A DNA stretch of 64,000 bases from Taxawa tesnikishii (nom. ined.) (taxonomy: Eukaryota; Ascomycota; Dothideomycetes; Dothideales): the NCBI GenBank assembly GCA_030247885.1, contig JAPDRO010000016.1:372001-436000 (forward strand), read 5' to 3'. The position numbers and the translations under genes are program-made. Below, one piece after another: positions 1 through 64,000 of this stretch. Below the pieces are notes generated by a model. The model worked only from the letters and a program-made list of their open reading frames with translations. It was not told the DNA's origin and made no database searches. Positions within the stretch are counted from its first letter, which is position 1. Every line of letters begins with the position of its first letter.

Positions 1-82
1 CGCGCTCGCGCATCCGTCGAAGGTACGCAGCGGAAGGTTGGTCTGGACCGGGCAAGGGTGCGGTAGGATTACTGCCATGTAG

Positions 83-1854
83 TCATTCCGGTTTTCGGGC
101 ATAAACAACGCGCCTGCCACAACGAAATCAGATACGGATTCACAGTTTGGGCCGAGATGGAGAAGGAGAAGATGGGGGGCCGTGGGGCGCAACGACTTAC
201 ACTTCGTGGTAAACGTGGTGTTTACGATCTCTGAGCACCTTGCGTATGTCTTTCATCCACTGTACGACTTCGGCGTAGGATTTCTGTTCACGTCACCAAA
301 GGTCACGCCATATCCCCATCTCCCACTCGCGTCTTCCCGTCCTAGTGCGTAGAAAAGAGAAGAAAAAGGAGCAAGATGCACTCACCCCGAGCACCCTCGT
401 GTAGACGGCCAGCAACCACCCTTCCATGCCCTCCTCCCAATTGAGCAGATTCCACCTCCCTAGCTCCTTCAGCTTCGGATCCGCACTCCAGGGGCCGATG
501 GGCCACTTGTAAACCCTTTCCACGACATCTACAAACCCGGCTGATCGGATCAGATCGGCCATTGTTTCGGCGATTGCCCATGTTTTGCCGGATCGCCGCG
601 AGATTTCCGACGCGTTGGCGGACCATTGGGAAAGGATGGGCGGCAAGGGAACGGAAGGTTCGGCGGGACGATTGACACAAGAGACTTCCAGTTGTTCGAT
701 GTAACCGCCTGGTTTCGTGTGTCTGGGACATGTCAGTCTTGTTCCGCTTGGTGCACTTCCCCCCGGACGATAACGGGCAGGGTGAGAGATTGGTTACGAA
801 GTCCAGGGGAAATGTCATGCTATATGGCAGACGCGCAACGACAGAGAGATAGGTGAGCGTACTTGAAGGCTTCTCGATACAGAGCAGGCCAATCCGCTAT
901 GCTCCCGAACAAGCCACGGAGGTGCACAAAGTCGAAGTGGTCCTGAGGATACACCCACGGACTGCAGCAGTCGTCGATTTCAAATGAGAGATTCGGCGGC
1001 ATGAACGAGGCTGCGGTCGGCGAGAGGTCAGTCGCTGCGAAGCACACTGTGTGTCAGCAGATGCGCTCTGTCAGATCCAGAACGACGGATTGGAGGCTTG
1101 ATGGACCCCGGTTGAGGGACTTTGAGGGGAAGCGATGGGGAATGAGGGAGTAGGTACCTATGACTTCTGCGTTGGGGAATTTGTCTGCGACATCGCTGGG
1201 GCGAGGATGTCATGTCAGCAACATAAGCGACGAAAGAGGTGGTGGGATGAAAATGAGTGCACTCACATTGCCCAGATGCCAGTGCCTGTTCCTACGTCTA
1301 ATATCCGCTGTGGGTTCTCTACGGGAGCGAGGAAAAGCTTGTCTTCTAGTGTCAATATGCAGAGATGGTGCACAATTCCTTCATGGTTGTTGTTCTGTGT
1401 ATCGTTCGGGCCCTATTGTGTCTCGAATTAGGACAGGTCTTCTTCGCTCGAATACGCAACGATGGCTCTGTGCTGCCACGTTGATGGGCTCTCCGTAGCC
1501 TTACCCAATATTCTCCATCTCCTGTCCCACTGTCAGAGTGTGTTTTCTCTCGGATACGGTGCTGCCGCCGCAGAAAGAAAGGATTTCCGACTCACTGTAA
1601 GCATGGTATCGTCTGCCATTCTCATACCGGTACATGGTTATAGTCGAAGCCAGGGTCCGACCACTATGCACCATTAACGGGAGTTCAGGCTACCAGTACC
1701 ACGGTGTTGGACTTACGAGGATATGGACTGGACATCATCGTCGCTGTCGTGGCCGGCATACTCGGCATCCTACGTCTCGTGAGCGCTCAAACTGTGTAGC
1801 ACATCGATACGTGTTCCAACATACAATCGGAATGCGCTCGTGTTCGCTCGCCAT
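83..1854 (-). CDS. LaeA/UMTA-like SAM-dependent methyltransferase, multi-exon
   Basis: Probable class I SAM-dependent methyltransferase of the fungal LaeA/UMTA (TAM domain) group, whose members are linked to secondary metabolism and development. Minus-strand exons read in order: MASEHERIPI (1854-1825), a 55-base intron, an acidic stretch with DSDDD, then YRYENGRRYHAY near 1640-1600. The SAM-binding motif I, ILDVGTGTGIWAM, lies near 1300-1258, followed by FPNAEVIG, IEDD-like and SIADWPALYREAF (about 1035-865). A long exon (about 735-385) carries KPGGYIEQLE and DPKLKELGRWN. Two short exons (about 300-228 and 113-83) finish with VVYARKPE and a stop. The exon order matches the family from end to end. 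The splice phase around 1600-1410 does not close cleanly, so that junction is uncertain. No biosynthetic cluster surrounds it, so any link to a specific metabolite is unsupported. Confidence 0.75.
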
Positions 1855-3676
1855 GTTCTTGGTATGACAAGGAACGGTATGTGAGGAAGTAAGAAGTGAG
1901 ACAAAGAACGACGGGAGTTACCAATGAGATGGTTCGACCGTTCTTTAAAACCGCAAGGCTCGGCCCGTTTATTTGATACCAATGCCTCGGAACCAGGAGA
2001 CGGGTTGCAACCCTATGAAACGGTTGCGGAAGAAACGGCAGCCCAGACTCGCAAAAAGGGAAAGATTCGCTGAGATGGAATGTTAGGTCGACTAGATTTG
2101 CTTTCGGAGCGAAGGAGACGACGCCAAGCTGGTAGTGCGCTCACTTTTCTCGCGCTACGATTGCTGCGACCACGTCCGGGCGTGTATATGGCGTTATGTG
2201 TGTGCGCGTGGTGGCCTGCTTTTGAGATCCCAGGGCAGACTATGGTGCGCCTACACACCTTGGCAACCGGGCCACGACCGTAGCTTCCCAGGAGGAAATG
2301 TTCTGGCAGGGCTAGCAAGCGCGTCTTGCCGACATGGCAAATCCTTCGACTCTAGCACTGCTAGTCGTCGTTGGGGCGATAGCCACCCACAGTCACGTCT
2401 CTGGACCGCTTGCAGCAGCAGGCGGGCCGTCTGGCAAGCAAAAACAATCAGGAGGGAACATCACCATGTCGTGCTTGCGTGTGCTGCCGCTTGCGTGTGC
2501 TGCCACTTGCGAGTCGACGTTGTACGAGGGAGAGATACTTTGCAGATCGCGCATGACGAGTTGTGAGTCAGGGATTCGACCCTGCGTATTGGTGCCGGTC
2601 CAAGTGCGCCTCTTCCAGTCCCAGATGGATCCGATCGAGCGGTTTCTCCCAGCTCCTCGGTACAGTCACTCTTCACGCATGCACAGCGACCCAGTGACCC
2701 GAGAATGTGGGGATTGACAGAAAACCGTTCGCCCGTGTTTCGATGCCTGGTCAATTGTGCGTGCCGAGTCAGACGCTGCATTCGCTTCACTCGACAAACG
2801 CAAGAAGCGGGTCGCGTCTCGAAACGGAGGGATTGCTTTGCTTTTGTGCCCGCCTCTGACGCGCCGAACCTTGCCGTGGATCACGAACCGTCGAAGCAAA
2901 AGAGCGGGGAGGTGAAGCACGCTCGCATGTGGAACACACCGCGGTGTGAGCCAGGGATTGAGCCAGGATCGTCGCGTGCGGCAACTTTCCTGGCGTCGCA
3001 TGTGCTGTTTACCTGATGACGGTCCGGACGAGGTCAAACGTGAACGACTGGCTGTTGCTAGCCAAGAGACAGAGGCATTGAAACTGCAACTGCAAGAAAA
3101 GTTGGATAAGCTGTACTGATGAGTTTCACTTGTCTGCAACAGAAGAGGCCCTAACTACAGGTGGCTTGCCTGTGTGTTCATGTGTACACCGCCCATGCCT
3201 CCCGACCACAACATTACAAGCGACAAGGGACGTAACGCTGCATAAGCCTCGATAGCCCCATGTACCAAAATTAGCGCCTGCCCGTGGGCGCGAGACCAGC
3301 AGATCGTCCGCCAATTTTGTCACCCGACAACAGCCAGCAAGCACGCGAGAACAGCGAAGAAACTAAAAGGATCGCCTAGATGATGCAAGTAAGTTCAGAG
3401 AGTAGGAAAACACCCGAGACTGAAACGCTAGAATGCAATGCATGTCTGACTGCCTGGCCCGATTTTTGTGTGCCCGCATCCGGAATCCATGTGTACGCTT
3501 ACAATCGTCGCCTCCCAGCCATTCTATCAAACAATCCCGAAAGCCTCCCTTCTCTGTTGGCCTCCAAACCGGAGACCGAGCTTGCCCAAAGCAACGGACC
3601 CGGCTGCTGTCGTCCGAAACCGCTGAGCGAGGGCAAGCAGATATAACGTCCAGATCCTCGTGACCGATTACGCACA
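1855..3676. other. Intergenic stretch, no gene recognised
   Basis: Upstream of the methyltransferase and downstream of the ABC transporter. Open frames here are short, overlap each other on both strands and match no family I know. A short imperfect tandem near 2475-2515 (GCTTGCGTGTGCTGCC-like) is the only visible structure. Two places (about 2570 and 2950) faintly resemble a tRNA T arm but lack the rest of a tRNA. Confidence 0.5.
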
Positions 3677-6600
3677 TCAGGGATGACCATGCGGCATGGC
3701 ACCGGCACCATCGTCGTCTTGGCCTCTCTTCCCGCCCGACGGGCGCGTCGTCGACATCGGCTCTCCTGCATCAATCGCGCTCTGCATGCCTGTGGGCCTC
3801 GTGCTAGGCGCAGGCTGTTCCTCTCTTTCGTCCTCGCTGCTACCCATGCTGCCCGCCGTGCCGTCTCTGCTCTCTCTCCGCAGCCTCTCCGCCTTGTCCT
3901 TGAGCACTTTGGCCTCTTCAGCAGCGCGCTGCGCACGGACCTGCTTCTTCCACATGCTCGCGTATCTGCCCTTCATAGTGAGCAGCTCCTCGTGCGTTCC
4001 TCGCTCCGCCACGCGGCCCTCGTGTAATACAAGAATCTGATCCGCCATTGTGATGGTGGACAGGCGATGGGCGATGACGAGCATGGTGCGACCCTTGGCA
4101 AGCTTGAGCAGCGCTTCCTGGATGTGCTCTTCGGTTTCCGTGTCCAGAGCTGCGGTGGCCTCGTCCAGTAGAATGATCCGGGGTCTTTCAGGATGGTGCG
4201 TGCGATGGCTACGCGCTGCTTCTCGCCTCCAGAAAGCCGGAGTCCGCGCTCACCGACCTTGGTCTGGTAGCCGTCCGGGAAAGTCATTATTTTGTCATGT
4301 ATACTGGCCGCCTGACATGCAGCATAGACTTGCTCATCCGTGACGGACGGTTTGGCGTACTTCAGGTTATACATAAGCGTCTCGTTGAAGAGGACCGTGT
4401 CTTGCGGTACCACGCCGATGTGCTTGCGGAGGCTGTCAATGGTAACGTCTTCCACGTCGTTACCGTCCAGCTGGATCGAACCGGCTTCCGAGTTGTAGAA
4501 GCGGAACAGCAAGCGGAAGACCGTAGACTTGCCGCCACCTGACTCGCCAACAAGAGCCGTCGTGGTGCCCGGCGCGCACTGGAAGTCAAGACCATGCAGG
4601 GCAGCCTTTCGTGCGTCGTAGGAGAAGTGCACATCGTTAAAGCGAATATCGCCCTCACAGAACGGCAGTTCCTTTGCGCCAGGCTTGTCGACCACCGTAG
4701 GCTTCTCCTTGAACAGCTCAAGCATGCGCTCCGAGTTGATCATGGCACTCTGAATCATGCGATAGAAAGTTCCGAAAAAGTTCAGGGGTCCCTGCAGTTG
4801 AGCAAAGTACGTGATCAGAGCCACGAATTTGCCGACCGTTAGCTGTCCAGTAGTGACTTGATACGCAGCAATGAAGCATGCGATCATCAATCCGATCACG
4901 AAGACGAGGTTTTGCGTGACGTTCATGAAGTTGAGCGAGAGATAGACAGAGTACTCTGCTACCTGGTACTTCTTCACTGCTTCTCGGTACCGGTTGAATT
5001 CATAGTCCTCGGCATTGAAATACTTCACCGTTTCGTACGAGACCATAGAGTCGTTTCTGCAAGCCGAGTCAGCATACCCAAAAGGCAGAAGCCTTTGGAT
5101 GACAACTCACTTGACAGCATCCACCTCCCTGTCAGAATTCACCATCTGCCTACGGATCTCGGCCCTCCATTGCGCCATCCTGATGGTGAGGTATATGTAC
5201 CAGAAGGTGACGACTGCCACAACAAGAGCATAGTAGACATCGAACTCGATGAGGAAATAAGCAAAGGCGACACAAAGGTCGACAAGCATGGGCAGGACCT
5301 GGAATGTGACGGACTCGAGGAAGTTGTTGATGGCATTACCTTTTCCCAAAGCCGAAAGGACCTCGCCAGTCTTCTTGCCGAGGTGAAAGTCCAAACTCAA
5401 GCTGTGTACGTGCTCGAACGAAGCGATGGACAGTTCCCGGAACGAGTACTGGCTGACGGGAACCCAGATGATTGACCTTGTAGCACCAAGTAGGCCGTTG
5501 TTACCCTGCAGCAGGCGGTAGAGGATGTAGAGACAGATGTTCTTCCATGGCATGCCACCGTGACCGTCCTCGCGGTCCGAGAGCTCGTTTATAATGACAC
5601 TAACCTGGATTGGGACCAAAACCTGAATACCTCTCTGAGCAATCATTATAGCAAAGCAGATGACCACGACAATCTGCAGTTTCCGGTCTTTGGAGGGCCA
5701 GAGGTAGGGAAAGAACATGGAATATCCCTTGATGTACTCCCACCAGCTCCGCGACGGGGTCGTTGTGGGCTTTTCCCAACCAGCAGGTGCATCATCAGCC
5801 TTCTTCGATGGTCCGGCGGGATGTCCGTTTGCCTGTGTGGTTCCGTAACCCTGTGCAGATCCGTTGGCCGCTCCGCCTTCTGCGCTGCTCGAACCAAGGA
5901 GTGCACTCTGCTCTTCGGGTGCGGCTTTGTCCCTGTTATCTTTCCGGTGCTGGAGGCCTACGAACAGCAGGTAGAACCCTATAAGGGCGAGCAGGATGAG
6001 TATCCGCACAAGGTCCAGTGTCACCTCGGTGATTTCCCACTCCGTCATGCTTCTTTCCAGTTCCCCTCCGCTTGGATCTCCGACTCTGGGCTCACGGTGA
6101 GCGGAAGTGTAGAGGGCAAACGATGCACCCAACAATATTATCTCCAGGGCTGTTGCAAGGATCCATGTTGCTAGATGCGCTGAGGTAGGGGAGGGTTTGG
6201 TGTCGATGAGAGAAATGAGGAGTAGGGCGTAGACCATGAAGGAGCCGATGAGATAGACCTGAGGAGACGATACTTAGCCACTGCTCTTCTGCCTTCTACG
6301 GGGAGTGTGTGTCATGCTTACAACGGCTGCTTGCCCGCACCACCATTGCTCTTCGCGAGCGTAGAGCGCGTGAACAATGACGGTGATGGAGTTGCCCAGC
6401 AACGTGAGGGCGACGCCGAGTGACAGCCACTCAAAGAGGAGCTTCCTCGACCTGCTGAAGTCCAGGACATCTTTTTCTTGGGCGGGGCCTTCTTTGGCAG
6501 GGGCTTTCCTCCAGGGCCCACCGGTTCCGCGGCGGGATTCTCGTCGGTATTATCATTACCTGCAGTCAGGATGCTGCGTACAGTAAAGGTGGTAAGGAAG

Positions 6601-6716
6601 AAGAAGAGTATTATTAGCGGGTATGCGAAGTGGAGGACTCTGAGGATGTTCTGAGCTGTCCTATTGGAGACCCATGGCTGCTTCATGACCGCGAGCGTGC
6701 CGTACTCGGCATCCAT
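3677..6716 (-). CDS. Hmt1-type ABC half transporter (heavy-metal tolerance), frame broken once or twice
   Basis: Half-size ABC exporter of the ATM/HMT group (S. pombe Hmt1), which works at the vacuolar membrane in heavy-metal and glutathione or phytochelatin handling. The start [10 protein letters not shown] (6716) leads into several N-terminal membrane segments, typical of HMT proteins. Introns lie near 6316-6257 and 5108-5055. The membrane domain is followed by Walker [10 protein letters not shown], the signature [12 protein letters not shown], and an H-loop in [12 protein letters not shown]. The tail is charged and poorly conserved. The frame is lost at a four-G run (4180-4183), just before the Walker B stretch [10 protein letters not shown], which continues in another frame. 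A second break is likely in the T run 6472-6476; a weak intron without a branch site could explain that one instead. Both fit the window-wide homopolymer pattern. Confidence 0.88.
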
Positions 6717-8542
6717 CCTGATCGATGGGCGAAAGTACAGTAACGACAGACGTTGGTGAAGCGGGGTGAGGGAGGGCGGAAGGAAAGGTGAGAAGGTGAG
6801 AGAAGGTGGAAAATGGCCAATTCTAACAGTGTACGCGAGGCAACATGGTCGGTGAGGGAAGAAGCAACATGATGGCAACGAGCATGCTGTCTTCGAGCGA
6901 AGACGGTCAGGTCCTGCGTGAGTGCAGGTGGTGGCGTTCTAGTGGACTAGCAGAGGCTACTTTTGCGCGTGCTTTGCTTGGGTCAAGTCAAGTCTCAGTT
7001 CGGTGTCTGTCGCCGGCCTCTTGCGCTTATCCGGATGTTGATCCGCGCTGCAGGTCGCATTGGCATCAAGACCAAGACTAAACGCCGCTCTGCATCGGGT
7101 AGTACAACACTAACCCGTTACATCGCCCATCCCATGCGCATTGCCATCTATCTCTGTGCCTCGCAGTCTACCAAGCAGCAGCAGCAGCAGCAGCAGCAGC
7201 TCTGCTGTTCGCACAATGACGGCAGTTGATGGCCGATTAGATGGCCCCTTTCGTTCCTCTTCCTCGTTCGGGCTGCCAAGCTGAGCCGGCGTGTCTGGCC
7301 CGAGCACCCGCCGCTCTTTAGTCATTCCTTTGGAAGACACGAACCCGACCGTTTTTACTCTCTGCCCCTCCATTCCGGCAGCTACTACAACTGACATCTG
7401 ACTCCTCTCTCTCCCTCTCTCCCCCTTCGTTCTCAAGCAGGTGCCCTTTGAGATTTTGCCCAGTCACTCGCACCTCGACGCGGTCATGCGACCGTCGCAC
7501 CGTCACCCACATGACGCTCTGTGTATGCGCCTCACCCGTCGCTGTCACCGGGTAACTGGCTTTTGCCATGGGCAGATTTTCGCTCCTTGTGTCGCATACG
7601 CAAGCTGCATCGCCTCTCGGGTAGTACGGGTGCGGTGCTATCCGAACCTCTACCGGCTACCGGTTACTGGCTACTGGCTACTGGCTACTGACTACATTCT
7701 GTCACAAATGCAAGACAACTATCATAGCAAACGTGGCTGACTGAGACCCGGAGTGCTGGCAAAACAACGACATGGAAGTTCCTTGTTGCCCGCCATGTGC
7801 CTGTGCCGGGTTCATAGGATTTACGAGCCGCAGCAGGCTCGCGTGCGCTTCTTGTGACCAGTAACGCCGACTCGGGGACCAGCCGGACCATCAAAGTCAG
7901 ACCTGGGGTTATGGTGTCTTGCTTACCGTCTTTCATATACGGCAGTCCTTCTATTGGCCACGCTATAGACGATTGGAGCGGAATCGCATCCGGTATTGTT
8001 CTCAACAGCATGTATCGGGATTCTCTACTGCACCCTCGAGAATATAGGACGCATGTGTCGACGTGCGGTCAAGAACCATGGTACTGTTGAGGGAAAGGGC
8101 ATTGCGCAGGACAGATGACCTCGCCTAAGCATCTTGATGCAGTATCATCCCATGTCACACGGTGGCTGGAGACACGACACGTCGCGCATACTGCGTTAGA
8201 AGTCAACATAATACTCATAAAGCATGTCCATAGCCGTGCGCTGCCAGATTCTCTTTGCAGCCATGGAGACGCCCAATAACAAAGACCATGGACAGGAGGA
8301 CGGTGACACACAACAGCATCTCATACACTTTACCGAGGCAAGTTCACATTAGCCAAATGCCCGCTCCATGCTTCTTGTCGGAATGGCAGCCAACCCTGCG
8401 AATACAATATCCACCACGCACGTCCACGAAGACTTGAGTATTGTAAGCACTGTTTTCATTTTTTAATTTTTTGAAGCCACCAAGTGATGGCAAAGCGTCC
8501 GGCATCGCCCAACCCGATCGCAAGACGATGATTCCTTGGGTA
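6717..8542. other. Intergenic region with simple repeats
   Basis: Upstream of the Hmt1-type gene and downstream of the helicase gene. It holds an (AGC)9 microsatellite at 7174-7200 and a short GGCTACT-type tandem around 7650-7695. Open frames are short and unrecognised. Pyrimidine-rich sequence near 6760-6840 is a plausible promoter zone for the transporter. Confidence 0.5.
7174..7200. repeat. (AGC)9 trinucleotide microsatellite
   Basis: Nine perfect AGC units, outside any recognised coding exon. Confidence 0.95.
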
Positions 8543-11500
8543 TCATGCCCTTTCCTTATCCGATAACTCCTTTCTCCTTTTCCTGTAGAACCTGTCCAGA
8601 CAATTCCTCCTCTGCTCCTGTGTCCAGCCCTCAACCAGCAATGCAAAATCCGTCGCGTCCTCAAAGCCACACGCTCTCGCCATGCTCACAAATTGCCTCT
8701 TTCTGACCTGCTCCGGCGGCCTGTACCTGTATCGGATCTTGCCCAAACCGTCATCATCGCTGCTCTCGCCGCCGTCAAAGCTCTTGTTGAAATCGGGGTC
8801 ATACTGCGACTGCGATTTGGAGAAGACGTACTCGCCCCCGACATCAATGTCGTTTCCAGCCTCCTTGGCCCGCTTGCTGAGCTTGGCTTCGATCTTGGAG
8901 GAGCCGATGACTTCGCTGTTTTCGTGGGTGTATTCCACGCCCGCACCGGCTAGAATGGCTTGCACGGCGTCGATTTTCTTCGGCGTATGTCCGTCGGCCT
9001 TGCGCTTCGCTGACGGGTCGTCACCATTTGCGATCCATTCGGCCATCTGCGACATGGCGGCGTTCTCTCTTCTGTCGTCTGACAGACCGCTCTCGTAGCC
9101 TTCGTCGTCGTCGTCCTTGGATGCGTCCATGTCGAGTCCGATGACGGAGACGCCGGCTTTCGATTCTGCGACGTTGGTTTTGTTCACAATTTCACGGAGG
9201 ACGACGTTATCGCCCTGGTAGGAGAAGAGGTTCGCCAAGCCGAAGATCTCGCCCCTCTTCTCCTTCTGGTCCTGGACGCCGCGGAAGTACCGGCGTTCCA
9301 GAGACGCCGTGTACGCGATATTGGCTTGCTGCTGCTTGTAGATTTGTCTTGCATAGACGATCTCCTCGACAGTGCCAGCGCTGATGAGTCGGAAGACCTC
9401 CACGTCTCTCGTCTGTCCGATACGGTAAGCTCGATCTTGCGCCTGCAGGTCGTAGGACGGGTTCCAGTTGGGGTCTACGATGACGACTTTATTCGCGGAT
9501 GTGATGTTCAGACCTACACCGCCCGCTTTGGTGCTGATGAGGAAGACGAATTGCCGGGGGTTCGCGTTGAAGTCGTCAACAGTCCTGGCGCGTTCCTCGT
9601 AACTCATCGCTCCATCGAGATATGATACGTTATAGTGCGTAGTTGAACCGAACAGCATCTGCAGCATCTTGAGCAGACGGACTGAATGGCTGAAGACGAG
9701 GACTTTGTCGCCGTTCTGATGCCAGAAGCGAAGGAGCTTCTTCAGTACCTTCCACTTGCCACAGAAGTCCTGATTGGCGAAATTCATGATGCTGTCCTTG
9801 CTGCGCACCAGCTCTTTCCAGCCCTTCGGCGAAGCAATCTGCAAGATCTCGATGTCTTTCTCCTGCCGATCCTTAGGGTCTGAGCCGACGGGCAAGAGCA
9901 TAGCTAGATGATTTGAGAGCTTCTGCAGGGTGGCGAGGCACGGGAAGACATTGTTCTGCCATTTGCCATGACCGGGTATCTCCATGTAGCAGCACCAGCC
10001 ACGTTTCTTGCCGGAATTACAGTCGCAAGGGTCTGAGGACGTTCGGATATAGTCGATGAGCTCGCTGTCTACCAGATTCTCGTAGGCTTGCGCCTGAACC
10101 TCCGTCAACGGACAGAACACAACCTTGTCAGATTTCTTGGGCAGCTGGTCGGCGATGAGGGTCTTCATGCGGCGGAGGAAGAAATTGGGCAGCAGATTGG
10201 TCACGAGCTTTTCTGCCGTCTTTCTGGCCTTTGCAAGCTGAGCATTGGTGGCGTCGTGGCTCTGACCCATCTTGAGAGGCTCGCTGATGCTGGCTTTCCA
10301 GGCGGATAAAGGGCCGAATCTGCCGGGGTTTGTCCAGTTGAGAAGCGTCCACAGCTCTTCGTATTTGTTTTGAATGGCGGTTCCGGTGAGCCCGATGCGG
10401 CAAAGTGCGTTAATCTCGTTCATGGCCTTCGTGGTTTCGGAAGAGCGATCCTTGATCTGGTGACACTCGTCTGCAACTACGCAGTCCCAGTCTACCAGGT
10501 TGACCTCGGCCTTGTTGATGCGATAGGTGTGATAGGTCGTGATCATGATTTCCAGACGGCCTTGCTTTGCCGTATTCAATACAGCATCCCGCACGGTCGG
10601 GTTTCCGTGGTAGACATCCGCCTGCCAATACCCCCAACGCGCAAGTTCCGACTTCCAGTTCGCCATAAGCGAGCCAGGACAGACAATCAGTACTTTGGGA
10701 TACCATCGGCCGTCTGCCATACGTCTCACTTTCCGCATCCGCTTGGCATCCCTTTCATCGCCAGTCTTGCCGAATGCAGCGGTGAGGAAGGCGATGACTT
10801 GGATCGTCTTGCCCAGACCCATGTCGTCGCAGAGAATGCCACCTTTTTGGAAGACAAAGAGCTCATGCAGAAACTCCGCTCCTTTGACTTGATAATCACG
10901 CAGGTACTGCGCAATTGGCGCTGGCACGATGCCTGCCGAGTATCGAAGCTCCACATCTTCGTATGGCGCGGAGGGCTTCACGCCGGGTAAGACGGGTCGT
11001 TCGCGCAGATCTTCAATACGTTCGTCGTCTGAGAAGTAGATACCGTCGTACTCTGGTGGGAGATGTAGGCCAGCACTCCCCAGCTCCTCACGATGGACCT
11101 CCCATTTGCTTCTTCTCTCCTTGAGAAAATCTGGCAAGGTAGTCTCCATCAGATCCTCGTCCGAATCTGTAGCATACGTATCATGCTTCCGCAGCTTCGC
11201 CGGTCCATCCTTGGGTTTCGTTAGAGGGAGTGACCTTCTTCCGACCGTGGAGTTTTCCTTGGCAGTGACTTTGGCCCTGGCCTTCCGCGTGGCTTGGGCT
11301 GCTTTTTTGCGCCGGTCCGTTTTTCGCTTCTTGAATGCTTCATAAGCAGCGTCTGGTGCTTCATCATCCGAGAAAGATACACGCCGGCCTTCTGGCAGCG
11401 CGGAGCGTTTACGATTGAATCCATGATCGGAATCGCCACTCGCTGTGTCAGTCTCCAAAAGGGCTTCGACGATATCCTTTTTCTTCTCCCTGTCCCTGCC

Positions 11501-11635
11501 GTCTGAGCTTTTGAAGAAGCTGAGCAAATCAACCTCGTTGCCGACTTCTTTCTTCGACGTCTTGACAATGTCAATATCATCTTCGCTGCTTTCGTGTTCG
11601 CCCTCCAACTTGGCAATCTGCTTATCAAGGCGCAT
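8543..11635 (-). CDS. ERCC6L2/Rad26-like SNF2 family DNA translocase
   Basis: SNF2-family ATPase resembling fungal ERCC6L2 (Rad26-like), a group tied to repair of transcription- or replication-associated DNA damage. A single uninterrupted frame gives about 1,030 residues from the ATG at 11635. An ATG at 11773 is also open, but MRLDKQIAKLEGEHESSEDD looks like the natural acidic start. The N-terminal third is charged and probably disordered. The helicase core then shows DYQVKGAEFLHEL, Walker A CDDMGLGKT, motif II ADECHQIKD (DECH where DEAH is usual), LTGTAIQNKYEELW, and the C-lobe STKAGGVGLNIT and DRAYRIGQ. A Cys-containing insert with PCDCNSGKKRGWCCY sits in the core. A conserved tail around FARACGFEDATDFA-like sequence closes the protein. 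No frame breaks are seen. Confidence 0.88.
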   Translation of the reverse strand: MRLDKQIAKLEGEHESSEDDIDIVKTSKKEVGNEVDLLSFFKSSDGRDREKKKDIVEALLETDTASGDSDHGFNRKRSALPEGRRVSFSDDEAPDAAYEAFKKRKTDRRKKAAQATRKARAKVTAKENSTVGRRSLPLTKPKDGPAKLRKHDTYATDSDEDLMETTLPDFLKERRSKWEVHREELGSAGLHLPPEYDGIYFSDDERIEDLRERPVLPGVKPSAPYEDVELRYSAGIVPAPIAQYLRDYQVKGAEFLHELFVFQKGGILCDDMGLGKTIQVIAFLTAAFGKTGDERDAKRMRKVRRMADGRWYPKVLIVCPGSLMANWKSELARWGYWQADVYHGNPTVRDAVLNTAKQGRLEIMITTYHTYRINKAEVNLVDWDCVVADECHQIKDRSSETTKAMNEINALCRIGLTGTAIQNKYEELWTLLNWTNPGRFGPLSAWKASISEPLKMGQSHDATNAQLAKARKTAEKLVTNLLPNFFLRRMKTLIADQLPKKSDKVVFCPLTEVQAQAYENLVDSELIDYIRTSSDPCDCNSGKKRGWCCYMEIPGHGKWQNNVFPCLATLQKLSNHLAMLLPVGSDPKDRQEKDIEILQIASPKGWKELVRSKDSIMNFANQDFCGKWKVLKKLLRFWHQNGDKVLVFSHSVRLLKMLQMLFGSTTHYNVSYLDGAMSYEERARTVDDFNANPRQFVFLISTKAGGVGLNITSANKVVIVDPNWNPSYDLQAQDRAYRIGQTRDVEVFRLISAGTVEEIVYARQIYKQQQANIAYTASLERRYFRGVQDQKEKRGEIFGLANLFSYQGDNVVLREIVNKTNVAESKAGVSVIGLDMDASKDDDDEGYESGLSDDRRENAAMSQMAEWIANGDDPSAKRKADGHTPKKIDAVQAILAGAGVEYTHENSEVIGSSKIEAKLSKRAKEAGNDIDVGGEYVFSKSQSQYDPDFNKSFDGGESSDDDGLGKIRYRYRPPEQVRKRQFVSMARACGFEDATDFALLVEGWTQEQRRNCLDRFYRKRRKELSDKERA

Positions 11636-13079
11636 TCCCTTTCCATGTCTCGGTGAAGCACAATGGAAATGCTGTTGTGTTGTGCTTTTAGCAAGCAGCT
11701 CAGCCACAAGGCAAACCAATCTGATCGATGCTGTCACCGGACGGTAAGTGGCAAACGTAGGAGCCGCATACAATGCATGCAGCCTGTGCGTTGAAGTTGG
11801 TCAACATCCATAGACGCAAAACTCCGGGTGCCGGCAACACATGCTCGGTCGAAGGCGTGACAGCTGGATTGGCACATGAGTATCGATCAATCAATCAATC
11901 AATCAAAGAACGCGCCAGTTTCGCGTACAGCGCGTGGAGCGTGACGTCAGCCAATCACAAGCGACTTCGGAAGTTGCAAACTAGACGGACGATTTCCGAA
12001 GTAAGAAGTCGAGCAACCTCTACTCTACTAACTCTACTGCTTCACCTTTCTATGCTGCTGGGCAGAGATCGTTTCTTGGGCCCTGTGCAACACGTGGGCT
12101 CCTACACCAGGTGCAGAAAACAAGACATTCCCGCCGTTACGGAAACGTTGTTTGCGCCTCCTGGGCAACATGCGTTCGCTCTTATCAGAGCCTGGCTTGC
12201 TTCAATAGAACCGCTGTTCGTTATCCCGCCATCGCCGTTGCCTATCCCACCTGCCGATCCGACGACACGAGATCCTGCAACACCCTGGCGATAATCAACA
12301 GACATCGTAAGCCTACTGCATGCTTGGCCAGGCAACTTGTAGGGTCGCTACCGCTCCCGGCTCGAGTTTTGTATTCATGTGCATCATCCGAAGTACGTGC
12401 CGGACAAGACAACTTCGTCAGAGGTTGAACGGTGTCGAACGACTACTGTAATCTGCATGCCCAGCCTTCTTGAAGGACAGGCTGTGCGGAAACGCTCCTC
12501 TGGCAACGGTGAGACGCCAGAAAGTCTGGAAAGAACACGGGGTACTCTGAGACCGAAGGACGAGGTATTGATAGAACGCTCGCTGCTTGCCGTATGCGAC
12601 TTGTGCATGGGCTCTTCAGTGTACAGTATCAGGAGGTGCGCTGAGACCTCCTACCACGATCGCAAGTGTTCGAGATCCTGTGCGACGGACGTTTTGCCTA
12701 TCCCAGACCCACTGATGCCGATTTACCTGGACGACGCATGAGAGTTAAGGCATGGATAAGGAGCGGCAACGGCAGTACAGTCTCTAAGAATTATCTGGAA
12801 GGCTGGGTGCGGATTTTTGAAACGGCGCGCAGAGTGCGCGTCGCAGGCGCAGCTTGCGTGAAGAATGCAGCCGTTGCTCTAATTCACACGAGCTAGTTCA
12901 TCCCTTTAACGGTCCAGCCACCCTTGCTTTATAGACGTTTTGTCGACTTTTTATAACGGCATCCTGCCTGCCGACGAGTTCTGGATGTGTGGTGACAGGT
13001 ATTCCGCTCTTTTATCTTGCCTTCCTCGTCGCATACGATCATTCTTTTCGCTTCACATTCGCTCAAACCCAAGAACATC
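11636..13079. other. Divergent spacer between helicase and LPMO genes
   Basis: About 1.4 kb between two divergent starts. It contains a five-unit ATCA tandem at 11886-11905. A TATA-like TTTATAGACG lies at 12930 and TTTATAACG at 12950, about 130-150 bases before the LPMO start. Open frames inside show no recognisable domains. Confidence 0.5.
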
Positions 13080-15351
13080 ATGATCACTACAGAATTGTCA
13101 AACACACTCTTTACAGCATGCACATTACTATCTCTCGCGGCGCCGGCCTCAGGCCATATGGAGATGAGCTGGCCGTATCCCATTCGAAGCAAGTTCAACC
13201 CTCAAAACTCCTACAGCATCATCGATTACAGCATGACCTCCCCTCAGCTCAGACGGCTCCAATTTCCCTTGTAAAGGATACCAAAACGACAGACCCATGC
13301 TTACAACGGTCACGTACAATGCCGGCTCGACATACAACATGAGCCTGGCAGGCTCTGCTTCGCATGGAGGAGGATCGTGCCAACTTTCACTATCCTACGA
13401 CAATGGAGCGACGTTCCGCGTCATCAAATCGATGATCGGTGGTTGCCCACTTACTACGACTTACGACTTTACCATACCTTCTTTTGCGCCAAATGGCACA
13501 GCTCTGTTAGCATGGACTTGGCAAAACAACATGGGAAACAGGGAGTTCTACATGAACTGCGCCGAGGTCAACATTCTCTCATCTACAAAGACCTACCGCA
13601 AGCGCCAGACGTACCAGAGCATGACGGATCTCCCTACATCTGGAAAGCTAACTTGGCCGGAATCAATGACTGCACAACTCCGGCAAACGAAGACCCCATC
13701 TACCCCGACCCTGGCCCGGACGTCGTTTACGGCAACGGCAAGAGCAGCAACGATGCTGCATGGACAGGCACCTGCGACTCTCCCACACCATACGGACAAA
13801 CCTACGAGGATTTGGGCGACAGTGTGTTCACCCCAGCAGAGGAGGTGGCTGTGGTTTCATCAGCTGCTGCATCTTCTGCGGTAGCTTCAAGTGCTGCTGT
13901 CACTTCGAGCAAGCTGTCATCTGCGGCCGCTTCTTCAGGCAAGCTTTCTTCTGCGGTTATGTTTTCCTCAAGCAAGCCGTCAAGTTCTGCTGCTGTACCT
14001 TCATCCACAAGCGCAAGCAAATCCCTAACCACAGTTGCGTCTTCGTCCATCAAACCTTTATCCGCCGCAGTTTCCACGTCAAGAAAGGTTTCGTCTGCTG
14101 CTGTTTCATCCTCAGCCAAAGCCTCCAGCGCTTTTGCGTCCTCCCAGAGCCGAGCTTCATCTGCTGTTGCGTCTTCCTCCGTCAAGCTTTCATCTTCCGC
14201 AGTCTCACCAAGGCCTTCATCTGCTGCTGCATCAATTTCGAGCAAGGTTTCTTCCGCTGCTGCTGCTGTTGCTGCTGCTTCCTCAAGCAAGCTCTCTTCC
14301 GCTGTTACGTCCACTCTGAGCAAAGTTGCTTCCTCTTCTTTGAGCAAAGCCACGTCTTCTTCCATGAGCAAAGCCGCATCTTCTTCCATCAAGCCTTCCT
14401 CTGCCGCGGCCTCATCATCAAGCAAGCCTTCAAGCACAGGCACATCTAACAAAGCACAGAGTGCATCCACTCTCAAGTCCGCGACGACTTCCAGCGCGGT
14501 TGTTACCCTGTCCAACCACAACGCCGGCCTGCGTTACCCCAGCAGCAGCACCGTGACCGTAACGGAAGACTGCTCTTCCTATGTCACAATGACCGTACAC
14601 GCAAGCGTGACCGGCAGCACCACACTCCCACCCACCGCGTACACGGTGACGGCCGCCGCTTCGGCCTGCACCGGAAAAACAGCGGCATGCCCATGCGAAG
14701 CAGGATACAACTGCATGGCCATCGGAACCTGCAGCTGGGCCTGCATTCACACAGCAACAAGCTCCGGCTCATTTGTCACATCCATGCGCTCATCGGCCGC
14801 AGCAAGCACCACGAAAGCCTCAGCAGCAGCCAGTTCCACAAGACCCTCCGCCGCCGTCGCCGCCTCCTCCTCCTCCTCCTCCTCCTCCTCCTCTTCCTCC
14901 TCTTCTTCCGCTGCCACTGGAACATCGGGCATTCCCGCCTACGCAACCGGGGACGCAAACGCCTACCTCCCCTGCATGCCAGGCACCTTCCTCTGCACAA
15001 GCAACACGACGTGGGTGACGTGCGACTACAACGACGGCAGCGCGCCCGCGAGCTCGGCCTACATGTACGCGTACCCGCGTCAAGCAGCGGGGGATGATGT
15101 GCGTGCCCGCACTGTCGATGTACGCGGCCATGTCGGGCGAGGGCCAGCAAGCGCAAACGCCCAACGGATACTACCGCGACGACCGGATCGTGCGCGCGCA
15201 GCCGTACGGGAGTTGCACGACCGACGGCTCGGTTCAGTGTAGTAATGCTGGACAGGGCTTCTTGATGTGCGATCAGGGCGGTTGGGTGGATATGGGAAGC
15301 GTGGCTCCCGGAACGGCGTGCGTTAATGGGCAGATGATCGCTTCCGAGTGA
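13080..15351 (+). CDS. AA11-type lytic polysaccharide monooxygenase with Ser/Ala linker and C-terminal X278-like domain; frame broken three times
   Basis: Secreted copper enzyme of the AA11 LPMO family, which cleaves chitin oxidatively. The signal peptide is residues 1-25; cleavage after ASG exposes H26, the first histidine of the copper brace. The second is in SASHGGGSC. Family landmarks [47 protein letters not shown] and FYMNCAEV follow, then [10 protein letters not shown] linker of over 200 residues is almost all Ser, Ala and Lys, with a pure Ser run near 14865-14900. The tail is Cys-rich ([34 protein letters not shown]), like the X278 module seen on AA11 enzymes. Domain order is complete, but the frame changes at 13240-13243, 13632-13634 and 15089-15093, all homopolymers. 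The gene looks whole apart from those sites. Confidence 0.88.
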
Positions 15352-15736
15352 TGATGGGTTGGTCGGGTTTTTGCATAGACGACGGCGTTTGGAATGTGGA
15401 AAAGGGCAGGATCGGGAAAAAGATATACTCTTGTATGGGAAATGAACGAAAGGGCTTTGAGTGTGACTTTTGATCGATGTGGATGGAACCACGCTTCGGG
15501 CTCCGTGTCATTACGTAGCTAGAGACGAATAAAAGAATCCATCAACATATGTGCGTTCACTAATCTTGATTCGTTTGCAGTTATTATGTACAATCAACGT
15601 AGCTTCCAAACCGTTCCCAGCCCGCTTCCGCAAGAGAAAAATAAAAAGAAAAGCGGTCGAGCAGAGGGGAACATTTTTTCGTCAATCATTCCAAGACATG
15701 AAGGTCAGAGGTGCAGGCTGTCCATCAGCAGCCGGT
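15352..15736. other. Convergent 3' spacer
   Basis: Lies between the stop codons of the LPMO (plus) and the alcohol dehydrogenase (minus). It is AT-richer than its surroundings and probably holds both 3' untranslated regions. No gene seen. Confidence 0.6.
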
Positions 15737-17016
15737 TCAGGACCTGTTTCCGAACTGGGCGTCGTAGTTGACGAGGGTGAACCTGTAGCGGACCTTGTTG
15801 TTGGCGACACGCTCGACAGCCTCCTTGCAACCAGCCTCGCTGATGTCGATTGTCTCGATCCAGCTCTTGATGTTCTGCTTGCTGGCAAGTTCGAACATGG
15901 CCAACATCTCCGGGCGGTTGCCGATGTGGGAGGCGCCGATGTAGCAGCCGTTTGGAGCAAAGTCCTGCGCCATCATCTGGGGAAGAGGCTTGTCGCCGAA
16001 GCCGACGGTGTGGAACTTGCCCATGACCTTGAGGGTGCTGAAGTAGGTCGGCATGTCGAACTTGTCGGCGGCGTCGGCGGTGTTGAGGATGAAGTCGAAG
16101 GTGAACTTGTACGGGTCGGCCCAGCCCTTCTCGTTGGTGACGACGAACTCCTTGGCGCCCATCTTCAGGGCGTCGTCCTTTTGTTTGGGGTGTGGGAGAG
16201 GACGTAGACCTCTGCGCCGAGAGCGACGGCCCAGAGGACGGCGAAGTGGCCGAGACCACCACTGGGAATGGAATGTCAGCTTGTTCGAGACGGGTGGATG
16301 GACGGGTTTGGCCACTCACAGTCCGACGATGGCGACCTTCTTGCCGGGGCCAGCGCCTAGCCTGACGAGCGGGCTGTAGACGGTCAAACCGGCGCAGAGC
16401 TGAGTCGATGGGTTAGTGTGACGATGACAAGTGCGCGAACCGTATCATATCGCTGGCCTACTCACCATGGGTGCGGCAATGCTGGTCTCGAGGTTGTCCG
16501 GGATCTTGAAGGTGAAGTACTCGTGGGCTCTCATGTGCGAAGAGTAGCCACCCTGGGAGATGGTGCCGTCCTCGTATGGGGCACCGTAGGTGTCGACGGA
16601 GTTGGGGCAGTAGTTCTCCTGGTCGGCCTTGCAGTTGCCGCAGGTGAGATCGGCCTTGATCTGGGCACCCACACCGACGCGGTCGCCGACCTTGATGGTG
16701 GTGACGTCCTTGCCGACCTTGACGGCACGGCCGATGACCTCGTGGCCGACGCAGAGGGGCAGAGGGGCGTCACCCCAGCCTCCGGTGATGGTGTGGACGT
16801 CGGAAGCGCAGACACCGCAGGCGTCGATGGCAATGTCAATGTCGCGGTCCTCGAACTTCTTGAGCTTGAACTCCTGCTTAGTGAAGTCGCTCCACTTCTT
16901 GTGGTCGGTGACCATGAAGCCGGTGGCAGTCTCTTTTGCGGTGGTCAGCCATCAATCGGGTCTCATATCGCGCCATCACGCGAGAAGATGTAGGTGTGTT
17001 TACCTGGGTAAGGCAT
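15737..17016 (-). CDS. NADP-dependent cinnamyl-alcohol-dehydrogenase-like enzyme (Adh6/7 type); frame broken once
   Basis: Zinc-dependent medium-chain alcohol dehydrogenase of the Adh6/Adh7/CAD group, reducing aldehydes with NADPH in the cytosol. The start MPYP (17016) splices across about 85 bases to ETATGFMVTDHKKW. Catalytic zinc ligands appear in CGVCASDVH and GHEVIG. The structural zinc loop is CGNCKADQENYC. The Rossmann motif GLGGLGHFAVLW spans an intron at about 16318-16261; another intron lies near 16480-16400. The C-terminus, RFTLVNYDAQFGNRS, is complete. The frame breaks at a four-G run (16187-16190) between VLSHTP and KQKDDALKMGAKEF, where one extra base restores the family sequence. 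A second dehydrogenase is transcribed divergently across the spacer, but it belongs to a different subfamily. Confidence 0.9.
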
Positions 17017-17378
17017 TTTGGGAGGTTGCGGGTGATGTGGGCGTGGTTATACCGAGGGAAGATTGGGACTCGCAGGGGGGGGGATGTAGGGAGAAGAGAT
17101 CAAGAGAAGAGCAGCAGTTTACGGGCAAGGGAGACTGATATATGAATTTCTCCAGAGAGCGCGCTGGCCGAATCGAGCTGGGTGAGCGTGGTGCGCGCTG
17201 CGTCATGCATTTATTTCCTCCGGACTGATTTGCTTTGCTCCAGGCACAGCGCACCACCCGCCATGCGTCATGAAACCCGCTCTATTACACGGATAAAAGC
17301 CGCTCTACACGGATAAAAAGCCGCCGGCGAGAGGCCATCCATGTCCAGTGCGACTCGTCCGCTCCAACCCGCGACAGA

Positions 17379-17379
17379 G

Positions 17380-17419
<40 letters not shown>

Positions 17420-17449
17420 AGCATGAGCATGAGCATGAGCATGAGCATG
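17379..17449. repeat. Hexanucleotide tandem repeat (GCATGG)n(GCATGA)n
   Basis: About a dozen six-base units. The first half is GCATGG and the second half GCATGA, so one variant spread through half of the array. Confidence 0.95.
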
Positions 17450-17717
17450 GCCCTGGCCGTTTACACGTTCGTGCCAGGAGCATTGGCAGAAGACACGGAG
17501 CCATGTCACAGTCTCGTTGTCGGCACCACTGCTTGGTACGACCCGCACGCGTTGCCGTCCCTCCACCAATCAGGCGCCATCTCGAACTTTTTTCCCTTGG
17601 TGGGGGTCTCTGTCCTCTCTGCGTCCTCTCTGCGTTCCTCCTGGCTCCTGCTCGAAATGGCAGGCCGCCCAGCCACACACTACGGCGTTCGATGAAACGA
17701 ACAAATATGCCCCTATG

Positions 17718-17718
17718 G

Positions 17719-17757
<39 letters not shown>

Positions 17758-17767
17758 ACTGCCTGCC
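17718..17767. repeat. (CTGC)n tetranucleotide microsatellite
   Basis: Around eleven CTGC units, one interrupted by an A (CTGA). Confidence 0.93.
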
Positions 17768-18354
17768 CTTGCAAGTGCAGCATCAATGGCCCATACGGAA
17801 TGTTTCCTTGTCACTGTTTCTCTCATCCATCCTCACCCCACTTCGAGAGCTCGAAGCCCCTCGCCCCTCGCCCCTCGCCCCCGCGGAGCTTGGACCCGTA
17901 CCTACGCCTTTTGCACGTCATCGTGAGTCCGAGCGGCGGCCGAAGCACAACATTCCGGTCAGCAACTACCCGCGCCGCCAGTGTGGAGGCGTATAAACCC
18001 CAAGCACCCCCAGCGCTGCTCGTGTGTTCAACTGTTGATTGAATGGGAGCAACGCCTTCCTGACAGCATCATTGTCAAGCAACGAAATCCGTTTTGCCTC
18101 GGAGTAAGTACCATGCAGCGAGGGCGGTTAATTGCAAGCCGAAGTCTTTGCGGACCCCAATGCTAGCCCGGGCCGGGATGCTTCTTTTGTACATCCAGAG
18201 ATCAGCCAATAGCGCAACCACGGCTGCTGTCATTCCCACGCGACTATCAACAGGACATCAGGCGGGGGTGAGTGCGGAGAAAGATGGGGAAGTGTCTATA
18301 CATATATCTTTGCATCCATGGTGAGCAAAGAGCATAGACATTGAGCTCTAGTCC

Positions 18355-18395
18355 ATCTCCTCTCTCTCTCTCTCTCCCCCTCTCTCTCCCCTCTC
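18355..18395. repeat. CT-rich tract upstream of the butanediol dehydrogenase-like gene
   Basis: Almost pure CT sequence ending about 115 bases before the start codon. Such tracts are common core-promoter elements near transcription starts in filamentous fungi, so a promoter role is plausible. Confidence 0.8.
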
Positions 18396-18508
18396 AACTA
18401 TTGGATAACATTGGCATTGTTGGATTGAACCTCTTTCGTTGTCTCCTTTTTATACATTCTTGTTGTGCCCTGCAATCTGCTCTTGGTGTTATCCTCAACG
18501 TACCCGAT

Positions 18509-19820
18509 ATGGCTACTATGAAAGCGGTACGCTTCCACGGAAACAGGGACTTGCGGCTTGACGAGATCCCAGTCCCACAATGTGGTAAAGGCCAGATCAA
18601 GGTAAACGCCAGAAACCGATACCGAATACCGCGGGAGAAACAGTCTTTGCTCAGCGCCTGATAGATCAAGCCGGCCTGGTGTGGCATTTGCGGCAGCGGT
18701 ATGCTCAACCCGTCTCTCCTGTTGCTGATGGAACGGGCTAACCTGGCCGCAAGACCTGCACGAATATCTGGGAGGACCGGCACTGACCCCCATCACACCT
18801 CACCCCATCACCGGCGAACAGGTCCCCGTCACCTTCGGACACGAGTTCAGCGGTACCGTCGAGGAGGTCGGAGACGGAGTTTCAGACAAGTACAAGGTTG
18901 GGGATAGGGTTTGCGTACAGCCCATCATTTACTGCGGAGATTGCGGCGCGTGCAAGGACGACATACCCAACTGCTGCTATAGCAATGGGTTCGTAGGCAT
19001 CAGCGGTGCGTTCCGTCGTAGTGTGTTCAGGTCGCGGCGCGGCGCTAACATTGTCGCTGCAGGGTGGGGTGGTGGTCTGTCCGAACACGTCGTCGTACCC
19101 GAGTACTGCGTCTTCCACATCCCGGACAACGTGAGCCTGGAGGTTGCCGGTCAGGCCAGAACCCCATTCACCACGATGAACACGTGCCTTTGCTGACACA
19201 TCACGTTTGATAGCTCTGGTGGAACCGTTGGCAGTCGGTTGGCACGCTGTCAAGATCTCCCCTTCAAGCCCGGCGATTCCGTGCTCATTCTCGGTGGCGG
19301 ACCCATCGGACTGTCCGTCATCCAAGCACTCAGATCCAAAGGAGACAGCACCATCATCGTGTCAGAAGTGTCACCCGTACGGCAACAGTACGCCAAGCAA
19401 TTCGGCGCGACGCACGTGCTCGACCCGACCAAAGACGACATTGTCAAGCGCTGCAAAGAGCTATGCGACAACCAAGGCGTAAACGTCGTCTTCGACGCCG
19501 CCGGTGTTCAAGCCGGGCTCGACCAGGCCATACATGCCGTGCGCGCCCGCGGCACCATTGTGAACATTGCCGTTTGGGAGAAGCCGTGCACCATCCACCC
19601 CAACGATTTGGTGTTCAAGGAGAGGAAGTATTTGGGAGTAGCCACGTACGTATTGGGAGATTTTGGGGAAGTGCTCGAAGCTATCAGCTCGGGGCGGATG
19701 AAGCCGGATTCGATGATTACCAAGAGGATCGCACTCAACGAGGTGGTGGAGGAGGGGTTCAAGGCGCTGGTGAAGGATAAGAGCCAGGTCAAGATCCTGG
19801 TGAAGGCTCATGGAGGATGA
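18509..19820 (+). CDS. 2,3-butanediol dehydrogenase-like zinc alcohol dehydrogenase; frame broken once
   Basis: Medium-chain zinc dehydrogenase of the Bdh1 (R,R-butanediol dehydrogenase) type. The start is MATMKAVRFHGNRDLRLDE. Introns follow GQIK (about 18602-18663), CGICGS, and SNGFVGISG, with a fourth after NVSLEV. Catalytic and structural zinc loops are CGICGSDLHEY, FGHEFSGTV and CGDCGACKDDIPNC. The Rossmann motif is LILGGGPIGLSVIQ. The end KDKSQVKILVKAHGG is complete. The frame changes at the four-C run 19259-19262 between WHAVKIS and FKPGDSVLI; one more C joins the conserved frames. Substrate is inferred from family only. Confidence 0.9.
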
Positions 19821-20093
19821 TTGAGGAAGCGAGATGTTGCTCTCATTGATGGCTTCTCGAGCTTGCGTGACACTTGTCGCGATCCTGGCAGACGTTTCGG
19901 ACCTTTCCACCCTAATGCGACTTTATCCTCTTTGCATCTGCTGTGTGTTGTCGCGTGTCCACCTTACCCAAATCAAAGTGAAACTCGGCCCCCCCCCCCC
20001 ATCGCAGAGTAAATGCCGTGCCCATGTCCACCCGATATACCTTGGTAAGTGGCAACCAACGGCTCTGTAGCTACCGATACACACATCAAACCA

Positions 20094-21595
20094 TCAAGCC
20101 TTGACAATCTTGTCCTTGGGCAGCTCCCTACAGTTCGGACACAACCATTCGCCCTTGGGCTCCTCCTTGAGGCCCACACAACCCCAATGAAACCACTGGT
20201 ACGGACAGTCCTCGTTATCGCACGCCACCATGTCTCCGAAACTCACCCGCTGGCAGGTACAGTAGACCTGAGTGTCGTCCTCCTCGGCCTCGGCATCTGC
20301 CTCGGCGTCCTCCATTTCCTCGTCACTCGTGGCCTGGCCACGTCGTCGCGAGCGCGCCTCGGCTGTCCCGTCGTGGCCGTGCGGCAGAGAGGACGGCGTG
20401 GGACTCGTGCTTGCGCGCGAGGACGAGGGCGTGGGTGAGGCGGAGGGACTGCCGCGGCCACGGCGCTCGCTGCGCTTGACTTGAGAGGCGCGATCGCCTT
20501 TTCTGTGCGTACCGCCCGTCGACGGGCGCACGCGTTTGCGTGCCGCGGCGGCAGCGGAGGCTTGATGCGGTGCGAGTTTTTGCTGTTTGCCGGTGCTTTC
20601 TTCGTCGCGGCGGCCGGCCTTGATGGCTGTGCTGAGCCGGCACGGCTAGAGGTCGGGAGAGGCGTGCCGGCCTTTGGCGTGCCGGGTCCGATGGAGGATT
20701 GCCGGAGCGATGATGAGGTGGCGGGGAGAGCGATGGAGGCGTTGAGGCGGCGCCTTTGGAGGCGTCTGCGCTGGCTTCGCGTGAGCTTCTTGATGCGGAT
20801 CCGTTCAGGTGTGGCTGGTTCAGCATGGGGTTCTGGGCGGCCAGCGGTGAGTGAGTGCGGGGTTTGCAGATGCCTGCAGCCTGGCCATGGCGGCATTGGC
20901 GATGTTCGGTGCGCCTCCGGATTGCGCGGCGGAGAGCGGGGTGCTGAGGCCGGAGACGGAGGCCGGAGGTGCGGCGTTGGCCGCGGAAGGCTGCAAGAGA
21001 GATGGCAATGACGGGTCTGACGGGAATTGATCGGTGGCCTGCAAGTCGCGCAGCTTGATGTCGAAGCGCTTGATCTGGCGGTCGAGCTGGGACAGGCCAA
21101 GGCAAGGGTCAGCAAAGCCCACCGGAACCAGACGTGGCAAGAGGCAAGCACACGTACAATTACCATGGCCTTCTCGCTCAGGCCGACCTTTTCGGCTTGC
21201 AGTATCTCGGCCCGACGGAAGTTGGCGAGGACGGTCTTGGTGAAGGCTTCCTCTTTGGGATTCTTCACCACACTCCCATTCTGCCTGATCCATTTCTGCA
21301 GGGCGTTGTCGCGCTGTTGGATGACATCGCGACACGTCTGGATCTGCTGGTCTTTGGCTTGAATCTCCTCGAGCAAGTGGGCGATCTCCGCCGGCAAGTT
21401 GGCAACTGTGAGCGCATCGCATATCAGTATCGACATCAGCATCAGTATCAGCATCGGCATCGGCATCGGCGTGGCCAACGACTGACACCGGCAGCAGCAG
21501 CAGCAGCAGCACCAGCACCGGCGCCAGCAGAGAGACAACGTACCGTCGTGGCAAAATTGATCGAGCACCGTCGCCGCATCGTCGACAGCCGCCAT
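20094..21595 (-). CDS. ING-family PHD-finger protein, Yng2-like (NuA4 subunit); frame broken three times
   Basis: ING-type chromatin reader resembling yeast Yng2, a subunit of the NuA4 histone H4/H2A acetyltransferase; the PHD finger binds methylated H3K4. Exon 1 (21595-21544) encodes [18 protein letters not shown] 138-base intron (21543-21406) is mostly microsatellite. Exon 2 gives the ING helical domain ([20 protein letters not shown]). A 71-base intron (21157-21087) precedes [21 protein letters not shown] low-complexity basic linker follows. The PHD finger is at the end: [29 protein letters not shown] and WLCPNCRE, a full Cys4-His-Cys3 set. Within the linker the frame slips at 20859-20862, 20755-20757 and 20577-20581; each is a homopolymer one base short. 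Confidence 0.87.
21406..21543 (-). repeat. First intron of the Yng2-like gene, composed largely of microsatellites
   Basis: GT-AG intron (donor GTACGT) filled with an ATCAGT/ATCGGC hexamer array (about 21421-21474) and a CAG-rich array (about 21491-21520). Little unique sequence remains apart from the splice signals. Confidence 0.85.
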
Positions 21596-22220
21596 GTCGT
21601 ACCAGCTGTCAAGTTGAACAGTGTCTTGTTGTATTCCTATTCCTATTCCTGTTCCTTTTCCCGACTCTTCCTGATCGTGTACGAACAAGAACAAGGCAGG
21701 CACGACTGACGTTCATCTGAGCAGTCTGAGCAGCAGCCTGACTAATACTCAGCCCTACACGTGCTAGCTCAGGGCCACCTGGCCACCTAAGCACACTAAG
21801 CGTTAGTGCCGGGGAGCACGACGCGAGCCGCAGCCAGAAATGCCGGATTCAGCAGCTGCCTCCCTTTGCAAAACGAATGCGGCGCCGACGACTATGAAGG
21901 TGACGCCGAGTCTGACAGCAGCGCCGGCGATGACTCTGACCCCGACCAAGGCGCCGACGACGACGACGACGACGACGCAGAAGAAGAGCCAGATTCCGGC
22001 CACCGCTCCCACTACACCCTACCAATCAACCTTCCCTTGAGAGAGAAGCAGACCTACGAAAGCGACGTACGACGAAGCCTACATTCGAGCGCGCACAGCC
22101 AGAGTCAGCCAGCTCGTTCAGCAAAAGACAGTCCCAAGACAGTCCCAAGACAGGCTGCGGCCGAGTGTAGGAGATACGACTTTGACCCCATACCGCGTAG
22201 CCTTCGCAACACGCACGACA
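21596..22220. promoter_or_regulatory. Divergent promoter between Yng2-like and Hos2-like genes
   Basis: About 625 bases between two divergent start codons. It includes a TATTCC tandem (about 21630-21660) and a GAC-rich stretch near 21957-21980. An open frame running 21806-22261 encodes an Asp-rich low-complexity peptide with no known relatives; I treat it as leader sequence rather than a gene. Confidence 0.5.
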
Positions 22221-23909
22221 ATGTCAACGAATGGCACGGGCAGACAGACCTTGCGCCATGACATTGTACAGCAATGGGATCATCCTAGTCTGCACAACTC
22301 TTCAACCGGCGCCAACGGGCTACAAAACGGTGCATCGCATATTCAGGCCCCTCTGACGCCGCCCCTGAACACCGATGATGAAGCAGACGCAAAGAGGAGG
22401 CATCTCGAGCAGAAGATCATGCTGCAGGTGGAGCAGAATGGTATTGAGAGACCGAGAGGCTACAATGTCTCATTCCACTACAATCGCCGTGTCGAGAACA
22501 TGCACTTTGGCAAGACACATCCCATGAAGCCTTGGCGCCTGACTCTCACCAAGCATCTGGTCATGGGATACGGTTTGCAGTTCGCCATGGACAACTACGA
22601 GGCCTTGCCCGCAAGCCAGGAGACGGTGGCTGCCTTTCACGACGAGGAATACGTCGATTTCCTCTCAAAGTTCGTTCCTAGACACTCATTCTCTTCGTGT
22701 TGTCGGTGGCTAACTTCGCCTTTCAGAGTCTCCCCGCAAACGTTCGACTCGTTATGCAAGCAGCACGAAAGTAGAATACCTCCACACTCACCAGACGACG
22801 TTGTTCATCTTGGTCCCTTCAACCTGTCCACTTCTCCAGGTGCCGACTGCCCTGTGTTCGACGGCATGTCCGAGTATCTGTTTCTCTACACCGGCGCCAC
22901 TATGGAGGCTGTATCAATGCTCGTCAATGGACAATCGGACATCGCCATCAACTGGTCTGGAGGCCTGCATCACGCTCACCGTGCCGAAGCATCCGGTTTC
23001 TGCTACATCAACGACATCGTACTCGCAATCCTGGAATTACTGAAAGTGCATCCGCGCGTTTTGTACATCGACATCGACGTGCACCACGGCGACGGCGTTG
23101 AGCAGGCCTTCTGGTCCACCGACCGCGTCATGACCATTTCCTTCCACAGGTACGGTATCGTGACCGAGTATGGCGAAAAGAATGGTGTTGGACACATGTT
23201 CTTCCCCGGCACAGGCGCAGTGACCGACAGCGGCGTTGCTGGATCCATGGGCAGTCACTTCGCTCTAAACGTGCCTATTCCGCAAGGCATAGACGACGGG
23301 CAATACACACGCCTGTTTCAATCCGTCGTCGGCCGCGCCCTCGACTCCTTCCGTCCCGCCGCCATCGTACTCCAATGCGGCGCTGATTCCCTCGGCGGCG
23401 ACCGACTAGGCCAATTCAACCTCAACGTCCGCGCGCACGGCGAGTGTCTCGCCTTCGTCAAGAGAACCAAACTGCCCTTACTGATCCTCGGCGGCGGAGG
23501 CTACACGGCGCGCAACGTAGCGCGCGCCTGGTGCCACGAGACCGCCCTCGCCGTCGGCGCCACGCTGGGCGACGATCTGCCCATGGACATACTCCCTCGC
23601 CCGCAGGCGTTCATGGGCAAGGCGCACGGAGACTGCAAGCTTTACCCGGACCTTGGCCGTGTGCACAAGAACGAGTGCAAGAATGCCGAGCTCGACGCCA
23701 TCATCGAGCGCTGTCATGAGGAGTTGCGCTACGTCCAGCATGCGCCGAGCGTAGTCATGGATCGGCTGCCGAGTAGAGCGGACATGGAGAGGATTAGACG
23801 GCAGGTGGACGAGGACATGGAGGCGGATAGGGCGGTGGAGAGTGTGAGGGCCGAGAGGGAGAGGAGGCGGAAGGAGAGGAATCCGGCTGGCAGAGGTGAG
23901 TTGAGGTGA
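22221..23909 (+). CDS. Class I histone deacetylase, Hos2/HosA-like
   Basis: Zinc-dependent class I histone deacetylase closest to fungal Hos2/HosA, the catalytic subunit of the Set3 complex. The start is MSTNGTGRQTLRHD. The deacetylase domain opens with VSFHYNRRVENMHFGKTHPM. Active-site segments follow: NWSGGLHHAHR, then IDIDVHHGDGVEQAF with the metal-binding Asp and His, MFFPGTGAVTD, LQCGADSLGGDRLG and LGGGGYTARNVAR. A 57-base intron (22670-22726; CTAAC branch site, CAG end) has no stop and keeps frame, so it reads falsely as coding (KFVPRHSFSS). Without it the protein is about 543 residues. An insert YGIVTEYGEKNGVGHM before FFPGTG is longer than in yeast. No frame breaks. Its divergent neighbour is a histone acetyltransferase subunit. 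Confidence 0.93.
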   Translation: MSTNGTGRQTLRHDIVQQWDHPSLHNSSTGANGLQNGASHIQAPLTPPLNTDDEADAKRRHLEQKIMLQVEQNGIERPRGYNVSFHYNRRVENMHFGKTHPMKPWRLTLTKHLVMGYGLQFAMDNYEALPASQETVAAFHDEEYVDFLSKFVPRHSFSSCCRWLTSPFRVSPQTFDSLCKQHESRIPPHSPDDVVHLGPFNLSTSPGADCPVFDGMSEYLFLYTGATMEAVSMLVNGQSDIAINWSGGLHHAHRAEASGFCYINDIVLAILELLKVHPRVLYIDIDVHHGDGVEQAFWSTDRVMTISFHRYGIVTEYGEKNGVGHMFFPGTGAVTDSGVAGSMGSHFALNVPIPQGIDDGQYTRLFQSVVGRALDSFRPAAIVLQCGADSLGGDRLGQFNLNVRAHGECLAFVKRTKLPLLILGGGGYTARNVARAWCHETALAVGATLGDDLPMDILPRPQAFMGKAHGDCKLYPDLGRVHKNECKNAELDAIIERCHEELRYVQHAPSVVMDRLPSRADMERIRRQVDEDMEADRAVESVRAERERRRKERNPAGRGELR

Positions 23910-26905
23910 AGAGGGGTGCTTTTAGAGACGGAACTGGGTATTGGCTATCGACGGTTGGCGTTAAGAGGCGTGTGATGGTCCATCCATTTATGTGGCAAGA
24001 TACCCCAGAGGCAGGGCACAGTATCGAAATAGCTGAGCAACCTGACTGCGTCCAGGTGTCCTGTTGAGCGCGCTCTCTGCGCCTTCAATGGTCTGTGTAC
24101 GATGAGGAGCAATTCAAGTCCAGCCACGGTGATGCCAACAGTCGATCCAGAAGCAGCCATCACGTACACCGTAGCCAGGCTTGAAGCTACTCTGAATGCA
24201 TACCGCCGTCTTCTGGAATCGATCTGTGACTCGCGATAAAAGGTTCCGGCCATCGGTACGGGGTTGTTCCGTGTAGGTAGTCCTTGTTACGGCTTAAAGG
24301 CATCCCAGCTTCAACCGCGGTGATACGATTGAGACTTTGCAACAACAGCAGGTGGAACAGACCCCATGGAGCTGAGTGCCTTCAGCAGCGAAGGGCATGT
24401 GCCGATAAGGACGAACAGCCAGAACAGAACCGAAGCAAGAGAACAGAATACTACCTCTTTGAAGACTACCTGTGGGACCGATATGCGATGGGACGACTTC
24501 AGCGACGGCTTCCTTGTTTCGACTTGGAATGCGATGTGGGTGTTGAGAGTGGCGTGACGAAGCAAGCCCACGATAGAGAAGACCGTCACGGGCTTCATGT
24601 TCCTCCACCGGAAAGGCTAAAGGGGAAGCTTGAGTGAAGATTTGGTCAGTGATCGACGAAGGTCACATCCTACGGTACGAACAGCAGGATTGATAGTAGT
24701 ATCATGCGCGCCTAGGACATCACTAGTGGAGCCGAAACTGCTCTTCCATGTTCCAAGAGTGGTATCGCAATTGGCGAACTTCGACTAATAAGGAGTGATG
24801 GACTATACAGCTGACCTTTGGAAATAGTAAACGTTCGGACCTCCGTTTTCCTATCCGTGATGGTTGGTGATTCAATCGAGGAGGGCAATCCGGGCTGGAT
24901 TAACGAAGGCCATGGACATCACAAACGTGCAAGGGTCGGTCGACAATGACTCCCTTTATCAGCATGGGCAATGCCTCCTCGTACCGGTGGGGCTCTTGCG
25001 CCTGTTCACGATGTTGGATGGCTTCTCTCGCCTCATGAGCGACGACGGATGGGCAGTCAGGCCGGACGGCGTCGAGGAAAGCATCGACAAGTCCAGTGAC
25101 GCTCAGACTGAAGACCATGGGGAATGACATCGTGCCGGCATCGTTTCGACGAAACATAACGTCGTTGACAAAGGACGCATATGCCTTGGCCCCGCGAATC
25201 GCATCAGGTTCGGAGGTCACCACCACGCGGGAGTTGCTGCCTCGAACCGACCACGTTGACATTGTTGGTCTCGAGCCGGAGAATCGCATTGCTCAGCGAT
25301 GCGTTCTGCCTTTCTGCCGTTTTCGGTGATCACCTGTTCCCCGGTTCTCGAACACGTCTATCGATCTCTGTTTCTATAATCGGAAACCGTGGTGGCAAAG
25401 AACGTCACGCCTCTCAAGCTGAGCCACATGTGAACGACGTGAACAATTGGGTTGGGGGGGGAGGGGGGTGGGGACCGCTGCAGGAGTTGCGTAACTGGAA
25501 TCGTCGGCTCTCGGTCCGGAACCACCTGAACGGCGAGGTTGATCGTAGGCGTGGCGAAAAAGGAGATGTCCGTTTCCGGAAAGTTAATTGGTCACACACG
25601 TGCCATGGCTTTGATGTTCCGGCATCGTTCATAAAGTTACGGCAACAAGTTACTGTAGTAGACGGAGAGCAAAGGAAATAGGATACGGAGAACACAACCG
25701 TATTGGACGTTGTGGGTGATGTGGCAGATGAAGAAATGCAGGTTAGATGAAAAGCGTTCCGAGACAACAGGATTCCGGAATGATGGGATGCTGCATAGAA
25801 ACACGATTCGCTCCCGACCTGTTCGCGGTCGTGCAAGGATCACCAACCTCACCCTTGCAGGCCCAGAAACCTTGCCTGTTGAGCTGTGCTTGCAGACCCG
25901 GGGATAAGCGTTGTTGTTCAGGAGGTGTGGTTGTCTTTCAAATCTCCAGTCTGGCTTGGCTCGGAGGCGACGTTGCCAAGCGCGAGACTCCAGATCCAGA
26001 TCAGATGATTGTTGGGTGTCCCGGCGTGCCATGCAAGGCCGTTGCGCTGTTGTAATGCGTTACTCGTACATGGTTGGCAATTCGAGAACACAAGGATAGG
26101 AGGTGCCAAGCGACAGGCCTTGCAAACAGCGATAGGTGCAGCAACCAACAATGTCACGCGAGGTCAGGGAAAGCTAGACAGGGAGCCGCGCAGTCTGAAT
26201 CACAGGACCCTCGTCAAATCGCGGTTTCTTCCGAGAAAGATCCACGCAAACGAAGCTGGACGGTCGATTTTCAACAGGGTATATTTTTCAAGGTTAACTA
26301 GAAGGGCAAGGGTTCATTTGGGCGCCGGAAAGAGTGGATCGGTGACAAGGATTGCCTACGACGTCCCACCTGACCGCTGGTCAATCGTCATTGTCTCTCG
26401 TCGATCCGGCCTCAACACTTCGACGCGTGAGCCGCCGTCATTGTAGACACGACGAACAAGTAAAGAAGGTTATCGACAGTGATGTTGGACTACAAAAAGC
26501 CGAGAACGTATGACAGAGATAGAAGGCAGAGACGGGAACTGTTTTTGTAGTTTGTTTTCATTTGACTGAATATCTCGACGATCCAGTACTGATAAGCTAC
26601 TAGTAGCTAATTATATTCAAGGAATGAAGCAACAAACGCCCACATTATGCCAGTGATGCCCAGGTGCTATGCAAAGGATTACCTCCACGATGTAGTGCAA
26701 GCTTTTGACTTCCCTACCATTGGCGTGCATTAAAAGTATCCACCCAACCCATGTTTCCAATTAAAAGTCCATCCATGCGAAGAAGAAGAAGAAGTGAAAT
26801 GTCATGTCATAGCATGAACCCCGACCCATACGCGCATTATGGACATGAAGGCGTAGAATTGAGTCGTAAAAGAGGGGTCAGCCCGCCATCAAGCCCAGGA
26901 GGTGC
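23910..26905. other. Gene-poor 3 kb region, no confident gene
   Basis: Apart from the tentative minus-strand membrane-protein fragments listed separately, no family is recognised. The G-rich run near 25452-25470 is conspicuous. A plus-strand frame at 26009-26446 (145 codons) has no domain I know. AT-rich sequence around 26520-26820 is likely the 3' flank of the Pir gene. Confidence 0.4.
23945..25289 (-). other. Possible fragmented or multi-exon membrane protein gene, unrecognised
   Basis: Three minus-strand open stretches (25289-24900, 24598-24311, 24253-23945) contain hydrophobic runs such as MSFPMVFSLSVTGLVDAF, VVFCSLASVLFWLFVLIG and SLATVYVMAASGSTVGITV. They could be exons of one unknown multi-span protein. 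I could not connect them with convincing splice sites, and I know no homologue. Chance open frames remain a real possibility. Confidence 0.2.
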
Positions 26906-27889
26906 TTAGAGAAGGGCAACGGCAGCGAGTGCGGCACCAGCAAGACCGAACATCTCAGCGCGCATGGTTGGGAGCGCAGCAGCGCCAGTGAAAGCCTGGA
27001 CGGTAGGGGAGGCAGTGGTGATGCCAGTGCCGTTGGTTGGGGCCTGGATCTGGCCATCGGAGATCTGGGTCACTGGAGAAGCAGTGCCGGTGGTGGCCTG
27101 AATCTGGCCGTCGGAGATCTGAGTGACTGGGGCGGCGGTGACCTGGGAGGCAGAGCCGGTGGTGGCCTGGATCTGACCGTCGGAGATCTGGGTCACTGGG
27201 GCAGCAGTACCGGTAGTGGCCTGGATCTGGCCGTCGGAGATCTGAGAGACGGGGTTGGCGGTGGCAGCGGTGGTAGCCTGGATCTGGCCGTCGGAGATTT
27301 GAGAAACGGCCTGGGAGGAGACAGCGGAGGCGGTAACCTGACCGTCAGAGAGCTGAGAGGCAACACCAGAGGCGGACGCAGCAGTGGCCTGGCCATCAGC
27401 AGCGCTGGAGACAGTGGAACCACTGCCAATGACATCGATGTAGATCTCGGAGCACTGGTCACCAGTGCTCTCATCGTAGAGGTTGTAGAAGGTTCCACTC
27501 AAGCACTGGTAGAAGATGGCAGAGTCACCAAGAGCAAGGGTGCCGTTGCTGCAGACGGACCATCCAGCGGTGTAGATGGCGCCAGTCTGCGCTGGTTTGT
27601 CGAACTGGAACTGGTTGTTGGCGGCGATGTAACCAGTGCGGCCCTGGTCATCGGTGAGGACACCATTGTTGAGGGAGATGGTGAGGGCCTTGTCCTGGCG
27701 CTTGCTCATGTCAACGTCGCGCTTGGTAGAAGAGCTAGAAACGTTGACAACAGAAATCTGAAAGGTGCCGGAGTAAGAGGACTGGCAGCCAGCTGGGGCG
27801 GTAGCCTGAGGAGCGATGGCGGAGGTGACACCCTGGGGGAGGGCGGCGACAGCGCCGGCGAGGGCGAGAACAGCTGCGACGGTCTTCAT
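26906..27889 (-). CDS. Pir-type cell wall protein (internal repeats)
   Basis: Secreted wall protein of the Pir (proteins with internal repeats) type; Pir repeats can attach covalently to beta-1,3-glucan through their glutamine. The single exon gives 327 residues. A signal peptide (MKTVAAVLALAGAVAALPQ) is followed by a Cys-containing N-domain with GCQSSYSGTF, a KR site (STKRDVDMSKRQ) typical of Kex2 processing, and DQCSEIYIDVIG. Next come five near-identical QISDGQIQA repeats and one degenerate QLSDGQVTA, separated by Ala/Thr spacers. The C-terminus is hydrophobic (MFGLAGAALAAVALL), suggesting GPI attachment. In yeast Pir proteins the repeats sit near the N-terminus before a four-Cys domain; here they follow the Cys domain. 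Confidence 0.9.
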   Translation of the reverse strand: MKTVAAVLALAGAVAALPQGVTSAIAPQATAPAGCQSSYSGTFQISVVNVSSSSTKRDVDMSKRQDKALTISLNNGVLTDDQGRTGYIAANNQFQFDKPAQTGAIYTAGWSVCSNGTLALGDSAIFYQCLSGTFYNLYDESTGDQCSEIYIDVIGSGSTVSSAADGQATAASASGVASQLSDGQVTASAVSSQAVSQISDGQIQATTAATANPVSQISDGQIQATTGTAAPVTQISDGQIQATTGSASQVTAAPVTQISDGQIQATTGTASPVTQISDGQIQAPTNGTGITTASPTVQAFTGAAALPTMRAEMFGLAGAALAAVALL

Positions 27890-28862
27890 TGCGACGATTG
27901 TTGTATAGATGAGGAGTATTATATGTAGTGAATTGGATCGAGCCGGTGAGCGACAGACGACGACAAAGACGTGCGAGCGAGGGTGGTACTGGGAGGTTTC
28001 TTTCGAAGCGGTTAGGCGACGATAGAACGAGTTAAAACTCTTTTGGATATGAGGGTTGATGTGTGTAAACAGAAAGAGGGCGAGAGACGAGGAATGTAGC
28101 AGGTCCTTATATGGACGAGGGGGTTGAGGAATGCTAGCACCGCCAGCCCCTAGTCATGGACGATTGAGAGTGTTCATCCCGTGCTTGTGGTTGGGATGCA
28201 GGCTAATGCCTGGCCGCTCCACGCTAAACAAGACGCTTCCCAGCGCCATCCCCGCCCCCGTTGCCATGGCCTGCGTACCAAGGCCAAATGATCGTGTCAT
28301 CGAGCCCCATTGCCCACCACACGCACCGGAGTTCGCTCTGGCATACGCAGCCGTGCCGAGCAAACCAGGGCGCTGTGTGCTCAACCGCACCACGCAGCCT
28401 TTGGTGTGGAGAGCCTCTAATTAGGGCAGCGGGCGACGGTTTGCCAAGCGCTCTCCCTAACAATCTCTCAACGGGTCGCCCGGTGGGTAATTGCACGTCT
28501 GCAGTGAGATCATGGCCAGCACCGCGTAGCGCTCTCGCACGCGGCTTGCTCTGTGGGCGGCAGCTTGCATGCTCGTTTGGGAAAACGGCAGTCTCATTCG
28601 CCGGCACTAATGCACTCTGAGCTGCATCTTACGAGCACGGTTGGCAGTCGATCTCGCACCAGTCGGCGATTCGTGAGATTGTCCAATGGCAGCGTCGCCG
28701 TGGCAGGACTGGTGTCACTCGGTTTGCGGCTCTGCAGATCTGCGTTGCAGCTGTCTAGTGCCAAAGGAGCGAGCAGCGCGCACCGTCGCTGCGCAACCAC
28801 GGCTCGCTGCTGCGAGGAGGCGGGGCACTGCATATGACGCGCGAGATAACGAGATAGGCGGC

Positions 28863-28893
<31 letters not shown>

Positions 28894-30022
28894 CGAGAGC
28901 GTGGCATGAGGTCGCTCGACAGCCACGGCAACCTGCCGTCCGCGAATCTGGAGAAGCCACTGGAGCAACAACGGCGATTTATGACGTCCACGTTTCATAT
29001 GCTATCGATAGTTTCCCGAGGCACCATCACGTCGTTGCTAAGAGCTGCTGAACTATAACGCGCCAGAGACCAAGATATTGTCATCAACGCTTGGGCTTGC
29101 TCCGCCGCTTGTTCCGTTCTCCGGAGCTACGCAACCGTTGCCACTCGAGGGAGCGACAGGGACATGGCAACGCACACGACAACCACGTACACCAAAGGAT
29201 GGAACATCGCTCACCACCACCACAGAAACCGGCCCTGGCTTGTCCGACTTGGACGCTGTGTCGGAAGAGCCACCACCTTGGCGGCCTTGACAGGCTGCCA
29301 TGGCGTTTCCGTACAACCTTTTGAACCGTTTGCTCCCCATAAGATCTGCACACTCATGCACAATCAACTCCTTCAAGCAGGTTTGAGGCGAATCCCCTCC
29401 TGCTCTTCTCGTATCAATTGCGCCATATCACCCTCGATCACCGCCTCACAGCCTCTCTGACCTGCCACCTGATTCTGAACCTGCCCCATATGGTGTGCCG
29501 CCAACAAGAGGTGTGCGTGGCCTTTGAGGTGGGGTAGAGTTGGCGAAGCATTATCATTGGCTGCGGTAGATTCTGCCCTGCAGCTACTCGAGTACGTGCA
29601 TGCATTGGGTGCTTCTCGATGCAACTAGTCTAGACATACGAGCTCCCTCTCTCGCGCCGCTCTCGAAAACGCCCCCACCCAAAACGCGAAAAACAACCGA
29701 TGCTTTTTTCCCTTTTGGAAAATCTGATAACCAAAGTATGACAAACAACTGGCTTGAACGCTGAAACAAGAGCTCAGATGGTTTCTGTACGACGATGCAT
29801 GAACTTCGGAAGGGTATAATGCTGTTAAAAACACCCTCCCTTGCGGCGGAAAGCGAGACAAGAAACGACCGTTTACCCAGTTGCCGACGGCAGGGCGCCA
29901 CCTGTCAGCAGCCAAGGAAAGGCGTTTCAGACCTTGAAAGAAGACTCCCTCCCTGCGGATGGGAAATGCCGGATCACCGGAAAGATGTTCGATCAAAAGA
30001 TCACCACCGCACCCGCTGAAGC
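27890..30022. other. Intergenic region, no gene recognised
   Basis: Promoter side of the Pir gene and 3' side of the sulfatase gene. It holds a GAGAGT/GAGAGC purine repeat (28864-28901). Open frames on both strands overlap heavily and lack recognisable domains. The first 250 bases probably include the Pir promoter and leader. Confidence 0.5.
28864..28901. repeat. (GAGAGT)n/(GAGAGC)n purine repeat
   Basis: Six-base purine-rich units in tandem, T variants first and C variants last. Confidence 0.9.
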
Positions 30023-31760
30023 TTATTGTCCGTGGGCGCCAGCCTGACCGTGAGGTACGGCGAAGGTATCTTTTCCGATGATCTTCTCTCTGCCAGAGTC
30101 ATCGACGGCCGGGAACCGAGCTCGCAACTCAAGATCATCAAGGTCCATGTGAGACCGGATGTACTTGTCTTGCGAGTTCTCCTTGACCTGGTAGTCCCAC
30201 GACTCCCAGCGGCCTTGCTTCAGCGCACCAGCCACGAAACGACGCCGCCTCTGGCACAGCAGTACGTCTTGTGTAATCTTCTCAAAGTCCCACTTCTGGG
30301 CTGCCTCGTCCTCGAACGCCTTGAGCACCTTTCGTACTTCGGGGTCGGTGCTGGACGCAAGGTTGACGAGCTCCTTTGGGTCGTTGCGCAGATTGAAGAG
30401 CTGGGGTGGGTCTGCTGGGCAGGTGATGTACTTCCATGGTCCACGTCGGATCATGGCAAGGGGGAAATGGTGCCCTCCCCATGTACTCGGCGAAAACAGT
30501 GTCGTTCCCGGCGTTGCCCCTCAGATGAGGCATCATGGAGATACCATCCATTGGCAGACTGGGGATAAGCTTGGTTCCGACAAGATCCACCAGGGTAGGT
30601 AGGATGTCGAGCGTCGAGACGTTCTCAGTCACACGGTGAGGTTGGTAGCTCTTCGGATAGCTCAGGAGCATGGGCACCCGCACGGAGTTCTCGAAGTAAG
30701 ACATCTTGTACCAAAGCCCGCGCTCACCCAGCATATCGCCGTGATCTCCGCTAAACATGACGATAGTGTCATCGGACAGGCGGCACTTCTCAAGAACCTC
30801 GAGCAACTGGCCGATGCAGTCGTCGACATAAGAAACTGCGCCGTAGTAAGCACGTCGAGCTCTCTTGATCTGAGCCTCCGAGAAGTTCTGCCCCTTCAAG
30901 TCGCAAACATGGAGCAGACGCTTGCTGTGCGGGTCTTGGTCCTCCTCGTTGATCTGAACTTCCGGCAGCTCAATGTCGACGTCCTCGTACATATCCCAGT
31001 ACTTTTGCTCAATGCAGTACGGATCGTGAGGGTGAGTCAGGGATACCTGGGGAAAGAGTTAGCAACGGATCCAATGTCACGAGTCTCGGTTAGACCTACC
31101 GTAAGGGCGAACGGCCTCGAACCCGGCCCCTTTCTGACGTGATCGTAGAGGAACTGCTTCGACTTGTACATAACCTCCTCGTCGTAGTCCAGCTGGTTGC
31201 TCCTAACGCATGGACCGGCCTGCAGAATCGAAGAGCTGTTGTGATACCACTCCAAGCGAGTGTCTGGCGTATCCCAGTTCACCGACCAACCGTAATCCGC
31301 GGGATAAATGTCCGCAGTCAGACGGTTCTCGTAGCCGTGCAGCTGCTCACCAATAAAATGCATCTTGCCCGCCAAAGCTGTCTCGTAGCCCGCAGCGCGC
31401 AGGTAGTGGGCATATGTGGGAGTGTCGGAACTGATGGAGCAGGCATTGTCGTAGGATCCAATCTTGGAGGGTAGCTGGCCTGTGATCATGGCCATGCGTG
31501 ATGGGGCGCAGAGCGGGGAGTTGCAGTAGGCGGATTCGAAAACGACAGACTTCTCGGCGAGCTTGTCGAGGTTGGGAGTGCGGATCTGGGAGCGGTGGTT
31601 GTACATCTTCAACAGTGGTGCAGCCAGCTGGTCGGCCATGATGTAGAGAATGTTGGGCTTGGAGGGGAACAGAGGCGTGGAATAGCCATTCTGTCCCTGG
31701 AACCCGTTCGGGGGAGACGGGAGGGGTGGAAGGGAATTGATTGTTGCGAGCTGGCCGCAT
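30023..31760 (-). CDS. Choline sulfatase; frame broken three times
   Basis: Sulfatase of the choline-sulfatase type, releasing choline and sulfate from choline-O-sulfate, a fungal sulfur store and osmolyte. The exon from 31760 runs through PNILYIMADQLAAPLL and the sulfatase signature CAPSR in SPLCAPSRMAMITG, whose Cys becomes the catalytic formylglycine. One 53-base intron (31099-31047) separates FALT from VSLTHPHDPY. The second exon carries FSGDHGDMLGERGLWYKMSY, FAEYMG and MIRRGPWKYITCPADPPQLF, and ends QAGAHGQ. The frame shifts at 31710-31714 (near the poorly conserved N-terminus), 30477-30480 and 30460-30464, all homopolymers. The last two fall within the conserved YMGEGTISPLAMIRRG block. 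With those corrected the length is about 561 residues. No transporter or choline oxidase gene lies beside it. Confidence 0.92.
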
Positions 31761-32671
31761 TGTGGAGGCAGGCAGAAGCGTAGGAGACTTTGTGGTAAGA
31801 CGACGGACGATTCTTTCGGTTTGGTTCGGAGAGCTGGTATTCGAAGACGAAGCGAACAAAAGGCACGCGGGCAGGCCTCGTGCTTTATAATCCAGGAGAA
31901 GGAGCTAGTCGTTCACAAAAAGATGAGGTGATCGCGGCGGTGCGTGTCCAAAACGAGCCAAAGCTGGGGAAAGTCAAGTCGTAGAAGCGACAAGGGTCTC
32001 CGCGCCACGAACCCCGGAAAACAGCCCGCAACGCATGTAAAATGGCGTGCGATTTCGTGCTCTAAGGACAACAATGAGGTGATTACGCTACTTCCACCTC
32101 CTCTGACGCGTCCAATCCGTGCGGGAATCATCCCGAAACCGCTTTCAAACAACCAACAAACTTGCCGAATTCATGAGGATAGCGGTGTTGCGCGTAGCAC
32201 GTGCCTATCTGCAAAGGCTCTTGCGTTCCTGCAGGACGCAAGCTGCAAGAGATAAGGATAGGTAGGAGTGAAGCTCACGGTGCGCTCCGGCTAGATCAAC
32301 CGACGGCGATCAAACTCTTGAGCGAGATCGGCCTGCATATCTACCGAATCTTCCGAAACTCTGTTCCTCCATGTCCGCAGAGAAAAAATGACAGTTGTGC
32401 ATGTCATCTCTCAGCGCTTACAATCACGTCTTACGGTCTTAGGGAAGATCGAGTCGGAGTTTACACAGAGCCGATGTAATCTTATCGAGAAATCGGAGGC
32501 ATGCACGCAACAAGCTTACGCCCACGCTGAAGCTGAAGGAGCGCTAATCTGAATTCGATTGTGTGAAATGCGTGCTCTAGATTCACCGCGTGACCGCCCA
32601 TCTGTCAGTTTGATTTGACCGGCGCTGAGCGGAAGAACCCCTCATTCCTCTACCTGCCAAAAACATACGAA
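31761..32671. promoter_or_regulatory. Divergent promoter region, choline sulfatase / Pth2
   Basis: About 900 bases between two divergent start codons. A TATAAAG motif for the sulfatase lies at 31889-31883, about 125 bases upstream of its ATG. No open frame here looks like a gene. Confidence 0.5.
31883..31889 (-). promoter_or_regulatory. TATA box candidate for choline sulfatase
   Basis: TATAAAG on the minus strand, at a suitable distance (about 125 bases) before the sulfatase start codon. Position and match to consensus only; no direct evidence of use. Confidence 0.5.
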
Positions 32672-33306
32672 ATGGCTCCCACACCCGACACACCGCCTTC
32701 CCTTCTGGCCGTGGCCTTTGCAACTAGCATCATCGCTGGTCTTGGCGGCTACTTTCTCGGACAGGCGACTTCCGTTGGCGTGTTTGGCAAGACGAACCCT
32801 CCTGTCCTCGAGAAAGAGAGCGACGCGTCCGGCGCAGAGGAAGATGGAGACACAGACGAAGAGCAGGACCTGAAGAGCTTTGACGGTACCAACGAGGAGT
32901 GCAAGCTGGTGCTCGTTGTGCGCACTGACTTGGGCATGACCAAGGGTACGGTTTCAGGCCTCGTCATGCCGGTGCGGACGCAGCGCTGACACGCGTCCCC
33001 TTAGGCAAGATTGCAGCTCAATGCTCTCACGCGACTCTGGCATGCTACAAGACCCTGCTACGACGATCATCTCCTATACTCAAGCGGTGGGAAAACTACG
33101 GTCAGGCCAAGGTTGCGTTGCAGGTTAAGAGCGAGGAAGACCTCGAAATATTGCAGGCGCAAGCACTCAGCCTAGGCCTTTGTGCGCAAATCATACATGA
33201 CGCTGGGAGGACGCAGATAGCGAGTGGCAGTGCGACTGTGCTTGGAGTAGGGCCAGCGCCAAAGAGCAAGGTGGACGAGGTTACCGGACATCTCAAACTA
33301 CTTTGA
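32672..33306 (+). CDS. PTH2: Peptidyl-tRNA hydrolase 2 (Pth2)
   Basis: Pth2-type peptidyl-tRNA hydrolase, which recycles peptidyl-tRNA released from stalled ribosomes; eukaryotic Pth2 is commonly anchored at the mitochondrial outer membrane. The start MAPTPDTPPSLLAVAFATSI leads into one N-terminal membrane segment with a GGYFLGQ glycine pattern, then an acidic linker. The catalytic domain begins CKLVLVVRTDLGMTKGK and includes AAQCSHATLACYKTLL, with the conserved Gln, His and Lys positions. It ends LGVGPAPKSKVDEVTGHLKLL, the usual family C-terminus. One intron (32946-33004) interrupts the glycine after TKG. Length about 191 residues, normal for the family. No frame breaks. Confidence 0.93.
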
Positions 33307-34025
33307 GCTCGGCAAGACAGCAGTCAAGGACCAGAACGGACCCGCGAAGCGCCGTGCGAAGCAACGTTTCAAACACATGTGCGCATGAACGCAGTTCGAG
33401 AATCACGTTAGATGTAGATGCATGTCAAAATGAACAACAAACAATGCACCCATGTCCTCGTCTGCGTTGTCGTACTATTGAGTCCTGAAGTTGCCCGTCG
33501 CGAAAGTGACTTCGAATCTCAGTAGTCTTTGAAAAGTCTGTAAGCTGTCATGGTTTGTCCCAAACACCACTGACCGACGGTCTCAGCAGGGAAATGGAAT
33601 ATGACGTTCCCAGCGCATCTCTAGCAAGCTCACCCAAAGGGAGCTCAGCCTTCGAGGCCGGTTGTTCTTAGATCTGTCGACCGGAAGATTGACATCACAG
33701 TTTCTGATGGCTCCATGAGACGTCGAGCTGTTCGGCAATCGACCGACAGCCCCAGAGACTGAGGCGCCAGGATCGCCGAACACAGATCTTTGTTTGTAGG
33801 AGTGCGAGGAAAAGTTCTGTAGAGAAATATTTATTCGAGAGGCAGCGCGCCAAGCCTGGCATGGCGGGAGCAGCCGCGGCGCATCTCCCAAACTCCGTCA
33901 CCTTCGATTAGCACACCCACTTAACTGACCCATCACACTTCCTTCCTCTTTGTCACGACGCTGTTTTGCCATCCTAGGTCACAACTTGCATCTTGACGAC
34001 CGTACAGGACCAATAGACCGCCAAT
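33307..34025. other. Intergenic region upstream of the Snu66 gene
   Basis: Tandem spacer between the Pth2 stop and the Snu66 start. The last 150 bases are pyrimidine-rich (CTTCCTTCCTCTTTG) and likely contain the promoter. No gene seen. Confidence 0.5.
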
Positions 34026-36026
34026 ATGGACGCCGTTTCCATTCAGGAAGCGAACAAAATTCGCGCCGCGCTGGGCATGGCGCCTCTCCCAGTGCCCGGC
34101 GAGGCTCCAGGTCTATCCTTCAAGGAGTCAAAGGATGATGGCGACGAGTCCGACGAGAGCGACCACGTCAGTACCCTAGAAAAGCGGCAGGCCGCAGCAG
34201 GCAACAATTGGAAGAAGTTGCAGGATGAGGAACGGGCCAGGGCGGACCGGATAGCTCGCAAGGAGGCTGCAAAGAAGCAGAGGGAGGCTGCACAACGATT
34301 TTCTAAGCTAGAGGGCAAGGGCTTGGGCGAAACTGAGGGTCCGGAGCTGGACACCAGGTCGTGGTTGCTGCAGCAGAAGAAGCGGCAAAAGAAGATTGAG
34401 CAGGCGCGCAAGTACGAAGAGGAGCAAGCTGCGCGGGAAAAGCAAGCGGAATATACCTCAAAGGACTTGGCTGGAGTCAAAGTCGGACACGAGCTCGATC
34501 AGTTCGGCGAAGGAGGCGAGCAAATTCTGACTCTCAAAGATGCGGAAATCGGCGACGAGGATGAAGAAGACGAGTTGGAGAATCTGGATTTGAGAGCACA
34601 GGAGAAGCTCGTAGAGAAGCTGGAGTTGAAAAAGAAGAAGCCAGTCTACAACCCTAATGAAGTCGAAGAGACTGGTCAAAAGTCCATCCTGGCACACTAT
34701 GACGAGGAAATCGACGGCAAGAAGCGGAAGCGATTTACTCTTGATGGGCAAGGCTCCAGTGCAGAAGTAGCGGCAGCAGTTGTTGGAAGCCAAGAAGAAC
34801 CGAGCTCAAAGGGTATTAAGGTTTCCCTGGATATATTGAAGGATGACACCCCAGTCTCCGACTACGCGGATCCGTCTACGGCGAAAATCCGCAAGCCCAA
34901 GAAGAAGAAGGCCAAAACGACAAGACAGAAGGCTGCTGATGAAGACGACATATTCCCAGTGGAGCCTGAGCCCGTACATGCTCCCAAGGTCGAGGGAGGC
35001 GCTATGGACGTGGATAGTGCGCCGGCAAACGGTAACCTCAAGAAGAGGACATTCGAGTTTGACGATGACGATCTTCAAGCGAAACTTGCGGAGCAGAGAC
35101 GGCAGGCTCTGAAGAAGAGAAAGAAGACTGATGCTGCAGAATTAGCGCGGCAGATCAGGGAGGAAGCTTCTGCAACCCCTGCCACGTTCGAAGCAGAAAA
35201 CGGTGAGGAGGACGAGCCCGGCATGGTCATCGATGAGACGACGGAATTTGTATCAAACCTGCAACGCCCGGCAGAGCCCGAGGAGAGACGTGCTACAATC
35301 AGAAATGCCGGAATGACGCCTTCTCCAGAACCAGACCGCGACGGCGATACCCAAATGGCCCAATCTTATGCCGCAGTGGAGGACGAAGAAGATCTCAAAG
35401 CGCGTCTCAAACGGGAGGAGGAAACGCCTGGCAACGAAGTCACAGCGACCGGTTTCGAGGAAGAAGAGACTTTCACACAGGGCCTGGGAGCGTCTCTGTC
35501 TATGCTCCGCAAGCGCGGTCTCGTCAAAGACACCGCCGCCGCCGAGCAAAACGCGAAGGACCGCGCGCGCGAGGAGTTCCTGGCGAAGAACCAGTCTCTG
35601 ATTGCCGAATATGACGCCACGGCACGCGAACAGCGCGAGCGTGACCGCAATTCAGGCCGCTGGGAACATATGTCTGCACGCGAGCGCGAGGCGTACGCAC
35701 GCCAGGAGAACGAGCGTCGCGAACAGTACCTGGCGTCGCTGCAAGCGGAGCACTTCCGCAAAAACTACAGGCCTGATGTCAAGCTGAAGTACAACGATGA
35801 GTTTGGACGTGAGATGAACCAGAAGGAGGCGTTCAAGCACTTGAGTCATCAGTTCCATGGTAAGGGATCCGGTAAGCAGAAGACGGAGAAGAGACTCAAG
35901 AAGATCAAGGATGAGAAGAAGAGGGATGCTATGAGCGCGCTGGATGCTAGTCAGCATACGGGCATGAATAGCGCTATGGGTGCTACGGCAAGGAAGAACA
36001 GGACTGCGGGCGTCAGGTTGCAGTAG
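34026..36026 (+). CDS. Snu66/SART1 family tri-snRNP component
   Basis: SART1/Snu66 homologue, a component of the U4/U6.U5 tri-snRNP needed for pre-mRNA splicing in the nucleus. A single exon encodes 666 residues with no frame break. The N-terminal motif SIQEANKIRAALGMAPLPVP is the family hallmark. Long Glu/Lys/Arg-rich helices follow (KKRQKKIEQARKYEEEQAAR). The middle has YNPNEVEETGQKSILAHYDEE, and the C-terminus ends with YNDEFGREMNQKEAFKHLSH, QFHGKGSGKQKTEKRLKK and a basic tail. Length and order match the fungal family. It is a useful internal control: 2 kb of coding sequence including many A and G runs, without a frame slip. Confidence 0.94.
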   Translation: MDAVSIQEANKIRAALGMAPLPVPGEAPGLSFKESKDDGDESDESDHVSTLEKRQAAAGNNWKKLQDEERARADRIARKEAAKKQREAAQRFSKLEGKGLGETEGPELDTRSWLLQQKKRQKKIEQARKYEEEQAAREKQAEYTSKDLAGVKVGHELDQFGEGGEQILTLKDAEIGDEDEEDELENLDLRAQEKLVEKLELKKKKPVYNPNEVEETGQKSILAHYDEEIDGKKRKRFTLDGQGSSAEVAAAVVGSQEEPSSKGIKVSLDILKDDTPVSDYADPSTAKIRKPKKKKAKTTRQKAADEDDIFPVEPEPVHAPKVEGGAMDVDSAPANGNLKKRTFEFDDDDLQAKLAEQRRQALKKRKKTDAAELARQIREEASATPATFEAENGEEDEPGMVIDETTEFVSNLQRPAEPEERRATIRNAGMTPSPEPDRDGDTQMAQSYAAVEDEEDLKARLKREEETPGNEVTATGFEEEETFTQGLGASLSMLRKRGLVKDTAAAEQNAKDRAREEFLAKNQSLIAEYDATAREQRERDRNSGRWEHMSAREREAYARQENERREQYLASLQAEHFRKNYRPDVKLKYNDEFGREMNQKEAFKHLSHQFHGKGSGKQKTEKRLKKIKDEKKRDAMSALDASQHTGMNSAMGATARKNRTAGVRLQ

Positions 36027-37063
36027 GGGAGCGAAAAAGGCGTAATCGGGGCTGCTCTAGGAGAGGGACTGAAAGGATACTGGTGCCAGACAGTCGTGAT
36101 GGCGACGGCCAAGCATTGGGCTCGAGGACGGTTCACTACAGTATGTATCACACTCAACCCATTCGGACACAGTGTTCATCAGAGCTTCTAGCACACCGGC
36201 TATGAGCATTCGTTTGCTTTTCTTGCCCTTCGGACCTCGTGAGGAACGAAATCAGGTAAGTCGACTTTCCGGTCTCCCGTCAATGAGTTCAGGTGGTCGC
36301 AAAACACCGTCGAGTGGCTGTTCCCTCCTTTCCTTCGCCGCATCCATCCACGCCTTCTTGCTTTCTAAACCATTAGCACAACAGACCCGGCAAGTGAATG
36401 TATCACAAAGGGCCCCAATGACGTGCACCATCCAGCAGTGAGCACATGACAGCACGCTACCCTCATTGTCTACAACAGCGTGGCTTCATTTTCTTTCCCG
36501 TCGGCCGAGAGCGGTATCTCAACAACATCCACACCAGCTGCATCACTGCGTTCCCATTGAAGATAGCAGCCACCGAGCTGGTCCTTGAACGGAATGGGGC
36601 TCACAGGCAACGATGTCCTGGGCGACGAACAAGGGTGCGAAAAGCCTCTAGTCACCGATGTCATGGTCAAGAAACTCGACGAAAACACGTGTGTCCCGCT
36701 CCGGCTCGCCACCTGCTCCTCGACATCTCAACTTCGAGCACAGATCATAGCGGTCGGAATGTAGTAAAACGTGGAGGACATATGTGTATCACCGAGTATC
36801 AGGCCCAAACAGGGCGGTAAAGCCTTACGGTACTACAGGGTTTCTGCCATGACTATGGCTATATCTGGTAGGCCTGGTTCCCCTAATACTCCGCTTATTT
36901 CTTGGAATTTTTGACAACCAGCCAAACCTACTGCCTTTGTGCTCCCTCCGAGCATTGCCGTCGATGCTGCAGCGCCAGTACATGGCGGTTGACCCAACAC
37001 AACCCTGTGACTGGCGCATAGGCACAGATCAAGATAGTTCAGCAAACCGACAACAACGCAGAG
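36027..37063. other. Convergent spacer, no gene recognised
   Basis: Lies between the stop codons of Snu66 (plus) and the lipase-type gene (minus). At about 1 kb it is long for a convergent spacer. Minus-strand frames at 36712-36470 and 36455-36252 look mildly protein-like (for example CDTFTCRVCCANG) but match nothing I know. Confidence 0.4.
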
Positions 37064-38263
37064 TTAGAGTCCGGTCCGACCGCGACCGGCGATCTTCGCA
37101 GTCGTCTCCATCACCCACTCCCCAACATCTCGGGCGTACTCCTCCTTCCCCCGTTTGGCTCGGAATGGAGCTGGTGATACCTGGGGAGTGAGTGACACAG
37201 ATCACTGTCAAGATCTAGTAGCAACATACCATCCTTCGTACGCCTTGAACGTCTTAGTCTCCAATCTGCCGCCGTGCGGTTCCAGTCGCTCAAACAACTG
37301 TCTCGAGACAGAGAAAGAGACCGCCTTGTCTGCGGTCCCATGCGTCCAGAAAACTGCGCATAGCAACTTCGCGGATAGCGTCGAGAGCACGGGCTTCTGC
37401 GGATCCGCCAACTGCGTCAACTCGGCTTCACGCACCAGACTTTGTTAGAAAGGGTCAGCGGTTGCTGCTGGGAGTCGCCACATGGCTGGAGAGAGCATTT
37501 GTAGCTTACGTATCCCTTAACGCTTCTAGAGTTCCGTACCCATGGCAGAGCTCATCCTCTTTCCATGCCTGGCACACGGTCTCGTCACGGCTGATGCAGC
37601 TGGGATCCTGCTCCGGCTTGTAGTGATACATGGGAAAGAAGTACCCTGCCAGTTTGCCAATAGCTACTTCCAGAGCATTCGGGCGGGTTGCCATCGCTAT
37701 ATACGGCGCATTTAGTACGAGACCTGATATAGGTGGTCGCTTGCCTTCGTAGGCCGTTGAGAGCAAGTAATACAGTACTTCCTGGCCACCCATACTGTGA
37801 GCGATGACAAACAGGGGCGTGGCCTGAGCATCTGGAATCGTGGAAGTAATGTGCCACAGGTACTCGTTCAAGTCTGAGAGTATTGTCGTATTTGGCCCAG
37901 CGAGGCCGCGCTCGGATGGAGAATGTACACTTTTGCCCCATCCGCGGCGGTCGTAGGCAGTGACACGGAGCGGGAAGGATGAGACGAGCGTGCTGCACCA
38001 GCTGGAGTAGAGGTCCGCGCGGTCATTCCAGCCGTGGAGAAGCACAACATGCGCGCGAGGCACCGTGGATGGCTTTGTGAGGGTGAGTACACCGGTGGAG
38101 AATAGTCCCAACGGAAGCAATATTGGATGATGGAATAGAGGTGGTCAATATCCCATGGCATCTTCAAAGCAGATAGGAGGGAACAGTGGCTTACCTCCCA
38201 TGTCTTCTCGTACAGCTCCAGGCCATCACTGAGTACGAACCACCCTTCCGTTTCTTTCACCAT
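37064..38263 (-). CDS. Monoglyceride-lipase-type serine hydrolase (Yju3-like); frame broken once
   Basis: Alpha/beta hydrolase of the monoacylglycerol lipase (Yju3/MGLL, hydrolase_4) type, expected to split monoacylglycerols to glycerol and fatty acid. Exon 1 (38263-about 38193) is MVKETEGWFVLSDGLELY...KTWE. A following intron joins to VPRAHVVLLHGWNDRADLY, which holds the oxyanion HG motif. The nucleophile elbow is IAHSMGGQEV, with Ala in the first Gly position of GxSxG. The catalytic Asp is in WTHGTADKAVS and the His in YHQLHSEP after two further introns. The frame breaks at the five-C run 37148-37152, right after HSEPNGG; KEEYARDVGEWVMETTAK in the next frame gives the expected C-terminal helix. 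Confidence 0.85.
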
Positions 38264-39142
38264 TTTCCTGAACGTAACTGCATGTCTCCACGATAGAAAA
38301 GATCCGTATATCTATGGACATACATAGTAGTCGTTGCTGATGCGCAATTGCATCCAAAGAAGCTACCACGTGGGCTGTAGAAGTTATGCTCAGCACTAAC
38401 CTCTGCATGGCTAGAACCCGCGTGACTAACCATTCCAGCGGACGGGAATGTCCGGTCAGCGGAACGCCTCAATGAACTCTGAGAACACTCCACCACTCAC
38501 AACAACCAAACAGCGTCAATGCAATACCGTCCAGAGAGTGACAACGAGAGGATTAACCGCGTCTTGGCATTGGTGCAGAGCCGCTCCCGTGACGGAGAGC
38601 TCCACACTCGCCATGGCAAAGGGCGTCACAAATGGCGGGAGCCACACCTCTGATGAAAAGACTGGTGGAAGGCTGAAATGGGAACCTGGTGCCAGAGAGG
38701 CAAGACGCGAGGAAAGCATACATCAGGTTGTACGGGAAAGCCGGTCAACGAACCATTTCAACAGCCTGATACAGATCCGGAAGAAAGCTGTCAAACCCAC
38801 CCCCAAGCGTGCAACGTGTATACGTGTGAGTTTTGTTGGGGCCATGCTCCGTCCATGCACACCCGCGTTGACGGTATTTCCAATACCTTTGGGAAAGCAA
38901 CAGCGCAAGAAGAAAACGATCACCAATCATGGATGTTCCAATGAGAAGTGCACTGAAAGTGTATGTGTCACCGGATCAAAGGACCTCCAAAAAGGAGCAG
39001 TCTTCCAGACAATTTCACCTCGAGCCCACGATATATTGGGATTCCATCGTATCACTCATTTCTTAACTCCCTCAAACTATCAGGGTGCTACTCCCACACA
39101 CCGTCTTCTCTGCTGACGACCACTGTCTGCCATCTCTTTGTC
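38264..39142. other. Divergent spacer, lipase / MFS permease
   Basis: About 880 bases between divergent starts. A plus-strand frame at 38448-39116 could encode 222 residues beginning MSGQRNASMNSENTPP. Its composition is unlike a folded protein and I know no relative, so I do not call it a gene. Confidence 0.4.
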
Positions 39143-40802
39143 ATGTCCTCTGCCACGTCGACAAAGACCAAACCGAGCACAACAGAGCTTTCGGCTATAG
39201 CGTCTCCTCAGCCGTCTGTTCAGACCCAAACACGCCACACCGCCCAATCTGACAGTTTACCTCTCGTGCAAGCAAGCCGGAGATGGCCTAAGGTAGTTGG
39301 GTACTGCCTGGCTCTGACCAGCACGATTCTCCTTGGAGGATACTACTCTGTAGTGATCGGCAACGTGGTTGCGGTACCTTCCTTTCAGTAAGTCTGCCAC
39401 TGAGTGCTTCGTATATGCCATGCTTAGTGCGTTGCAGACAATACTTTGGCGAGAAGCATGGGAATGAATGGACCATTCCAGCCATGTGGCTTTCGCTCTG
39501 GATAGCAGCTTCTCCCATCGGGGCGACGTTCGGAGGGGCCGTGGGCGGCATCGTCCAGGACCTGTTCGGGCGACGCTTTGCGATCGGGTCGGGCAGTCTA
39601 CTCTCGGCCATCGCAGTCGCCATATGTTTCGTGTCAGATCTTCCTACGGACATTAACTCGCGTCGAGGATTGTTCGTCGTTGGACGGTTCGCATCGGGGT
39701 TTGCGACCACCGTGCTGCTCTGCGCTGTCCAGACCTGGATGTCTGAAATCGCACCCAAGGCTCTCCGGGGACCTGTCTTGGCTCTCTTCCAATTTTCACT
39801 CTCCTCGGCCAACTGACTGGTGCAATCGTGGTCCGCTCCATCATCGACCTTGACAATGCACGATCGTACAGGACGTGTTTCGGATCAGCGTGGCCATTCG
39901 CCGTAGTGCCTTTCATGCTCGCGTTTTTCTTGCCGGAGAGTCCTACCTGGCTCGTCCGCAAGGAGAGGAAAGCTGCGGCGTTGAAGGCGCAGAGTAGACT
40001 GGACGAATCAGCTGAGGATACGGGAGCCAATGTCAACGAACTGCAGCAGTCGATCGAGCTGGAAGAGAAGCAACGACGAACCCGCGCCGCCACCTACAAC
40101 AGCTGTTTCAAGGGCACAGATGCCAGGCGTACTATGATCGTCGTCTTCGCAAACGTCTTGCCACAGCTTTTCGGTCTTACGCTCCTAGGACAGGCCACCT
40201 ACTTCATGCAAGTGGTCGGCATGAGTCACCATAATAGCGCATTGTTCCTCATCATCGGTATTGCACTGGGCTTGCTTGCCAACCTGATCAGTATCTGGGC
40301 CGTGAGCGTCACCGGACGAAGGTCGCTCATGCTGTGGAGCTTGGCCGGTGCTGGTGTTCTCTGGCTCGGCATGGGCATCACCGGCTGCTTTGGCAATGAC
40401 ATTGTGACATGGTACACGGCAGTCACGATGATAATCATCATAACCGTCTGCGGTGTCGGTGTCTGGCCAGTCTCGTACGTTGTCGGTGGAGAGACGTCGT
40501 CACTCCATCTGCGCGGAAAGACCCAGGGTATCGGCTGGCTTGCGCAGGGGTTGTCGAATGCCGTTTTCGGCGCTGTTTTGCCTTACATCTTCAGCGCTGA
40601 CCAAGGCGACCTGAAAGCGAAGACAGGGTTTGTGTATGCAGGGCTTTGCGCGGTGGCGGTGTTGATCACATGGGCAGCTGTGCCGGAGATGAGGGGAAGG
40701 TCTGCAATGGAGATTGACAAGATGTTTTCGGAAGGTGTTCCTGCGAGACGATTCCGGAGTTGGCCAGATGATGCCGATTTGGGTACTCCCGATCTTGTTT
40801 AG
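39143..40802 (+). CDS. MFS sugar/alpha-glucoside-type permease; frame broken once
   Basis: Twelve-span major facilitator of the sugar-porter family, related to fungal hexose and alpha-glucoside proton symporters, in the plasma membrane. A Ser/Thr-rich N-tail precedes TM1 (GYCLALTSTILLGGYYSVVI). An intron (39388-39437, 50 bases) splits a Gln codon before QYFGEKHGNEWTIP. Landmarks are the loop 2-3 motif GIVQDLFGRRFAIG, the PESPTWLVRK motif after TM6, and WAVSVTGRRSLML in the second half. The C-terminal PEMRGRSAMEIDKMF is typical. The frame breaks at the four-T run 39793-39796 within LALFQF|TLLGQLTGA at TM5. Adding one base gives a whole number of codons (about 536 residues). The substrate cannot be read from sequence. 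Confidence 0.9.
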
Positions 40803-41183
40803 CCACATTGTTGCATACCTAATTAGTAGCGAACATGACCGTAATGTAGTCAAGACGACGCGGACCAAAGGATGGACGTTTCCATGACTGGTTGATTTCC
40901 TAGCTTGCTCCCACACACCCTCAACGTAAGGTCAGTACTCTTCCGAAAACATTTGTAGCAGAGCGCAAAGGAGGAAAGTAACTATCTGGTAGGAATGTCG
41001 GCACGTATATTATGTGGTAAGTAGCAGTCTTATCCGGAAAAAACAAAACCACACGAATGACAACCAAGCATCCTGCAGCAGTGGTATAGTGCGCAACCTC
41101 CTCCCAACGCACTGCCAATCAATTGAGTTGAGTGATAAACGCCACGGAACGATATAAGGATTTCAAGAGCGACGACGGGCGCA
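40803..41183. other. Convergent 3' spacer
   Basis: Between the MFS permease and Atos stop codons. AT-rich, with no recognisable gene. Confidence 0.6.
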
Positions 41184-43789
41184 CTACGCTCCGCTACCCG
41201 CGTTCTGACTACGCATCTCAAGATCCTTCAGTCTTCTGGCAATCAGAGACTCACTGTGGATAACCCGTTCCCGGCTGCTTTCTCGTGAGAAGCTGAGGGT
41301 CTCGCCATGAAGGTTATCTGACTCGCTGCGGACATGATTGAGCCTGCAAGGCTTCTTGAAAGGGGTCGGTGACAACGGTGATACTGATGACCGCTTCTCC
41401 TCGAATTGCTGTTCGTCGATCTCCATTCCGTCATTCTGGTCTCTGCTAGTTGGCCGCGACTCGAGTGTGGGCAACCGCGAACACGTGTAAGGAGAAGGGT
41501 CTGTTCGCTGCACCGGAGGGAATTTGAAGCCTTGACTGAAGGGGAAAGACTTCGCGAGCGCGTCACGGCGGTTGTGCTGGTACGGGCCCGGGGGCGAGTT
41601 CGTGTCCCCGTCAAGGTACGGATCGAACAGTGCCTGGACAGCGCTGCTGCGCCGTGGCGTGACATCTGTCACAGGCAAGCCAGCGTTCGAGTCTCGTCCC
41701 GATTTATAAACAGAGTATTTAGGCTCAGGCATTTGAATCTCGTTACGAAGCTTTTCCTTGCCGTCTGGTACACGGTTTGCGAAAACAACTCTGATGCTCT
41801 TGTATAGATAACAACGACCTTTGGATGGACAACAGATGTGCAAGTGTATCAGGTACCGCAGCATTGGCCTGTCTTGCGGATCATCGCTGGCGCACAACGC
41901 AGCTTCCGGCCTGTCTGTTCCATAGTTTGTGCGAGAGCTGATCGGCATATCAATTATGGGTCCCGCGGAATAGCTGCGCTGGCGTATAAATGTTTTCTGG
42001 CCGGGCTCCATATCAGATAAATCGTAAGGCACAAGGAAGAGTTTGACAGCGGTTTTGTTAGGGTTCTTAATCACGATCTGTAGCTGTCCTTGCTGAGGGA
42101 TTCGATAGCATCCACCCGAAGGCTCTTTAGGAGATTGTGACCGCTGTTTGAGTCTTTGCTGCCTGCGTCTTCTCTGCGCGTCCGGAGCCCCGTCTTCCGG
42201 GCGAGTGCGGGAGTTTGGCCGACTATCATGGTCGCTGCCAACCATCTGGTGCCTTCGTCGCTTTCTGCTGCCATCCCGCCGTTCGGGTCTTTGTAAAGAG
42301 TTCTCCAGATCTATGAGACCGACATAGGGACTTGGTTGGGCATCGGCAGAGGCGTTCTTCCCTTGTCCTGCGGCAAAACTGTAGAAAACAGCAGGAAAAG
42401 GCACCGTCACATGGGGCGGACACCTCAAATTTGGCTTGCAGCTGCCCTTCCCGAGCACACCGATCTGAGCCACAAAATCGAGAGGTTTCGACGGCGTTGT
42501 GGACATCCGACCGCGGAGTATAGATTCTTCGAAGGATCCAATCATTGGCGCGTACCTCAATGGCGAACCGTCCGGAATTGACGGGCGACGCTGTCCTAGT
42601 ACCGGCGTCTGAGGAAGGCTGCTGAAGGAGGTCAAAGATCTACGCGGTTGATGTGCTTGGTACGGAAAAGCCCCTCTCGTCGTATAGTAGGCAGAGCTCT
42701 GCCTTGTCTGGTGGAAGTGGGATAGTCCAGAGCAGGACTGTAATTTTGCAGGGACAGCGGTGAGAAAGTGTGTCTCCTGTTTTTGTCAGGACTGCGCGAG
42801 GATCTCCGGAAGCCATGTTGGGAGTGATCCGGAATATCCGCGGCATTGGCCTGATGTACCAGGGGGCTTGTGGGAGGCTGATACGTAAAGCTGCCGGATA
42901 GAGACGCTTGAGATATCGCCCGAGGCCTTGCTGATTTGACGGCTGGGGTAGTGAACGGCATAGACCCTGGTCTCGCTTCGCTCTGGGTGTGACGCACAGC
43001 CCTTCTCGGAAAATCAGAATGCCATGGCGCAACAGGTGACGTTGCGATGACTGCTGCTTGCCTCTGCTCTTCTTGGTTCCGAGAATTGGACAATCCATCA
43101 AAACCCAATGGAGCAGCTTGATTTTCCCTAAAGTCGCCCTTGTGCAGAGCCGACCTGGGCCGAAGAATTTCCATACCAGAAGCGAAATTGTCGATATCAT
43201 CTTTGCGTAGCATTTCGCGATCCTTCCTGAATTCCTGGGATGAAGGTAGCGGACCTGAAGAGGGAGGAGTGTATCCTTGAGCAGGAGAACTGGACGTCGG
43301 CCGTTCCAAAACGTTCTGGGAGACAGGCTGGTTCACGCACCCGTCAGCCTCGTATTCTTTACCCGCGCTTACGTGTGTAACGAAGGTAACGACACAGATA
43401 GATCCTGATTTACAGGTTGAGGATGTGCTGTACAGGCCGGGTGTAGGGAATCAGATTGTCCAGGAATTCAAAGCTATTGGCGAAGGCAGTTCCGCCCCAA
43501 AGTATGTTCTCTGGTCACTATTACAGCTGACATAACAACTTACACTATGTCTTTGTACTTCTCCGTTCTTGATCTTTCGTATAATTCCTTGCCTGTCGAT
43601 AGAACCAGGCTTTACTCCATCAACCGGAGTGCGAGGCCGGCCAGTGAAGAACGGGTTGTACATCATCGTTGGACTTTTCCGGCCGTCCATTCCCACTGTT
43701 TCGTCTGCAGAAAAGCCATCCTGGGCGAACTGCTCGACGTTTCCATGTTGATCGGGTTGATGGGCAAGATAGTCGTTATGGATAGGCAT
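41184..43789 (-). CDS. Atos (FAM214-like) conserved nuclear protein; frame broken once
   Basis: Fungal relative of the Atos/FAM214 family (the DUF4210 plus 'chromosome segregation during meiosis' domains), studied in animals as transcriptional regulators. The start MPIHNDYLAHQPDQHG (43789) matches the short conserved fungal N-terminus; FTGRPRTPVDG and IDRQGIIRKIKNGE follow. A small exon near 43520-43410 reads ILWGGTAFANSFEFLDNL. The main exon has a disordered stretch with FASGMEILRPRSALHKGDF, then the core: PMIGSFEESILRGRMST, FVAQIGVLGKGSCKP, GCYRIPQQGQLQIVIKNPNK, FIRQRSYSAG and LRYLIHLHICCPSKGRCYLY. The frame slips at the four-C run 42671-42674 between IRREG and HQPRRSLTSF. The tail is Ser/Arg-rich. 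Function in fungi is inferred only. Confidence 0.86.
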
Positions 43790-44536
43790 CTTACAGCCCA
43801 GAGCCCCGCAAGAAGCTCTGAGCCGTTTGTTTCGTGTGTGGAGCTGCTGACCTGTGACGCGGAAAGGCTGACCGTTTCCGTGCTGTAACAGGCTCTGTCC
43901 GCTCGTGCTCGAGCAGGAAACCAATGTCTGGTTTCGTGGTCGTTGTGCTTGTTCCTGATCCTGATCCTGATCCTGTTCTTGTTCCTGTTCTTGTTCCTGT
44001 CCTCCGGTTGGTGAGAGAAGCGAGAGCGAGGCGGTAAGCGTAATTGGTGGTTATGGGTAAGAGGCGGGAGGGCGCAAGGTCCAGGTCTCCGTCAGCGGTC
44101 AAACTCGGGCGGGCGCTTGGGATTCTCGCACAAAGGGCGACTGCTTCCCGAGCTCAGATGGCACCATGTGAGGCAGGACAAAGCGCAAGGTTGGTGCATT
44201 GGAGAGTCTTGGTTTTGGGCAGCGTCTGAGCAGAGTTGGCTGCGGCACGCCATTGAGTCATCTGATGATCGAGACACGGACGAGAGTGGAGAGTTGCGGG
44301 CGGGTGCACGATTATGCAGAGGGAACGGAACGATAAGCCGCGATAAGGATCATGGTCATGCCTCATTTCGTGCTCTGTCGCGCCTTGGCGCTTCCGCACT
44401 CCGTACCACCTAGTCGTCGAACAATCCTGCAGGAGCAGGAGACATCCATTACTGCCTGTACGTCGCTGTCGCAGACTTCCGAACCGCAGCAAGTCGCCAC
44501 ATCCAGCTAGTACACACCACAAGCTCAGCAGCCGCC
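43790..44536. promoter_or_regulatory. Divergent promoter, Atos / Fyv7
   Basis: About 750 bases between divergent starts, with a GTTCCT/GATCCT hexamer array at 43951-44000. The Fyv7 start has the strong context GCCGCCATGG. Frames across the repeat give Gly/Thr/Ser repeats and are not genes. Confidence 0.5.
43951..44000. repeat. GTTCCT/GATCCT/GTTCTT hexamer tandem repeat
   Basis: About eight six-base units with T/A and C/T variants, in the leader or promoter region of the Atos gene. Confidence 0.9.
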
Positions 44537-45241
44537 ATGGCAGTACGGAAAAGAGCGCGCGAAGACGCAGAACCCGCAGACAGACACTCCAAGAAGCTCA
44601 AGGGAGGATTCAAAGTCGGCCCGGATAACCTGCCAGACGGGACCAGGAGGCGCAAAGGTATTGAAATGCTGTTCATCACTACATGCTGAACCGCACTGAC
44701 TCTTCTTCCTAGCGCAACAGATCAAGAAGAACCTGATTGAAAAGGCGAAGATCAAGAAAGAGTATGCTAAAGCAAAGGCGCATTCAGCACCCGAGGCCTC
44801 ACGACCAGTCTACTCACCCTCTGCATCATCGTCGCGCTCCGTCTCTGGTACCCCTGCTTCTCCTGGCCCCGAACCTTCCACCGACCCTCATCCGGAGCGG
44901 CAGAACCTCATGACGCAAACAGCCACTGATAAAGACGACGACGGAACCAAGAGTCAAGGCTCGGCACGACCGGAACGGAGGGAGCGTCGCGAAAGGCGAC
45001 CGAAGCCCGTGCCGTTCAAGCGCGAGTATCAGGAGGCGCAACGGAAGAAAGAGGAAGCGGAGGCGCGACGGAAGGCACGGGAGGAGGCTGAGCGGCAGCG
45101 ACAGCAGAAGATGGAGGAGCGAGAGCGGTTCAGGAAGGCTATGGCAAAAGCCCGTACGGGGGAAAGAATGGGCAGAGGAAGCTGGGTAGGGAGAGTAAGG
45201 TGTTGCTTGAGAAGGTCAAGAGGATGGTTGGAGAGTCTTGA
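44537..45241 (+). CDS. FYV7: Fyv7-like rRNA-processing protein; frame broken once
   Basis: Homologue of yeast Fyv7, a small basic nucleolar protein acting in early 18S rRNA (SSU processome) maturation. The start MAVRKRAREDAEPADRHSKK sits in a Kozak-like context. GGFKVGPDNLPDGTRRRK ends exon 1, and a 55-base intron (44658-44712) leads to AQQIKKNLIEKAKIKKEYAK, the family's conserved core. A disordered Ser/Pro middle precedes the helical tail PVPFKREYQEAQRKKEEAEA. The frame slips at the G/A run 45158-45165 within KARTG; the expected C-terminus (NGQRKLGRESKVLLEKVKRM, ending VGES) continues in the next frame and stops at 45241. It converges on Mcm3, only about 190 bases away. Confidence 0.85.
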
Positions 45242-45432
45242 CGAAACATCAGGCAGCACTTGCCCGACAAGAAGTCGCCGAGAGGATTGCAAAACGCGTT
45301 AAGAGATCAGACAGACAACTACGGAGGATCATGAAGCGCATCCTGGGACCACCAGAGAGACCGAAACGCCATCCAACGTCGCCCTCGTACACCCAATCAC
45401 AGAGTCATCATGTTCCGCCTCATCCGTCATGC

Positions 45433-48433
<3,001 letters not shown>

Positions 48434-48982
48434 TGCGGTTCGTGACAGCGCAGCTCGAACTGCAGCAAACAATCGTTGCGAACAGGTACCGCGGTTGTCA
48501 GCAGTGGTGCTATGGGATGACACTCTCACGTTGCAGTGAATGCTGCGACGGCGAGGTAATGTGTTGACTGCTCTCGATCGACGGGGTACAGACAGGTGTA
48601 AACAGGGATAAACAAAGTCGGGGTCAATTTCGAGAACGCGTTGCAGCGCGCGGAACGTGGCGCGGGCGCGTAAAGTGGTTCGGCTTCTCTCGGACGACCA
48701 AGCAAAGCGTGGAAGGAGGGAGCGCCTCAGCGGCCTGGGGCGCCTCAGACATGGGATCCACTTGCTCAATTACATAATGACGATCTTCCTCAAAGACAAA
48801 TCCCCACCCTGCAACCGCCACGATCTACAATTAGCCTCTCCGACACTGCTTGCCTTGGTACCGACTGCGACTGACAGTTGACCTTTGCAAAACACTCTCC
48901 ACCCCCCCCCCCCCCCCTTCCCCGGCCATGCGATATCGATCAAGGCGGCGGGAACAACCTCATTCAACCTGGTAGCGCTGCG
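48434..48982. promoter_or_regulatory. Divergent promoter, Mcm3 / Srf1, with C16 tract
   Basis: About 550 bases between divergent starts. The Mcm3 side holds an ACGCG element (about 48653-48668 in GCGCGGGCGCG and GAACGCG), reminiscent of MluI cell-cycle box cores, but this is a short match. A run of 16 C lies at 48902-48917 shortly before the Srf1 start. Confidence 0.4.
48902..48917. repeat. Homopolymer C16
   Basis: Sixteen consecutive C, the longest homopolymer noticed in the window; its true length is likely uncertain. Confidence 0.9.
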
Positions 48983-50195
48983 ATGCAGCCGGCCGTCCGC
49001 GACTCCCTTTCTTCAACCGTCAATGTCAACAATCACTCCGAAACCTCGCAGGACTTGGCCTCGGACGAGACCCGGCACGTCCGGTCTATACCGCCGTGGA
49101 TCCACTCTGCAGACGATGAGGACGAGGCTGAGCAGACAGCGCGTCTGTTGCGGCCATCGTCGACGGTGACCGCCTCTCATCACTATCTACCCGCTCCGCC
49201 GCAACACAACAGACCTCCTGGACGCAAATGGGATCATGCCCGAAGTGCCGAACCCGCACTGTTGGACCACACCCTGAGTGCTAGCGCAGAAAGATGGAAG
49301 CCGTACATGATGTCGGGCCCCCAACCAGGAGGTTTCGAGGGTGCGAGACTAGTGTCCGATGAGTGGATGGACGAGAACATGCCGGACTTATCGCAACCTT
49401 GGCACACTCAAGACCCAGAGGAGATGTCGGAGAAGGTGAAGGGCTTTTGGCTCTTCTCAAAGACTGGACGGAAGAGAGCATTCGGCAAGGCGCAGGTCAG
49501 TCTACTTTTACATCCTCAATCGGGTGTCCGGCGGCCACGAAGACTGCGCGAAAGCTCACGCCAGGTCTTCGAGACTACGTCCCCTATATCTGTTTGTGAC
49601 AGCTTCGTACTGATAGTGTCGTAGCGTATTCTACTGAAGAACCCTTTCATTCCGCTCGTCTTCCGGCTGATAGTCTTGACTTTCACCCTAGCCGCACTAG
49701 GCCTGGCGGGAAGGGTCTACCATCAGTCGCACGCTGTCCAGAGAACCAGTCCCGATGGTTGCGTGCAGCGGGCGTCGACTTATATGGCTCTTGCCGTCGA
49801 TTCTGTTGCCGTACCCTATATTGTCTACATCACTTGGGATGAATATTTTAGCAAACCGTACGTCATGCCTCGTCCGGTAATCCCAGAAACACCCACAAGC
49901 TGCTGATCTCTTCATTAGACTCGGCCTTCGAAGTGCAGCGGCGAAGCTGGCGCTCATTTTCATCGACCTCTATTTCATTGTGTTTGAAGCTTCCAACCTC
50001 TCCTTGGCTTTCGATGCGCTGAAAGACTTCAGGTGGGCTTGTTACGACGAAGCGCCCGCCCGGTCGACGTGTCCAAATTCTCCTAACATCTGTCATTCTC
50101 AAACGGGGTTAACTGGCGTTTTGGTAATTGCGCTTATAGCATGGCTGGCCACGTTCAGCATAAGCGTACTTAGGGTGGTGGAGCGGCTCAAGTAG
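48983..50195 (+). CDS. Srf1-like regulator of phospholipase D, membrane protein
   Basis: Fungal membrane protein resembling Srf1 (regulator of Spo14 phospholipase D). The N-terminal half is hydrophilic (MQPAVRDSLSS, then SIPPWIHSADDEDEAEQTAR), with the conserved AERWKPYMMSGPQPGGFEGA, VSDEWMDENMPDLSQPW and KVKGFWLFSKTGRKRAF. Introns at 49496-49624 (129 bases) and 49858-49918 (61 bases) restore frame. The second half has about four hydrophobic spans: LVFRLIVLTFTLAALGLAG, YMALAVDSVAVPYIVYITW, KLALIFIDLYFIVFEASNLS and GVLVIALIAWLATFSISVL. The exons sum to 340 residues with no slip. Confidence 0.82.
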
Positions 50196-50537
50196 CCGAA
50201 GGGTGTACGCATAGGCGGGATTGCTTTCCCTAGTACTAGTAGTCGGTCTTCTTTGTTGTTTTACGAACCTGGACACAGTCATGATAGGCCCACCAACTCT
50301 TGCTTCCGTCGTCTCGGTGCTTGTTTGACGAGTGCCACTTGCATTGCATGCACCTGCGCGCCAAGACGCGTGGATCGACGTCATTTCCAGGAACGCGCGA
50401 ACAACCGGGAATTGCGCGCGCCGCCTTGTTGCCCTACTCGCTGCGGGTGACTCCTTTTCTTGACACTTTCGAGCCACGCTCTTTGGACTCGTCCTCATAG
50501 CGTTGTTGTCTCTGCCCCACGAACGCGGTTGCTCACT
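50196..50537. other. Spacer between Srf1 and Mit_KHE1 genes
   Basis: Tandem plus-strand genes; this stretch must hold the Srf1 3' end and the promoter of the next gene. It includes a GCGCGCCGCC-type GC-rich patch near 50395-50430. No gene seen. Confidence 0.5.
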
Positions 50538-51552
50538 ATGCGCCTTTTCCTCCTGCCTATATCCACGCGAAGAACGTTGATCTATTGCGAAAAGATTCAG
50601 ACCGAACTGCACGGCAGCAAGCCCTCCCTCGTAGACCGAGCAGTCAACAAAGCCAACGAGACCTGGGCAGATTGGGAAAAAGCCGAAAAGGGCTGGAAGA
50701 AAAAGGTCACCCATTACGGCAATGAGGTGTTCAAGCGCATACCGTTTGAGGAATGGGGCTTGAAGACACTTCCTCCTTTATCACAAACGAACGTGAACAG
50801 AGCACTGAAGGATGCTCCATTAAAGCTCCTGTATCCGGGCCATTTCTTGGAAGGCTCGAAGATACCAGAGATACTGAAGAGAACGGCAACGGAACGCCAA
50901 GGCTTGCACAAGAAGAGGATGATTTGGAGCGTATTGGCCATGCCACTCACGATACCGGTTGGATTACTTCCTGTGTATGTACCTCGTAGCGCACTAGACA
51001 CATCCTTAGACGCGAACTATAATCTCCGGTGCATATGCTGAACATGGTGCAGCATCCCTAATTTCCCGTTCATCTACCTTGCTTTCCGAGCTTGGTCACA
51101 TTACAAAGGTAAGTGATCAAGGTGGTTCTGTGCTGCTGCACCAAGCTGACCGGATAGCCTTGTCTGGGTCAAAGTATCTTGACACTTTGTTGGAGAAGAA
51201 ACTCATCAGTCCAACTCCTTCCACAGCGCTCGACGAGTTGTATGCTGCTGGCTTAATACATCCTACTCGTGCGCAATCGAGACAGGCTGTTGTACCATCG
51301 AGGAATGATTCACTGGCTATCGCGTACGCCGTGAAGGAGCAGACCAACAATGGCGCAGAAGACGTCATGCTACTCCAGCGCTGGAACGGCAAATTGCTGG
51401 CTGAGCGCTTTCATCTGCCAGAGATGGAGGTTGAAATAGAGCGCGCGGTGGAACAGGTCGAAAAAGGCATCAAAGCGAAGGCAGAGTTGGAAAGGGAGAA
51501 GCGAGAGATAGAGAAGGTCGTAACGAAACCTTCGAACCACGGACAGAGATGA
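50538..51552 (+). CDS. Mitochondrial K+/H+ exchange-related protein (Mit_KHE1 family)
   Basis: Member of the fungal Mit_KHE1 family, mitochondrial proteins linked to K+/H+ exchange across the inner membrane. The N-terminus MRLFLLPISTRRTLIYCEK is Arg-rich. KANETWADWEKAEKGWKKKV and ALKDAPLKLLYPGHFLEGSK form the conserved core. A membrane segment (IWSVLAMPLTIPVGLLPV) is cut by an intron (50975-51052), and a second (IPNFPFIYLAFRAWSHYK) is bounded by an intron at 51109-51157. The third exon (ALSGSKYLDTLLEKKLISPT) ends in a long charged coiled-coil tail. The exons sum to 295 residues without slips. The family role rests on general knowledge. Confidence 0.82.
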
Positions 51553-51850
51553 TGGAATCATTCACTTCACGTGATTTACTACTATCTACCCTCAGGTGTA
51601 CAGAGAAGCCCGCAACACTCTATTCCATATCATTCCACCATATTGCAACTCTCGTCGGATGTTGTTGAGACAAAGCCTACCTTATCAACAGACGTCGCAA
51701 CCTCCAAAACTCCATCCTGGGTATCTATTTTCAAATCATGGGAGAACATCCCTTATCACTCTTGCAAATGCCAAACTTTCTGGCGTCTGAACCGTTGCTG
51801 TGAGGAGGCCATGGTTGTTTGTAACCTGACCGTGAGACACTTTCGGTCCA

Positions 51851-53022
51851 TTATTTCGCAGTGAAACCGCCATCAACGGGGATGCATACCTTGAAAGCGA
51901 GGTCAGTGTGGGATGTCAAACTCCGTCCACAATGACACGTACCCCTGTCACCCAGCTCGCATCCTCTGAAGCCAAAAAAACAGCTGCTCTCGCCGAGTCG
52001 TCAGGTATGCCCAAACCTCGAAAAGGATGTAGATGCATGATTTGTGTCTGCGCTTGGGGGCTTGGAAACATGTGATCGATCATCGGAGTAGCGGTGTCTA
52101 CAGAACAATCAGTACTAGAAGATGGGCGAGTGCTTCATCGTATACTCACAACCAGGACAGATTGCATTGACATGTATTCGATGAGGGGCGCAGTCGAGTG
52201 CAGCAGCCTTTGTCAGGTTCACCACCGCACCCTTCGCTGCGCAATGACTCGAAAGATTCTCCACTCCAACCAGGCCCATGATGCTCGCGACATTGATTAT
52301 CCAGCCTCTGTCACCGTTTCGGTGCGGTCCTTGAGCCATCATCTGTGCCGAAGCATACTTGCACCCGAGGAAAACGCCTTTGGAGTCTACTCTGTGGGCT
52401 ACATCCCATGTCGTCTCCGTGGCTGCCCAGATGGGTTGTATGTCGGCAGCCTGTATAGTCGTTCCTGCATTGTTGACCATGCTTGGAGCACGTTAGCTAG
52501 GCAATATGCGCAGGCCGACGTCAGTCTTTGCGAACATACATGTCCAACCGTCCGAATTGGTTAACCGCCGTCTGGATCAACCTCTGTATATCTTGACTAT
52601 TTCCAACATCGGTTCGTACAAAGATTGCGCTACCGTCGTGCTCTTCGATCAACTCATGGGTGCTTAGGGCTCGTTCTTCCGATTCATCGTCCTCGCCCTC
52701 TTCCTCCTCTTCCCCATTCACCAGGGGTTGTGTCTCCGGATGTCAGCGCATACCACATGTGCTCCTTCTGAAGCAAAGCGAAGAGCAATTGCCCTTCCTA
52801 TGCCTGAAGACGAGCCCGTCACACTGCGAGAGGTTAGCGTAACTGGTTATTGGTCGCAACAGTAGTATTGTGAAACTCAGGCAGCAGCAGAGTTGAAAGC
52901 AAGCTTGCTTGTGCTTGGGAGAACCGTTATGGCACTGTGAGATTTGGTAGATTGAAGTGGAGGTAACTTTGGTGGGCTTACATCGCAACTTTGTCGTGAA
53001 GGCGTCCCGAGCGTTCGTCCAT
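51851..53022 (-). CDS. Short-chain dehydrogenase/reductase with His in place of catalytic Tyr; frame broken once
   Basis: Classical SDR oxidoreductase with five exon pieces. Exon 1 (53022) is MDERSGRLHDKVAI. The next has the cofactor motif VTGSSSGIGRAIALRFASEG, then VCADIRRHNP. The frame breaks at four G (52724-52727) and resumes LVNGEEEEEGEDDESEERAL, an acidic insert common in fungal members. After an intron come MVNNAGTTIQAAD, WIINVASIMGLVG (catalytic Ser) and SSHCAAKGAVVNLTKAAAL. The position four before the catalytic Lys is His, where Tyr is expected. A third intron leads to TATPMIDHMF, and a last short exon gives VCIPVDGGFTAK before the stop at 51851. Cofactor and substrate are not identifiable. 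Confidence 0.85.
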
Positions 53023-55184
53023 AGGCGGTACGTACAGAAGCAACTTTCGATGGAACTTAGATTTATGGGGAGTTTGTTTGCGAATGCCGAAAGCCAGCAG
53101 ATTGAGTTATTTTAGAGACGGAAGCACAAGAGCCGAACCAGGAATCCCAGGAATGCTGTGCGGACGACGGACAATGCCCCTTGTGTAGGTAACAAATCAA
53201 TATATGAGACAACGATATAAGGACCGGGACCGGGGATCTGACGCAAACTTTCGTGAGAAACAAATCCTAATGGTATCGTGTTGAGCCAGGTGCACAAGTG
53301 TAACGGCTATTCAAGGTCGGTCCACGTGAAACCGTTGCTCGCAAGTCTCGAAACGGCCTGAACCATTAATGGCTTGCGGCAGGGTCTATTCAGCGTCACG
53401 CCGTGGTCAGAAGCATGCGAGTCAGAGGTAATCTTGCGGGGAGCCCTGTTCAAGACGACGTGGCCGGAGGTGGAGGGCTGTTCGAAGGTTCGATCATGCA
53501 TACCCGAAGAGTTCGGTCCGATCGAAAACAGGACTGTGCGCGGCCAGTATCTCAAATGCCAGTTGCTGTACGATCAAGGCCCCGCGAGGGCTCAAGCTGG
53601 TCTGCTTTTGTGCGCATCCGTCAATTGATCTCGGCACGGGGCAGGAGCCGGGTCGGAGTGGCGAGACACTCGCGAATGCCCACTACCGGTCAGGCGTCAC
53701 CGCTCTTGTGCCTCCACCGTCAGTTCACTTGGATGCTGGGTGCAACTGTGTTGTTTCACCCGGCTCCCGGCTCTGGCGTCGGGGCTATTCGTCTTACTTC
53801 CGGCGGTGATCTCGCTCCTCCCCGACTCGTCCTGCTTCTCTTCTGCACACATCGACGGCCCGGCGCCGGATATTCCGGTCTTGGCGGCGAGCAAGAAGGA
53901 ACAAACGTGGGGCTCTCAACGGGGTGAGGCTTCGAAACCATGCCATAAGCTGAGGCTCTTCGTGCGCTGTTCGCGGTATCGACCAAGTGACGTTGAGCTT
54001 GCGGACTTAGCACGGGTGAATGCGACTACCGTACCCTAACCTGGCCCGTCGGTTCGCCATTAGCCAGTGGGTTGATAGTATCATGCTGCTCATGTAAGTG
54101 CCTTTGCGTCACCCACCAAACGGAAAGATAAGAAGCAAATTGATCATCCTCTCCTTGAGCCTATCAACTGGGGGATGTCGATGAAGCACAGCAGTAGTCA
54201 CGACGGCCGTGGGTAATTTCCGCTGTATGAAGTGGAGCTGCTTAGTTGGGAAAATGCCATGATTGCCATCAAGCTTAGAAGCACAAGATCGGGAACAGAA
54301 GGCAGATCACACTAGCCATGGCCCAGTAGCCAGAGTCCACGCAGTCGGAGACGGGCTAAGGAATTCATGGGAGCGCTAACGCCTTCGTCCAAGGATTCGT
54401 TTCTCCCATCCGCCTGTCAAATCTGCCGCGATATACGTCATTCGAGGAACATGAGAGAATGCACGAACGTGAGACACAGGCAAGCTGGAACAAGCGCTGA
54501 ACGCTGTTTCGTACCCTTCAGGGCACAGCGTGCTGGGCAATCGAGTAGGTAGGTACATATCACGATGCCCCAACGATACGATACAGATATGGTCCAATGC
54601 CCAGCAACGTTCAACGTCGTTCGACTAGACTCCGCGGGCGTCGGCTGCCGCGCGGCAAGTGGCTGAGTACTCAGCGTCCACTGCACCGAAGTCTAGACTT
54701 TACTGGCATATAGCATCGGCGGGGATGATCTGTGTGTGGACGCAGGCGTAGAAGCTACGTGTCTGCTGTCAACCAACCAATCCTGGACGCGAAACCGGAC
54801 CGGATTGAACGGTTATGCGTGGTCTCTTCGTAGGGATATGTAACACCAATCACGTAGGCTGGGAAAATCAGCCAAGCCTGCTATCCTCTCCCCACACTGG
54901 AAAGTGGGACACAGGGTGGCTCCTTCTAGCACGGAGTCGTTGCCCGCAGATTGATGTGCACAACTAGAAACGATCGCCTAGGTGTCGAAGCATGTATTCT
55001 TTCTGGCTCAGGGTCTGCTTGACGGAGATCGTCCCCGCTCGGAAATAATTCTGAGATCGGCGTTGGAGCGAACTTTGTCAACTAACACGGATGGAGCCCC
55101 GCCACCGGAACAAGGATCATGCTGGATTATTGGAAGGAACGTTATATCTTCTCTTCTCTGGCCGTCAACCCAGCATTTTATGTC
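53023..55184. other. Gene-poor region upstream of the split tRNA
   Basis: The first few hundred bases are the SDR promoter. A 174-codon plus-strand frame (53403-53927) is compositionally odd and unrecognised. The rest shows no repeats and no protein-like frames. Confidence 0.45.
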
Positions 55185-55338
55185 GGCGAGATGGCCGTAA
55201 GTCACACCCTCTAGCCTTGCTTTATACTTGCACCGATACTAACCAACACGAAGGAGCGGTCTAAGGCGCTGTCTTAAGGAATTCCTATCCCTAAACCGGC
55301 AGTCCGAAAGGGCGTGGGTTCGAATCCCACTCTTGTCA
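55185..55338 (+). tRNA. tRNA-Leu(AAG) split by a D-arm intron and a canonical anticodon-loop intron
   Basis: The 3' part is a clear leucine tRNA: GAGCGGTCTAAGGCGC (D loop and stem), anticodon stem CTGTC/GGCAG, anticodon AAG at 55276-55278, short variable arm, T arm GTGGG-TTCGAAT-CCCAC and acceptor strand TCTTGTC with discriminator A (55338). A 17-base intron (about 55280-55296) sits after position 37, as usual. The 5' acceptor is not adjacent. GGCGAGATGGCC at 55185-55196 supplies it: GGCGAGA pairs over all seven positions with TCTTGTC (two G-T), and T8, G9 and the D-stem GCC follow. Between lies a 57-base GTAAGT...AG insert. Removing both inserts leaves an 80-base tRNA with normal arms. No T run for Pol III termination follows within about 90 bases, so activity is uncertain. 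Confidence 0.7.
55197..55253 (+). other. Spliceosomal-type intron inside the tRNA D arm
   Basis: Fifty-seven bases starting GTAAGT and ending AG, with a perfect TACTAAC branch site (55238-55244) nine bases before the end. Length and signals match the protein-gene introns of this window. It separates TGGCC from GAGCGG, which together form a standard Leu box A. Position and pairing are seen; that it is removed by the spliceosome is inference. Confidence 0.6.
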
Positions 55339-56767
55339 TTATCTTAGCATTTGTGTGGAAGCTCTATCACAAGAAACTTGATCCCTTCCTCGTTGAGGGC
55401 CACGCTGTCATGCAAAGTTTCGTGTACAGAGCAACATTTTTGAACCCTTCACGACCCCAAATCCTGTGCGCATGTACTATGCGTTTACGGTCTTGCAGCT
55501 CCTGGGACGGTCTACCGGGACTAAGGAAAGTTCTTTTCATCGGCGCCGTTGTCAACGAATTGCTGTTAGACGAGAGACAGCCCAACTCCAACCTCCATGT
55601 GTCGAGTCCGCTAGAAAGTACCTAGAAAGGCACGAAGGCGATAACCACTAGGCTCAACGTTGTACCACTGAGGGCTTAGTTGACTCATGTCCCGCCGTTC
55701 CAGGGTCAACGGCACTTGTAACCGTCTTGGGGGATCAGTCCATGCACGACTAGGACTACTAACAACTTTCACGCAAGGACATGAACTACAGCCTTGAAGC
55801 TCTACCACGCCAGAGCGTGAACCGTCTATAGCCGGTCACTTCCCTTCTAACTACACTAACTACACGTCGGACCACGCCGACGTGCGCAAACTAATTTCCA
55901 AACAGCCGGGTTTGGGTACAAAGGCGGGTGAGGTTGGTTTAGAGTTATTAGCGGCGGGCTTATCCCGTTCGAGCAATTGAAGAAGGGTTTGTATATTTCT
56001 TCGGCTCGGTCTGGACTCCTGCAACTTCCAACTGCTCTCTGTGTAGTCTTGTTGTCATCGCCTTAAATCCAGCCATGTTCTCGTGTTATCCCTTTCGACC
56101 CCTGTCTTATTGTTGATAATCCCAACAATTGTTGGCCAGCCTTGCCTCCAGGGGTGACCTGGCTGATCCCTTCATGCTATCCCTTTGAAGCAATTTCAAC
56201 TGCACCAACCTCAACCAGTTTAGGGTGTTGAGATGTCACCACCATGCATGATTGACTCAACGACCGCTAGTGATCACTTGTTTCCCACGGAGATTGGAGC
56301 TTCCTCGCACATGAAGGTAAAGTGAAGGGCGATATAGCCTATTGTAACAGCCGTTTCTTTCGGCCGAATGCTGACATAACAATGTCTCATGGTGATGTCG
56401 TTGCGATCGCGACTGCGATTGCGGACGCCAGGCGTCAGCGATGTCGGGAGCGAGATTTCACGAACGTCGAATCGATAGCACTGCAGGACGTCCAAACACA
56501 CAGCAAGAGTTCGTCTTTGTGGCAGTCTTCGAACGGCAGCCGGCCAGAGCAGGGGTCTCAGAGATGGGACAAAAAGACAAGCCAGTCCAAGCCACAGGAC
56601 GTGCACAAGTGGAGCAAGACTTCAGCTGTCAGCGATGCGACAACTCGGATGAATCGTTTGGGAACAAGGGCTTGGAGCTTATATATCATTTAGAGAGCTG
56701 GGAGATAAGGACTATATACGGAATTAGAGATACCTTCTCGTGATTTTGGTATTTCTGACCGTTTATA
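55339..56767. other. Gene-poor region downstream of the tRNA
   Basis: No protein-like frame, repeat or RNA gene recognised. The last part is the 3' flank of the Nudix gene on the minus strand. Confidence 0.45.
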
Positions 56768-58184
56768 TCATAATTTACTTTCCTCTCTTTCCTCCACTAG
56801 GACATCCTTCCTCCACCTTACCTCCACCCTACGTGGCCCTTCTTTCTTGAACTCAACCAAGACCACCCTCTCCCTCTCACCTCTTCTCCTTCCTTCGAGC
56901 TCGGGGCCAGGCCCATCAAGCGCTAGAACAACCCTTCCGTCCTCTCTCCCTTTCCCGTTGGGCAGCGCCATGGTTGTGGGAGAGATGCATTTTGTCCCCA
57001 AGGCGGATCACCGGTCTTTACAAACTCCATCAAGTGGCATCGTTGGTCCTGTAGTTCCTCATGTGATGGAACCGGCGTTGCGGCCGACGTAGGATTGTGC
57101 GGCGAGAGGAAAGGGGCGATGAGATGAAGCAAGAATAGTTGTGGCGGGAAGAGAATGATACGTCCGGCCTGTGCGAGGCGAAGCCAGGTCGATGGAGGGA
57201 GAAAACGCGCTGCTGTATGCTCGACGCCACCGTCTGGGGTGGGCGTGGGAATCATAGTCTCCGACTGGGCACCTGCTTCAGCAGAATCTGGGGCTGGTCT
57301 CGAGGACGACTTGATGTTGGTCGAGGATTGTAAGGGCAGGAAGTAGATATACATCTGCGTAGTGAAGCGTCTTGGGATGTTGGTAGGCGTAACCCAGCGT
57401 GTAAAGGGGATGAGGCCATCTTCTCTCGACGTTAGTATACCACGACACACTTACCACTGCTGTGAAGGTGAAGACGCACCTGTGTCAGCCCTGCCCCCTT
57501 TGCAGCCAGCCATTTTCGAAACTCGACCTCTCCGGAGTGAACTTTACGCCGTCCTTCCTCTCGCTCCTTATCTTCCACTTCTATCAGCCTGCCAAACCCG
57601 TTGTTCCTTGCAAGCAGGATCCCACTCTCCTCGAAGGTCTCTCGAATCGCAGCAAGCCGATAGGCTTCGCTATCCTCATGCCGTTGTTCACTTTCCGGTA
57701 GCGGTATCTCTCCATCGTGGAAAGCTGACAGATTACCCCCAGGGAACACGTGTGCTGAGGCGAAAGACGAAGACGACTTTACGCGATGCAACAACAAGAT
57801 TTGGTTCTCGGGTGAAACAAGGATCACGCTAAATTGTATCAGCAGCCGCATCATGCGCGACAGGGGTGCATCGGAGGACCGCAGCCAGATAGTAGCATGA
57901 AAGGTTGCAACACGCAACGAACGAATCAAGCCAGAACGAGACATGTATCTCGGCGGCATTAAACACATGCACGACGCCCGAGAGTCCAAGGACAACCGAA
58001 ATACGTTTACACATCGCAAAAGCACCTCATATCTCGAACTTCAAGAAACAGAGAGTTCGAACGTACCTCGAGCTTGGCCTCGGAACATCGGGCATTTTCT
58101 TCTCTTTTGCAGAGCCCTTCTGTGGGCTTGACGACGAGCTCCTCTTGTTGGTTGTGTTGGTGTAAGTCTTCTCAGTGTACGACA
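56768..58184 (-). CDS. NUDT19-type Nudix hydrolase with peroxisomal SKL end; frame broken once
   Basis: Nudix hydrolase resembling NUDT19 (acyl-CoA diphosphatase). Exon 1 begins MSYTEKTYTNTTNKRSSSSS (58184) and ends MPDVPRPSSR. An intron (58066-57829) joins VILVSPENQILLLHRVKSSS. FASAHVFPGGNLSAFHD and the Nudix box EAYRLAAIRETFEESGILLA follow, with the metal-binding REtfEEsG. After another intron come GLIPFTRWVTPTNIPRRFTT, QMYIYFLPL and the C-terminal half. The frame breaks at the four-T run 56990-56993, after FVKTGDPPWGQ. The continuing frame, KCISPTTMALPNGKG, ends EEREESKL, a type 1 peroxisomal signal. An in-frame ATG at 58332 would add about 49 Arg-rich residues. The exon 2/3 junction is not fully resolved. 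Confidence 0.85.
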
Positions 58185-58523
58185 TTGCTGTACACGGCAA
58201 AGGAGGCGTCCGAACTCGAAGGGTTAGCCCGATCGAGGGGTTATGGATACGGTGAGAGGTTGGCAATCTAGCTGGACAATTCAAAACCGACTTTCGTGAT
58301 TGTCTGCTGCATAACCTGAGCAGAGAGACCATTCTTTAAATGAAAAACAACAGTGATACAGTCATCGTGTACATAAGGGCTTCTCCCTCGGGAGCGATGC
58401 ATGCACGGACGCTGCCGGGTTGCGGGAAATCAGCCAATCGACCGAGGCTCAAGGAAGCAATACGATTGGCGAGAGCTCATATAAACGTTCGCTCCATGTG
58501 TATTTACATGGAATGGAAGCAAT
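58185..58523. other. Tandem spacer, LeuRS 3' end / Nudix promoter
   Basis: About 340 bases between two minus-strand genes. It contains the Nudix promoter or, if the upstream ATG at 58332 is used, part of its first exon. Confidence 0.5.
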
Positions 58524-61500
58524 CTAAGCACTCAAGTTCTCAAGGAAGAATGTCGGAGCATTCGGCACCGCATTCTCTGCTTGGGGCGGAAGTTCGGCTC
58601 TCTGCTCTCCGACCTTGATGTCGCCCACACCTCCCACAACCTCGCCCCTCTTTCCTCCCTCCTCGACCTTGATGATCTCCACCACGACACACTTTTGCAC
58701 GGATTGCTTGATGCCAGGAGCCATCTCCTTTAGGACCTCAGTTTCGTCAAACTTCAGCTTGCGCCCGAAGACCTCTTCTGTCGGCGCACCGCTCTCAAGG
58801 CTCTTCTTGAGACTTTGCACGAAAGGCATGGCTTTCTTGCTCTCCGCCTTGTCAATCTTCTTGGAGATGGCCTTCATGTCCAAGCTCATGCCGTTGAAGG
58901 ACTCACGGACGATCTCAACGTACTTCTCCTGCCAGCTTGGGTAGTTCAAAGCGCAGTAGATGGTGAGTTTCTTCTCCTTCTTGGGGTCGTAAGATACGCT
59001 CTTGCCCTTTGCAAACGCTTCAACTGTGCTCCCTCTGCGGAAGTGATGTTGCTGCTCGTGAGGCGGACATACTCACGTGCAGCGTCGAACTCGGACATGC
59101 TAGCTGGGACCTCAGGGAAGAGGGCATTCTGGACCGTTAACGGCTTCTTCAGCACCTCTAGCCAGATGTATTCGGACCAGTGAGGGGCCACGACACACAG
59201 CATGAGGGCTTGAAGTTCGATGTAGTAGCGAGCGAGATCGGCATGCATACCGATACCTGCCGCCTTAGTAACTTCACGGTAGAAGTCACGAGCGGCGGTG
59301 AAGTCGTAGAGACCGAATTTCATGGCCGACTTGTAGTTGCTCCTGTATACCCAATTAGTCACTATTCTGTGTCCGATAATCTCCTTCTCAAAATAGCGAC
59401 TTACAGCTCATACTGTTGCTTCGTTTCGCGCACAAGGCCATTGATCTCGTTCTCGAAGAGATTGTCCCAGAAAGCCTTCTCACCGGTGCGCTGAATGGTA
59501 TCATTGTTCTTGAGGCGCTCATTCTCCCTGACGTGCATGTACTCCGTACTGTCTTTGATGAGGCGAGCGTCTTGTACCATCTCTTCGCACCATTTCCTGA
59601 GTTCGTAGAGTTTAAGGATGACCGCGTTGGCCACGCTCTCTTCGAAGTTTGCATCTTCGATTCCGTCACCGGCATCTGCAAGCGCAACGCGAGTCGCGTC
59701 TGCCCCGAACTTGTCCGTCGCTTGCTTCAGGGTAAGGAAGTTGCCAGTACTCTTACTCATCTTTTCGCCATTGAGCATAAGGTGGCCGTTTGCGCGGATA
59801 GCTTTTGGCCAATGCTCACGCTTAAAAGCGCAAGGTGGATGTAGAGGCAGAATGTAAGGTGGTTCTGGATCAAGTCCTTGCCCGAGACTCTGACATCGAG
59901 GGGTACCAGTACTCGAACTCTCTACGCATTGCGTGAAGAGACTCTTTTGGAATATCGCTCTCCACGCTCTCACGACGGCAGAAAATGTAGTCCCACACCT
60001 CATCAGTCATTTGCTCCGCACCAACGTTGGCCGATCCGCGTGTCTTTCCAAAGATGTCACCGTGAAGCAGATGTGCGATTGTGTAGTACGACATGTAAAT
60101 GGTGCTGTCACTGAGAGACTCAACGAGGAACTGGTGATCCCAAGGTAGCTTAGATCCAAGACCGTATGATCTGGCGCAAGCCCATTGTGACAGCCAATCC
60201 AAGGTCTGCTCGAAAGAGTTCTTGGCCTCTGTGGAAAAGGTGTTCAGGCCGTCGTCCTCGGTGACATAGTCGAGCACGGTCCTTTGCCACTCGGGGTCGC
60301 CCTTCCCGTAGTTGAGATACCATTGGTCCAAGAACCCAGCGACGCAGTCGTCGCCAGATCTGCTGATAACCAGTCCGTCAGGCTCTGCATAGTTGAATGC
60401 GTCTCCAGAGTCGATAAGAATCTGCCTGACCAGTGGTTTTGCTTCCTCGACAGACTTTCCTTTGTACTGTCCGTAGACCATCGTACCCTTGTAGAAACCC
60501 TCCTTGTATGCAAGCTCCTTAGCCTCTGCAAGCTGCTTGGCGTCCTTGGGCGAGTTGATCTTCATCTTCTCCACGAGGTACTTTGCAGTTACGTTGCCGT
60601 ATGATGGGGTATCAATGATAGGGATCATCTCTAGCTCCGCCCATTCCTTCTTGATACCGTAATACTCGGTCTTCTTGGCAAGATCCATAACGGTGGCATA
60701 GTCGTCAGGGCTGTCAGAAGGAACACAAGTGACCACTCCGGTGCCCTTGGCGGCCTTCACAGTCTCCATAGGCAGAATCCTTACACCCTCAGTATGCACA
60801 GACAGAGGTGCGTTTACAAGAGTGCCAACGACCTCAGAGCCTTGCAGTTCAGCAACCTTGGGGAAAACGCCCCACTTGGGGAAGATGCCTTGGAACGCCA
60901 TGTTGCGGGCTGCGCGCTCCGAAACAAAGAAGTATTCGTTATCCGAAACATGGTACAATCCATAGGCGATCTTAGGTCCAACGAAACAGCAAGTCTGGCC
61001 ATACATGGTTTCCGGACGCAGCGTAGCAGGGACGAAATAGACGTTGGCGCCTTGCGGCAGCTTTCCTTCCAGAGCCTTTTGCGCCGCCTCAGGCCATTCC
61101 TTAACCTTCAACTTGAGTGCAGTATATTCTTGGACTCCCACACCTTCACCAGTGCTCCTGTCGTGATCCATACATGCCTGTCCATCCTTGGGAGAGTAGA
61201 CGGTATAGCGCTTGCCAAACTTGATCTTTCCAAGCTCCTTCAGGCGGTTCATCTGCCACCTCACGAATGCATCGTAGTATGGATTGGCGTCGGTGGTAAC
61301 CATGGATCTCCTCCAGTCCACCCGCGCGCCAAAGTTGGTCAGATCACGCTCGCAGAGGGGTGGGAAGTACTCCAGCCAGTAGTACGGATCAGCGAACTTG
61401 TGGATTTCTTTGATCGGTATTCCCAGAGCAAGCATAATCTGGAATTGATATTTCATCTTGACGGTCTTAGCAGCAGCCTTGCTCTTCTTCGCGGTGAACT

Positions 61501-62075
61501 TAGTAGCGTCTGTCTTCGGGGTGTCTTCCGTTGGTGCTGGGGTAGCATCGACCTCATCGTTGGTCAGGTCTTCTGCCGGGCAGTTCTCGAAGTTCTGGCC
61601 GAACATCTCCACCTCCCTGATCAGCTTGTCCGCGCAAGCCTTTATAGGCATTCCGGTGCAGTGGTATCCCTGGGGAAAGAGGGCACGCTTGCCCTGCATG
61701 CGCGCCCAGCCCGTCGCGAACTCAACTTTGGAAGCGGTAAACGAGTGACCAGCGTGGAGGACACCGTTCATGTAAGGGTAAGCCATAGTTCCCATGAACT
61801 TTGGGTGTTTGGCGCGCATCTCATTTGCGGAGATGGACTGGTAGGCGAACTCGGAGAGCGAGGGCGCATTCTGCTCGAATACGCGGTCTTCCTTCCATTT
61901 CCGCTGATACTTCTTCTCAGACGCGATGAGGGTATCTCTCTTCTCGGTCTACGCTGCCTTTAGTGTCTTGTTCGTCTCTTGTTCGAGCGCCAGTACCAAC
62001 GTTCTCGATTTTCAAGGTCTTCTCGGTACTGTTGCTCGGGTTGAGAGCGTCCTTCGAGGCTTGAACGGCTGCCAT
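58524..62075 (-). CDS. Cytosolic leucyl-tRNA synthetase; frame broken three times
   Basis: Class I leucyl-tRNA synthetase of the eukaryotic cytosolic (Cdc60) type, about 1,100 residues. The start MAAVQASKDALNPSNSTEK (62075) leads, across a probable 52-base GTTGGT-AG intron, to TEKRDTLIASEKKYQRKWKE. The HIGH-type motif is PYMNGVLHAGHSF. The CP1 editing domain includes TLRPETMYGQTC and GTGVVTCVPSDSPDDYATV. The KMSKS loop is LNGEKMSKSTGNF. An intron near 59403-59343 precedes the anticodon-binding domain (YIELQALMLCVVAPHWSEYI), and the tail ends PTFFLENLSA. The frame slips at 59900-59903 (G4), 59824-59827 (A4) and 59013-59015 (A3), each one base short. As this enzyme is indispensable, the slips are almost certainly sequence errors. 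Confidence 0.94.
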
Positions 62076-62377
62076 GGTCGCGGGGCGGAATTGATGAGTA
62101 GCTAAACGCGGTCCACGCAGCCGTAAATGACGAGAAATTAATGGTAACAGCGTGACTGCTGACTACCACACCACACCGTTAACAATTTTCTGTGACTCTT
62201 CGCTGGTGTTCGGGAAGGTTTGCCCTGCAGCCAGTCGGCTCCACAGCAGCAGGCAAGTGCGGTGCGGAACTATTCCGAGCCTGCGTTGACAGATCAGGTA
62301 GGAAGGCACGGTTCTGAGCTCTGCTTCTTCCAACAACCGTACTGTCGCAACCTGCACATCGTTCTTTGGAGGGCAAG
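62076..62377. promoter_or_regulatory. Short bidirectional promoter, LeuRS / small mitochondrial-type protein
   Basis: Only 302 bases separate the two divergent start codons, so the genes must share promoter space. No TATA box; AACAATTTT near 62180-62190 is the main AT-rich patch. Confidence 0.5.
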
Positions 62378-62916
62378 ATGCTGCCTTCCATCATCAGGCG
62401 TAGTGCTGTCGCTGCGGCTACAAAAGCGTCAGCCTTCAACATCCGCACCAACCCCTATAAAGCGAAGAAAGAATGGCCTCCGGACTTCAGCAAGCTGTCG
62501 CAGAAGCATCAGTTCCGAATGGAAAGGAGATACAGGAGGAGGGCGAAGCTGAAGTGGGCTCGTCCACGTTGGACCAAATTTGTTAAGCTAGTCACATGGG
62601 GCAGCATGCTTTGTGAGTGCTGTTCTTAGCGCATACTATATCGTGCCGTTCAGACGTACTGATTCTGGCGCCATAGTTGTGCTCGGCTATGGTGTTTTGT
62701 TTATGGACACTGGCGGTGAGGGCTCGCCTTTTGACGGAGTGCGTAGACAGTATCTGGTAGTCTTCCTCCTTTGCATACCGACTGACATCTACACAGATCC
62801 GAGCATGGTACCAAGCACTGGCGGATTCCATTTGGACTAAGAGCACCTCCGAACCTACACCGGAATCACCACAAGCTCCCGTCCAGTCGCCGTACGAGCC
62901 TGTTCAGCGGGGTTAG
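62378..62916 (+). CDS. Small conserved fungal protein, likely mitochondrial, one membrane span
   Basis: Three exons encode a short basic protein conserved in filamentous ascomycetes, function unknown to me. The N-terminus MLPSIIRRSAVAAATKASAF has the look of a mitochondrial targeting sequence. NPYKAKKEWPPDFSKLSQKH and FRMERRYRRRAKLKWARPRW form the conserved basic core. KFVKLVTWGSMLFVLGYGVL is one membrane span, cut by an intron (about 62611-62675). FMDTGGEGSPFDG closes exon 2. A further intron (about 62738-62797) leads to IRAWYQALADSIWTKSTSEP and a stop at 62916. All phases close without slips. A mitochondrial inner-membrane location is inferred. Confidence 0.75.
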
Positions 62917-64000
62917 TTGTCTTAACACCTCCCAACATATCGTGTTGCGTGAGCGGACGGCGGATAGCAGCAGAAGATGTTCTCCCTGGCCTATGCAGTC
63001 TAAGCACCCTCTAGTGTAATGATGAGACTATCAGACATGCCACATGCGGGTAGAAGGAACCGAGACTATCGCTTGTCCGGAAGTGATCGAACCAGCTGTC
63101 GTGCAAGAGGAGGGTGTGTGCACTGCTACTGCTACCGCTAGTATCTGGACCGCTGCACGGTAAACCTTGTGCGCGATCCTCCAGCAGGCACCGAGGCCTG
63201 CATGTGCACGGGAGACCACGCATTCCACAAGACTCGCAGCGGATTTAGGAAATATCGTCCGAGCCATTGGAGGGTGTGTGTCGAAGGACGGGCTGCCTGC
63301 TAACATCGAAAAGTCCGCAGCGACAGCCGTAACAAGTACACAAGACTGGCACGAAAATGATTGGCTTGGTTGTCAGGGTGTATAGATCGTGGGATGCGAT
63401 GAGTGCCTCTGACAAGAGAGCTGTTCGAAACCACGTTCTGGAAAACCAAAGCTTAGTACCTAATCACACGTATGCGTTTGATGTATTGCAAAGCGCATGT
63501 TGTTCTCTCGCTTGTCTCGAGTAGCGAGCGGTATATAAACGCCGACCGTACATCAGGTACCATATAACAAACATCTGAGAATTTCTAGTACACCTAATCT
63601 TGGTTGGTGGCAAGTAACGGTGCTCCTCGTACGTGGGAAATAGTCCTCCATGGGCATCCACAGCTGCGCTCGGACTGCTGTATCCAAGATGTTGCGGAGG
63701 GCTCCAAGGCACTTCATCTCCTTTCCTCCTTCCTTCCTTCCTTTCTTCCTTCCACTCTGCTCTCGGCCCACATATAGCACGCAAATAAGCATAATGCAGT
63801 AAGCCAACCAAAAGCGTCTGGCGAAAGCAGCCACGCGGGCGACGTGTCTAGACCCTGCCAGACAGGGATCAATGTCAGGCCGAGCATCCAACATACCAAC
63901 ACCCCCGCTCCGATCTTCATCTTAGCCTAGGTCAGCTTTTCTCAAGGAATGCGAAACGTCCACCATCACGACCATGGCGATGCGGTCTCATGCGGTCTCA
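62917..64000. other. Terminal region, no confident gene
   Basis: Nothing recognisable apart from simple sequence. A minus-strand frame at 63920-63714 encodes two hydrophobic stretches (MKIGAGVLVCWMLGLTLIPV, LTALCLFACYMW) and then a purine-repeat tail; it could be the start of a gene or chance. A CTTC/CCTT tract lies at about 63720-63755. Confidence 0.35.
63981..64000. repeat. Ten-base direct repeat at the window edge
   Basis: TGCGGTCTCA occurs twice in tandem and runs to the last base, so a longer array may continue beyond the window. Confidence 0.7.

Follow-up and report, generated by a model that had tools for sequence, protein, structure and literature searches.

Putative spliceosomal introns in a set of nuclear tRNA genes of the fungus Taxawa tesnikishii

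The introns of tRNAs and those of mRNAs are taught as separate systems with separate enzymes. What kind of intron, then, interrupts the D arm of a nuclear tRNA-Leu(AAG) gene in Taxawa tesnikishii, and could such a gene still yield a tRNA? This organism is described in excerpts of its genome paper as a black fungus of the Dothideales from desert soil crust (PMC11195213). The window that we analysed is a stretch of 64,000 nucleotides (C8:372001-436000) from a genome of 34 contigs and 29.4 Mb. The first-pass annotation had placed at 55185-55338 of this window a tRNA-Leu(AAG) gene, hereafter L001, split in its D arm by a 57-base insert, and both the coordinates and the motifs proved to be as described.

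L001, which lies on the plus strand, consists of GGCGAGATGGCC, the 57 bases of the insert, and a remainder reading GAGCGG...TCTTGTCA. Its first exon, GGCGAGATGGCC (55185..55196), provides the acceptor strand, T8, G9 and the first half of the D stem, and pairs with the 3' acceptor strand at 7/7 positions. The spliceosomal-type intron follows tRNA position 12 (55197..55253) and has a donor, a branch site and an acceptor of the type seen in the introns that we fitted in the MCM3 gene of the window (see below): GTAAGT at the 5' splice site (55197..55202), the branch-site motif TACTAAC (55237..55243) with its branch A at 55242, 11 nt ahead of the intron end, and AAG at the 3' splice site (55251..55253), an acceptor also found among the MCM3 introns. 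The remainder (55254..55338) holds the rest of the D arm, the anticodon, variable and T arms, the acceptor strand and A73, and gives a cloverleaf once joined to the first exon. Within it lie the anticodon AAG (55276-55278), an unbroken B box, GGTTCGAATCC (55317..55327), that matches the B-box pattern, and, after position 37, an ordinary anticodon-loop intron (AATTCCTATCCCTAAAC, 55280..55296). This second intron is 17 nt long under the 37/38 rule; ARAGORN draws 19 nt.

A BLAST search of the region against its own genome revealed three intact Leu(AAG) genes (L002, L003 and L004) and two further split ones (L005 and L006). In the intact genes, whose 5' half matches 55185-55196, GGCGAGATGGCC runs directly into GAGCGG, and an anticodon-loop intron sits at the same place as in L001. 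Since all three carry this junction unbroken, the 12 bases ahead of the insert are the true 5' end of the gene, as the first-pass annotation had proposed, and the edges of the insert are fixed within one base. The exons of L001 equal those of L002 at 79/79 compared bases, the anticodon intron being left out. The predicted join also restores box A, as had been claimed, and ARAGORN folds the joined sequence into a cloverleaf with an AAG anticodon, a long variable arm and A73; the program shifts the anticodon by one base (taa), as it does in the intact L002 to L004. Judging from these sequence features, the 57-base insert is very likely a U2-type spliceosomal intron that separates position 12 from position 13 in this nuclear tRNA-Leu(AAG) gene. 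It is less certain that this particular copy is used, since about 100 bases pass downstream of the gene before a TTTT run appears: there is none within 40 nt, and the first starts at 55437.

The first-pass annotation had dealt with one gene and had not mentioned the anticodon-loop intron (about 17-19 nt); a survey of the genome raises the number of split genes to at least eight. Two exact B-box patterns, GGTTCGANTCC (90 places, 84 of them nuclear) and GGTTCGANCCC (58 places, 56 nuclear), located 148 places, the remaining eight of which fall on the mitochondrial-type contigs C25, C26 and C28. We examined 123 of the 140 nuclear sites and added BLAST searches; tRNA genes with other B boxes were covered in part, through an Rfam tRNA search that scored 63 of 926 candidates. 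Fifty-nine tRNA genes combine a 5/5 T stem with a 7/7 acceptor, a count that leaves aside nine more sites whose 5/5 T stem has no 7/7 acceptor partner. Seven of the 59 are split, and L006, recovered by BLAST, brings the split genes to eight. Together these genes contain ten inserts at six sites, numbered here according to our own reading of the cloverleaf as after 12, after G15, in the D loop, after G19, after C25 and in the variable arm. BLAST of the region identified the insert after position 12, in the D arm, of the Leu(AAG) genes L001, L005 and L006. Both L005 and L006 carry another insert as well, which interrupts the long variable arm two bases before the T stem. The B-box survey contributed Leu(CAG) (L119, with the tRNA on the minus strand) and Leu(CAA) (L130, with a GC-AG insert), both interrupted after G15, as well as Val(AAC) (L157), interrupted after C25. 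In Arg(CCT) (L118) the insert lies in the D loop before G18, and in Ala(TGC) (L144) after G19.

In ARAGORN, the joined sequences of all eight genes form cloverleaves, each with an ordinary anticodon intron. Joining the exons of L144 also restores G3:U70, the alanine identity pair, whose two partners lie in different exons (G3 in exon 1, U70 in exon 2). With the anticodon intron excluded, the exons of four further split genes match their intact paralogs at 79/79 (L005 and L003), 78/78 (L119 and L078), 79/80 (L130 and L099) and 74/74 positions (L157 and L052). Only L006 is visibly decaying: its acceptor contains a C-C pair, its T stem has a mismatch, and the donor of its second intron is broken (GG). 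A T-run terminator closely follows six of the eight split genes (L005, L006, L118, L119, L130 and L144); TTTT within 40 nt downstream is absent for L001 and L157, and likewise for two unsplit genes, L067 and L164, among the 59. Box A, which occupies tRNA positions 8-19 according to excerpts of PMC3978253, is broken in six of the eight (L001, L005, L006, L119, L130 and L118), and the B box is intact in seven, with one change in L006. The two genes interrupted after G15, of different isoacceptors, share CAAACGTCACGTGA about 15-40 bases upstream of the tRNA, and L005 and L006 share an upstream AGCTGACCAAT-AGC. The survey also recorded a 3' tRNA-Ser-like fragment (L103, minus strand near 7360) made of a T arm and an acceptor, for which no matching 5' half was detected within about 420 bases.

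The splice signals recur throughout the set. All ten inserts are 51-57 nt long, end with AG and contain a YTNAY motif with its A 10-13 nt before the end. Nine of them open with GT or GC and have G at +5, the exception being the GG...AG second insert of the decaying L006. The edges of eight inserts are dictated by intact paralogs, and those of L118 and L144 were picked by motif and cloverleaf. When donor, branch site and AG were combined into a single test and applied to stretches of 51, 54 and 57 bases at every position of both window strands, the random pass rate was 0.00012, which lends weight to the earlier view that GTAAGT, TACTAAC and AG stand at intron spacing in L001. Nine introns fitted in protein genes of the window (seven in MCM3, two in the leucyl-tRNA synthetase gene) measure 42-62 nt and use AAG, CAG and TAG acceptors. 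Seven of the nine pass the combined test (six of seven in MCM3, where lengths are 42-58 nt, and one of two in the synthetase gene), although the fit itself required a GT or GCAA start and an AG end, so that only length, the G at +5 and the branch site are independent points of likeness; the two that fail may be misfits. Other classes of intron were considered and rejected. Group I and group II introns, which run to hundreds of bases and have a ribozyme fold, do not fit a length of only 51-57 nt, and the Rfam scans list no ribozyme family. None of the six insert sites given above coincides with 37/38, the position cut by the tRNA endonuclease.

Where did these introns come from? Compared with shuffled sequences, the three introns at the shared Leu(AAG) site exhibit no clear excess of similarity (49, 58 and 195 of 500 shuffles reach the score). 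In contrast, the two introns in the variable arms of L005 and L006 are homologous (0/500 shuffles reach the score) and thus represent one intron copied through gene duplication. The first-pass annotation had suggested that a mobile, introner-like element landed in the tRNA gene. Introner-like elements of Dothideomycetes are also spliceosomal introns and occur in the same fungal class (PMC4457414), but no near-identical copies of the tRNA inserts appeared in the searches that we ran. BLAST of L001 with its insert against the genome (E<=0.001), a search that skips very common words and may thus miss a high-copy element, returned only tRNA-Leu loci, and second copies of the ten inserts were absent from the approximately 362 kb searched (overlaps counted), apart from one 20-base partial match (E 0.003). 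With the one repeated pair attributable to descent, a mobile origin is not supported. L001 and L002, as well as L005 and L003, have like exons and differ in that the second member of each pair has no spliceosomal intron, pointing to repeated gain or loss. If the spliceosomal introns alone were lost, the intact Leu(AAG) copies, which keep their anticodon intron, could be retrocopies made from half-processed precursors; gene conversion could also explain the likeness of exons between paralogs.

For two isoacceptors, the split genes could be the only source of the tRNA. No unsplit Ala(TGC) gene was found when the genome was searched with the spliced sequence and the best candidates were scored, a procedure by which a copy could be missed. 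The spliced query matched two genomic places. One is L144 itself, matched at 97% from base 11 of the query; the match extends slightly into exon 1, since the last bases of the intron resemble by chance those that close exon 1. At the second place, C32:968909-968979, bases 18-88 of the query are matched at 89%, and exon 1 with a GT donor (GCGCAGTGGGTTCGT) stands just upstream of it at C32:968848-968862, a placement that would leave a putative intron of about 53 nt there too. From its position, we regard the C32 copy as a probable second split Ala(TGC)-like gene. On contig C3 the 15 bases of Ala(TGC) exon 1 and donor occur twice, at C3:912918 (minus strand) and C3:913346 (plus strand), about 400 bases apart on opposite strands, and a similar exon 1 site with GTCCGT is found at C34:1156109 (minus strand); BLAST with spliced Ala(TGC) reports no exon 2 beside the second C3 site or the C34 site. 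Likewise, no intronless Arg(CCT) gene was detected by the same approach of a spliced query against the genome with scoring of the best candidates. The Arg(CCT) query matched two places, both from exon 2 onward only; at one of them, C12:566180, the match is short (54 bases, 87%), a pattern search found no exon 1, and the sequence may represent a fragment or a different tRNA. For Leu(AAG), Leu(CAG), Leu(CAA) and Val(AAC) the genome also has intact genes, and given these the split Leu and Val copies could be dispensable. Inosine-34 in Ala(AGC), and Arg(TCT), could in principle share decoding. Dependence of the Ala(TGC) and Arg(CCT) supply on splicing is therefore likely, not proved, since other isoacceptors could cover part of the decoding. 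On balance, we lean slightly toward a wider reading in which Ala(UGC), and perhaps Arg(CCU), would come only from genes with spliceosomal introns, making cytosolic translation directly dependent on the spliceosome, and in which the intact Leu(AAG) genes may be retrocopies of precursors from which the spliceosome had already removed its introns.

Our preferred explanation, to which we give high though not complete confidence, is that U2-type spliceosomal introns reside in a set of nuclear tRNA genes and are removed in vivo. Removal itself we consider likely from the preserved sequences. A split gene would be transcribed as one pre-tRNA, most likely by RNA polymerase III, with the GTRAGT donor probably retaining part of the box A consensus. 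The spliceosome would excise the D-arm intron first, before the tRNA can fold, and in L005 the variable-arm intron as well. The tRNA would then fold, the tRNA endonuclease and ligase would take out the anticodon intron, and the tRNA would mature. For Ala(TGC), given that no unsplit gene was found, this spliceosomal route would be the sole path to the tRNA.

The first-pass annotation had left two outcomes side by side, a tRNA that needs the spliceosome or a dead copy. For most of the split genes the former is favoured, because their exons and splice signals are intact and no unsplit Ala(TGC) gene was found; for L001 the choice is less certain. Under the latter, introns would have landed in spare tRNA genes and would stay unremoved in dead or dying copies while intact copies serve. 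The visible decay of L006, the lack of a near T-run terminator at L001 and L157 and the existence of unsplit copies for Leu(AAG), Leu(CAG), Leu(CAA) and Val(AAC) would agree with this. Yet the exons of L001, L005, L119, L130 and L157 differ from those of their intact paralogs at 1/390 positions, the introns at the shared Leu(AAG) site diverged while the exons around them stayed alike, Ala(TGC) has no unsplit gene among those found in the genome search, and 6/8 split genes retain a close terminator, all of which makes death of the set rather unlikely. It is also very unlikely that the tRNA splicing endonuclease cuts these ectopic introns, as in archaea or Cyanidioschyzon. Ectopic tRNA introns are indeed known in Cyanidioschyzon and the Guillardia nucleomorph (excerpts of PMC3978253), and all eight split genes possess the anticodon intron, but a GT/GC...YTNAY...AG arrangement whose branch A stands 10-13 nt from the end is required by the spliceosome and not by the endonuclease, and the exon-intron joints of the three inserts that we folded, out of ten, fold no better than shuffled sequences (z 0.40 to 0.99).

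A different possibility bears on the route of transcription and not on the type of intron, namely that RNA polymerase II transcribes the split genes. Within 90 bases upstream, CACGTG occurs in 2/8 split and 0/51 unsplit genes, CCAAT/ATTGG in 5/8 and 10/51, and TATA-like sequences in 0/8 and 15/51 (the groups following a slightly different rule from the survey count, with L006 added), a contrast that is suggestive only, being post hoc, drawn from a small sample in which L005 and L006 are related, and accompanied by Fisher values of 0.016, 0.020 and 0.10, uncorrected for several tests. The broken box A of six split genes would be in keeping with such a route; the T-run terminators after 6/8 and the intact B boxes of 7/8 argue against it, and we hold it to be improbable, if worth bearing in mind. 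As for chance, contamination or faulty assembly, small indels may exist in this assembly, the leucyl-tRNA synthetase gene of the window needing three -1 frameshifts. However, on different contigs the same tRNA sites are interrupted repeatedly by inserts of 51-57 bases that differ in sequence and carry splice signals, and the synthetase open reading frame is identical over its whole length (100%) to a protein named as that of Taxawa tesnikishii. The pass rate of the combined splice test and the recurrence on different contigs led us to reject chance or artefact, the probability of which appears negligible.

Introns of mRNA type are reported in fungal genes for U6 snRNA and U3 snoRNA (Tani and Ohshima 1989; Canzler 2016; PMC5832005), and according to the title of Canzler 2016 insertion of U6 introns took place several times. 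Those cases resemble the present one in that spliceosomal introns lie within small structured RNA genes of fungi, and differ from it in that the hosts here are tRNA genes, with box A broken in most of them. According to excerpts of PMC5832005, frequent interruption is known for no small structured RNAs other than U3 and U6. Canonical fungal 37/38 introns are present in the same eight genes, L001 included, side by side with the D-arm and variable-arm inserts, which have another place and other motifs. D-arm introns are also known in archaeal tRNA genes. Cyanidioschyzon merolae and the Guillardia theta nucleomorph likewise have introns outside 37/38, sometimes several per gene, but in the available excerpts of PMC3978253 these are discussed as bulge-helix-bulge introns of endonuclease type, many of those in Guillardia having no defined motif, whereas the inserts described here display a spliceosomal donor, branch site and acceptor. 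None of the matches listed in the open literature describes nuclear tRNA genes that contain spliceosomal introns, and the string 'spliceosom' is absent from the main text of a review of tRNA introns (PMC4090602); subscription papers mostly lie outside these matches and may hold such a report. If the preferred reading is true, a fungus that needs the spliceosome for making tRNA would join the tRNA- and mRNA-intron systems, and tRNA genes of several isoacceptors would be able to acquire and retain spliceosomal introns, and to do so at several sites. The action of the spliceosome on tRNA transcripts would become testable in a culturable organism.

The split genes largely escaped ARAGORN and the Rfam tRNA model. 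ARAGORN reported no tRNA in the window with introns disallowed, and with anticodon introns of up to 200 nt it missed L001 and found L002, L003 and L004. When long anticodon introns were allowed, four of the eight split genes were missed (L001, L005, L006 and L118) and the others were misnamed (L119 as Val, L130 as Glu, L144 as Tyr and L157 as Trp). The Rfam tRNA model, which scores the intact L002, L003 and L152 at 42.7-50.9 bits, gave 15.9 bits for unjoined L001, through its T arm, and 27.8 bits for unjoined L144; up to E = 1 it had no match at the split genes L118, L130, L157, L005, L006 and L119. The tRNA match at the L119 locus belongs to another gene on the opposite strand, and the split gene itself has a weak tmRNA match (15.3 bits). 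Excerpts of the genome paper indicate that its tRNAs were called with tRNAscan-SE (PMC11195213). Isoacceptors that are apparently absent from other genomes may be hidden by such split genes.

Several minor observations accompany these results. The cytosolic leucyl-tRNA synthetase gene (window 58530-62075, minus strand), whose three -1 frameshifts are needed relative to its relative P0122, has a shortened public protein of 717 aa; the frameshifts are probably assembly indels, or possibly the mark of a broken copy. The U6 snRNA model matches at C19:390845, C23:1835706 and C33:874318 through its positions 1-66 only, and a search with a single exact pattern did not locate the 3' half close to any of these three matches; U6 may also be interrupted in this genome. 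Contig C25 (80 kb), in which tRNA genes are repeated on both strands, and contigs C26 and C28 (25 and 15 kb) form two mitochondrial-type sets with different tRNA layouts; by their tRNA sets they are probably mitochondrial, and a second mitochondrial genome or a mixed culture is possible. Finally, the Aspergillus fumigatus sRNA family Afu_309 (RF01512) has a full-length match of 161 bits at 33536-33806 of the window, on the minus strand.
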